Assembly: GCA_947599875.1 (NCBI GenBank)
Contig: CANQFV010000025.1
Location: 1-39,763, forward strand
Length of the DNA: 39,763 bases
Direction of reading: 5' to 3'
From: an uncultured Oscillospiraceae bacterium
Lineage (GTDB): Bacteria > Bacillota > Clostridia > Oscillospirales > Oscillospiraceae
A model generated the notes under the pieces. That model had not been told where the DNA came from. It was given only the letters and a program-made list of their open reading frames with translations, and did not search any database. Numbering within the stretch: the first letter of the stretch is position 1; every line of letters starts with the position of its first letter. The position numbers and the translations under genes were made by a program. Positions 1 through 39,763 of this stretch are shown here, in pieces.

Positions 1-430
1 CGTGACGGCTCAGGCGCGGGCTTTGCTCCTCCTCTCCCCACGCAATCACGATTGCGTGGGGCCCCTGTGACAAAAAATCGCCCCTCAAGTCCCGCCTTTG
101 ACGGGGGAACTTCCCGTCTTCTGAGGAGGTGGGACAAAGGGGACGGTTTCTTTGTACCACCAGTGCGCACACTGGTGTGACTAAGGAACCGTCCCCGTGT
201 CACACCGGCTTTTCGCAAACGTCGCAGGCCCTGACCCGGCGTTACAGAGGGACGGTTCTTTTCGTCGTCGCGAAAGCCGCTTAACCTCGCCGCCACGCCA
301 GCGTGACGGCTCAGGCGCGGGCTTTGCTCCTCCTCTCCCCACGCAATCACGATTGCGTGGGGCCCCGGTGACAAAAAAACCGTCCCTCAAGTCCCGCCTT
401 TTTCGGAGGTCTGGGGACGGTATACAGGGA
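1..430. repeat. Nest of ACCGTCCC-type palindromic repeats with a ~100-bp direct repeat
   Basis: No gene is visible here. Bases 1-102 recur almost unchanged at 302-403, as a direct repeat 301 bp apart; each copy contains a hairpin with CCCCACGCAATC and GATTGCGTGGGG arms. Around 129-210 lies a REP-like unit in which GGGACGGTTTCTTTGT and the complementary GGAACCGTCCCC flank an inner hairpin (ACCAGTG, CGCA loop, CACTGGT). The same family recurs near 13.2, 18.3, 29.75 and 39.7 kb. From memory, similar GGGACGGTTC repeats are common in Clostridia; their mobility here is an inference. Confidence 0.75.
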
Positions 431-476
431 ACCCAATACAACACCGGTTTTCCGTAGACGCACGAGTCCCCCTGTA

Positions 477-503
477 GGGGCCGACGACCTCGTCGGCCCG
501 CCT
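477..503 (+). repeat. GTAGGGGCC-type short hairpin repeat
   Basis: GTAGGGGCC is followed by a hairpin (GGGCCGACGA, CC, TCGTCGGCCC). Copies near 13.0, 18.6 and 32.2 kb carry ATGA/TCAT at the stem positions where this one has ACGA/TCGT, so the pairing is preserved by compensatory changes. The remaining sequence from 504 to 675 shows no gene I can support. Confidence 0.6.
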
Positions 504-675
504 GCCGAAATTGAGTTTTTTGACAAACCGAAAAAGCGGGTAAGCGCGAAAATGCCGCTGCTCGTCAGACAGCATTAAAAGACCGCTGACTTTTTCACCG
601 GGGAGCCGGTGTGTCAACGGTCTGATTTTCGGTATTCAGTTGTGTTCAGTTCGACAAATAGGAAAGTCATCAAAC

Positions 676-876
676 TTACTTCTTTTTAATCTCGCTGATT
701 ATCCAACAGGTGCAAACCACTATTACGACGCAAATCAACAGCCCAGTGAATCCAATTGCGCCATACACAAGGTCATTTGCGATAAACGGGAAAAAATTAC
801 ACATAGCGCCAGCGAACCACAAGACAAAATATCCTATGATAATTAAAATTGCTAACCGTATCATGTTGTTCTTCAA
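676..876 (-). CDS. Small hypothetical membrane protein (66 aa)
   Basis: I do not recognise this protein. The preferred start is TTG at 876, eight bases after a GGAGGG site; an ATG at 864 lacks that spacing. Two hydrophobic stretches (about residues 6-28 and 37-58) predict two membrane helices, and the tail is lysine-rich (SEIKKK). The region is visibly AT-richer than the rest of the window. The next gene on the same strand (1076-1273) encodes a protein of nearly the same size whose C-terminal half looks similar (GA-hydrophobic-G, LICV, IS, KKK), so the two may be paralogues. Function is unknown. Expression as a real protein is likely but unproven. Confidence 0.55.
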   Translation of the reverse strand: MKNNMIRLAILIIIGYFVLWFAGAMCNFFPFIANDLVYGAIGFTGLLICVVIVVCTCWIISEIKKK

Positions 877-1075
877 TTTGCATTCCCTCCACATGCACCA
901 AATTATCTTAATTTCAGACTTGCCCGACAGGTAAAGACGCGAAGCGGGTTTATCTGTTCGGCAAGTACACAAGAGAGAGTCTTCCGAGCGCACGATACAT
1001 GGTCGCCAGACCTATGTATAGAAGTGCGCCCTTTAGTTCCTAAAGGGTTTTGCAACTTCTCAACAAACGGGAAAA

Positions 1076-1273
1076 TCACGGCTTTTTCTTTTTCAAAAAG
1101 CTAATCGTCCTTTTCACAATAAATATTACACATATCAACCCTACAGCTCCACAAATGATGGTATCCTTCAAGTCTGCAAAACCGCCTGTGTACCGCATTG
1201 CATAATAATAAATTGTCCATATCAGCATTAACACGAACGCACTAATACTTAACCAATAAGATTTCTTATTCAT
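1076..1273 (-). CDS. Small hypothetical membrane protein (65 aa), possible paralogue of the 676-876 gene
   Basis: The start at 1273 is chosen because a GGAG site lies nine bases upstream of this ATG; upstream in-frame codons have no such site. The protein has two predicted membrane helices (about residues 7-26 and 38-55) and a basic tail (SFLKKKKP). The second helix region reads GAVGLICV, recalling GAIGF-LLICV in the neighbouring small protein. I recognise no family. An ACTAAAGGG/CCCTTTAG hairpin at 1029-1047 lies between the two genes; its T-run is on the plus strand, so it is not an obvious terminator for this gene. The low GC and lack of known neighbours suggest accessory DNA. Confidence 0.55.
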   Translation of the reverse strand: MNKKSYWLSISAFVLMLIWTIYYYAMRYTGGFADLKDTIICGAVGLICVIFIVKRTISFLKKKKP

Positions 1274-1598
1274 TTGATTTTTCTCCATACAAATCTCGAT
1301 TGTCAAGCAGTCGCCCACTCGATACTTAATATTATACCACCCAAATGTGGAGAAATCTACTGTCCGTCAAGACGGTTAATCGAATTTTTTCCGAAGTTTC
1401 TACCCACCTCGAACAGAAAACGCCCCGGCGATTTTGGCATCAAGCAGAGCGTTCCTATCCGCTTCCCGGCCCGTCTGAAAGATAAGCTCAAACAACATGC
1501 TGCTTTATGACCAGCCCCCAAAGTGCCTGCCCTCTTTTTATCGCGCCAAATTTTGGCCGGGAAATCCCTATTTCAATGTTTTTTCCGTGGAAAAGGGG
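1274..1598. other. Gene-poor spacer upstream of the rimP operon
   Basis: The only open frame (1274-1510, plus strand) has no convincing ribosome site and no recognisable domain. It may be a remnant. No hairpin repeat of the families found elsewhere is visible here. Confidence 0.4.
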
Positions 1599-1627
1599 TT
1601 GCAAAAGCCGAAAAGCTGTGGTATAAT
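1599..1627 (+). promoter_or_regulatory. Sigma-A-type promoter of the rimP-nusA-infB operon
   Basis: TTGCAA (1599-1604) and TATAAT (1622-1627) are separated by exactly 17 bases. Transcription would start about 1634, giving a leader of roughly 95 bases with a terminator-like hairpin before rimP. Confidence 0.8.
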
Positions 1628-1652
1628 TCACGTTGTAGTAAGGATTTGACTT

Positions 1653-1679
1653 GAGTGGGCTTCCATCCCACTCTTTTTT
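1653..1679 (+). terminator. Leader terminator/attenuator upstream of rimP
   Basis: A perfect 7-bp stem (GAGTGGG at 1653-1659, CCCACTC at 1667-1673) is followed by six T residues, inside the leader and about 50 bases before the rimP ATG. In Bacillus subtilis the nusA operon is autoregulated through NusA-stimulated intrinsic termination in its leader. A similar role here is inferred from position. Confidence 0.7.
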
Positions 1680-1728
1680 CTGCGAATTTTGGCTTGGGTA
1701 AAATTCCGGCGCTAACGGAGGGTCGCGC

Positions 1729-2187
1729 ATGAACAAGGTGGTGGAGATCGTCTCCGGGCTGGCAAAGCCCGTGGTGGAGGCCAGGGGCTGTGAGCTTTGG
1801 GACGTGGAATTTGTCCGGGAGGCCGGCCAGTGGTATCTCCGGGTGTTTATCGACCGGGAGGGCGGCGTCTCCATTGACGACTGCGAGGCCGTGTCCCGCG
1901 CCCTGGACCCCCTGCTGGACGAGGCCGACCCCATCGAGCAGAGCTACACCTTTGAGGTGTCCTCCGCCGGGGTGGAGCGCGCCCTCAAGCGCCCCGGGGA
2001 TTTTCAGCGCTTCATGGGCGCCTATGTGTGCGTCCGGCTCTACCGGGCCGTGGACGGGGTCAAGGAGATCCTGGGCCACCTGGAGGGCTACGACAACGGC
2101 CGCGTCACCGTGAGAACCGACTCCGGGGAGCTGCGGAGCTTTGACGGCCCGGAGGTGGCCGGCGTCCGGCTGAGAATGGAAAACTGA
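1729..2187 (+). CDS. rimP: Ribosome maturation factor RimP
   Basis: RimP assists assembly of the 30S ribosomal subunit in the cytoplasm. The 152-residue length is normal for the family. The conserved features are visible: the WDVEFVREAGQWYLRVFIDREGG segment of the N-terminal domain (about residues 21-45), then DDCEAVSRALDPLLDE, then YTFEVSSAGVERALKRPGDF near residue 85, and a small C-terminal SH3-like domain. An ACGGAGGG ribosome site precedes the ATG. It is the first gene of the operon and is followed by a modular hairpin element and nusA, the usual order in Firmicutes. Confidence 0.96.
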   Translation: MNKVVEIVSGLAKPVVEARGCELWDVEFVREAGQWYLRVFIDREGGVSIDDCEAVSRALDPLLDEADPIEQSYTFEVSSAGVERALKRPGDFQRFMGAYVCVRLYRAVDGVKEILGHLEGYDNGRVTVRTDSGELRSFDGPEVAGVRLRMEN

Positions 2188-2322
2188 CTGAAAAAAGCCC
2201 TGCGGGCTTTTCCCAAGGGGGAACGTGCGGAAATTTTTTCTGAATTTTGCGAAATTCAGAAAAATACTTCTGCCGCCGCGCCGCAGCGCACGCCCAGAGC
2301 GCGCACACTTGCGCGGCAAAAT
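2188..2322 (+). repeat. Modular post-stop hairpin element, copy 1 (modules A-B-C)
   Basis: The element begins right after the rimP stop. Module A is AAAAGCCC-TGC-GGGCTTTT. The linker CAAGGGGGAACGTGCG follows, then module B (TTCTGAATT, TTGCG loop, AAATTCAGAA) and module C, whose outer stem is CCGCGC/GCGCGG. The D and E modules of full-length copies are missing. The copy sits inside the rimP-nusA operon, so it must be read through, or it limits nusA expression. Confidence 0.75.
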
Positions 2323-2382
2323 GAAATGTGAAATTAGTACCCGAGTTGACGCGAGGTAAAGCGATAGAAAGGATCGATCACC

Positions 2383-3438
2383 ATGAATGCAGAATTTTTT
2401 GAAGCCATTGCCGACATTGAAAAGGAGAAGGGTATCCCCAAGGAGTATATGATCGAGCGCATCCGTATGGCGCTCCTGGCCGCCCTGCGCAAGGACAACC
2501 CCGACGCGGAGGAAAACGTGGTGGTGGACGTGGACGAGAGCAAGAAGAAGATCGACATGTACATCCAGAAGGCCGTTGTGGAGAACGTGGAGAACCCGGC
2601 CATTGAGCTTCTGCCGGAGGAGGCCAGGAAATACGCCAAGCGGGCGGAGGTGGGGGACACGGTGAACGTCCCCGTGGACACCAAAAAGTTCGGCCGCATC
2701 GCCGCCCAGGCCGCAAAGCAGGTGATCATCCAGGGCATCCGCGAGGCGGAGCGCAGCATGGTCTACCAGGAGTTCACCTCCAAGGAGCATGAGATCCTCA
2801 CCGGGACCGTCACCCGCATCGACCCGGTGCGCGGCGCCGTCAACATCCACATGGCCGCTGGCAGTGAGTACGCTGAGGCCGTTATGCCCGCCGGGGAGCG
2901 GGTGTCCACCGAGGAGCTGCACGAGGGGGACACCATCAAGGTGTACGTCGTGGAGGTCCACAAGGTGGGCTCCGGCCCCCAGGTCATCGTCAGCCGCACC
3001 CACCCCGGGCTTGTGAAGCGCCTGTTTGAGCTGGAGGTTCCGGAGATCTTTGACGGCACCGTGGAGATCAAGTCCATCGCCCGTGAGGCGGGCAGCCGCA
3101 CCAAGATGGCCGTCTGGTCGGCCGATCCGGAGGTGGAGCCCATCGGCTCCTGCGTCGGCCCTCGCGGCGGGCGCGTGGCCGCCGTTGTGGAGGAGCTGCA
3201 CGGGGAGAAGATCGACATCGTAAAATATTCCGAGACACCGGCGGAGTTTGTGGCCGCCGCCCTGGCCCCCGCGGATGTGACGAGGGTGGATTTCCTGGAC
3301 GATCCCAAGACCTGCCGGGTCATCGTCCCGGACAACCAGCTGTCTTTGGCCATCGGCAAGGAGGGGCAGAACGTCCGCCTGGCCGCCCGTCTCACCGGGT
3401 TCAAGATCGACATCAAGCCCGCAAGCTTCCAGGGCTGA
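2383..3438 (+). CDS. nusA: Transcription termination/antitermination protein NusA
   Basis: NusA binds RNA polymerase and nascent RNA and modulates pausing, termination and antitermination. The 351 residues contain the N-terminal polymerase-binding domain (1-130, beginning NAEFFEAIADIEKEKGIPKE), an S1 domain (about 135-200, GTVTRIDPVRGAVNIHM), and two KH domains (about 205-345, with GSCVGPRGGRV and LAIGKEGQNVRLAARL as the GXXG-type loops). There is no acidic C-terminal repeat, as usual in Firmicutes. The start follows an AGAAAGGA site. The hairpin element between rimP and nusA and the leader terminator are both possible targets of NusA feedback. Confidence 0.97.
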   Translation: MNAEFFEAIADIEKEKGIPKEYMIERIRMALLAALRKDNPDAEENVVVDVDESKKKIDMYIQKAVVENVENPAIELLPEEARKYAKRAEVGDTVNVPVDTKKFGRIAAQAAKQVIIQGIREAERSMVYQEFTSKEHEILTGTVTRIDPVRGAVNIHMAAGSEYAEAVMPAGERVSTEELHEGDTIKVYVVEVHKVGSGPQVIVSRTHPGLVKRLFELEVPEIFDGTVEIKSIAREAGSRTKMAVWSADPEVEPIGSCVGPRGGRVAAVVEELHGEKIDIVKYSETPAEFVAAALAPADVTRVDFLDDPKTCRVIVPDNQLSLAIGKEGQNVRLAARLTGFKIDIKPASFQG

Positions 3439-3486
3439 TTCCCGGGATCGGATTTTATTGAAGCTTCAATTTCATTTCAAGAGTTG

Positions 3487-3765
3487 ATGGATATGCAGCA
3501 GCCCAAAAAGATCCCCCTGCGCCAGTGCGTGGGATGCCGGACACAGCGGCCCAAGCGGGAGCTTGTCCGGGTCGTCCGCTCGCCGGAAGGACAGGTGTGT
3601 ATTGACCTGACGGGGAAAAAGCCCGGCCGGGGCGCCTACATCTGCCCCCAGGCGGAGTGCCTGAAGAAGGCGGTAAAATCCCGGGCCTTGGGTCGCGCCT
3701 TCGGGGTGGAGATCCCCCAGGAGGTCTTTGAGGAGCTGGCCCGTCAGCTTGAGGAGGCAAAATGA
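3487..3765 (+). CDS. ylxR: YlxR family RNA-binding protein (RnpM-like)
   Basis: This small basic protein (92 aa from ATG 3487) has the YlxR signature: IPLRQCVGCRTQRPKRELVRVV near the N-terminus, then PGRGAYICP and AFGVEIP. The family sits between nusA and infB in most Firmicutes; in B. subtilis the protein was reported to bind and modulate RNase P (RnpM). The start is uncertain: TTG 3484, ATG 3487 and ATG 3493 are all in frame, and the weak AAGAG site at 3479-3483 has the best spacing for 3493. Its last codons overlap ylxQ by four bases, suggesting coupled translation. Confidence 0.9.
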   Translation: MDMQQPKKIPLRQCVGCRTQRPKRELVRVVRSPEGQVCIDLTGKKPGRGAYICPQAECLKKAVKSRALGRAFGVEIPQEVFEELARQLEEAK

Positions 3766-4151
3766 GCGCCGTGGATTTCCTGGGCCTGGTGAAAAAGGCC
3801 GGGAGACTGGAGACGGGGGAGGAATCCGTTGCCGCCGCGGCCAGGGCCGGGCGGGCCAAGGTGATCCTCGTCGCCTCCGACGCCGGGCGCTCCACAGCCG
3901 GCCGGGCGGAAAGCTCCGCCGCCGCCGGGGGATGTCCCCTGGTGGCCGTCCCCGCCACGCGGGAGGAGCTGGGCACCGTCACGGGCCGGGACGTGGTGAG
4001 CGTGGCCGCCGTCACGGACGCCGGCATGGCCGCCGCCTTCGTCCGGAAGCTGGCAGAGGCGGACGGGCGCTTCGCCCGGGCCGCACAGGAGCTTTCCCGC
4101 CCGGATCCCGCCGGGCAGACGCCCCGGGGGCGGCATAAGAGAGAACACTGA
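3762..4151 (+). CDS. ylxQ: L7Ae/L30e-family RNA-binding protein YlxQ
   Basis: The 129-residue protein has the L7Ae/YbxF-like fold pattern: [18 protein letters not shown] at the start, then [26 protein letters not shown] and [18 protein letters not shown]. Members bind kink-turn RNA. The ATG overlaps the ylxR stop (ATGA). The C-terminal ~25 residues after the fold are basic and look disordered. Position between ylxR and infB is the conserved one. Confidence 0.9.
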
Positions 4152-4188
4152 CGTAAATCAAGCGCTTGCTGAAAGGATTGGTTATAGA

Positions 4189-6534
4189 ATGGCAATTGTA
4201 GTAAAATACCGGGTGCATGAGGTGGCGAAGGATTTCAAGATGACCTCCAAGGTCATCACGGAGATCCTGACGAAGTATGCCACGACGCCCAAGAATCACA
4301 TGCAGGTGCTTGAGGACGGGGAGCTGGATCTGATTTTCGAGTATCTGACACAGCACCACCAGATGGCGTCCATCGCGGATGTCTTTGCCGACACGGCAAA
4401 GCCCGCGGGAAAGCCGGAGGCTCCGGCCGCCCCCCAGCAGTCCGGCAAGCCCCAGCCCGCCCAAAATAAGCCGGGCCAGCAGCCCGCCCAGGCCCAGGCT
4501 CAGCCCCAGGCCAAGCCCCAGCAGCCCAAGGCGGAGAAGGAGTTCAAGCCCCGGCCGGAGAAGCAGAAGCGCGTTATCGACACCTCCGGCGTCACCATCA
4601 ACATCGAGAAGTACGACGAGCGCTTTGACCAGATGGCGGGAGACCGGGCCAACAACATGAAGCGCGGCAAGGAGCAGATCAAGAAGAAGGGCGGCCAGCA
4701 GAAGACGAATCCCGCCCAGGACAGATCCGCCAAGCGCCGCCAGGAGGAGCGGGACCGGCTCCGCCGCCTCCAGTTCGAGGTGGCCAAGAAGGCCCCCGTC
4801 CGGGTGCAGATCCCTGATGAGATCAGCGTTGGGGAGCTGGCCAGCCGCATGAAGAAGACCGGCGCCGAGGTGGTGAAGTCCCTGATCAAGATGGGGGTCA
4901 TGGCCTCCGTCAGTGACACCATCGACTACGACACCGCCGCCCTTGTGGCGATGGAGCTGGGCTGTAAGGTGGAGCGTGAGGTGGTCGTCACCATCGAGGA
5001 GCGGCTCATCGACGACCGGCAGGACCGGGAGGACGAGCTTGTCCCCCGCGCCCCCGTGGTGGTGGTCATGGGCCATGTGGATCACGGCAAGACCTCCCTT
5101 TTGGACAAGATCCGCTCCACAAACGTGGCGGCGGGGGAGGCCGGCGGCATCACCCAGCACATCGGCGCCTACCGGGTGCTGGTCAACGGCAGTCCCGTCA
5201 CCTTCTTGGACACCCCGGGCCACGAGGCCTTTACCTCCATGCGCGCCAGGGGCGCTATGGCCACGGACATCGCCATCCTGGTGGTGGCCGCCGACGACGG
5301 CATCATGCCCCAGACCGTGGAGTCCATCAATCACGCCAAAGCGGCTAAAATTCCTATCGTCGTGGCCATCAACAAGATGGATGTCCACGGCGCCAACCCC
5401 GACCGCATCAAGCAGCAGCTGACGGAGTACGACATCGTCCCGGAGGAGTGGGGCGGGGACACCATCGTGTGCCCCATCTCCGCCAAGACCGGCGAGGGCA
5501 TCCAGGAGCTGCTGGAGAATCTGGTCGTCCTGGCCGAGGTGCAGGAGCTGCGGGCCAATCCCAACCGGGAGGCCCGGGGCGTGGTCATCGAGGCGCGGCT
5601 TGACAAGGGCCGCGGCCCCATCATGACCGTCCTGGTGCAGAACGGCACCCTGAAGCAGGGCGACATCATCATCGCCGGCACCGCCGTGGGCCGCGTGCGC
5701 ACCATGATGAACGACAAGGGCGAGCGTGTCACCCAGGCCGGCCCCTCCGTCCCGGTGGAGATCGCCGGTATGGGCGAGGTCCCCGCCGCCGGCGACATCT
5801 TCAACGCCGTGGCGGATGAGCGCATGGCCAGGGAGCTGGCGGAGCAGCGCCGCCAGAACCAGAAAAACGCCGGCGAGGGCGTGCGCAAGGTCTCCCTGGA
5901 GGATCTGTTCGCCCAGATCAAGGAGGGCGAGCTGAAGGAGCTGCCCATCATCGTCAAGGCCGACGTCCAGGGTTCCGCCGAGGCCATCAAGGCGTCCCTG
6001 GAGAAGCTGACAAACGAGGAAGTCCGGGTTCGGGTCATCCACTCCGCCGTGGGCGCCATCTCCGAATCCGACGTGATGCTGGCCGCCACATCCGGGGCCA
6101 TCGTGGTGGGCTTCAACGTCCGCCCCGACAACGCCGCCCGGGAGAACGCCGCCAGGAGCCATGTGGATATCCGGCTGTACAGCGTCATCTACGACTGCAT
6201 CAACGAGATCGAGTCCGCCATGAAGGGTATGCTGGCCCCCAAGTTCCGGGAGGTACAGCTGGGCCACGCCGAGGTGCGGGAGACCTACCGGGTCTCCAAG
6301 GTGGGCACCGTCTGCGGCTGCTATGTGCTGGACGGCAAGATCCAGCGCGGCTGCAAGGTTCGCGTCCTCCGGGACAACGTGATCATCTTCGACGGGGAGC
6401 TGGCCAGTCTCCGCCGCTTCAAGGACGACGTGCGCGAGGTGGCCTCCGGCTACGAGTGCGGTATGCAGGTGGATAAGTTCAACGATGTGAAGATCGGCGA
6501 CATCATCGAGTGCTTCGTCATGGAACAGATTTAA
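4189..6534 (+). CDS. infB: Translation initiation factor IF-2
   Basis: IF-2 is the GTPase that brings initiator tRNA to the 30S subunit and promotes subunit joining. The 781 residues show an N-terminal IF2_N segment ([12 protein letters not shown], about 7-18), a low-complexity Pro/Gln/Lys linker (about 66-200), a second IF2_N segment ([18 protein letters not shown], about 210-227), the GTPase with G1 GHVDHGKT at 295-302, G3 DTPGHEAF at 341-348, G4 NKMD at 395-398 and G5 SAK at 431-433, then the beta-barrel and C-terminal tRNA-binding domains. All GTPase motifs are intact. The gene is 37 bases after ylxQ and is followed directly by a full modular hairpin element. Confidence 0.98.
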
Positions 6535-6790
6535 CTAAGCTGGCTTGGAAGGCCTGACGGCCTTCCAATGCCAAGGGGGACGTGCGGGGAAGCGGCCCAA
6601 AATTAGAATTTTGTGCCGCTTCCCCTGCCGCCGCGCTGTGCGACCAGTCTGCGGACTGGTCACTTGCGCGGCAAGAGGGATTTTTTGCGAGGCAAAGCCC
6701 CGCAAAAAATGTTTATATTATATATATTATATATAATAGAGCTTTTGAAAGGCTTTTTTCCAAGGCGCGGGTCCTTGGAAAAAAGTTTTT
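6535..6790 (+). repeat. Modular post-stop hairpin element, copy 2 (A-B-C plus two D modules)
   Basis: It starts directly after the infB stop with TAAGCTGGC. Module A is TTGGAAGGCC-TGAC-GGCCTTCCAA (6545-6568). The linker CCAAGGGGGACGTGCG is followed by module B (GGGGAAGCGGC and GCCGCTTCCCC arms), module C (CCGCGC/GCGCGG around GACCAGTC-TGCG-GACTGGTC), and two different D hairpins with T6/A6 ends: GCGAGGC-AAA-GCCCCGC, and CCAAGG/CCTTGG near 6760-6784. An AT-only palindrome lies between the two D hairpins. It separates infB from rbfA. Confidence 0.8.
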
Positions 6791-6865
6791 ATGGGCCTGA
6801 ACGGCGCTGTACGCCGCTCAGTTTCCGGATCTGTCTGACCGTCACGGTCTGAAAGGAACGATACT

Positions 6866-7240
6866 ATGCCTTCTAACCACTTAAACCGCATCAACGAGGA
6901 CATCCGCCTGTGCATGGACAAGCTCCTGCGGGAGGTGAAGGATCCCCGGATCCACCAGGGGCTTATGTCCGTCACCGCCTGCGACGCCGCGGGGGATCTG
7001 AAGACCTGCAAGGTCTACCTCAGCGTCCTGGGGCTGGAGGATGAGAAATCCCTGAAGCAGGGGCTGAGATCCGCCTCCGGCTGGATCCGGCGGGAGCTGG
7101 GCCAGCGCCTCAGACTGCGCAACACCCCGGAGCTTACGTTTATCATTGACCACTCCATCGAGGAGGGGGCACGGATCAACTCCATCCTGGCCTCCCTGGA
7201 CATTGAGCCGGAGGAGGCGTCTGACCATGACGGTGAATGA
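6866..7240 (+). CDS. rbfA: Ribosome-binding factor A
   Basis: RbfA is a KH-fold protein needed for late 30S maturation and 16S rRNA 5' processing. The 124 residues match the family length, with the typical NRINEDIRLCMDKLLREVKDPR start, the CDAAGDLKTCKVYLSVLG central strand region and LRNTPELTFIIDHSIEEGARI near the end. The ATG follows a GAAAGGAACG site. The 3' end overlaps nrnA by 14 bases. A full hairpin element separates it from infB, so it may need readthrough or its own promoter; none with good consensus was seen. Confidence 0.96.
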   Translation: MPSNHLNRINEDIRLCMDKLLREVKDPRIHQGLMSVTACDAAGDLKTCKVYLSVLGLEDEKSLKQGLRSASGWIRRELGQRLRLRNTPELTFIIDHSIEEGARINSILASLDIEPEEASDHDGE

Positions 7241-8177
7241 GGCCGCCCGGTGGCTCTCGGAGCGGGACGGCTTTCTCCTCTTGACCCACGCCCGCCCCGA
7301 CGGGGATACCTTAGGCTCCGCCGCCGCCCTCTGCTCGGCCCTGCGCCGCCTGGGCAAGCGCGCCGCCCTCTACCCGAATCCCGAGATCACGGAAAAATTT
7401 GTGCCCTTTGTCTCGCCCTATATGGCGGAGGGGGATTTTTCCTTTCAGCACACCGTCAGCGTGGACATCGCCTCCCCCAACCTGTTCCCCCGGGGCTTTG
7501 CGGGTGAGGTGGAATTGGCCGTGGATCACCACCCGTCCAACTCCGGCTTTGCCGAAAATACCCTGCTGGACGCCGGCCGGGCCGCCTGCGGGGAGATCGT
7601 CCTGGACATGATCCGCCGGCTTTGCGGCGGGATCACCAGGGGGGAGGCGGAGCTGTTGTACATCGCCGTGTCCACGGACACCGGCTGCTTCCAGTACGCC
7701 AACGTGACGGAGAACACCTTTCTGGCGGCGGCGGAGCTGAGCCGTGCCGGGGCGGACACGGCGGGTCTCTCCCGGCTCTTTTTCCGCACCTTCTCCCGGC
7801 CGCACCTGGCCCTGGAGGGGGCGGTCTACTCCGGACTACGCACCTTCCACGACGGCCGGATCGTGGCCGCCGTGGTGACGCTGGAGATGATCCGCCGCAT
7901 CGGTGTCACGGAGGACGACATGGACGACCTGGCGGGTCTGGCCGGGAAATTGGCCGGCCACCAGGTGAGCCTCACCCTCCGGGAGAACGAAAACGGCTCC
8001 ACCCGGGTGTCCCTGCGCTCCACCGGCGCGGTGAACGTCTCCCAGATCGCCCAAAAATTCGGCGGCGGCGGCCACGCGATGGCCGCCGGCTGTACCGTGG
8101 ACGCCCCTCCGGAGGAGACTCTGGCCCGCCTCCTGCCCCCCATCGAGGAGGCCCTGAACGCCCGGGAGGCGGGTTAA
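7227..8177 (+). CDS. nrnA: DHH-family oligoribonuclease / pAp phosphatase NrnA
   Basis: The 316-residue protein degrades very short RNAs (nanoRNA) and, in characterised relatives, also dephosphorylates 3'-phosphoadenosine 5'-phosphate. The DHH motifs are visible: LLTHARPDGDTLGSAAAL (about residues 17-34), VDIASPNL, the VDHHPSNSGFAE signature near residue 100, and VSTDTGCFQYANVT. The DHHA1 domain ends with FGGGGHAMAAGCTV. The start is ATG 7227, preceded by GGAGGAGG and overlapping the end of rbfA; this is the standard rbfA-nrnA-truB arrangement. Confidence 0.95.
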   Translation: MTVNEAARWLSERDGFLLLTHARPDGDTLGSAAALCSALRRLGKRAALYPNPEITEKFVPFVSPYMAEGDFSFQHTVSVDIASPNLFPRGFAGEVELAVDHHPSNSGFAENTLLDAGRAACGEIVLDMIRRLCGGITRGEAELLYIAVSTDTGCFQYANVTENTFLAAAELSRAGADTAGLSRLFFRTFSRPHLALEGAVYSGLRTFHDGRIVAAVVTLEMIRRIGVTEDDMDDLAGLAGKLAGHQVSLTLRENENGSTRVSLRSTGAVNVSQIAQKFGGGGHAMAAGCTVDAPPEETLARLLPPIEEALNAREAG

Positions 8178-8204
8178 GGTTGCGGCTTTGCCGCGTATTT
8201 GAAC

Positions 8205-8295
8205 AGTGGGCCGCCGTGGGCGGCGGCCCCTACGGCGTCTAATAGAGCTGTTTCCTTAATGGCTGTACGGGCCGCCGCCCACGGCGGCCCGCCCT
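8205..8295. repeat. Inverted pair of GTAGGGGCC-type hairpins
   Basis: Two copies of GGGCCGCCG-loop-CGGCGGCCC face each other (about 8208-8236 and 8266-8291) between nrnA and truB. The first is in the orientation ending CCCCTACGG; the second is the opposite orientation. Confidence 0.65.
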
Positions 8296-8342
8296 ATCGA
8301 ATTTCGCAACAACCCCGTATCCCCCCGGCTCAGGAGGCAAAA

Positions 8343-9212
8343 ATGAACGGAATCATCATCATCGACAAGCCCCCCTCCTGGACAAGCCAGGACGTCTGCG
8401 CCAAGCTCCGGGGCGTCCTGCATGAGCGCCGGGTGGGCCACTCCGGGACTCTGGATCCCCTGGCCACCGGCGTCCTGCCCGTCTTTGTGGGCCGAGCCAC
8501 CCGGGCCGTGAGCTTTGCGGAGAACCACCAAAAGCGCTACACCGCCGCCCTGCGCCCCGGCCTTGTCACCGACACCCAGGACATCACGGGCGAAATCCTG
8601 TCCCGGCAGGACTGCGCCGTCACGGACGGCGACCTCTTGGCGGTACTCCCGGAATTTACCGGGGAGATCCGGCAGATCCCGCCCATGTACTCGGCGGTGA
8701 AGATCGGCGGGCGGAAGCTCTACCGGCTTGCCCGCGCCGGACAGACCGTGGAGCGCCCGGCACGGCCCGTCACCGTCTATTCCCTGACGCTTCTGGGCCG
8801 GGAGGGCGGGGATTTCCTCCTGGATGTGGTCTGCTCCAAGGGCACCTACATCCGCACCCTGTGCCACGACATCGGGGCGCGTCTGGGCTGCGGGGCGTGT
8901 ATGTCCGCCCTGCGGCGCACCCAGGCCGGCCCCTTCGCCATCGGGCAGGCCCACACCCTGGCCCAGGTGGAGGAGGCCGTAAGCTCCGGCCGGACGGGGG
9001 ACGTGCTTTTGCCGGTGGACAGCCTCTTCTCCCTGCACCCCGCCGTCACCCTGGACGCCGGGCGGGAGAAAAAATGCCGCTGCGGCAACGATTTCCCCCT
9101 GAATGTCCCCGACGGCCTCTACCGGGTCTACGGCGAGAGCGGGGAATTCCTCATGCTGGGCCGGGCGGAGGGCGGAAGAATGGGTACCGTGAAAAGTTTT
9201 TTTGAACCGTGA
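8343..9212 (+). CDS. truB: tRNA pseudouridine-55 synthase TruB
   Basis: TruB makes pseudouridine 55 in the T-loop of most tRNAs. The 289-residue protein starts MNGIIIIDKPPSWTSQD and carries the catalytic motif GHSGTLDPLATGVLPV with the nucleophile Asp38. Further signatures are YTAALRPGLVTDTQDITGE, IPPMYSAVKIGG, KLYRLARAG and CSKGTYIRTLCHDIG. The ATG 8343 follows CAGGAGGC; the longer frame upstream runs through repeat DNA and is rejected. ribF begins 11 bases after its stop. Confidence 0.97.
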   Translation: MNGIIIIDKPPSWTSQDVCAKLRGVLHERRVGHSGTLDPLATGVLPVFVGRATRAVSFAENHQKRYTAALRPGLVTDTQDITGEILSRQDCAVTDGDLLAVLPEFTGEIRQIPPMYSAVKIGGRKLYRLARAGQTVERPARPVTVYSLTLLGREGGDFLLDVVCSKGTYIRTLCHDIGARLGCGACMSALRRTQAGPFAIGQAHTLAQVEEAVSSGRTGDVLLPVDSLFSLHPAVTLDAGREKKCRCGNDFPLNVPDGLYRVYGESGEFLMLGRAEGGRMGTVKSFFEP

Positions 9213-9223
9213 GGTCATGCTGA

Positions 9224-10159
9224 ATGGAAAAAGGTGAACGCGTCATCGCCCTGGGCTTTTTTGACGGGGTGCATCTGGGCCACGCGGCCCTTCTGCGGGA
9301 GGCCTCCCGCATCGCCGGGGAGACCGGCGTCACCCCCGCCGTTTTGTCCTTTGACACGCCCCCCGGCAAGACCATCGAGGGGCGCCTTGTGCCCATGATC
9401 AACTCCCCCTTAGACCGGGCGGACATCCTGCGGCGCCTGTTCGGGCTGGAGGATCTGATCTTCCTGCACTTCGATGACGAGCTGCGGCACATGGCCTGGG
9501 ACCGGTTTGTGGAGTGGCTGAAAAGCGACTTCGGCGCCGTGTGTCTCGTGGCCGGTTGGGATTTTCGCTTCGGCTACGGGGGATACGGGAACGCGGAGCT
9601 TCTGCGGGAGAAGTGCGGCCGGCTTGGCATCGGCTGCCGCATCATCCCCCCCGTCCTGGCGGAGGGGGAGCCCATCAGCTCCACCAGGATCCGGGCGCTG
9701 CTGGAGGAGGGCAAGTGCCAGGAGGCCAACGCCCTGCTGGGCCACCGGCACCTTCTCACCGACACCGTGCGCCACGGCTACCGCTTCGGCAGGACTCTGG
9801 GCACCCCCACCGTGAATATGCGGTTTGAGGAGGGGGTCCTGGTCCCCCGCCGGGGGGTGTACATCGCGGAGGCCCACCTGCTGTCCTCCGGGGCGCGCTA
9901 CCCCGCCGTCACCAACATCGGCGTGCGGCCCACCGTGGGGGGCGAGGACGCCGTCAGCGTGGAGAGCCACCTTCTGGGCTTCTCCGGCAACCTGTACGGC
10001 CAGCGGATCCGGGTGGAGTTTTACCGCTTCCTCCGGGACGAGCAGAAATTTGACCGGATCCAGGATCTGCGCGACCGGATCCGCCAGGACGCCGCCGTGA
10101 CGCTGAAATTCTTCGATAAAAACCCCATCGACCCCTTCGATTACCCGGATTGGCGCTGA
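9224..10159 (+). CDS. ribF: Bifunctional riboflavin kinase / FAD synthetase RibF
   Basis: RibF converts riboflavin to FMN and then FAD. The N-terminal nucleotidyltransferase shows FFDGVHLGHAALL (about residues 12-24), SFDTPPG, GWDFRFGYGGYGN and ISSTRIRALL. The C-terminal kinase domain shows GHRHLLTDTVRHGYRFGRTLGTPTVN (about 175-200) and YPAVTNIGVRPTVGG. At 311 residues it has full length for the family. No FMN riboswitch is visible; it is co-transcribed with truB. An intrinsic terminator overlaps its last codons. Confidence 0.96.
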   Translation: MEKGERVIALGFFDGVHLGHAALLREASRIAGETGVTPAVLSFDTPPGKTIEGRLVPMINSPLDRADILRRLFGLEDLIFLHFDDELRHMAWDRFVEWLKSDFGAVCLVAGWDFRFGYGGYGNAELLREKCGRLGIGCRIIPPVLAEGEPISSTRIRALLEEGKCQEANALLGHRHLLTDTVRHGYRFGRTLGTPTVNMRFEEGVLVPRRGVYIAEAHLLSSGARYPAVTNIGVRPTVGGEDAVSVESHLLGFSGNLYGQRIRVEFYRFLRDEQKFDRIQDLRDRIRQDAAVTLKFFDKNPIDPFDYPDWR

Positions 10160-10175
10160 CAGCCATCCGGGTTTT
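10143..10175 (+). terminator. ribF intrinsic terminator overlapping the stop codon
   Basis: ACCCGGAT (10143-10150) and GGC (10152-10154) pair with GCC (10162-10164) and ATCCGGGT (10165-10172), followed by a short T-run. The stem's left arm is coding sequence of ribF. Confidence 0.75.
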
Positions 10176-10244
10176 CCTGATCTATACGCCTGTCCCCGCC
10201 GCCCGGCACCTTTTAAGGATCGCCGGATTATGAATTTTTTGTAA

Positions 10245-10288
10245 ACTACGCTGGTAGTGTTGACAAACGCCCGCGGATGTGCTACACT
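10245..10288 (+). promoter_or_regulatory. Promoter and BlaI-type operator of the blaI-like operon
   Basis: TTGACA (10260-10265) and TACACT (10283-10288) are 17 bases apart. Just upstream, ACTAC-GCTG-GTAGT (10245-10258) is a 5-bp dyad of the kind bound by BlaI/MecI repressors (ACTAC...GTAGT), abutting the -35 element. A shorter GTG-CTA-CAC dyad overlaps the -10. Autorepression by the downstream BlaI is inferred. Confidence 0.7.
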
Positions 10289-10335
10289 ATGCTCATCCCC
10301 AAACTACTGGAGTCTTTTTGAAGGAGGAAACCGGT

Positions 10336-10695
10336 ATGAATGTGAAGCTGTTCGATTCCGAGATCAAGGTCATGCACGTCTTGTGGCGGGAGGGGCCGGT
10401 GACGGCCAAGCACATCTCCGACGTTTTGAAGGAGGAGGTGGGCTGGAACATGAACACCACCTACACCCTGATCAAGCGCTGCATCGGAAAGGGCGCCATT
10501 GAGCGGAGCGAACCTAACTTCATGTGCCGCGCCCTGATCCCCAAGGAGGCGGTGCAGGAGGCGGAGACAAACGAGCTGATCAACAAGATTTACGACGGAA
10601 GCCCCGAGAACCTTTTCGCGGCGCTCCTGGGAAAGAAAAAGCTCACCTCCTCGCAGATCCGCAAGCTCCGGGAGTTTGTGGAGGATTGGGAGTGA
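10336..10695 (+). CDS. BlaI/MecI-family transcriptional repressor
   Basis: This 119-residue winged-helix repressor has the family pattern: FDSEIKVMHVLWREGPVTAKHI (helix-turn-helix region), then WNMNTTYTLIKRCIGKGAIER, in which the TTYTLIKR recognition helix is typical, and a C-terminal dimerisation part after AVQEAE. Such repressors are inactivated by proteolysis through a membrane M56 peptidase. The next gene, four bases downstream, encodes exactly such a peptidase. The start at 10336 follows AAGGAGGAAA. There is no beta-lactamase or PBP2a gene beside it. Confidence 0.93.
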   Translation: MNVKLFDSEIKVMHVLWREGPVTAKHISDVLKEEVGWNMNTTYTLIKRCIGKGAIERSEPNFMCRALIPKEAVQEAETNELINKIYDGSPENLFAALLGKKKLTSSQIRKLREFVEDWE

Positions 10696-10699
10696 CGCC

Positions 10700-12106
10700 A
10701 TGAGACTGCTTCAGATGAGTCTCTCCGGCGGCATCCTCATTCTCACGGTGGCGGTGCTTCGCGCCGTGGCGATGGATCGGCTCCCCAAGCGGATCTTTCC
10801 GGCGCTGTGGGCCTTGGCCCTGGCGCGGCTGCTGATCCCCGCAACTCTCTCCCTGCCGGGCGGGCGTGTTCCGTCGCTGGGCACGATTGGCAGGGAGACG
10901 CAAAAAATTTCCGGCGCTGTTCTCTCCGTTCTGACGGAGGGCGGCGGGGCGGCGGTACCCGCGGCGCCGGACAGGGGCCCCAGGCTCCCGGCGGAATTTC
11001 TGCTCTGGATCGTCCCGGCGGCGGTGCTTGCCCTTATCCTCACCGTCTCCTGGCTCCGGTGCCGGCGGGAATTTCGCACATCTCTCCCGGTGGAGGACGC
11101 CTTTGTGGCCCGGTGGCTCCGGGAGCATCCCCTTCGCCGGAAGGTGGAGGTGCGGGAGCTGACCGGTCTGTCCACACCCCTCACATACGGGGTGGTGAAA
11201 CCGGTTATACTGATGCCGAAGGCCACGGACTGGTCGTCCCACAGGCAGGTGCGGTATATGCTCTTCCACGAGTACACCCACATCCGCCGGTTTGACAACC
11301 TGATGAAGGCCCTGGCCGCGGCGGCGCTGTGCGTACACTGGTTCAATCCCTTGGTGTGGCTGATGGCCGCGCTGATCAACCGGGATCTGGAGCTGGCCTG
11401 CGACGAGTGCCTGATCCGCCACTTCGGCGGCGGGGAGAGGAAGAGCTACGCCATGACGCTGCTGAGTATGGAGGAGCGCCGGGGCGCGGCGGCCCCCTTT
11501 GGAAGTTATTTCAGCAAAAACGCGACGGAAGAAAGGATCAATGCCATTATGAAAGCAAACAAGAATTCACTGGTTGTTCTGGTCGTCGTCCTGGCCCTTG
11601 TGGCGGCGGTGACCGTGACGGCCTTTGCGGCCTTTGGCGGCGGCAAGTCCGGCAATGATGCCGAGCCCCCCGCCGGCGATACCGTCACAGACGGCGACAA
11701 GGACGCCGAGACCCCCGCGGAAAGGGACGATGACAAAGACGCGGACGCCTCCGTCAAGCCCGAGGAGCAGCTCCCGGACGCGGCGGCGTATATCGGGGAG
11801 TACACCGACCCGGACTCTGACACCGTGGGCCTGGAGATCGCCGAGAATCCCGCCGGCGGGTATGTGGTGCAGATCGGCATCTACCGCCTGACGAGTCTCA
11901 CCGACGGCGTGGGCCTGCTCACCTCCGAGGGGATGGTCTTCACCGCCACGGATGCCGATTCCAACCCCATCAGCGGGATCATCACGGTGTCGGACGGCAC
12001 GGCCACCGTCACCTTCACGGACTCCACCTGGAACTACCTGCCCAACGGCACGGCCTTCCGGTATGTGAAGACCTCCGGCACCCCCAATCTGTGGAGCGAA
12101 AACTGA
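10700..12106 (+). CDS. M56 (BlaR1-like) membrane metallopeptidase with a non-penicillin-binding exported tail
   Basis: The protein (468 aa) pairs with the BlaI-type repressor. Membrane helices lie near residues 8-25 and 33-50, followed by a hydrophilic loop and a helix about 105-123. The zinc motif is FHEYTHIRRFDN (H190, E191, H194), followed by NPLVWLMAALINRDLELACDE. A further helix (NKNSLVVLVVVLALVAAVTV, about 290-312) is followed by an acidic Asp/Glu/Pro linker and an exported domain from about residue 365 (YIGEYTDPDSDTVGLEI to the end). Classic BlaR1 has a beta-lactam-binding domain there; no SXXK-type penicillin-binding motif is visible. The exported domain looks like a small beta-rich module of unknown ligand. 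Start ATG 10700 replaces a longer frame lacking a ribosome site. Confidence 0.88.
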   Translation: MRLLQMSLSGGILILTVAVLRAVAMDRLPKRIFPALWALALARLLIPATLSLPGGRVPSLGTIGRETQKISGAVLSVLTEGGGAAVPAAPDRGPRLPAEFLLWIVPAAVLALILTVSWLRCRREFRTSLPVEDAFVARWLREHPLRRKVEVRELTGLSTPLTYGVVKPVILMPKATDWSSHRQVRYMLFHEYTHIRRFDNLMKALAAAALCVHWFNPLVWLMAALINRDLELACDECLIRHFGGGERKSYAMTLLSMEERRGAAAPFGSYFSKNATEERINAIMKANKNSLVVLVVVLALVAAVTVTAFAAFGGGKSGNDAEPPAGDTVTDGDKDAETPAERDDDKDADASVKPEEQLPDAAAYIGEYTDPDSDTVGLEIAENPAGGYVVQIGIYRLTSLTDGVGLLTSEGMVFTATDADSNPISGIITVSDGTATVTFTDSTWNYLPNGTAFRYVKTSGTPNLWSEN

Positions 12107-12150
12107 TAGGAACAACGCAAGCCTGCCCGGAAAGATCTTGAGGTGATCTG

Positions 12151-12753
12151 ATGAAACAGACTGTAGTATGCGTACTTGTGGCGGCTCTGATGCTGGCCTT
12201 CTCCGGCTGCGTCCTCTTTGACCGGGACGCCTCCGGCGGTCTGGCGGCGGATGAGAACCTGCCTCAGGAGGGGGAGAACACCCCTGACACCCCGGAGGAG
12301 GGGGAGAATACCCCCACCGCCCCGGAGGAGGAAAAGACGGAGAGCCGGCGGGACAACATCCCCTGGGAGGGGGATCAGCTCTACGCCGTGGCGCACCTGG
12401 GCTATCAGGAGATCCAGGAGCTGGACTACTTCGCGGGGCTGTATCTGGACAGCGCCGACGTGCCGGTCCACACTGTGTCCGACGGGGACTACTACCTGAT
12501 CATCCCCCGGTATGACGGGATGACCGTGGCCCTCTATAAAAACGACATCGAGACCTCCCAGGCCTCCCTGATCTATGAGACCCCGGACGCCAAGCCCTTT
12601 ATCGTCCAGTGCAACGTCAGCGACGTGTTCGCCGACCTGACCGTCCACTTCACCCGGGACGGGGAGACGGCGGAGTTCTCCCCCTTCATCTCCCTGGAGA
12701 ACGGAGAATTGGACGTGGGGGAGAGAGGACTTGAACTGGCGGGGAAGGCCTAA
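12151..12753 (+). CDS. Hypothetical lipoprotein
   Basis: The protein has a lipoprotein signal peptide: a short basic start, a hydrophobic core and a lipobox AFSGC with the predicted lipidated Cys20. A Pro/Glu/Thr-rich linker with a duplicated EEGENTP motif (about 35-65) follows, then a soluble domain (about 68-190) I do not recognise. It lies 44 bases after the M56 gene, with its own GAGGTGATCTG site, and is probably the third gene of that operon. The last residues (LAGKA) are encoded by sequence repeated in the hairpin element right after the stop (CTGGCGGGGAAGGCC occurs twice), so the element appears to have contributed the C-terminus. Confidence 0.75.
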   Translation: MKQTVVCVLVAALMLAFSGCVLFDRDASGGLAADENLPQEGENTPDTPEEGENTPTAPEEEKTESRRDNIPWEGDQLYAVAHLGYQEIQELDYFAGLYLDSADVPVHTVSDGDYYLIIPRYDGMTVALYKNDIETSQASLIYETPDAKPFIVQCNVSDVFADLTVHFTRDGETAEFSPFISLENGELDVGERGLELAGKA

Positions 12754-12980
12754 AGGCCCAGCTGGCGGGGAAGGCCTTTAGGCCTTCCCCTGCCAAGGGG
12801 GAACGTGCGAAAGGCCCGGCGTGAATTCTGCGGAATTCACGCCGGGCCTTTCTGCTGCCGCGCTGTGCGACCAGTCTGCGGACTGGTCACTTGCGCGGCA
12901 AGAGGGATTTTTTCCAAGGCACATGTCCTTGGAAAAAAGATTGAAACGGGGGGAGCGGGTCGGGGGTTGTCCGGTGTCTG
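12754..12980 (+). repeat. Modular post-stop hairpin element, copy 3 (A-B-C-D-E, full length)
   Basis: This is the cleanest full copy. A: GGGGAAGGCCT/AGGCCTTCCCC. Linker: TGCCAAGGGGGAACGTGCG. B: a ~19-bp perfect stem from AAAGGCCCGG... to ...CCGGGCCTTT with a TGCG loop. C: TGCCGCGC/GCGCGGCA enclosing GACCAGTC-TGCG-GACTGGTC. Then AGAGGGA. D: TTTTTTCCAAGG/CCTTGGAAAAAA. E: the G-rich tail ending GGTCGGGGGTTGTCC. It follows the lipoprotein stop directly. Confidence 0.82.
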
Positions 12981-12991
12981 CAAGAGTCCCC

Positions 12992-13101
12992 CTGTAGGGG
13001 CCGATGACCTCATCGGCCCGGGCGGGTTGGGTGACAGAGTGGTTGCGTTAAGATAGAAAACTTTAAAATTTGCCGTAGGGGCCGCCGCCCACGGCGGCCC
13101 G
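12992..13101 (+). repeat. 110-bp composite repeat, copy 1 (two GTAGGGGCC hairpins around a conserved core)
   Basis: CTGTAGGGGCCGATGA... and CCGTAGGGGCCGCCG... hairpins flank a core with GGTGACAGAG, TTGCGTTAAGAT and AAAACTTTAAAAT. Near-identical copies are at 18501-18610 (reverse) and 32217-32325. Nothing codes here. Confidence 0.7.
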
Positions 13102-13214
13102 TGTCGCGATGATTGAGGGCCGCAACAACGCCGGGTGGAGGCCTCCAACGTTTACGGGAAGCCGGCGTCCCTGTTGAACCGCCTCCTCAGGTATCGAAGA
13201 TAGATCGTTGCCAT

Positions 13215-13495
13215 TGCCTCACGGGGACGGTTCTTTGGTTCCACCAGTGTGCGCACTGGTGTTACAAAATAACCGTCCCCTTTGTCCCACCTACTCAGTA
13301 GAACAAACGCAAAAAGAATCTATCAATAAGGAAGCACCTTCCCGCGGGACTGAGGGACGGTTTTTTTGTCACACCGGAGCAAAGCGGAGGTGGGACTAAA
13401 GAACCGTCCCTCTGTCACGCCCGCAGGGGGTTGGATTATATTATGTCAGGCTGTGACGAAGTTGGGACAAAAGAACCGTCCCCTTGTCTCTCATC
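13215..13495. repeat. Cluster of three ACCGTCCC-type REP units
   Basis: Units near 13218-13290 and 13345-13423 are paired inverted halves (GGGACGGTT...AACCGTCCC); 13464-13493 is a half unit. The first contains ACCAGTG-TGCG-CACTGGT as its inner hairpin. No gene is visible between 13102 and 13510. Confidence 0.7.
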
Positions 13496-13510
13496 TTTTC
13501 TGCTTTGAAA

Positions 13511-15109
13511 TCAGTGGACATTGAACGTTAGCGTTATTGTAAACCCACTTCCTTTATATGTTCCTTTGCAAGTTACTGTAGCCGTACCCGAACGAAGAGC
13601 TTCAACTGTCATACCATTTATCTTTATAATACTTGTATCGGTTGTAGTTAATTCAGTGATCACAATGTCACTACCGCCCGTAACTGTGCAATTTATTTTA
13701 TTTTTGCTGCATATTTGAATCGAACCCGTCAATGTCTTATTGTTATACTGTGGAACATTCTTGTTCCCAAGTGGAATATGTGCAATTGTTATCGCTTCGT
13801 GGTGTATTGTCTCTTCACAGGTGCCAATTTCAGAAGCGGTAGTGTTATTATCCGTCCTCGGATTAGCATCTTTAGGCCAAACGTCAAAGGATAGCACCCC
13901 GCCGCTCTTGGTTGCGGATACGCGGACAACAGAACCTTTCGTGTCTTTCATTGTATCAAAAAGGGTAAGCTCCGCATTAATGTCATCAAGCGAGGTTGTC
14001 CCGGACGAAACGCTTCCGGTAAGGCTTACAATTGACCCGATTTTATCCAAATAATCATCGCTTTTCGGGTCGTACTTTCCGTCCTCAGTGCCAGACATAT
14101 TAACAACGCTTTGCATCAACCCGTAATAAACCATACCGTCTACATAGGCCTGTGTGTACGTTGTCTCCCCTACTGTGTAAACGGCGTTATTTAAATAATC
14201 GTTTGCCGCTTTATGTAGTTCGGCCCAATCCTCAGACTCAAACGGATTTACATCTGATTGCCCACCTGGCCGGGCTTCGGTTGCAATATAGCCTGAAAGC
14301 AAATCCGTTTTATTATCAGTCGAATGGAGGAAATCCAGCGTTTCCTGGCTTATATTGTATTTGCTTCCGCTTTCCGTAACAAATTCCGCAAAAGCATTGT
14401 TCCTTGCCATGCAGGCCGCGAGAAGGGCAGCCGCCTGTTCCTTGCTTGATCCGGCATCTGCAAAAGATGTAGTCAGGCCATTAGTTTGCCATGCCGTTCC
14501 CATTGCGGCTCCGCTGTTTGTGCCTGTCGTGGTCGTATACTGTGCCGCCAATTGCAGATATTCACCGGGCGTCTTTTCGCCTTTACCAGCTTGTTCAGCA
14601 GCCGTTTTCAGGACTTCTTCCCACATCTCGTCTGCGCTCGCTGCATACCGCGCAACAGGTATGTTTCCGTTCGCGTCAACAGCTCCGCTATCCCATAAGG
14701 CCTTCAGTCCAATTGTATCCGCCAGTTTGGCGAGTTGAGCTATTTGAGACCCAATATCAGCCCCTTTCTGCCATTTGTCATACTTTAAACGGGTACTGCT
14801 CAAATCCATCGCATCCGAAAGCGCAGTCTGTACCTTCGGTATAGCCTGCACCCCGCTGTTGGTGAGGTAAACGGACAGCCGTGCACCTTCCCCAAATAAG
14901 CTCGAGTCCGCGTAGTCCGCCAGCTCCAGTGCGTGCATGATTTCCCCCACGGTCTGCTTATCCAGCCCCTTTTTCGTGTGTTCGATGTACCCCGTGTAGG
15001 CCACCGCGCCCACGGCGGAGAGGATCGCCAGGATCGCTATGACGACGATCAGCTCCACTAAGGTGAAGCCCCTGTTTTTGCTCTTTTCTGTTGAAGAATT
15101 TTGTTTCAT
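13511..15109 (-). CDS. Large type IV pilin-like protein with a C-terminal Big2-like domain
   Basis: The start at ATG 15109 follows AGGAGGGCAGAC; an in-frame extension upstream to 15388 crosses the inverted repeat and has no ribosome site. The 532-residue protein begins with a class III signal: basic leader KSKNRG, predicted prepilin cleavage after Gly14, mature start FTLVELIVVIAILAILSA with Glu at mature position 5 (Glu19). A long Ser/Thr/Asn/Ala-rich region of unknown fold follows (about 45-430). The end (about 445-532, with SIIKINGMTVEALRSGTATV) matches the pattern of bacterial Ig-like Big2 domains. It is far longer than ordinary pilins, no pilus assembly genes are nearby, and it is AT-richer than its neighbours. 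The promoter that could drive it lies in an apparently invertible segment and points the other way here. Confidence 0.85.
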   Translation of the reverse strand: MKQNSSTEKSKNRGFTLVELIVVIAILAILSAVGAVAYTGYIEHTKKGLDKQTVGEIMHALELADYADSSLFGEGARLSVYLTNSGVQAIPKVQTALSDAMDLSSTRLKYDKWQKGADIGSQIAQLAKLADTIGLKALWDSGAVDANGNIPVARYAASADEMWEEVLKTAAEQAGKGEKTPGEYLQLAAQYTTTTGTNSGAAMGTAWQTNGLTTSFADAGSSKEQAAALLAACMARNNAFAEFVTESGSKYNISQETLDFLHSTDNKTDLLSGYIATEARPGGQSDVNPFESEDWAELHKAANDYLNNAVYTVGETTYTQAYVDGMVYYGLMQSVVNMSGTEDGKYDPKSDDYLDKIGSIVSLTGSVSSGTTSLDDINAELTLFDTMKDTKGSVVRVSATKSGGVLSFDVWPKDANPRTDNNTTASEIGTCEETIHHEAITIAHIPLGNKNVPQYNNKTLTGSIQICSKNKINCTVTGGSDIVITELTTTDTSIIKINGMTVEALRSGTATVTCKGTYKGSGFTITLTFNVH

Positions 15110-15210
15110 GTCTGCCCTCCTGATGTTCTTTCCCGGAGGCTCCTCCTCCGGCCTCGTCTTGGTGCATAAAAAGATGGAAGAATCGCCTTTTGACCTGCCC
15201 CTCCCCACGC
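15110..15210 (-). promoter_or_regulatory. 5' leader of the pilin-like gene
   Basis: The minus strand has a CCGGAGG-AGGAG-CCTCCGG hairpin about 15-45 bases before the AGGAGGG ribosome site. I find no consensus -35/-10 pair on this strand between the gene and the left inverted repeat, so expression seems to depend on a promoter delivered from the segment beyond it. Confidence 0.5.
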
Positions 15211-15241
15211 GAAAAATGGACATTATTGATATAATGTCCAT
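15211..15241 (+). repeat. Left inverted repeat of the switch (IR-L)
   Basis: The repeat contains TGGACATTA-TTGATA-TAATGTCCA: two 9-bp arms around an asymmetric 6-bp centre, the layout of a tyrosine-recombinase core site. It shares 23 contiguous bases, plus a GAAAAA flank, with IR-R. Confidence 0.85.
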
Positions 15242-15404
15242 TTTTCTGTCGTTCTCTTGGGTTGTCTTAGGTACTTCTTCCACTCGTACTTTAGCGAGGT
15301 GAACACCTGAGGGTACGCTGACGCTCACCCTGGCCCCTTTCCGTTTTCCGGAAAGCTCCAGAGTGCGTCGCGGCGTGGTCTTTTTCATTTTTTTCGGGGA
15401 ATTT

Positions 15405-15468
15405 GCCTAACGGCACTTGACATTTTAAGGTTTTCGGCTATAATAAGTACCGAAGAATTTCGTTAGGC
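15405..15468 (+). promoter_or_regulatory. Consensus promoter inside the invertible segment, with flanking dyad
   Basis: TTGACA (15417-15422) and TATAAT (15439-15444) are 16 bases apart, directed rightward. GCCTAACG (15405-15412) and CGTTAGGC (15461-15468) form an 8-bp inverted repeat enclosing the promoter, a possible regulator site. In the present orientation transcription would enter the recombinase gene antisense. Confidence 0.8.
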
Positions 15469-15491
15469 TTGCGCTTCCCCATCGCGACCTA

Positions 15492-15522
15492 ATGGACATT
15501 ATATCAATAATGTCTCTTTTTC
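15492..15522 (-). repeat. Right inverted repeat of the switch (IR-R)
   Basis: This is the reverse complement of IR-L except for two bases next to the GAAAAA flank. The asymmetric centre (TTGATA on the minus strand) is opposite in orientation to IR-L, so recombination between them would invert rather than delete. It also encodes the last codons and stop of the recombinase. Confidence 0.85.
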
Positions 15523-16424
15523 TTCTTCCCCCTCCTGGACTTCTTCCGGGAGGGGTTCTTTGTTATTGTTTTTGGCGTCTCCTCCTCCCGGTATAGGAGT
15601 CCTAAGCTGTTGATGAGCTTCCGATGTTCATCTCCCGTGGATTTGATATAGATTCGAGTCGTTTCGATGCTGCTGTGGCCTAAAACGTCAGAGAGCTGGG
15701 GCATGTCCCCGCCGTTCTTGAGGAAGGTTCTTGCAAAGAGCTTGCGGAGGTTATGGGGATGCACTTTGGAGGCCAAAACCCCGGCCCGCTCGGCGGTCTC
15801 CTTCATAATGGCCCAGATGCGCTTCCGGCCCAGGGGGCGGCCCTTCTGCCCCCGGAAGATGACCCCGGATGTGATGCCCCGCTCCTTTGCGAATTTCTCA
15901 AGCTTGACGCAAAGCGCCTCCGGCATGATGACGCTTCGATTCTTGCGCTTACAGAGTACGCCCACGTCCCGCCGTTTCACGGCCTCCACGGTGAAGTAGC
16001 GAAGTTCAGACACTCGTATCCCGCTGGAGCAGAGGGTCTCTAAGAGCAGCCGGTCCCGGGGATTCTTGGCGGCTTTCAGGAGCTTCTCATATTCCTTCTC
16101 GGTGAGTACCTTTTCTTCCGGGAGGTAGGTGGTTCGCTGAATGATCATCCGTTGCGTTCCGCAGTCAATCCACTTCATAAAACTGAAGAACGCGAAGAGT
16201 GAGGCTAAAATGGTGTTGATGCTGGAGGGTTTGTACTCCCGGTCAACCAGGCTCTGTTTGTACGCTTGGGTTGTCTCCGACGTGACCTCCTGTCCGCCGA
16301 GAAAGGCGGAGTAGCTGATGACGTCGTGGAGATACCGCCCAATGGTGTGGACGCTGCACGAGTTGGAGATGAGCTGTGCCCGGAATCCCGCCACAGCCTC
16401 CGGTGTGATGGTGCGAGTTGTCAT
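15504..16424 (-). CDS. Tyrosine recombinase/integrase, probable invertase of the adjacent switch
   Basis: The 306-residue protein has an N-terminal SAM-like DNA-binding domain (about 8-90) and a C-terminal catalytic domain with all core residues visible: R137 in SSGIRVSELR, H224 and R227 in HPHNLRKLFA, H250 in VLGHSSIETTR and the nucleophile Tyr259. The tail is strongly basic (RKKSRRGKKKKRHY). The start is ATG 16424 after AAGGAGGACTTTACC. The stop and last three codons (RHY) lie in the right inverted repeat, whose shared core keeps them intact in either orientation. There are no phage or ICE genes around it, so a dedicated inversion role is the best reading; a general integrase remnant is the alternative. 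Confidence 0.92.
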   Translation of the reverse strand: MTTRTITPEAVAGFRAQLISNSCSVHTIGRYLHDVISYSAFLGGQEVTSETTQAYKQSLVDREYKPSSINTILASLFAFFSFMKWIDCGTQRMIIQRTTYLPEEKVLTEKEYEKLLKAAKNPRDRLLLETLCSSGIRVSELRYFTVEAVKRRDVGVLCKRKNRSVIMPEALCVKLEKFAKERGITSGVIFRGQKGRPLGRKRIWAIMKETAERAGVLASKVHPHNLRKLFARTFLKNGGDMPQLSDVLGHSSIETTRIYIKSTGDEHRKLINSLGLLYREEETPKTITKNPSRKKSRRGKKKKRHY

Positions 16425-16508
16425 GGTAAAGTCCTCCTTTGTGTTTTGACACAGATTATTTTCTGATGACTCCACTGTATCATGCAAAGGGGGTTTCAGG
16501 CAAGGGGA

Positions 16509-16537
16509 TTGTAAAGCGGGGGAGGATGTGGTAAAAT
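16509..16537 (+). promoter_or_regulatory. Promoter of the flavin reductase gene
   Basis: TTGTAA (16509-16514) and TAAAAT (16532-16537) are 17 bases apart, about 50 bases before the ATG. It is divergent from the recombinase gene. Confidence 0.65.
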
Positions 16538-16587
16538 AAGCGGGCGGGGAATCCCCCGGAGCAAACGAATCGCAAGGAGCAGAGCAT

Positions 16588-17172
16588 ATGAAAAAAGATC
16601 TTGGTGTGAAACCCTATCTCTTCCCCATGCCGGCGTATATGATCGGCACATACAACGAGGACGAGACCGTTGACGTGATGATGATGGCCTGGGGCGGCAT
16701 CTGCGCGGAGGACATGGTGGCGCTGAATCTGGAGGCCGACCACAAGACCGTGGCCAATCTCCGCGCCCGCGGTGCCTTCACCCTGGCCGTCCCCGGGCGG
16801 GACACGATGGAGGCCTCCGACTATCTGGGTATCGTCTCCGGCAACAAGGAGCCGGACAAGTTCCGCCGCACCGGCCTGCACGCGGTGAAAAGTGCCCGGG
16901 TGGACGCGCCGGTGATCCAGGAGTACCCCCTGACCCTGGAGTGTGTGGTAGAGCGGATGGAGGAGGAGCCTTACGGCCTTCGGGTCCTGGGCAGGATCGT
17001 CAACGTCCTGGCCGAGGAGAGCGTACTGGACGACAAGGGCCGCGTGGACGCGGGGAAGCTGGACACCTTCCTCTTTGACCAGATGCGAAACGGCTACTAC
17101 GCCGTGGGCCAGGTCGTGGGCAAGGCGTGGCACAGCGGCGCGGGATTCATCCAGGACAGCCCGTCCAAATAG
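16588..17172 (+). CDS. Flavin reductase-like domain protein
   Basis: The 194-residue protein resembles the FMN-binding split-barrel flavin reductase family: YLFPMPAYMIGTYNEDETVDVMMMAWGGIC near the start (the usual P-hydrophobic-hydrophobic-S/G pattern around the flavin phosphate), NLRARGAFTLAVP, and ASDYLGIVSG with a following KFRRTGL segment. Such proteins bind FMN and reduce it or act as small oxidoreductases; the substrate cannot be told. A GCAAGGAGCAGAGCAT site precedes the ATG. It appears monocistronic and ends in a short hairpin element. Confidence 0.85.
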   Translation: MKKDLGVKPYLFPMPAYMIGTYNEDETVDVMMMAWGGICAEDMVALNLEADHKTVANLRARGAFTLAVPGRDTMEASDYLGIVSGNKEPDKFRRTGLHAVKSARVDAPVIQEYPLTLECVVERMEEEPYGLRVLGRIVNVLAEESVLDDKGRVDAGKLDTFLFDQMRNGYYAVGQVVGKAWHSGAGFIQDSPSK

Positions 17173-17262
17173 GCCGCCTGCCGAAAAAGCCCTGCGCGGC
17201 TTTTTCAGCAAAGGGGGGCGTGCGGCTTTTCCCCGGCGCACATGCCGCCGGGGAAAAGATGG
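17173..17262 (+). repeat. Modular post-stop hairpin element, copy 4 (A-D deletion form)
   Basis: A: GAAAAAGCC-CTGCG-CGGCTTTTTC. Linker: AAAGGGGGGCGTGCGG. Then directly a D-type hairpin, TTTTCCCCGGCG/CCGCCGGGGAAAA around CACATG. Modules B and C are absent. Confidence 0.7.
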
Positions 17263-17287
17263 ATTGCGCGTTTTTGAACAGACAAAG

Positions 17288-17313
17288 ACGGCGGGGATCA
17301 CTCCCCGCCGTCT
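17288..17313. repeat. GGCGGGGATCACT hairpin, first copy
   Basis: GACGGCGGGG-ATCACT-CCCCGCCGTC is a perfect 10-bp stem. The same hairpin, with one changed end, recurs at 17522-17547, so the two flank the reversed element copy 5. Confidence 0.65.
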
Positions 17314-17329
17314 CAATTTGTCAAAAAAC

Positions 17330-17515
17330 TCAATATGAATATTTTTTCCGGCGACATGCGCGTCGGAAAAAATCCCTTTTGTCACGCAAGTGTACGGGCC
17401 CTCTGGGCCGTGCGCGCAGCGTGACGGCAGGGAAATTTCCCTGAATTTCGCAAAATTCAGAGAAATTTCCCGCACGTTTCCCTTTGTCGGAAAAGCCCGC
17501 AGGGCTTTTTCGACA
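17330..17515 (-). repeat. Modular post-stop hairpin element, copy 5 (reverse)
   Basis: On the minus strand the order is A (TCGAAAAAGCCC/GGGCTTTTCCGA), linker AAAGGGAAACGTGCGGG, B (CTCTGAATTTTG.../...AAATTCAG), C with outer stem GTCACGC/GCGTGAC instead of the usual CCGCGC/GCGCGG, and D (TTTTTTCCGACG/CGCCGGAAAAAA). It lies 67 bases after the phosphoribosyltransferase stop on the same strand, with the second GGCGGGG hairpin (17522-17547) between them. Confidence 0.78.
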
Positions 17516-17582
17516 GGCTGAGACGGCGGGGATCACTCCCCGCCGCCTTTCTGCCCGGCCCATGCCGTTATTGTCTTTTTCC

Positions 17583-18137
17583 TTACTTCTTGGGGTTGCC
17601 CTGGCCGTCAAACAGGGGCAGGGGAGCCAGGAAGGTGATGTCGTCCCGCTTGGCGGCATCCCCCTCCGCCAGAACGGCCAGGCGGCCGGTGACAATGCCC
17701 CCGGCAGTGCGAACCAGCTCCTCCACCGCGGCGATGGAACCGCCCGTGGAGATCACGTCGTCAATGATAATGACCTTCTTCCCCCGCATCTTGGCGGCGT
17801 CGTCGCCGTCCATGTACAGGTACTGGGTGCCCTCCGTGGTGATGGAGTGATCCTCCACCTTGAAGACGTTGCGCATGTACGCCTTGGCCTTCTTGCGCAC
17901 GAGGAAGTAGTCGTTCCGGCCGGCCTGCTTGGCCATCTCATGGATCAGCGGAATGGCCTTGGCCTCCGGCGCCACCATGTAGTCATACTCCGGGGCGATC
18001 TCCAAAAGCGCCCTGGCGCACTGGCAGGTAAGCTCCACATCGCCGAAAATCACAAAGGCGGCAATGGAGAGGTCGTCGTTCAGCTTACAAAGGGGAAGCT
18101 CCCGGGTGAGTCCCGCCACATTGAGAGTGTAGGTCAA
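17583..18137 (-). CDS. Phosphoribosyltransferase family protein (adenine PRTase-like)
   Basis: The protein has the type I PRTase signature VIIIDDVISTGGS (about residues 122-134), the PRPP-binding loop, and an upstream YMVAPEAKAIPLIHEMA region with DYFLVRKKAKAYM typical of adenine/xanthine phosphoribosyltransferase-like proteins. It probably transfers a phosphoribosyl group to a purine base, or acts as a regulator of that fold. TTG 18137 is nine bases after AGGAG and is preferred; ATG 18146 sits directly against the AGGAG. It is monocistronic with a consensus promoter. Confidence 0.85.
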   Translation of the reverse strand: MTYTLNVAGLTRELPLCKLNDDLSIAAFVIFGDVELTCQCARALLEIAPEYDYMVAPEAKAIPLIHEMAKQAGRNDYFLVRKKAKAYMRNVFKVEDHSITTEGTQYLYMDGDDAAKMRGKKVIIIDDVISTGGSIAAVEELVRTAGGIVTGRLAVLAEGDAAKRDDITFLAPLPLFDGQGNPKK

Positions 18138-18203
18138 TGGTGTCATCTCCTGAAAATGATTTTCCCGTCCCCCGGCGCTCTTGCCAGGCCCGGGCACAGG
18201 AAT

Positions 18204-18232
18204 ATTATACTCTCGCACCGCAAGGTTGTCAA
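18204..18232 (-). promoter_or_regulatory. Consensus promoter of the phosphoribosyltransferase gene
   Basis: Minus-strand TTGACA (18227-18232) and TATAAT (18204-18209) are 17 bases apart; both hexamers are perfect consensus. The leader is about 60 bases. Confidence 0.85.
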
Positions 18233-18335
18233 AAGTTTTCGGTAAAATTCCCCGTGAGGTTGGGCAAATTTGCTAAGAATTGAAGCGGGACACGGGGAAG
18301 GGCGGCGCCGTGCGTCACTGGGCAACCGGTGTGAC

Positions 18336-18455
18336 ACGGGGACGGTTCCTTAGTCACACCAGTGTGCGCACTGGTGGTACAAAAGAACCGTCCCCGCTGT
18401 GTCAACGCGCAAACCTTCGTCCTTGCTGTACGGGCCGCCGCCCACGGCGGCCCAT
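18336..18455. repeat. ACCGTCCC REP unit followed by a GGGCCGCCG hairpin
   Basis: GGGGACGGTTCCTTAGT and ACAAAAGAACCGTCCCC flank ACCAGTG-TGCG-CACTGGT (about 18334-18395). A single GGGCCGCCG-CCCA-CGGCGGCCC hairpin follows at 18428-18453. Confidence 0.7.
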
Positions 18456-18500
18456 GTTTCGATTACCACCGAGTATCGATTAAACGCAGCTCAACCAACG

Positions 18501-18610
18501 CGGGCCGCCGTGGGCGGCGGCCCCTACGGCAAATTTTAAAGTTTTCTATCTTAACGCAACCGCTCTGTCACCCAACCCGCCCGGGCCGATGAGGTCATCG
18601 GCCCCTACGG
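18501..18610 (-). repeat. 110-bp composite repeat, copy 2 (reverse)
   Basis: It is the reverse complement of 12992-13101 with few changes, including the AAAACTTTAAAAT core and the two GTAGGGGCC hairpins. Confidence 0.7.
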
Positions 18611-18654
18611 GTTTCCCGGCAACGTCGCAGGCCCCGTCTACGCGCTCCCCGGGG

Positions 18655-18890
18655 GTTTCTCCAGTAGGGGGTCCGCAGACCCCCTAACTGGTCGTTTTTA
18701 AAAGGGGAGTCCAGAGGGGGAAAATCGAAATCCCCCTCTGGCCGCTTTCCCTCTTTGTTACTTTCTCCCTTTGGCGGAACCAAAGGGAGAAAGTAAATTG
18801 CCCCGTCCGCCCTTCGGGCGGACACCTTTTTCCCTGCGGGAACGCCCCCGTCCCCCTCCGAGGGACTCCCCCCCCCTTCACCCCCCGGGG
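18655..18890 (+). repeat. Multi-hairpin repeat family 2, copy 1
   Basis: Consecutive hairpins: TAGGGGGTC-CGCA-GACCCCCTA, CCAGAGGGGG.../...CCCCCTCTGG, ACTTTCTCCCTTTGG/CCAAAGGGAGAAAGT, and GTCCGCCC-TTC-GGGCGGAC. A second copy at 22490-22755 has compensatory changes in several stems. Open frames here are not convincing genes. Confidence 0.7.
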
Positions 18891-18894
18891 TGAG

Positions 18895-18919
18895 AAAAAA
18901 GGAGGCCCCGCCGGCCTCC
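18895..18919 (-). terminator. Intrinsic terminator of the GNAT gene
   Basis: On the minus strand GGAGGCC-GGCGG-GGCCTCC is followed by six T residues, directly after the gene's stop. Confidence 0.8.
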
Positions 18920-18921
18920 TT

Positions 18922-19470
18922 TCATTTAAGCTTTGGATAAGGAATAAAATCCTTTGGCTTTTCATCAGACTCCGTCAGGATCTTCTGCATCCACACCACG
19001 TCCACCCAGCGCCCCAGCTTCCAGGCGCACTTGGAGAACCGGGCCACCCGCTCAAAATCCAGGCTGGAGTGGAACTTGATGCTCTGCCGGTTGGGGTGGG
19101 AGATACACGCCTGCATACTGGCCACGTTCTGGAGCCGCAGTACCCGCTCAAGCTCCGCGTACAGCCGGCGTCCGATGCCCTGGCGATGACAGCCGTCCCG
19201 GACATAGACGCTCACCTCCGCGCTCCAGATATACGCTATGCGGGAGCGAAAGGCCCCGGCGTAGGCGTAGCCCACGATCCGGCCGCCCTGCTCCGCCACG
19301 AAGTAGGGGTATTTTTCCAAGGTGTTCCGGATCCTGGCGGCAAATTCCTCCACGGTGGGCACGTCGTATTCAAAGGTCACTGTGGTGCCCGTGACATAGG
19401 GGGCGTAAATCTCCAAAAGCTCCGGCGCGTCCTGGGGGCGGGCGGTGCGTATGGTCAATTCTTCTTCCAT
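18922..19470 (-). CDS. GNAT N-acetyltransferase, phosphinothricin acetyltransferase-like
   Basis: The 182-residue protein matches the Pat/YncA-like branch of GNAT acetyltransferases: LTIRTARPQDAPELLEIYAPYV at the start, FAARI, GRIVGYAYAGAFRSRIAY, then VSVYVRDGCHRQGIGRRLYAEL with the acetyl-CoA-binding RQGIGRR loop (about residues 96-102), and ISHPNRQSIKFHSSLDFE. It probably acetylates an amino acid-like or xenobiotic amine. The start at 19470 follows GGAGATCAGTC; the upstream in-frame ATG is rejected. A TATAAT is present near 19541 on this strand but its -35 is poor. Confidence 0.92.
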   Translation of the reverse strand: MEEELTIRTARPQDAPELLEIYAPYVTGTTVTFEYDVPTVEEFAARIRNTLEKYPYFVAEQGGRIVGYAYAGAFRSRIAYIWSAEVSVYVRDGCHRQGIGRRLYAELERVLRLQNVASMQACISHPNRQSIKFHSSLDFERVARFSKCAWKLGRWVDVVWMQKILTESDEKPKDFIPYPKLK

Positions 19471-19583
19471 GACTGATCTCCGTCTTTCGCTGAAATGGGC
19501 CTTTATCCGCATTATAAATCATTTTTCCCCAAAGGGGAAGTGCAAAAGAGGAAAAACCGCGGCCCGCGGCGCGTAAAAATTTG

Positions 19584-19612
19584 TTGACTTGCCGATTCAG
19601 GGATATTACAAT
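19584..19612 (+). promoter_or_regulatory. Promoter of the zinc-ribbon membrane protein/HIT pair
   Basis: TTGACT (19584-19589) and TACAAT (19607-19612) are 17 bases apart, about 35 bases before the TTG start. Confidence 0.75.
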
Positions 19613-19647
19613 AGGTACAGAGAGTTTAAAAAGGGGAGGGGAGGAGC

Positions 19648-20007
19648 TTGCGGGTCATCCGTGTCTTTGATGTGATCTTGCAATATGTGTTCATTCTCCT
19701 GTTCGCCGGGTCGCTGGTGGCGGGGGTGTTCAACACAAAGCTGTTTATTCTGGCCGGGGCAGCCCTGCTGGCCTACTTCCTGTGGGGCGTTCTGCGCCTT
19801 CGCTGTCCCTGGTGCGGCGGGGCCATCGAGCTTTCCGCCCTCCTGCGGGGGATCAGGGGCCGGTGCAACTGCCCCCTGTGCGGTCACGACGTGGTGGTGG
19901 TCTGGTTTGTGAATAAAAAAGTCCCGGAGAAGCGCTCCGGGAGGGGGCGGAACCCCAATCAGAGGAGACAGGATACAACGGTGTCACACCGGGATCATAT
20001 CAACTGA
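19648..20007 (+). CDS. Small membrane protein with a zinc-ribbon-like tail
   Basis: The start is TTG 19648, after an extended purine-rich AGGGGAGGGGAGGAG site. Two hydrophobic segments (about residues 9-26 and 30-48) predict a membrane hairpin. The following cytosolic part has paired CPWCG (about 53-57) and CPLCG (about 75-79) motifs, a likely four-cysteine zinc ribbon. The C-terminal ~30 residues are basic and look disordered. I do not recognise the family. It is 13 bases before the HIT gene and probably co-transcribed with it. Confidence 0.7.
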   Translation: MRVIRVFDVILQYVFILLFAGSLVAGVFNTKLFILAGAALLAYFLWGVLRLRCPWCGGAIELSALLRGIRGRCNCPLCGHDVVVVWFVNKKVPEKRSGRGRNPNQRRQDTTVSHRDHIN

Positions 20008-20020
20008 AGGGAGAATCACC

Positions 20021-20440
20021 ATGAAAGATCAAAATTGCGGCTACTGCGTGGGCGGGGCGCCCCTGGACGCCTTCGGCATCAAGATCTGCGACCTCTCCGT
20101 TTCCCAGCTCATCCTCTTTAAGGAGCAGTCCCACCCGGGAAGGTGCATCGTCGCCTATAAGGACCACGTCAGCGAGATCGTGAATATCTCCGATGCGGAG
20201 CGCGACGCCTTTTTCGCCGACGTGAACCGGGCGGCTAAGGCCATCCACGCCGCCTTCCACCCCGACAAGCTCAACTACGGCGCCTACGGCGACACCGGCT
20301 GCCACCTGCATATGCACCTGGTGCCCAAGTACAGGGACGGCTATGAGTGGGGCGGCGTCTTCGCTATGAACCCGGGGGAGAAATTCCTCACCGACGCCGA
20401 GTACGCGGAGATGATCCGGAAGATCAAGGAACAGCTGTAA
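20021..20440 (+). CDS. HIT family nucleotide-binding protein
   Basis: The 139-residue protein has the histidine triad HLHMHLVPKY (about residues 95-104), in which the central His is the catalytic nucleophile for nucleoside phosphoramidate or dinucleotide hydrolysis. The N-terminal CGYCVGG pair may bind zinc. Conserved GRCIVAYKDHVSEIVNI is the usual HIT strand region. The ATG follows GAAGGGAGAATCACC. A bidirectional terminator lies between it and the convergent RNase Y gene. Confidence 0.93.
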   Translation: MKDQNCGYCVGGAPLDAFGIKICDLSVSQLILFKEQSHPGRCIVAYKDHVSEIVNISDAERDAFFADVNRAAKAIHAAFHPDKLNYGAYGDTGCHLHMHLVPKYRDGYEWGGVFAMNPGEKFLTDAEYAEMIRKIKEQL

Positions 20441-20453
20441 AACAGCGCTCTCC

Positions 20454-20487
20454 AAAAAAGCCGTGGACGGAAAGTCCACGGCTTTTT
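20454..20487. terminator. Bidirectional terminator between the HIT gene and rny
   Basis: GCCGTGGAC-GGAAA-GTCCACGGC with an A-run before and five T residues after serves both converging genes. Confidence 0.88.
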
Positions 20488-20506
20488 GTTGGTTTGTCGG
20501 TCTTAT

Positions 20507-22048
20507 TTACTTGGCGTATTCCACGGCCTTTGTCTCCCGGAAGAGATTGACCTTGATCTGGCCGGGGTATTCCAGCTCCTGCTCGATCTTTTGGGCGATC
20601 TCCCGGGCCAGAAGCACCATTTCGTCCTCGGAGACCTCCTCCGGCTTCACCATGATGCGGATCTCCCGGCCGGCCTGGATGGCGTAGCTTGTCTCCACGC
20701 CCTTGAAGGAGCTTGTCAGCTCCTCCAACTTCTCCAGACGCTTGATGTAGCTCTCGATATTCTCCCGCCTGGCCCCGGGCCGTGCGGCGCTGATGGTGTC
20801 CGCCGCCTGGACGAGGCACGCGATGATGCTGTGGGGTTCCACATCGCCGTGGTGGGCCTCAATGGCGTGGACGACCTCCTCGCTCTCCCGGTAACGGCGG
20901 GCCAGCTCCACGCCCAGCTGGACGTGGCTGCCCTCCATCTCGTGGTCCACGGACTTGCCCAGGTCATGGAGAAGCCCCGCCCGCTTGGCGGTGGCCACGT
21001 CCACACCCAGCTCCGCGGCCAGGAGGCCGGCGATGTAGGCCACCTCCTTGGAGTGGTTCAGCACGTTCTGACCGTAGCTTGTGCGGTACTTCTGACGGCC
21101 CAGGAGCTTCACCAGCTCCGGATGCAGGCCGCGGACGCCCGTCTCGAAGACGGCGCGCTCGCCCTCCGCCTTGATGGTGGCGTCCACCTCCCGGCGGGCC
21201 TTCTCCACCATCTCCTCAATGCGGGTGGGATGGATCCGGCCGTCCTGGATGAGCTTCTCCAGCGCCAGCCGGGCGATCTCCCGGCGCACCGGATCAAAGC
21301 TGGACACCGTAATGGCCTCCGGCGTGTCGTCGATGATCAGATCCACGCCGGTGAGATTTTCAATGCTCCGGATGTTCCGGCCCTCACGGCCGATGATGCG
21401 GCCCTTCATCTCGTCATTGGGCAGGGGTACCACGCTGACGGTAGCTTCGGCCACATGGTCGGCGGCACAGCGCTGAATGGCCAGGGTGATGATCTCCCGG
21501 GCCTTCTCGTCGGCCTCCTCCTTGTAACGCGCCTCCACTTCTTTGATCTTCACGGCGGCCTCGTGCGTACACTCGGCCTCCACGTTGCGGATCAGATAAT
21601 CCTTGGCCTCATCCACGGTGAAGCCGGAGATCTTCTCCAGCATCTCCATCTGGCCGCGCTTGACAAGGGCCACCTCTTCCTTGGCGGCGTCCAGCTCTGC
21701 CAGCTTCTTGGCCGCCTGATCGTTCTTTTTCTCCACCGCCTCGGTCTTCCGGTCCAGCGTCTCCTCCTTTTGCTGGAGACGGCGCTCCTGCTTGGAAAGC
21801 TCCGTGCGGCGCTCCTTTACCTCGCGCTCATACTCAGCGCGCTCCTTGTGGATCTCCTCCTTGGCCTCCAGCATAGCCTCGCGCTTCTTGCTCTCGGCTT
21901 CCTTGTAGGCCTTGTTCACAATACCCTTCGCCTGCTCCTCAGCGTCGGCGATGGTCTTCTCGTCCCGCTTGCGCTTCAGGAAATTGACAAGGAACATGAC
22001 GCCCATGCCCAGGGCAAACGCGACGACTGCGACTATGGCATACCACAT
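20507..22048 (-). CDS. rny: Ribonuclease Y
   Basis: RNase Y is the membrane-bound endoribonuclease that starts mRNA decay in Firmicutes. The 513 residues comprise an N-terminal membrane helix ([20 protein letters not shown], residues 2-21), a long charged coiled coil (about 25-195), a KH domain (about 205-265, with [19 protein letters not shown]) and an HD domain whose metal motif is [18 protein letters not shown] (about 345-362), followed by [11 protein letters not shown]. All are intact. An AAGGAGGTG site precedes the ATG and a consensus promoter lies about 140 bases upstream. Confidence 0.98.
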
Positions 22049-22185
22049 TCGGGTGAAAGCACCTCCTTATTCCATAAATTCGTTTGTTCAGGGAATTTGC
22101 GTTGATATGATGTCGAAATACCCCTAAAATCCGCCCGGGAAACCCCTCCGGGGACGGAACCTATTTCGAGAAAATACCATCGTTT

Positions 22186-22214
22186 ATTTTACATTTATTT
22201 TCACGGCTTGTCAA
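22186..22214 (-). promoter_or_regulatory. Promoter of rny
   Basis: Minus-strand TTGACA (22209-22214) and TAAAAT (22186-22191) are 17 bases apart, giving a leader of about 130 bases. Confidence 0.8.
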
Positions 22215-22444
22215 GGTGTTTTGTCATTCTGATGAAGATCGCTCCATATCTTGAATCACCCGCCCCCCAAAAGGGGCATATTTTGGGCCGTTTTTGGCCT
22301 TTTGCAGGTTCGGGACAGGTTTGCCCGTCAGGATATTCGCGCAAAGTGCATATTATGTGGTTTTATGGCGCAAAACCCGAAGTAACGGCGGCCGCAAGCC
22401 CCCGTCAGCTCAGTCCCAAGGGCGCGCCACACTACCGTGTGGCT
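22215..22444. other. Unassigned spacer between the rny promoter and repeat family 2
   Basis: I see no gene or strong hairpin beyond a CCCC/GGGG pair near 22270. A CACACTACCGTGTG dyad lies at about 22428-22441. Confidence 0.3.
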
Positions 22445-22489
22445 GCATAAAACCGATTCGTCCCACGCACTCCCGGGGGACACCCCGGG

Positions 22490-22755
22490 GGGTGTCTCCA
22501 GTAGGGGGCCGCAGCCCCCTAACTGGTCGTTTTTAAAAGGGGGTCCAGGGGGGAAGATCGAAATCCCCCCTGGTCGGTTTTCCCTCTTTGTTACTTTCTC
22601 CCTTTTGACGAAATCAAAAGGGAGAAAGTAAATCGCCCCGTCCGCCCTTCGGGCGGACACCTTATTCCCCGCCGGGGAACCTCCCTTCCGCCCTACGGGC
22701 GGACACCTTCCCCCGGGGGAGCCCCCGCCCCTCCCCCTTCGGGGGGACTCTCCGA
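22490..22755 (+). repeat. Multi-hairpin repeat family 2, copy 2
   Basis: The same hairpin series as 18655-18890: TAGGGGGC-CGCA-GCCCCCTA, CCAGGGGGG/CCCCCCTGG, ACTTTCTCCCTTTTG/CAAAAGGGAGAAAGT, then GTCCGCCC/GGGCGGAC twice. Compared with copy 1, TTTGG/CCAAA becomes TTTTG/CAAAA and GGTC/GACC becomes GGC/GCC, keeping the pairing. Confidence 0.72.
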
Positions 22756-22808
22756 TGCGTGCTGCACTCATTTCGTCAAAATTTTTTTGATTTATGCAAA
22801 AGTTTTTG

Positions 22809-22837
22809 TTCATTTTTTACACAAGGTGTGTTATAAT
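22809..22837 (+). promoter_or_regulatory. Probable hpf promoter
   Basis: TATAAT (22832-22837) is perfect; the best -35 at 17-base spacing is the weak TTCATT (22809-22814), so an activator or another sigma factor may contribute. Confidence 0.5.
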
Positions 22838-22886
22838 GCTTGTACGGAGGAAAACTTCTCCGCAAGATGAAAGGAGCTGACGAACA

Positions 22887-23426
22887 ATGAGGTTTACTTT
22901 TACCGAAAAAAAGCTGCAGGTCTCCGAGGATGTCCGGGCATACGCGGAAAAGAAATTGGGGAAGCTTGACCGCTTTTTCAAGACCGAGGCCGACGCCGCC
23001 GTGACCTTCTCTATGGAGCGGGGCAGGTTCATTGCCGAGGCCACCATCCGTTCCGGCGGCATGATCTATCGGGTGAGCGAGATAACGGGGGATATGTATG
23101 CCTCAATTGATTCCGCCGCCGCCAGCATTGAGCGGCAGATCCGCAAAAACAAGACGCGCCTGGAGAAAAAGCTCCGGGACGGGGCCTTTGAGCGGGAGAT
23201 CAAGCCCTCTGTCATCGCCCCGGAGGACGACGCCGAGGAGCAGGATTTTGAGGTCGTGCGCACCAAGCGCTTCTCCATCAAGCCCATGACCGTGGAGGAG
23301 GCTATTTTGCAGATGAACCTCCTGGATCACGAGTTCTTCGTCTTCAAGAACCAGGATGAGGAGGATAAATTCGCCGTGGTGTACAAGCGCAAAAGCGGCG
23401 GATATGGATTGATTGAAAGCGACTAA
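22887..23426 (+). CDS. hpf: Ribosome hibernation promoting factor, long form
   Basis: Long HPF dimerises ribosomes into inactive 100S particles in stationary phase. The 179 residues show the N-terminal ribosome-binding domain (about 1-100, MRFTFTEKKLQVSEDVRAYA and LGKLDRFFKTEADAAVTF) and the C-terminal dimerisation domain (about 122-177, RTKRFSIKPMTVEEAILQM and DHEFFVFKNQDEEDKFAVVY). A GAAAGGAGCTGACGAACA site precedes the ATG. It ends in a strong terminator shared with the convergent fumarase gene. Confidence 0.97.
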   Translation: MRFTFTEKKLQVSEDVRAYAEKKLGKLDRFFKTEADAAVTFSMERGRFIAEATIRSGGMIYRVSEITGDMYASIDSAAASIERQIRKNKTRLEKKLRDGAFEREIKPSVIAPEDDAEEQDFEVVRTKRFSIKPMTVEEAILQMNLLDHEFFVFKNQDEEDKFAVVYKRKSGGYGLIESD

Positions 23427-23434
23427 GACCGGCG

Positions 23435-23477
23435 AAAAGGCCCTCGATTTCTCTTCGGAGAAATCGAGGGCCTTTTT
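23435..23477. terminator. Strong bidirectional terminator between hpf and the fumarase alpha gene
   Basis: A perfect 19-bp stem beginning AAAAGGCCCTCGATTTCTC with a TTCG tetraloop ends in a T-run; the flanking A-run makes it work on both strands. Confidence 0.9.
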
Positions 23478-23521
23478 CTGCCAATAGGACGCGTGTCCAA
23501 AGGGCTTTCGATCCAGCTTTT

Positions 23522-24364
23522 TCACAAGGTTATCGTCGCGTGTCTCGTCACATGGCAGCCGATATTCACCACGCAGGCCGTGCCGGCGATGTGGGCGGCG
23601 AAGGCGTTGATGTTCACGCCCAGCGCCGTGGTGCGCCCGCCGAAGCCCTGGGGGCCGATCCCGAGTCGGTTGATCTTTTCCAAAACCCGCTTTTCCATAT
23701 CGGCGTAGAAGGGGTCGGCGTTGGGCACGTCGATGGGGCGAACCAGGGCCTGCTTTGCCATCATGGCGGCCTTCTCCACGGTGCCGCCCAGGCCCACGCC
23801 CACGATCACCGGCGGGCAGGGGTCCGCCCCCGCCGCCTCAACGGTCTCCACGATAAAGTCCTCAAACTCCGTAAGCGCGGCGGAGGGGAGGAACATCTTC
23901 ATCCGGCTTTTATTCTCGCTGCCGAAGCCCTTGGGGGCCACGGTGAGGGTAAGGCTGTCGCCGGGGACGAGACTGACCCACAGCACCGGCGGGGTGTTGT
24001 CCCCGGTGTTCACCCGTCTGAAGGGGTCGGCCACCACGGACTTGCGCAAATAGCCGTTGACGTAGCCCCGGCTCACCCCCTGGGTGACGGCGTCCTCCAG
24101 GAACCCGCCCACGATGTGGCAGTCCTGGCCCACCTGGGCGAACACCACGGCCATGCCGGTGTCCTGGCAGATGGGAAGCCCGTCAGTCGCGGCGCAGGTG
24201 AAATTCTCCGCCATATCGTGGAGCGCCGCCCGCCCGGCGGGGCTCGGCTCCGTCTCCTCCGCCTGCCGGATGGCCCGGCACACGTCAGGCGTCAGCACCG
24301 TGGCGGCGCGGATGCACAGCTCCTCCACGGCATCGGTTATCCGGGAACAGGGGATCTCTCGCAT
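23522..24364 (-). CDS. Class I fumarate hydratase alpha subunit (Fe-S hydro-lyase N-terminal part)
   Basis: The 280-residue protein is the alpha half of the two-subunit class I fumarase/L-tartrate dehydratase family, which hydrates fumarate to malate with a [4Fe-4S] cluster. Visible signatures are GLPICQDTGMAVVFAQVG (cluster Cys near residue 61), a cluster Cys in GADPCPPVIVGVGLGGT (near 190) and the late CVVNIGCHVTRHA. The start at 24364 follows AAAAAGGAGAGAGCT. The beta subunit normally follows directly; here the next gene is convergent hpf, so the partner is missing from this window. Fumarase versus tartrate dehydratase cannot be told from sequence alone. Confidence 0.9.
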   Translation of the reverse strand: MREIPCSRITDAVEELCIRAATVLTPDVCRAIRQAEETEPSPAGRAALHDMAENFTCAATDGLPICQDTGMAVVFAQVGQDCHIVGGFLEDAVTQGVSRGYVNGYLRKSVVADPFRRVNTGDNTPPVLWVSLVPGDSLTLTVAPKGFGSENKSRMKMFLPSAALTEFEDFIVETVEAAGADPCPPVIVGVGLGGTVEKAAMMAKQALVRPIDVPNADPFYADMEKRVLEKINRLGIGPQGFGGRTTALGVNINAFAAHIAGTACVVNIGCHVTRHATITL

Positions 24365-24404
24365 AGCTCTCTCCTTTTTAGTAAATCCAACTGTGACTAT
24401 TTTC

Positions 24405-24579
24405 AATTTTTTGCGGGGCCTCGCCTCGCAAAAAATCCCTGCCGTCACGCAAGTGTATGGCCCCGCGGGCCATGCGCGCAGCGTGACGGCAGGGAACCCC
24501 CGGGTGAATTTTGCGAAATTCACCCGGGAGTTCCCGCACGTTCTCCCTTTCGGGGAAAGGCCGCAGGCCTTCCCCCGAC
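24405..24579 (-). repeat. Modular post-stop hairpin element, copy 6 (reverse)
   Basis: It begins directly after the stop of the anti-sigma/VanX gene on the minus strand. A: GGGGAAGGCC-TGC-GGCCTTTCCCC. Linker ending GAACGTGCGGGAA. B: CCCGGGTGAATT.../...AATTCACCCGGG around TTTGCG. C: an extended outer stem CTGCCGTCACGC/GCGTGACGGCAG around ATGGCCC/GGGCCAT. D: TTTTTTGCGAGGC/GCCCCGCAAAAAA. The outer C stem differs from CCGCGC copies on both sides. Confidence 0.8.
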
Positions 24580-25704
24580 TTATTCTACGATGTCATATGT
24601 GGTGGAGTCGGTGAAATGCCACCACTCCGCCTCATAGGGGATAAAGCCGTGGGCGGTCATGATCCGCTCCAGCATCAGGGCGTTCTCTCCGGCCTGGGGG
24701 GACACGTCGGAGTAGTCCCGATCGGCCAGGGCGCTGAATTCGTCAAATCCGCTGGGCATCTCGACCTCGAACCCGTCGGAGTACACCAGCGTCAGATCCA
24801 CCGTGCCGCCGCGGCTGTGGGTGGAGCCTTTGTTGTTGGGGTTGGCCACATACCTGGAGTCCGGGCAGATCTCCCAGAGCTTATACTGGGCGCTGACGGG
24901 CCGCAGGGCGTCCCAGATCTTCAGGGAATACCCCTCCTCCCGCAGCTCCTCCATGACGGCCATCAGCTTCTTCACCGTGCCGTAGCGCAGGCGGGCCTGG
25001 GTGAAGTCGTAGATGACCTGGCCGGTGAAGTTGTCCTCCGTGGCGTAGCGCAGATCCACATAGATATCCGGGATGTAGTCCAGGACATTTACAAGGTCGG
25101 TGTCCGCCGGCTCCGGCACCTCCCCGCCGCTGCCGGGGGGGAGGGATTCCCCGGGGATCGTGGGGTTGTCCGTGGTGTCCTGGGAGGTGGGGGCATAGGG
25201 GGCAAGCTCGCTCTGCCCGTCGCTGCCGTCGGGCTTGAGGGAGTCCCCCGGGACCTGATCCACGAAATCGCCGTCCTCCGGGGCCGGGCTGTCGTCCGCC
25301 TCGTCGGGAGGCGCCTCCCGGAGATCCCCGTCCATACAGGGGGAGGGGGCGGCGTCCTCATCCCGGGCCATGCCGGCCGTCAGGCGCAGATAGCCGGGGA
25401 TCAGGGTCACGGCCAGGATGGCCGCCGCCGAGGCGACGCCCACCAGGACACCCACCGTCTTCTGACGGCGCTGGCGGCGCTGGCGGTTCTCCCGCCGGAC
25501 GGCGCCCATGACGCGGGCCTCCAGCTCCGGCGGAGGCGTCACCTGGAAGTCCAGCGCCCCCCGGGCCTGGACAAGGCAGGCGTACAGCTCCCGGCACTGG
25601 GGACAGGAGGCCAGATGCTCCCGGAGCCGTCTCTCCCCGGCGGCATCCAGCGTCCCGTCGAACCGCTGGCCCAAAAGCTCAAAAAAGATCTCATGCTCCG
25701 TCAC
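24580..25704 (-). CDS. Zinc-finger anti-sigma factor fused to a VanX-like D-Ala-D-Ala dipeptidase
   Basis: The 374-residue protein begins as a ZAS/zf-HC2 anti-sigma factor: REHLASCPQC has the H30-C34-C37 zinc motif. An Arg/Gln-rich stretch and a membrane helix follow (about 83-103), then an acidic Pro/Asp/Ser linker (about 110-205). The exported C-terminal domain (about 207-374) matches VanX/M15D dipeptidases: DLRYATEDNFTG, WDALRPVSAQYKLW, STHSRGGTVDLTL (H296, D303) and EAEWWHF (E360, H363), so zinc ligands and the catalytic Glu are present. VanX hydrolyses D-Ala-D-Ala. The GTG start overlaps the sigma-factor stop (GTGA), the usual coupling of sigma and anti-sigma. That the exported enzyme controls the sigma factor is inferred. 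Confidence 0.88.
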   Translation of the reverse strand: MTEHEIFFELLGQRFDGTLDAAGERRLREHLASCPQCRELYACLVQARGALDFQVTPPPELEARVMGAVRRENRQRRQRRQKTVGVLVGVASAAAILAVTLIPGYLRLTAGMARDEDAAPSPCMDGDLREAPPDEADDSPAPEDGDFVDQVPGDSLKPDGSDGQSELAPYAPTSQDTTDNPTIPGESLPPGSGGEVPEPADTDLVNVLDYIPDIYVDLRYATEDNFTGQVIYDFTQARLRYGTVKKLMAVMEELREEGYSLKIWDALRPVSAQYKLWEICPDSRYVANPNNKGSTHSRGGTVDLTLVYSDGFEVEMPSGFDEFSALADRDYSDVSPQAGENALMLERIMTAHGFIPYEAEWWHFTDSTTYDIVE

Positions 25705-26324
25705 ATCCTGTCCCTCCCTTCCTTTTTTCCCATTTGTTTATTAGACTGGGTTTCCCCTGAAAAAGTTCCGTTCTTTTTCAATTTTTCCGCCAGAGCCATT
25801 CTGGCCCGGGCCAGACGTGACTTGACAGTGCCCTCCTCCACCCCCAGGGCCTGGGCGATGGCGGTGTAGCTCATGTTCTGGTACTCCCGCATCAGGATGA
25901 TCCGGCGCTTGTCCGGATCCAGCTCCAGAACGGCCCGGCGCACGGACTCCAGCTCCTCCCGGCGCTGGACGGCCTCCTCCGGGGGCGGGGCGTCGTCGGG
26001 GATGTCCAGCTCCGACCCCTCCTCGTCGGTGGGCAGGGGGACGATCCGCCCGCGGCGGGACTTTTTGATGATGTCCATGCTGGCGTTGTAGGTGAGCCTG
26101 TAGAGCCAGACGGACACGCGGCTTTCAAACCGAAAGCTCTTCAGATTCTGGAAGGCCCGCAGGAAGGCGTCCTGGGAGGCGTCCAGCGCGTCCTCCTCAC
26201 TGCCCGTGAGCTTGAAGGCCAGATTGTACACGTTTTTCTGATGCTCCCGCACCAGAAGCTCAAAGGCCTGATCGTCGCCCCGCTGGGCGGCGGCGATCAC
26301 CGATCTCTCCTGAGCTGCCGTCAC
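25701..26324 (-). CDS. ECF-type RNA polymerase sigma factor
   Basis: The 207 residues have sigma region 2 (about 8-85: DDQAFELLVREHQKNVYNLA, DALDASQDAFLRAFQNLKSF, VSVWLYRLTYNASMDIIKK) and region 4 (about 135-185: LDPDKRRIILMREYQNMSYTAI, GVEEGTVKSRLARARMALAE). It lacks regions 1.1 and 3, as ECF factors do. The GTG start overlaps the dusB stop, and its own stop overlaps the anti-sigma start, so all three are translationally coupled. No ECF-type autoregulated promoter is visible directly upstream because dusB is there; regulation is probably post-translational through the anti-sigma. Confidence 0.95.
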   Translation of the reverse strand: MTAAQERSVIAAAQRGDDQAFELLVREHQKNVYNLAFKLTGSEEDALDASQDAFLRAFQNLKSFRFESRVSVWLYRLTYNASMDIIKKSRRGRIVPLPTDEEGSELDIPDDAPPPEEAVQRREELESVRRAVLELDPDKRRIILMREYQNMSYTAIAQALGVEEGTVKSRLARARMALAEKLKKNGTFSGETQSNKQMGKKEGRDRM

Positions 26325-27310
26325 TTCTCCCGCCTCCTCTCATCCCGAAGAAAGTCAAGAAGCTCCAGCTCCACCCGGTCAAGATCCGCTAAGGTGGAGA
26401 CGGACATGATCCGCGTGCGGAAAAAGGCCGCCCGGGGCATCCCCTTTAAATACCAGGCCAGGTGCTTGCGGGCCTCCAGACACGCGGTCTTCTCCCCCAG
26501 ATTCCCGGCGGCCAGCCGGATCTGCCTGGCGGCGGTGCGGATCCGCTCCTCGTGATCCGGCGGCGCGGGGATGCTCCGCCCCTCCAGGGCGGCCCGGGCC
26601 TCCCGGAAGATCCAGGGGTACCCCATAGCGCCCCGGCCGATCATGGCCGCGTCCGCCCCGGTGCGGGCCAGGAGCTTTACGCAGTCCTGGGCGGTAAACA
26701 CGTCCCCGTTGGCGATGACGGGGATCCCCAGGGCGGCCTTCACCTCCCCGATAATGTCCCAATCCGCCGTGCCGGCGTATTTCTGGGCGGTAGTCCTGCC
26801 GTGGACGGTGACAGCCCCGGCCCCGGCGCTCTCGCACATCCGGGCAAACTCCACGGCGTTCACATGCCCGGCGTCAAAGCCCTTGCGGAACTTGACGGTG
26901 ACGGGCCTGTCGGCGTTTTTCACGACGGACTCTATGATCCGGCCGGCAAGCTCCGGGGTGCGCATCAGGGCGGAGCCGTCCCCGGCGCTGACGATCTTGC
27001 CCATAGGACAGCCCATGTTGATGTCGATGATGTCGCACCGGGAAACGGCGCAGACCTTGGCCGCCGCCTCCCCCATGCAAACGGGGTCGGAGCCGAAGAT
27101 CTGTACCGCCGCCGGGGTCTCCCCATCGTTCAGGGTCATCAGGGACAGGGATTTCCTGTCCTGCATCATCAGGGCCTTGGAGCTGACCATCTCCGTGACG
27201 GTGTATCCGGCCCCCTGCTCCCGGCAGATCAGCCGGAAGGCCGCGTCCGTGACCCCGGCCATAGGCGCCAGCGCCAGACGGGAGCCGATCTCCCTATTCC
27301 CGATCCTCAC
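26321..27310 (-). CDS. dusB: tRNA-dihydrouridine synthase, DusB type
   Basis: DusB is an FMN enzyme that reduces specific uridines in tRNA. The 329-residue protein has the FMN-binding start LALAPMAGVTDAAFRL, the catalytic Cys101 in INMGCPMGKIVSAGDGSAL, VKFRKGFDAGHVNAVEFA, TVHGRTTAQKYAGTADW and GRGAMGYPWIF. The GTG at 27310 follows GGGAGGTGTCCGC; the longer frame has no site. It heads an operon with the sigma factor and the anti-sigma/VanX gene, from a consensus promoter with a roughly 120-base leader. Confidence 0.95.
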   Translation of the reverse strand: MRIGNREIGSRLALAPMAGVTDAAFRLICREQGAGYTVTEMVSSKALMMQDRKSLSLMTLNDGETPAAVQIFGSDPVCMGEAAAKVCAVSRCDIIDINMGCPMGKIVSAGDGSALMRTPELAGRIIESVVKNADRPVTVKFRKGFDAGHVNAVEFARMCESAGAGAVTVHGRTTAQKYAGTADWDIIGEVKAALGIPVIANGDVFTAQDCVKLLARTGADAAMIGRGAMGYPWIFREARAALEGRSIPAPPDHEERIRTAARQIRLAAGNLGEKTACLEARKHLAWYLKGMPRAAFFRTRIMSVSTLADLDRVELELLDFLRDERRREK

Positions 27311-27433
27311 GCGGACACCTCCCTCTCTCCGGCCCGCCGGGCAGACCCCGGACTGTAATGCAATTACCAGTCTAAAAGAAGACACCGGGCGGCAAAAACG
27401 GCCGCCGCAAATGTCCTGTCTTAATTGGATGTT

Positions 27434-27462
27434 AGTATAAGCTTTTTTCCCGCTGATGTCAA
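27434..27462 (-). promoter_or_regulatory. Promoter of the dusB-sigma-anti-sigma operon
   Basis: Minus-strand TTGACA (27457-27462) and TATACT (27434-27439) are 17 bases apart, a housekeeping-type promoter. The leader contains a GGCGGC/GCCGCC hairpin near 27388-27406. Confidence 0.8.
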
Positions 27463-27504
27463 ATAAAACGGCGGCGGGAAGGGGCTTTTTGTGTATTTCA
27501 CCAC

Positions 27505-27533
27505 TTGCTTCCCGCCGGGGAATCCTGTATGAT
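27505..27533 (+). promoter_or_regulatory. Promoter of the THF riboswitch-folT transcript
   Basis: TTGCTT (27505-27510) and TATGAT (27528-27533) are 17 bases apart, placing the start a few bases before the riboswitch. Confidence 0.65.
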
Positions 27534-27545
27534 GCTGTTGTGAAA

Positions 27546-27655
27546 CTGTGCAGAGTAGGGCGGCGCGCGTAAAGTGCCCCGGAAACGGAGAGTTGTTCCG
27601 GGGACGAAGAGGTTCATGCCTCGCGGTGCGCCTTCCGCATCCCGCTGCGACAGAG
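27546..27655 (+). ncRNA. Tetrahydrofolate (THF) riboswitch
   Basis: The sequence carries the conserved THF aptamer blocks: AGAGTAGGGCGG, GCGTAAAGTGCC, a CCCCGG/CCGGGG hairpin, GACGAAGAGGTT, and CCGCATCCCGCTGC at the 3' end. GGCGCGC near the start pairs with the GCGCC block near 27628. It sits in front of a folate-type ECF S component, the classic target. Recognition is from memory of the consensus; a covariance search would confirm it. Confidence 0.88.
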
Positions 27656-27663
27656 GGATCCAT

Positions 27664-27738
27664 ACTTATCTTCCCCCGGGGAAGGAATAAGTACCGCCTC
27701 CTGCCTTGTGGACATTTCTGCATGGAGGGAGGCTTTTT
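27664..27738 (+). terminator. Expression platform of the THF riboswitch
   Basis: A first hairpin pairs ACTTAT/CTTCCCC with GGGGAAG/ATAAGT (27664-27693). A second pairs GCCTCC (27696-27701) with GGAGGC (27728-27733), followed by five T residues. The second also covers the GGAGG ribosome site of folT, so termination, translation block, or both are possible. Confidence 0.6.
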
Positions 27739-27740
27739 CT

Positions 27741-28301
27741 GTGAAAAAATTCAAGGAAGATCTGGTCAGCTCCGCCCTGGAGTTTAAAAAGCTCCGGGTG
27801 CTGTGCGTCCTGGCGGTGATGGGGGCGCTGGCCGTCGCCCTGGAGGGCGTCGCCAGTATCCGCATCACGCCCAATATCAAGATCGGCTTCTCCGGCTACC
27901 CAAACCAGGTGGTGGATCTGCTGTTCGGCCCCGTCACCGGCGGGGTGTTCGGCGCCGTCATGGATGTTCTCAAGTTCTTCCTCATCCCCACCGGCTACCC
28001 CTTCCACCCCGGCTACACGCTGGACGCGGCGCTGGCGGCCTTCATCTACGGGTGCTTCTACTACCGCCGCCCCGTGCGGCTGTGGAGGATCCTGGCGGCC
28101 AAGGGGATCGTGGCGCTGTTCGTCAACGTGGGCCTTGCCACCTACTGGCAGACCTCCACCTTCGGCCAGGGCTTCTGGGCGCTGTTTCCGGGACGGGCGC
28201 TGAAGAACCTGATCATGTGGCCCATCGAGTCCGGGATCTTCTACGTCATCGCCAAGGGCCTGGAGAGCGCCGGGGCCTTCCGCCTTCTGGACAGAAAGTG
28301 A
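27741..28301 (+). CDS. folT: Folate ECF transporter S component
   Basis: The 186-residue integral membrane protein starts with GTG, eight bases after GGAGG. It has about five to six hydrophobic segments and the S-component pattern near the start (VLCVLAVMGALAVALE, then RITPNIKIGFSGYPNQVVDLLFGPVTGGVFGAVMDVLKFFL, then PGYTLDAALAAFIYG). S components give substrate specificity to the shared EcfAA'T module, which is elsewhere. The THF riboswitch in the leader supports folate as substrate. It converges on tatD with only two bases between stops. Confidence 0.9.
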   Translation: MKKFKEDLVSSALEFKKLRVLCVLAVMGALAVALEGVASIRITPNIKIGFSGYPNQVVDLLFGPVTGGVFGAVMDVLKFFLIPTGYPFHPGYTLDAALAAFIYGCFYYRRPVRLWRILAAKGIVALFVNVGLATYWQTSTFGQGFWALFPGRALKNLIMWPIESGIFYVIAKGLESAGAFRLLDRK

Positions 28302-28303
28302 GC

Positions 28304-29062
28304 TTATATCCCGTAGAGCCGCCGGCCGTTTTCCAGGGTGATCCGGGCGACCTCCGCCGTCTCCATCCCCCGAAGCTCCCCGATCTTCTCCGCCACCAGG
28401 TGGACGAGGAGGGAGGAGTTGCGCTCCCCCCGGTGGGGAACCGGGGCCATGTAGGGGCTGTCCGTCTCGATGACCATCCGCTCCAGGGGCATCTTCTCCA
28501 CCACCTCCAGCACCCGCCGGGCGTTTTTGAAGGTGACGACGCCGGTGAAGCCCAGGTAGAACCCCATGTCCAGCAGCACCCTGGCCGTCTCCCAGCTGCC
28601 GGAGTAGCAGTGGACAACGCCCCGGATGCCGGGGTGGGCCTTCAGAATGTCCAGGTTGTCCTGCACCGCCTCCCGCTCGTGGATGATCACGGGCTTATGA
28701 AGCTCCAGAGACAGCGCCAGCTGCTCCGCGTACACGCGCCTTTGCACCTCCCGTGGGGAGAAGTCGTAGTGGTAGTCAAGGCCGATCTCCCCCACCGCCA
28801 CGCACTTGGCATCCCGGGAGAGAGCGCGGATCTCGTCCAGATAGTTATCCCCCGCCTCCGACGCCTCGTGGGGGTGGACCCCGGCGGCGAAGTAGACAAA
28901 GCCGTACTCCCGGGCGATGGACTGGGCTGTTTTGGCGGAGGTGATGTCCGAGGCGGGATCTACGATCAGCTCCACCCCGGCGCCGGCCATCCGGGAGAGG
29001 ATCTCCCCCCGGTCAGGGTCAAAGCGCTGGTCGTCATAGTGGGCGTGTGTGTCGAAATACAT
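28304..29062 (-). CDS. tatD: TatD family metal-dependent hydrolase (DNase)
   Basis: The 252-residue protein opens with the metal motif MYFDTHAHYDD (His6, His8) and has GVHPHEASEA, VAVGEIGLDYHYDFSPREVQ (metal Glu), KPVIIHEREA, VVHCYSG and VIETDSPYMAPVPHRGERN (catalytic Asp). Such proteins are amidohydrolase-fold 3'-5' exonucleases or DNases. The start at 29062 follows CGGAGGGACGGCCC; a longer in-frame start is rejected. Divergent from secG. Confidence 0.95.
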   Translation of the reverse strand: MYFDTHAHYDDQRFDPDRGEILSRMAGAGVELIVDPASDITSAKTAQSIAREYGFVYFAAGVHPHEASEAGDNYLDEIRALSRDAKCVAVGEIGLDYHYDFSPREVQRRVYAEQLALSLELHKPVIIHEREAVQDNLDILKAHPGIRGVVHCYSGSWETARVLLDMGFYLGFTGVVTFKNARRVLEVVEKMPLERMVIETDSPYMAPVPHRGERNSSLLVHLVAEKIGELRGMETAEVARITLENGRRLYGI

Positions 29063-29186
29063 GGGCCGTCCCTCCGAAATTCCCATAAAATTTGAAAAAA
29101 ACTCTTGCAATATGCCGCAACTTATGATACCATAAAAGTCCCGCGATTAAAAGACTAAAAATACTTGCCATAAAGGATTGATTATT

Positions 29187-29423
29187 TTGACTATCGCAAT
29201 TATCGTGATCCAGCTTATCGCGTGCGTGGCGCTGTGCGCCGTCGTACTGCTTCAGAGCGGCAAAAGCTCCGGCCTCTCCGGCGCCATCGGCGGCGGCAGC
29301 GGCGACACCTTCCTGGCCAAGAACAAGGCCAAGACCCTGGATGCCCGCCTGGCCCGCCTGACCAAGTGGGTGGCCGCCGTGTTCATCCTTCTCACGTTGG
29401 TCTTGGACTTCATCATCAAATAA
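29187..29423 (+). CDS. secG: Preprotein translocase subunit SecG
   Basis: The 78-residue protein has two membrane helices (about 2-20 and 57-76) with the conserved connecting loop VVLLQSGKSSGLSGAIGGG that marks SecG. It assists SecYE during export. TTG 29187 has AAAGGA nine bases upstream; TTG 29178 is in frame but too close to that site. A promoter with TTGCAA (29105-29110), 17 bases, and TACCAT (29128-29133) fits. The stop runs straight into a modular hairpin element. Confidence 0.93.
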   Translation: MTIAIIVIQLIACVALCAVVLLQSGKSSGLSGAIGGGSGDTFLAKNKAKTLDARLARLTKWVAAVFILLTLVLDFIIK

Positions 29424-29735
29424 GAGCTGGCGAAAAAGGATTTTGGGTTCTCTGACGAGAACCCAAAATCCTTTTCCTGCCAAGGGGATGCGTGCGAAAG
29501 ACCCGGTGTGAATTCTGCGGAATTCACGCCGGGTCTTTCTGCTGCCGCGCTGCGCGACCAGTCTGCGGACTGGACTACGACTCGCTAAGAGCCGCCCCCA
29601 AAGGGGGCGGTTGCTCGCTTGCATGGCGTCTGCGGACGCCAACTTGCGCGGCAAGAGGGATTTTTTGCGAGGCAAAGCCCCGCAAAAAATGTTTGATTGG
29701 GGGTGCGGGTCGGGGGTTGTCCTGTGTTCGGAGGT
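29424..29735 (+). repeat. Modular post-stop hairpin element, copy 7 (expanded C module)
   Basis: It follows the secG stop directly. A: AAAAGGATTTTGGGTTCTC.../...GAGAACCCAAAATCCTTTT. Linker: CCAAGGGGATGCGTGCG. B: AAAGACCCGG...TTC-TGCG-GAA...CCGGGTCTTT. C: the CCGCGC/GCGCGG outer stem contains three hairpins rather than one (CCAGTC-TGCG-GACTGG, GCCGCCCCC-AAA-GGGGGCGG, GGCGTC-TGCG-GACGCC). D: GCGAGGC/GCCCCGC with T6/A6. E: GGGGGTGCGGGTCGGGGG and TTGTCC. Confidence 0.8.
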
Positions 29736-29739
29736 CTTG

Positions 29740-29825
29740 ACCCGGCGTTACAGAGGGACGGTTCTTTAGTCCCACCTCCGCACGGCTTCGGTGTGACAAA
29801 AAAACCGTCCCTCAGTCCCGCCTTT
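29740..29825. repeat. ACCGTCCC REP unit
   Basis: CAGAGGGACGGTTCTTTAGT and ACAAAAAAACCGTCCCTC flank a CCGCACGGCTTCGGTGTG loop region. It continues from the E tail of element copy 7. Confidence 0.65.
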
Positions 29826-29869
29826 TACGGGGGCCTGGTGAACAGATCTCAATTCCCAACTCAAATTAT

Positions 29870-29898
29870 TTGCCTTTTCCCGGCAATGGCGGTATAAT
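29870..29898 (+). promoter_or_regulatory. Promoter of nfo
   Basis: TTGCCT (29870-29875) and TATAAT (29893-29898) are 17 bases apart, about 30 bases before the ATG. Confidence 0.7.
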
Positions 29899-29930
29899 GG
29901 GGAAAACTCTTGAAAAGGACGGCGGTTTTC

Positions 29931-30764
29931 ATGCTCAACATCGGTTGTCACCTCTCCGTCTCCGGCGGGTACGCCGCTATGGCCCGGGACGCGCTGTATA
30001 CCGGCTCCAGCTGCTTTCAGTTTTTCACCCGGAATCCCCGGGGCGGCGGGGCAAAGCCGATGGACGACGGGGACATCGGGGAGTTTCTGCGCATCGCGGC
30101 GGAAAACGGTCTCAACTCCTTCCTGGCCCACGCCCCCTACACCATCAACCCCTGCGCGGCCAAGCCGGAGACGCTGGATTTTGCCCGCCGGACAATGGCC
30201 GACGATTTAGAGCGCCTGGAGCTGCTCCCCGGGAGCTATTATAATTTCCACCCCGGCTCCCATGTGGGCCAGGGCACGGAGCAGGGCATCCGGCTGATCG
30301 CGGAGTCGCTGAATCTCACCCTGAGGGAAGGCCTTCACACCACGGTGCTGCTGGAGACCATGTCCGGCAAGGGCAGCGAGGTGGGCGGCCGGTTTGAGGA
30401 GCTGCGGGAGATCATAGACCGGGTGGAGCTTTCGGACAGGCTGGGGGTGTGCCTGGACACCTGCCACGTCCACGACGCGGGCTACGACGTGGTGAACGAC
30501 CTGGACGGCGTCCTCGAGGAGTTTGACCGGGTGGTGGGGCTGGAGCGGCTCCGGTGCATCCACCTGAACGACTCCAAAAACCCCTTCGGCAGCCACAAAG
30601 ACCGGCACGAGGTGATCGGCGGGGGCAATCTGGGCCTCCCGGCCATCACCCGCATCATCAATCACCCGGCCCTGCGGGCCTTGCCCTTCTACCTGGAGAC
30701 CCCCAACGACTTGGAGGGGTATAAAAAGGAGATCGCGCTGCTGCGCGGGTTGTATCAGGAGTAG
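29931..30764 (+). CDS. nfo: Deoxyribonuclease IV (AP endonuclease, Nfo family)
   Basis: Endonuclease IV cleaves DNA 5' of abasic sites in base-excision repair and needs three zinc ions. The 277-residue protein shows the zinc-ligand motifs in order: [93 protein letters not shown] and FYLETPND. The start at 29931 (MLNIGC) follows AAAAGGA; the longer TTG frame would put the start in that site. Monocistronic. Confidence 0.95.
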
Positions 30765-30828
30765 AATTCTGAAAAACAAAGAATAGCAGGGGCCGTTGAC
30801 CCATAGCTGCGCCAACCGTAAAATCCCC

Positions 30829-30857
30829 TTGCATATGGGGCTTTGACGTGGTAAAAT
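30829..30857 (+). promoter_or_regulatory. Promoter of pta
   Basis: TTGCAT (30829-30834) and TAAAAT (30852-30857) are 17 bases apart, 37 bases before the ATG. Confidence 0.75.
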
Positions 30858-30894
30858 ATGCGTATCAATAAAAAATATACGGAGGTCATGTCCT

Positions 30895-31914
30895 ATGGAA
30901 ATGATTGAAAATCTCAAGAAAAAGCTTCAGGGCGCGGGGCGGCGCATCGTGTTTACCGAGGGCACGGACGCCAGGATCCTGGAGGCCACGGACAGGCTGG
31001 TGAAGGAGGGCCTTTTGCAGGTCGTCCTCCTGGGCAATCCGGACGAGGTGAAAGCCGCTGCGGCCAAGGGCGGCTTTGACGTGGACGGCTGCCAGATCGT
31101 GGACCCCGCCAATTATCCGGATATGGACAAGATGGTGGAGACGATGGTCGCCCTGCGCAAGGGGAAGATGACCGAGGACGAGTGCCGCGCCGCTCTGAAA
31201 AAGGGCAACTACTTCGGCACCATGCTGGTGAAGATGGGCGTGGCGGACTGCCTCCTGGGCGGCGCCACCTACTCCACCGCTGACACCGTGCGTCCGGCCC
31301 TCCAGCTCATCAAGACGAAGCCCGGCGCGCACCTGGTGTCCTCCGCCTTCATCCTCACCCGGGACCACGGCGAGGAGAATCTCCGGGCCATCTGCATGGG
31401 CGACTGCGCCATCAACCTCTCCTATGAGGACACCCTGGACAAGGAGGGCAACGTAGCCGTCTCCGGTGCCCAGAAGCTGGCGGAGGTGGCCGTTGAGACG
31501 GCCAAGACCGCCAAGCTCTTCGGCATTGACCCCAAGGTGGCGCTGCTGAGCTTCTCCACCAAGGGCTCCGGCAAGGGCGGCACCGTGGCTCTGTCCGCCG
31601 AGGCCACAAAGCTGGCAAAGGAGATGGCCCCCGACCTGGCTATCGATGGCGAGATGCAGTTTGACGCCGCCGTCAGCCCCACCGTGGGACAGCTGAAATT
31701 CCCCGGCTCCACCGTGGCCGGCTATGCCAACACCTTTATCTTCCCCCTCATCGAGGCGGGCAACATCGGCTACAAGATCGCCCAGCGCCTGGGCGGCTAC
31801 GACGCCTACGGCCCCATCCTTCAGGGCCTGAACGCCCCCATCAACGACCTCTCCCGCGGCTGCAACGCCGAGGAGGTCTACACGATGGCGATCATAACGG
31901 CGGCGCTGGACTAA
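30895..31914 (+). CDS. pta: Phosphate acetyltransferase
   Basis: Pta interconverts acetyl-CoA and acetyl phosphate, the first step of acetate formation in fermenters. The 339 residues are the short, single-domain form usual in Clostridia. Signatures include RIVFTEGTDARILEAT near the start, GTMLVKMGVADCLLGGATYSTADTVRPALQ, the SFSTKGSGKGG segment, and FPDLNTGN-like FPLIEAGNIGYKIAQRLGG near the end. The ATG follows ACGGAGGTCATGTCCT. Acetate kinase (ackA), often adjacent, is not in the window. Confidence 0.96.
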   Translation: MEMIENLKKKLQGAGRRIVFTEGTDARILEATDRLVKEGLLQVVLLGNPDEVKAAAAKGGFDVDGCQIVDPANYPDMDKMVETMVALRKGKMTEDECRAALKKGNYFGTMLVKMGVADCLLGGATYSTADTVRPALQLIKTKPGAHLVSSAFILTRDHGEENLRAICMGDCAINLSYEDTLDKEGNVAVSGAQKLAEVAVETAKTAKLFGIDPKVALLSFSTKGSGKGGTVALSAEATKLAKEMAPDLAIDGEMQFDAAVSPTVGQLKFPGSTVAGYANTFIFPLIEAGNIGYKIAQRLGGYDAYGPILQGLNAPINDLSRGCNAEEVYTMAIITAALD

Positions 31915-32200
31915 AACCGGCTGGCTTGAAAGGCCGCAGGGGGCTAAGCTGGCGTGAAAGGCCACAGAGGTCTTCTGACGCGGGCAGCTTTTAGCGCCTC
32001 TCCCACCCTGACGGTAAACCCCTGCGGCCTTTCAATGCCAAGGGGATGCGTGCGAAAGCCCCGGCGTGAATTCTGCTTAAATTCACGCCGGGTCTTTCTG
32101 CTGCCGCGCTGCGCGACCAGTCTGCGGACTGGTCACTTGCGCGGCAAGAAGGATTTTTTCCAAGGCACATGTCCTTGGAAAAAATAATTGAAATGGGGGG
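31915..32200 (+). repeat. Modular post-stop hairpin element, copy 8 (nested A module)
   Basis: It follows the pta stop directly. The A stem TTGAAAGGCCGCAGGGG/CCCCTGCGGCCTTTCAA encloses about 75 bases that include a second element start (TAAGCTGGCGTGAAAGGCC), so one element seems nested in another. Linker CCAAGGGGATGCGTGCG, then B (AAGCCCCGGCGTGAATTC/GAATTCACGCCGGG-type arms with some asymmetry), C (CCGCGC/GCGCGG around GACCAGTC-TGCG-GACTGGTC), D (TTTTTTCCAAGG/CCTTGGAAAAAA) and a shortened E. Confidence 0.78.
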
Positions 32201-32216
32201 AGCATCGCCGGGAAGC

Positions 32217-32325
32217 CTGTAGGGGCCGATGACCTCATCGGCCCGGGCGGTTGGGTGACAGAGCAGTTGCGTTAAGATGGAAAACTTTAAAATATGCCGT
32301 AGGGGCCGCCGCCCACGGCGGCCCG
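32217..32325 (+). repeat. 110-bp composite repeat, copy 3
   Basis: Nearly the same as 12992-13101, with a few substitutions in the core (GCAGTTGCGTTAAGATGG). It lies between two inverted element copies. Confidence 0.7.
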
Positions 32326-32373
32326 TGTCGTTGATTGAGGGCCGCAATAACGTCGGGTCAAGGCCTTCGGTCA

Positions 32374-32609
32374 ACGGACAATCCTCCGACCCGTTCCCCT
32401 CATTCAATATTTTTTCCGGCGGCATGTACGTCGCAAAAAATCCCTTATGCCGCGCAAACGTGCGCCCTTGGGCGTGCGCTGCAGCGCGGCAGCAGGAAAT
32501 GCCCCATCGAATTCCGCAGAATTCGATGGGGCATTTCCGCACGCATCCCCCTTGGCAGAAAAAGGATTTAGGGTTCTCTACGAGAACCCTAAATCCTTTT
32601 TCGCCAGCC
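32374..32609 (-). repeat. Modular post-stop hairpin element, copy 9 (reverse, full length)
   Basis: On the minus strand it starts directly after the isomerase stop with GGCTGGCG. A: AAAAAGGATTTAGGGTTCTC.../...GAGAACCCTAAATCC. Linker GCCAAGGGGGATGCGTGCGG. B: AAATGCCCCATCGAATTC.../...GAATTCGATGGGGCATTT. C: CCGCGC/GCGCGG. D: an imperfect TTTTTTGCGACG/CGCCGGAAAAAA hairpin. E: GGGGAACGGGTCGGAGG and TTGTCCG. Confidence 0.8.
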
Positions 32610-34088
32610 TCACGCCCACGGGTTTTCCGTGGCGTAGGGCAGGGACTTGGGCTGATTGTAGGCGATATCCTGGACGCCCAGGTACTTCAGCACCTCGAAG
32701 AGGGCCTTGCCGCAGTGGGCGAAGGCCACGGCGCCGTGGTGGGGATAGCGCTTCTGGATCAGCACATGGCGGTAGAAGCGGCCCATCTCGGGGATGGCGA
32801 AGATGCCGATGCCGCCGAAGGAGCGGGTGGCCACAGGCAGAACCTGGCCCTCCGCCACATAGGAGCGCAGCTTACCCTCGCTGTCGCACTGGAGACGGTA
32901 GAAGGTGATGTCGCCGGGGGCGATGTCCCCCTCCAGGGTGCCGCGGGTGAAGTCCGGGTCGGATCCCTCCGGCTCCAGAAGGCGGTGCTGGATCAGCTGG
33001 TACTTGATGGCGCGGCTCTCGCACATCTTGCACTCCGGGGTGTTGCCGCAGTGGAAGCCCATGAAGGTGTCGGTGAGCCGGTAGTCGAACTTTCCCTTGA
33101 TGTCCTCGTCATAGATGTAGCCGGGGACGGAGTTGTTGATATCCAGCAGGGTCACGGCGTCATTGGTAACGCAGGCGCCTATGTACTCGGAGAGGGCGCC
33201 GTAGATGTCCACCTCGCAGGCCACGGGGATGCCCCGGGCGGCAAGGCGGGAGTTGACATAGCAGGGCTCAAAGCCGAAGGCCTCCGGGAAGGCGGGCCAG
33301 CACTTGTTGGCGAAGGCCACATACTTCCTGGCGCCCTTGTGGGCGTCGGCCCAATCGAGAAGCGTCAGCTCAAACTGGGCAAGGCGCTCATTCATCTCCG
33401 GGAAATACCGGCCCTCGCCCATCTCGGCGGCCATTTCGGCGCAGACGGCGCTGATGCGGGGATCCCCGGCGTGGGCCTTGTAGGAGACAAGCAGATCCAG
33501 CTCGGAATTCTCCTCGATCTCCACGCCCAGCTCATAGAGGCCCCGGATGGGGGCGTTGCAGGCGAAGAAGTCCTGGGGCCGGGGGCCGAAGGTGATGATC
33601 TTCAGGTTCTTGACGCCGATGATGGCCCGGGCGATGGGGACAAACTCCGCGATCATCTTGCAGATGTCGTCCTTTGTGCCAACGGGGTACTCGGGGATAT
33701 AGCCCTTCAGATGGCGCATCCCCAGGTTGTAGGAGCAGTTGAGCATGCCGCAGTAGGCGTCGCCGCGGCCGTTGATCATGTCGCCGTCCCCCTCGGCGGC
33801 GGAGACGTACATGCAGGGGCCGTCAAACTTCTGGGCGATCAGGGTCTCGGGCGTCTCAGGGCCGAAGTTGCCCAGGAAGACCACCAGGGCGTTGCACCCG
33901 GCGGCCGTCACGTCGGCCACGGCGCGCAGCGCGTCGTTCTCGTTCTCCACGGTGATGGGGCACTCGTAAAGCTCGCCGGGGTAGGCGGCCACGATGTTCT
34001 TCCGCCTCTGGGTGGACAGGGCGATGGGGAAGCAGTCGCGGGAGACGGCAACGATGCCAAGCTTTACCTCAGGGATGTTTGTGGACAT
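32610..34088 (-). CDS. L-fucose/L-arabinose isomerase family protein
   Basis: The 492-residue protein resembles the fucose isomerase superfamily of ketol isomerases: KLGIVAVSRDCFPIALS at the start, GCNALVVFLGNFGPETPETL, a central domain with GVKNLKIITFGPRPQDFFACN, ACEVDIYGALSEYIGA and the C-terminal FRLHCGN-like MGFHCGNTPECKMC segment followed by GTLEGDIAPGDITFYRLQ. It probably isomerises an aldose to a ketose with a divalent metal. The substrate is not clear, and there are no kinase, aldolase or sugar-transport genes beside it. The start at 34088 follows AAGGAGGTCATTTCC. Confidence 0.85.
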   Translation of the reverse strand: MSTNIPEVKLGIVAVSRDCFPIALSTQRRKNIVAAYPGELYECPITVENENDALRAVADVTAAGCNALVVFLGNFGPETPETLIAQKFDGPCMYVSAAEGDGDMINGRGDAYCGMLNCSYNLGMRHLKGYIPEYPVGTKDDICKMIAEFVPIARAIIGVKNLKIITFGPRPQDFFACNAPIRGLYELGVEIEENSELDLLVSYKAHAGDPRISAVCAEMAAEMGEGRYFPEMNERLAQFELTLLDWADAHKGARKYVAFANKCWPAFPEAFGFEPCYVNSRLAARGIPVACEVDIYGALSEYIGACVTNDAVTLLDINNSVPGYIYDEDIKGKFDYRLTDTFMGFHCGNTPECKMCESRAIKYQLIQHRLLEPEGSDPDFTRGTLEGDIAPGDITFYRLQCDSEGKLRSYVAEGQVLPVATRSFGGIGIFAIPEMGRFYRHVLIQKRYPHHGAVAFAHCGKALFEVLKYLGVQDIAYNQPKSLPYATENPWA

Positions 34089-34144
34089 GGAAATGACCTC
34101 CTTATATAAATAAAATGAATAAGATTTCCCCAAAAAATCCGGTG

Positions 34145-34978
34145 TCAGGCGTTCTCTATGGCCGTGAGGACTTCGTCCAGCATGTTCGTCTCGATCCCCT
34201 CGATGTCCCCGGCGTCGGCGGCCTGGGGGATAGCGGGATCGATGGGCAGGCGGGCCGTGGCCTTGACGCCGTGGGCGGCGGCCACCTCCTCCAGGCGGCT
34301 GCGGCCGTAGATGAAGTGCCTCTTTCCGCAGTCGGGGCACTCAAACCAGGACATGTTCTCCACCACGCCAAGAACGGGGATCTCCATAAGCTCCGCCATC
34401 TTCAGGGCCTTCTCCACGATGACGCCCACCAGCTCCTGGGGGGAGGTGACGACGACGATGCCGTTAACCGGGAGGGACTGGAACACCGTCAGGGGCACGT
34501 CCCCGGTTCCCGGGGGCATATCCACGAACATGTAGTCCACGTCGCCCCAGTATACCTCCTTCCAGAACTGCTGGACCACGCCGCCGATAATGGGGCCGCG
34601 CCACACCACGGGATCCGTGGGATCGTCCAGAAGCAGGTTCATGCTCATAATGCTGACGCCGGTGCGGGACTGGGCGGGGATGATCCCCTCCTCCACGCCG
34701 GCGGCCCGCTCCTGGATCCCAAAGGCCCGGGGAATGGAGGGGCCGGTGATGTCCGCGTCCATAATGGCCGCGCTCTTGCCCCGCCTGGTCATGGCGCAGG
34801 CCAGCATACTCGTCACCATGCTCTTGCCCACGCCGCCCTTGCCGGAGACCACGGCGATGACCTTCTTCACATGGGAGGAGGGGTTGCCCGCCTCCTGAAA
34901 ATCCTCTCTGCTCTTTTTCTCCCGGCTGGAGCAGTTGGCCCCGCAGGTGGAGCAGTCATGGGTGCATGTTTCGCTCAA
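34145..34978 (-). CDS. Mrp/NBP35-family Fe-S cluster carrier ATPase
   Basis: The 277-residue P-loop ATPase has the deviant Walker A SGKGGVGKS (45-53), the DADITGPS switch, FVDMPPGTGDVPLT and ENMSWFECPDC with the CXXC cluster ligands near the C-terminus. The N-terminus adds a cysteine cluster (Cys5, Cys9, Cys12, Cys16), as in Nbp35-type proteins. It probably delivers iron-sulfur clusters to apoproteins. The start is TTG 34978, eight bases after GGGAGG. It lies 56 bases upstream of the isomerase gene on the same strand. Confidence 0.93.
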   Translation of the reverse strand: MSETCTHDCSTCGANCSSREKKSREDFQEAGNPSSHVKKVIAVVSGKGGVGKSMVTSMLACAMTRRGKSAAIMDADITGPSIPRAFGIQERAAGVEEGIIPAQSRTGVSIMSMNLLLDDPTDPVVWRGPIIGGVVQQFWKEVYWGDVDYMFVDMPPGTGDVPLTVFQSLPVNGIVVVTSPQELVGVIVEKALKMAELMEIPVLGVVENMSWFECPDCGKRHFIYGRSRLEEVAAAHGVKATARLPIDPAIPQAADAGDIEGIETNMLDEVLTAIENA

Positions 34979-35021
34979 GAGGAAAACCTCCCTTTAAAGG
35001 TATTTTAATTCTGATAAAAAT

Positions 35022-35050
35022 ACTATACCCCTTTTTCCCGGTTTAGTCAA
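35022..35050 (-). promoter_or_regulatory. Promoter of the Mrp ATPase gene
   Basis: Minus-strand TTGACT (35045-35050) and TATAGT (35022-35027) are 17 bases apart, about 40 bases before the TTG start. Confidence 0.75.
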
Positions 35051-35298
35051 TCGGGCGCGGACAAAAAGTTGTGGGGAAGCTCTGCCGGAGGCCTTGCGCC
35101 GGGCGGGGGAGGGGTGGGGGGAATATTTTTGCCGCCGGACATCCCCCGGCAGGAAAAAACCGGGCCGAACCGGGGAAGAATAAGGGAAATACCGTCCCGC
35201 CCCGGGAAAAATCCCCCGCCAATCCCCCAAAACGGGGCAGGATTGAGAATTCCGGCGCATTATGTAGACCGGATTTAAGCGGAATTGCCGAAAACCTG
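35051..35298. other. Spacer between divergent promoters of mrp and murA
   Basis: I see no gene. There is an imperfect TTTTTGCCGCCGG/CCCCGGCAGGAAAAA hairpin near 35126-35157 that might be a decayed D module, and C/A-rich sequence without clear structure. Confidence 0.35.
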
Positions 35299-35327
35299 TT
35301 GCAAAAATTCCGAAACAATGGTATAAT
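35299..35327 (+). promoter_or_regulatory. Promoter of murA
   Basis: TTGCAA (35299-35304) and TATAAT (35322-35327) are 17 bases apart; the leader is about 90 bases. Confidence 0.8.
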
Positions 35328-35422
35328 TCCGCTTGAATGGTTGTACGCTGACTTTGAAAGGTTTTTCCGCCAAAGATGGCGCGATCACACGACATCAACA
35401 ACAAGTACGGGAAGGTGAGCCT

Positions 35423-36724
35423 TTGACAAGGTACATTATCAAAGGCGGCAAGCCGCTTAACGGCGTAATCGAGATCAGCGGCGCGAAAAACGCCGCTGTG
35501 GCGATCATCCCCGCCGCCATGCTGGTGGACGGGGCATGCCGCATTGAGAATATCCCCCAGATCTCCGACGTGACCATGCTCCTGAACATCCTAAAGCGCA
35601 TGGGCGCCCGGGTCCGCACGGTGGACAGGCACACGATGGACATCGACTGCTCCGGTGTGCGCCGGGCCAGGGCGGATTTTGACATCATGACCAGGATCCG
35701 CGCCAGCTATTACCTGATCGGCGCCCTCCTGGGCCGGTTTGGGGAGGCCGTTGTGGCTATGCCCGGCGGGTGCAATTTCGGCAGCGTCCGGCCCATCGAT
35801 CAGCATGTGAAGGGCTTTATCGCTATGGGCGCCCAGGTGGAAGTGAAAAACGGCCTTGTGATAGCCAGGGCGCCGGAGGGCGGCCTCCACGGGGCGGACA
35901 TCTATCTGGACGTGGCCAGCGTGGGCGCCACCATCAACATCATGTTGGCCGCCTGCTTTGCCCGGGGCGTCACCCGCGTGGAGAACGTGGCCAGGGAGCC
36001 GCACATCGTGGATGTGGCCAACTTCTTAAACGCTATGGGCGCGGATATTCGCGGCGCCGGAACAAACGTGATCAAGATCCGGGGCGTCAGCCGCCTGAAC
36101 GGCGGCAGCTACGCCCTGATCCCCGACCAGATCGAGGCGGGGACTTATATGGCCGCCGTGGCGGGGACCGGCGGGAGCCTGCTCATCAAAAACGTGATCC
36201 CCAAGCACATGGACTGCATCACCGGCAAGCTGGAGGAGATGGGCGTCAGCGTGCGGGAGGGGGAGGATCAGATCCTGGTCAGCCGCACGGGACCCCTGCG
36301 GCGGATCAACGTGAAGACCCTGCCCTATCCCGGCTTCCCCACGGACATGCAGCCCCAGATCGCCACGGTGCTTTGCCTGGCCCAGGGGACAAGCGTGATC
36401 ACCGAGGGCGTCTGGGACACCAGGTATAAATATGTGAACGAGCTTCTGAAGATGGGCGCCCAGATCACGGTGGACGGCCGCCGGGCCATCATCGAGGGCG
36501 TGGGCCAGCTCACCGGCGCGCACCTGAAGGCCTGCGACCTGCGGGCCGGGGCGGCTATGGTCATCGCGGGGCTGTGCGCCCAGGGCGTCACGGAGATCCA
36601 GGGCGTGGACTATATCGAGCGGGGCTACGAGGATCTGGTAGGCAAGCTGCGCCGGGTTGGCGCGGATATCCAGAGCGTGGAGATCCCGGAAAACGAGGAA
36701 GCCCAGGTCATCAAAATCGGATAG
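35423..36724 (+). CDS. murA: UDP-N-acetylglucosamine 1-carboxyvinyltransferase MurA
   Basis: MurA transfers enolpyruvate from PEP to UDP-GlcNAc, the first committed step of peptidoglycan synthesis. The 433-residue protein has ISGAKNAAVAIIPAAML (Lys22 of the KN pair), RASYYLIGALLGRFGEA, the active-site loop MPGGCNFGSVRPIDQHV with Cys117, the target of fosfomycin, so no Asp substitution is present, and FPTDMQPQ near residue 305. The start is TTG 35423 after GAAGGTGAGCC; the longer frame has no ribosome site. It is followed at once by a truncated hairpin element. Confidence 0.96.
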   Translation: MTRYIIKGGKPLNGVIEISGAKNAAVAIIPAAMLVDGACRIENIPQISDVTMLLNILKRMGARVRTVDRHTMDIDCSGVRRARADFDIMTRIRASYYLIGALLGRFGEAVVAMPGGCNFGSVRPIDQHVKGFIAMGAQVEVKNGLVIARAPEGGLHGADIYLDVASVGATINIMLAACFARGVTRVENVAREPHIVDVANFLNAMGADIRGAGTNVIKIRGVSRLNGGSYALIPDQIEAGTYMAAVAGTGGSLLIKNVIPKHMDCITGKLEEMGVSVREGEDQILVSRTGPLRRINVKTLPYPGFPTDMQPQIATVLCLAQGTSVITEGVWDTRYKYVNELLKMGAQITVDGRRAIIEGVGQLTGAHLKACDLRAGAAMVIAGLCAQGVTEIQGVDYIERGYEDLVGKLRRVGADIQSVEIPENEEAQVIKIG

Positions 36725-36830
36725 GCCTGGCGACTGTCGAAAAAGCCCTGCGGGCTTTTTCGACAAAAGGGGAACGTGCGAAAAATTTCTCTGAATTTTG
36801 CGAAATTCAGAGAAATTTTCCTAAGGGTAC
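36725..36830 (+). repeat. Modular post-stop hairpin element, copy 11 in order found (A-B only)
   Basis: It follows the murA stop directly. A: TCGAAAAAGCCC-TGC-GGGCTTTTTCGA. Linker: CAAAAGGGGAACGTGCG. B: AAAATTTCTCTGAATT/AATTCAGAGAAATTTT with a TTGCGA loop. C, D and E are absent; rlmH begins 11 bases later. Confidence 0.75.
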
Positions 36831-36840
36831 TGTAACGGAT

Positions 36841-37317
36841 ATGGATGTCACCCTGATCTGCGTGGGCAAACTGAAGGAACGGTATTTTAAGGACGCCTGC
36901 GGCGAGTACATAAAGCGCCTGGGGGCGTTCTGCCGGGTGAACGTGGTGGAGCTTGGGGAGGAGCGGAAGGACGCCGACCCCTCTCCCGCCCTTGTGGAGG
37001 CGGCTCTTCTGCGGGAGGCGGCGGCCATTATGCGGGCCGTGCCCAAGGGGGCGGCGCTTATCGCCCTGTGCGTGGAGGGGCGGGAGATGTCCTCGGAGAA
37101 GCTGGCGGGGAAGCTCTCGGAGCTGATGCAAAGCTCCTCCCGGCTGTGCCTTGTCATCGGCGGCTCCGACGGCCTGCACGAGAGCGTCAAGGCCGCGGCG
37201 TCCCTGAGGCTGTCCATGTCCCCCATGACCTTTCCCCACCATCTGGCCCGGGTGATGGTGCTGGAGCAGCTGTACCGGGCGTTTTCCATCCTGAACAACG
37301 GAAAATACCACAAGTAG
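36841..37317 (+). CDS. rlmH: 23S rRNA pseudouridine-1915 N3-methyltransferase RlmH
   Basis: RlmH is a SPOUT-class methyltransferase acting on helix 69 of 23S rRNA in assembled ribosomes. The 158 residues match the family exactly: VTLICVGKLKERYFKDACGEYIKRL at the start, the SAM-binding knot segment LCLVIGGSDGLHESV, and the C-terminus ARVMVLEQLYRAFSILNNGKYHK. The ribosome site is weak. Located after murA and a truncated hairpin element. Confidence 0.96.
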   Translation: MDVTLICVGKLKERYFKDACGEYIKRLGAFCRVNVVELGEERKDADPSPALVEAALLREAAAIMRAVPKGAALIALCVEGREMSSEKLAGKLSELMQSSSRLCLVIGGSDGLHESVKAAASLRLSMSPMTFPHHLARVMVLEQLYRAFSILNNGKYHK

Positions 37318-37328
37318 GTGAGGTTTTT

Positions 37329-37658
37329 ATGGGCGATTGGTCTTTTGACCGGGACCGGGGCGTCGTGGGGCAGTGGCCCAGGGACGCCCGGGGGGAATAT
37401 GAGAGGCCGGCTTTTTTGGAGCATGTCTTCGGCTCCGAGCCGGAGCTGGCGCTGGAGCGGAACATGCTCCTGTCCTTCGGCGTGCCCACCGTGTGCCGGT
37501 ATCCCCTGGACGGGACACTGGGCAAGGTGGTGCTGGGTATGTCCGGCACGGGGATGGAGATCTTCGTCCCGGAGAGTATGCTGGAGGACGCCAGAAACAT
37601 CATCAGCTATAACGCCAATGACGAAAGCATAAACGAAATCAACCATGAGGAGGAGTAA
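37329..37658 (+). CDS. DUF2007-like hypothetical protein
   Basis: The 109-residue acidic protein lies between rlmH (11 bases upstream) and the phosphohexomutase (3 bases downstream). The middle, NMLLSFGVPTVCRYPLDGTLGKVVLGMSGTGMEIFVPES, matches the pattern of the DUF2007 putative signal-transducing domain (short GIP-type strand, then hydrophobic VPES, then LEDARNII). No catalytic residues are evident. GTGAGGTTTTT precedes the ATG. Function is unknown. Confidence 0.7.
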   Translation: MGDWSFDRDRGVVGQWPRDARGEYERPAFLEHVFGSEPELALERNMLLSFGVPTVCRYPLDGTLGKVVLGMSGTGMEIFVPESMLEDARNIISYNANDESINEINHEEE

Positions 37659-37661
37659 ACT

Positions 37662-39386
37662 ATGAGTTACCGCGAAGCTTATGAGAAGTGGCTGAATTCC
37701 CCCGCCCTGAGCCAGGCGGAGAAGGAGGAGCTGCGCTCCATCGCCGGGGACGAGAAGGAGATCGAGTCCCGGTTCATCTCCCAGCTGGAGTTCGGCACCG
37801 CCGGCCTGCGGGGCACAATGGCCGTGGGCCTTGCCCGTATGAACGTCCACGTCATCCGCCACACCACCCAGGCCTTTGCCCAGGTCATCCTGGCCGAGGG
37901 GGAGGAGGCCTGCCGACGGGGCGTGGCGGTGTGCTACGACTGCCGCAACAATTCGGAGACCTTTGCCCATGAGGCGGCGCGGGTCATGGCCGCCAACGGC
38001 ATCTTTGTGCGGCTGTTTGACGAGATGCGCCCCACGCCGGAGCTGTCCTTCGCCATCCGGGAGTACGGCTGCATCGCCGGCATCAACATCACCGCCAGCC
38101 ACAACCCCAAGGAGTATAACGGCTACAAGGTCTACTGGGAGGACGGCGCCCAGCTGCCCCCCAAGCACGCCGACCAGGTGGCGGCCAAGATGGCTCAGCT
38201 CGACGTCTTTGACTGCGTAAAGACGATGGACTTTGACGAGGCCCTGCGGGAGGGCAAGATCGTCCTCATGGGTGAGGAGACGGACGAGAAGTTCCTCTCC
38301 CATGTGATGGCCCAGCGCAACGACCCCGCGGTCATCGAGAAGGTGGCGGACACCTTTAAGATGGTCTACACCCCCTTCCACGGCACGGGACGCAAGCTCA
38401 TCCCCGAGGCGCTGCGCCGCCTGGGGCTGAAGCACGTCTACTGCGAGGAGAAGCAGATGGTGAAGGACGGCGACTTCCCCACCGTGGCCTCCCCCAACCC
38501 GGAGAATCCGGAGGGCTTTTACCTGTGCATCGACCTGGCCAACAAGGTGGGCGCGGACTTCATCCTCGGCTCCGACCCGGACGCCGACCGCGTGGGCATC
38601 ATGGTGCGCGACCACGACGGGAAATTCATCCCCTTCACCGGCAACCAGACCGGCGTCTTGCTGCTGGACTATGTGATCGGCGCGAAGCGGCGCGCCGGAA
38701 CCATGCCGGAAAAGCCGGTGGCGCTGAAATCCATCGTCTCATCCGAGATGGCCCGCGCCGTGGCGGAGAAGAACGGCCTGCAGTTCTATGACACCTTCAC
38801 CGGCTTTAAGTTCCTGGCCGAGAAGAAGAACGCCCTGGAGGAGTCCGGGGAGGGGAAGGTCATCTTCTCCTTTGAGGAGTCCTACGGCTACATGTTCGGC
38901 GATTACGTCCGGGATAAGGACGCCGTCACCGCGGCCCTGGTCATCTGCGAGATGGCCGCCTGGTACGCCTCCCAGGGGATCGCCCTGGTGGACGCCCTGG
39001 ACGCCCTGTATGAGAAGTACGGCGCGTATCTGGAGAAGACCCTGAACCTGGTGATGCCGGGCCTTGACGGGCAGAAGAAGATGAAGGCCATGATGGACGG
39101 CCTGCGCAGCGATCCCCCCGCCCAGGTCGCCGGTCAGAAGGTGAAGCTCTACCGGGATTACGCCGACGGCACCCAGCGGGACGCCGAAACCGGCCAGGTG
39201 GAGAAGATGGAGCTGTCCGGCTCCAACGTGCTGTCCTTCGTCCTCACCGACGGCACCGTCCTCATCGTCCGCCCCTCCGGCACCGAGCCGAAGGTCAAGG
39301 TCTACGTCCTCTGCCGCGGCGAGAATATGGCCGAGGCCCGGGAGAAAACCGCCCTCTATGCCGATTGGGCACAGTCACTGGCTTGA
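37662..39386 (+). CDS. Phosphoglucomutase/phosphomannomutase family protein
   Basis: The 574-residue alpha-D-phosphohexomutase interconverts hexose 1- and 6-phosphates. Motifs in order are FGTAGLRGTM near the start, the active-site phosphoserine loop ITASHNPKEYNGYKVYW (Ser146), the Mg-binding loop SDPDADR (304-310), the sugar-binding FSFEESYGYMFG segment and the phosphate-binding RPSGTEPKVKVYV (537 onward). This length and motif set suit the PgcA-like phosphoglucomutases of Firmicutes. GAGGAGGAGTAAACT precedes the ATG, so it is coupled to the DUF2007-like gene. Its stop TGA lies in a CTGGCTTGAAAG motif that is repeated in the following hairpin element. Confidence 0.95.
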   Translation: MSYREAYEKWLNSPALSQAEKEELRSIAGDEKEIESRFISQLEFGTAGLRGTMAVGLARMNVHVIRHTTQAFAQVILAEGEEACRRGVAVCYDCRNNSETFAHEAARVMAANGIFVRLFDEMRPTPELSFAIREYGCIAGINITASHNPKEYNGYKVYWEDGAQLPPKHADQVAAKMAQLDVFDCVKTMDFDEALREGKIVLMGEETDEKFLSHVMAQRNDPAVIEKVADTFKMVYTPFHGTGRKLIPEALRRLGLKHVYCEEKQMVKDGDFPTVASPNPENPEGFYLCIDLANKVGADFILGSDPDADRVGIMVRDHDGKFIPFTGNQTGVLLLDYVIGAKRRAGTMPEKPVALKSIVSSEMARAVAEKNGLQFYDTFTGFKFLAEKKNALEESGEGKVIFSFEESYGYMFGDYVRDKDAVTAALVICEMAAWYASQGIALVDALDALYEKYGAYLEKTLNLVMPGLDGQKKMKAMMDGLRSDPPAQVAGQKVKLYRDYADGTQRDAETGQVEKMELSGSNVLSFVLTDGTVLIVRPSGTEPKVKVYVLCRGENMAEAREKTALYADWAQSLA

Positions 39387-39695
39387 AAGACGCTGGCTAC
39401 TGGCTTGAAAGGCCGCAGGGGGTTAAGCTGGCTTGGAAGGCCACAGAGGTCTTCTGGCGCAGGAGCCTCCCGCACCTTCCTGAGCTTTTGCGAAACCCCT
39501 GCGGCCTTTCAATGCCAAGGGGATGCGTGCGGAAAGGGCCGCTCGAATTCTGCGGAATTCGAGCGGCCCTTTCCTGCTGCCGCGCTGCGCGCACGGCCCG
39601 GAGGGCCGCACACTTGCGCGGCAAGAGGGATTTTTTGCGAGGCAAAGCCCCGCAAAAAATATTTGAATGGGGGGTGCGGGGCGGGAGATTGTCCG
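39387..39695 (+). repeat. Modular post-stop hairpin element, copy 10 (nested A module, full length)
   Basis: It follows the phosphohexomutase stop directly. Like copy 8, the A stem TTGAAAGGCCGCAGGGG/CCCCTGCGGCCTTTCAA encloses a second element start (TTAAGCTGGCTTGGAAGGCC). Linker CCAAGGGGATGCGTGCG, B: GAAAGGGCCGCTCGAATTC/GAATTCGAGCGGCCCTTTC with TGCG loop, C: CCGCGC/GCGCGG around ACGGCCC-GGA-GGGCCG, D: GCGAGGC/GCCCCGC, E: GGGGGGTGCGGGGCGGGAG and TTGTCCG. Confidence 0.82.
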
Positions 39696-39696
39696 T

Positions 39697-39763
39697 CTTT
39701 TGAGGAGGTGGGACAGCGGGGACGGTTTCTTTGTACCACCAGTGCGCACACTGGTGTGACTAA
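39697..39763. repeat. ACCGTCCC REP unit at the window end
   Basis: It is nearly the same as 118-183 (GAGGAGGTGGGACA, GGGGACGGTTTCTTTGT, ACCAGTG-CGCA-CACTGGT), differing at least in the bases between GGGACA and GGGGACGG. Both window ends therefore lie in the same repeat family. Confidence 0.7.

Follow-up and report, generated by a model that had tools for sequence, protein, structure and literature searches.

A predicted invertible promoter ahead of a large type IV pilin-like gene, and its dispersed relatives, in an uncultured Oscillospiraceae bacterium

Anatomy of the locus

In the window (the whole 39,763-nt stretch of DNA that was analysed), a gene for a large pilin-like protein and a gene for a tyrosine recombinase lie on either side of a short segment bounded by inverted repeats. 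The features of the locus are as follows.

13511-15109, minus strand: large type IV pilin-like protein of 532 aa, with a class III prepilin signal, an N-terminal helix and a variable body
15110-15210, minus strand: pilin leader with the Shine-Dalgarno sequence AGGAGG, which would be transcribed in the ON state
15211-15242, minus strand: left inverted repeat, on the pilin side; a palindromic site followed by a T-run on the minus strand
15243-15490, no strand: invertible interior, OFF as sequenced, 248/248 identical in five loci
15309-15382, plus strand: predicted insulating terminator, a long hairpin with T-runs (-35.4 kcal/mol)
15417-15444, plus strand: predicted sigma-70-type promoter, TTGACA-16-TATAAT, 12/12 consensus
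15452-15473, plus strand: conserved 22-nt element GAAGAATTTCGTTAGGCTTGCG, from alignment and a genus search
15491-15522, plus strand: right inverted repeat, on the recombinase side, holding the recombinase stop codon
15529-15555, plus strand: predicted back-stop intrinsic terminator within the 3' coding end of the recombinase gene, facing the OFF promoter
15504-16424, minus strand: tyrosine recombinase of 306 aa, XerA/XerD-like (PF00589, 3.8e-28)

The repeats are 32 nt each, complementary at 30/32 positions (24 contiguous) and 248 nt apart, close to the 31-bp inverted repeats around an interior of about 250 bp described in an earlier sequence-only reading of this DNA. Four pairs of at least 26/32 within 600 nt occur in the window, one of them at 30/32; none of 100 dinucleotide shuffles of the window yielded such a pair. 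Each recombination site has two 12-bp arms flanking an asymmetric 4-nt centre, AATGGACATTAT-TGAT-ATAATGTCCATT, with an imperfect outer arm in the right-hand copy. The sequence-only reading had correctly seen opposed asymmetric centres; its 9-bp arms and 6-bp centre fit less well than a 12+4+12 layout. The short segment is bounded by inverted repeats with opposed sites, as an inverton would be.

The recombinase gene is complete, from an ATG at 16424 to a stop codon at 15504-15506, and rather than merely abutting the right repeat, as had been claimed, it ends inside it. With the stop codon placed at the asymmetric centre of the right-hand copy, the protein is in our reading unaltered by inversion. 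Its translation shows GIRVSEL, HNLR, GHSS and TRIY, and the catalytic signature of tyrosine recombinases is R..HxxR..H..Y. Judged by these motifs and its Pfam profile, the protein belongs to the tyrosine recombinase (phage integrase) family. The closest solved structure by sequence is 4a8e, and the profile NF040815 matches at 6.9e-46, below its cut-off. The equivalog cut-offs for XerD (128.7 vs 329.6 bits), XerC (122.3 vs 335.15) and XerA (156.9 vs 220) are missed.

Within the interior, the single TTGACA-16-TATAAT reported earlier stands as an outward promoter by its 12/12 consensus match. Two 12/12 promoters occur in the window against none in 200 shuffles. As sequenced, the one in the interior faces away from the pilin gene, and this orientation bears out the earlier call that the switch is OFF for that gene. 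After inversion, 179 nt would lie between the -10 box and the pilin ATG, in line with the roughly 170 bases that had been proposed. The pilin gene has the strong ribosome site claimed for it, AGGAGG, and apparently lacks a promoter of its own: none of at least 9/12 is listed on the minus strand of 15110-15210. The leader is identical in five copies within the genome. Rfam, run on the window and five loci, identified a THF (tetrahydrofolate) riboswitch alone, away from the leader; it lies at 27549-27649 (plus strand, 93 bits), upstream of an open frame at 27708-28301.

The encoded protein opens with a GFTLVEL class III prepilin signal and a hydrophobic helix (PF07963, 2.9e-9; TIGR02532, 3.3e-8), by which it classes as a type IV pilin. 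Its similarity to solved pilins is confined to the N-terminus, and its body has no Pfam match above cut-off. The Big2 label given to it earlier is not supported, as Pfam finds no Big_2 at E<=1 in the C-terminus and CBM77, below cut-off, as the sole match there. Big_2 rises above cut-off in one of five C-termini scanned, that of a paralogue (L103, 2.3e-5).

A dispersed family of pilin-type switches

We examined 55 loci, the window and 54 others. In the recombinase tree, a branch with support 98/91 separates 35 pilin-type recombinases, whose target is a pilin (26) or cut off by a contig end (9), from 20 others. Twenty-seven of the 35 pilin-type loci have a complete inverton and eight are cut by contig ends. 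Wherever the downstream gene of this branch is readable, it begins as a prepilin (26/26).

The 331-bp region 15200-15530 occurs in five copies at 100% identity in the genome, the window included, next to diverged and contig-end copies. At E<=1e-20, a search with the recombinase returns 15 matches in the same genome, eight of them at 97-100% identity. Three of these eight run out at a contig end that falls within the repeat or next to it, and the same leader stands before three pilins at contig ends; the pieces are consistent with eight window-type units if such ends are joined. Altogether, the 15 recombinases divide into 12 with a complete inverton (10 OFF, 2 ON) and three that are cut.

The repeat core GACATTATNNATATAATGTC has 41 matches in 7 of 34 genus genomes, and 40 of them fall at pilin-type switches by coordinate comparison; a reversed-pattern control gives none in the 34. 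Among the matches examined, pilin-type recombinases come from these seven genomes and no others. The repeat cores beside recombinases of the other branch differ from this one. At the level of sequence, site type is associated with recombinase type. The sole core copy away from a recognised pilin-type switch in the 34 genomes is at G031:C83:3211-3230. On the sister branch (L073-L092), many readable downstream genes are large and, in our reading, have secreted-looking N-termini; they are possibly further phase-variable surface genes.

The genome encodes 26 prepilin-type N-termini, 24 of them over the Pfam cut-off. Seventeen of them open large intact pilins (408-544 aa), and 11 of these stand directly behind a complete inverton. 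About 66 N-terminal residues are well conserved in 14 of the 17, whose overall identity to the window pilin is 27-37%. By these counts, the window locus is one of about fifteen dispersed units, and its pilin one of 17 large type IV pilins.

Genes for T2SSE ATPases are found on four contigs of the genome (C2, C5, C11 and C75). Two of them, together with a T2SSF protein, lie on C2 about 3.4 kb beyond the pilin of an ON switch (L046), and we read the two as PilB- and PilT-type. Type IV pilus assembly machinery is thus present in the genome, as judged from its T2SSE and T2SSF genes, and the window protein may be assembled into pili. As the switch-pilin units are many and separate, cells could show differing pilin combinations on shared machinery. 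With what appear to be 17 large pilins, 11 of them directly behind a predicted invertible promoter that has its own recombinase, the cell surface would be combinatorial, which could be tested from switch orientations in existing metagenomes.

Two further genes were noted near the pilus machinery. Close to the T2SSE genes of C5, a frame of 3752 aa begins with a prepilin-type N-terminus (G000:C5:75017, starting in L106) and may encode a giant pilin. A protein at L105:13975-15102, in the vicinity of the type IV pilus genes on C2, combines a prepilin N-terminus with a CHAP domain.

Orientation of the switches and proposed mechanism

Comparing orientation in related genomes had been suggested with the sequence-only reading, and both orientations are indeed found at switches homologous to that of the window. 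Among the 27 loci with a complete inverton, OFF predominates in the assemblies (23 loci), and four are ON: L046 and L050 in the same genome as the window, L060 and L061 in G020. The five complete window-type copies are all OFF. When interiors are compared, all 83 informative OFF-OFF pairs align directly and all 31 informative OFF-ON pairs align inverted; a further 88 and 45 pairs, respectively, are too weak to call.

The clearest case is that of L059 and L061, from two related genomes, whose interiors are inverted relative to each other and identical at 281/288 positions. Their flanks match on both sides: the match runs along the recombinase gene, whose products agree at 94.9% of residues, and on the other side it extends some 100 bp past the pilin-side repeat; farther out, the leaders diverge and the pilins lie at different distances. 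Matching flanks around an inverted interior at homologous switches indicate that inversion has occurred in nature. As the pair spans two species, it speaks of inversion over evolutionary time and not of its rate. The window recombinase probably acts on its own two sites.

These alignments also bear on whether the unit is a tyrosine-recombinase mobile element or a decayed integrase, with a promoter enclosed by chance, incidental inversion and no role for the pilin as target. The unit is multi-copy and dispersed, as such an element would be, and in six relatives the neighbourhoods of the flavin-reductase gene that flanks the unit here have neither pilin nor recombinase at E<=1e-8. A gene order with a prepilin in the regulated position nevertheless recurs in all 26 readable loci of the branch, and inversion is seen between matching flanks; in passing, we recognised neither element ends nor excision products. 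We regard this explanation as very improbable. In its simplest form it was set aside. Synteny around the six flavin-reductase loci is too poor for a clean empty-site comparison.

A promoter-like sequence stands in all 27 complete invertons and agrees with the consensus at 10-12 of 12 positions. In the window, the insulating hairpin lies upstream of the promoter and points in the same direction. Folding without a shuffled control predicts such a hairpin in 15 of 23 distinct loci, the window among them, with an energy of -35.4 kcal/mol in the window and down to -57.5 in relatives. Such a terminator is not predicted in the other eight of the 23 (L053, L055, L058, L060, L063, L067, L068 and L071). 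Interior hairpins of the opposite direction are also predicted in L047-L049, L052, L067 and L070.

Of the 23 distinct loci, the window again counted, 16 have a predicted back-stop hairpin within the recombinase 3' end, likewise by folding without a shuffled control. This hairpin is not predicted in seven: six have the repeat palindrome and T-run alone, and L070 has neither. A simple terminator scan of 13000-17000 finds two terminator-like sites against a shuffle mean of 5.6, that is, no excess. The left palindrome with its T-run (-12.9 kcal/mol) is crossed by the ON leader, where it could act as a weak terminator. That palindrome aside, the window locus has no predicted terminator against read-through from the recombinase gene to the pilin gene in the OFF state.

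Directly downstream of the promoter lies the conserved element GAAGAATTTCRTNNGGCTTGYG. Allowing up to one mismatch, a search of the 34 genus genomes finds it 24 times, always at a pilin-type switch and in the same seven genomes as the repeat core; a control pattern has no match in the 34. The element is clear in 20 of 23 distinct invertons, partial in L046 and L050 and missing from L071.

We consider it very probable (about 0.9) that 15211-15522 is a phase-variation switch, in which a recombinase flips a promoter and terminator cassette driving one pilin of a multi-unit repertoire. The anatomy, the natural inversion at homologous loci and the family can be read directly from the sequences. In the proposed mechanism, the adjacent tyrosine recombinase would act on the two inverted sites and flip the insulating terminator together with the promoter. 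In the OFF state, the promoter would read into the recombinase gene from its 3' side, and the resulting transcript would end at the back-stop terminator. In the ON state, the promoter would lie about 170 nt upstream of the large pilin gene and drive it, and transcripts running on from the recombinase gene would be stopped at the insulating terminator. Consensus matches and predicted folds suggest that the promoter and the terminators function as such. The same arrangement would be repeated in about fifteen dispersed units, each with a recombinase, a switch and a pilin of conserved N-terminus and variable body.

The prevalence of the OFF orientation invites another view of the same DNA. The main product could be the OFF-state transcript, a short RNA or an antisense into the recombinase gene, serving feedback on the recombinase, with pilin control secondary. 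The commoner orientation (23/27) points the promoter at the recombinase 3' end, and the conserved element stands at the start of this transcript; the predicted back-stops in 16 of 23 loci, with a palindrome and T-run in six more, should however end an antisense early. We give this possibility very little weight.

A different rival takes its model from cwpV of Clostridium difficile, where RecV, a tyrosine recombinase, inverts a short stretch of DNA ahead of a surface gene that is expressed in about 5% of cells, as the CwpV paper describes it (PMC2784873); RecV switches have also been treated genome-wide (PMC5903667). In the account given in the former, recV does not adjoin cwpV and the promoter lies outside the invertible segment (PMC2784873), and inversion is proposed to form or remove a terminator on a transcript started outside. 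Applied to the window, inversion would make or break a terminator on a transcript coming from the recombinase gene, and the promoter would not be what is moved. A strong interior hairpin terminator does reverse its direction on inversion, and recombinase and pilin genes are co-directional. Against this, 27 of 27 complete invertons hold a promoter-like sequence of 10-12/12, and in the ON state the interior terminator would block recombinase read-through, with the promoter downstream of it and facing the pilin. We consider a cwpV-like mode very improbable here. On the evidence of that paper, the window locus resembles the RecV/cwpV system in the inversion of a short segment ahead of a surface gene by a tyrosine recombinase, and differs from cwpV in having a recombinase beside each switch and a promoter-like consensus sequence inside the segment.

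Shared switch blocks and comparison with known systems

Switch DNA in this family can be more uniform than the recombinase genes beside it. Among the eight window-type recombinases (97-99% protein identity), 15-29% of comparable fourfold sites differ over the 28 pairs, whereas the five complete copies, compared in 10 pairs, have interiors identical at 248/248 positions throughout. In G020, the recombinases of L053 and L068 are 55% identical, yet their 205-nt interiors are the same, within a near-identical block of about 440 bp that starts some 15-20 bp outside the first repeat and runs into the pilin N-terminus. Across genomes, L056 and L057 share interiors at 92-93% identity with L059, L061 and L051, while the recombinases are 54-56% identical. 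The contrast is weaker in other sets. In the window's own genome, the interiors of L047-L049 are 93-96% identical, with 22-26% fourfold differences. The interiors of L053, L054, L055 and L058, from four genomes, are 64-74% identical.

The near-perfect conservation of a switch block beside very different recombinases raises the question of a homogenising process. An exchange between loci of nothing but the interior, by site-specific recombination, was considered and rejected, since the identical blocks continue beyond the pilin-side repeat and reach into the pilin N-terminus. For the same reason homologous gene conversion fits better, and we infer that it homogenises the switch block. Alternatives are strong constraint or, for the window group, assembly collapse; against an assembly artefact as the general cause, L053 and L068 show the same pattern of identity in another assembly.

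The pilin bodies are mosaics. Two pilins of the genome with unlike N-termini are 62-92% identical per 40-residue stretch across most of the mid-body and 16-32% at the C-terminus. One G017 pilin, although its N-terminus is unlike, has 79% identity to a pilin of this genome.

It is possible, although we lean against it, that these features make up a coordinated pilin wardrobe, with cross-acting recombinases, homogenised switch blocks and a common control element. One site type common to about fifteen units would let the recombinases cross-act between loci. Gene conversion, perhaps aided by recombinase cutting, would homogenise the block, while recombinases and pilin bodies would shuffle around it. 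The conserved element would then be a common control point that coordinates the choice of pilins expressed, acting in antitermination, as a repressor site or as an accessory site for recombination.

In Moraxella and in the PilV shufflon, type IV pilins are also varied by inversion of DNA, there of pilin coding sequence; here the promoter would flip before intact pilin genes. The examples of type IV pilin inversion known to us involve coding sequence at one locus. The E. coli fim switch is also a single locus, and its fimbriae belong to a class other than type IV pili, whereas the present family comprises many loci and type IV pilins. In Bacteroides fragilis, many phase-variable surface loci are inverted by one global recombinase, Mpi; both systems are multi-locus, with one recombinase per locus in the present case.

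In the fim switch, as mentioned in the CwpV paper, an invertible segment controls the fimbrial subunit (PMC2784873). The hCom2 study links an inverton group, number 139 (33 invertons, 32 from Clostridia), to invertase group 35, made of tyrosine recombinases (PMC11892184). Gut invertons of the group 139 type are like the window locus in their inverted repeats, short segment and tyrosine recombinase within 5 kb, and we set them beside it by this layout as reported, not by repeat motif (PMC11892184). The words pilin and pili do not occur in the main text of that study. PilB of Streptococcus sanguinis is described as a modular type IV pilin (PMC8179133); like the window pilin it joins a pilin N-terminus to a large extra part, so that the likeness seen is one of layout.

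Our literature search, of incomplete coverage, returned no paper combining inverton with prepilin-type, which falls short of establishing absence from print. Similarly, among the matches listed from this incomplete literature, no title or abstract opening describes promoter inversion of type IV pilins. In our judgement, promoter inversion is an already known class of mechanism, and what appears to be new is its service to a repertoire of large type IV pilins. Beyond the sequence-only reading, the analysis adds the dispersed family, switch DNA that is identical despite 55%-identical recombinases, flanking predicted terminators in most loci and the 22-nt element.

Other sequence features were observed around the locus. 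The second 12/12 promoter of the window lies at 18204-18232 on the minus strand, at the start of a phosphoribosyltransferase-like gene. An inverted repeat pair of 114 nt (12991-13104 and 18498-18611), 97% complementary, brackets the pilin gene, the recombinase gene and two more. Dispersed palindromic repeats around GGGACGGTTCTTT lie at 13220-13488 and 18326-18400; at other loci, palindromes of this type also stand within the pilin leader and resemble strong terminators by prediction.
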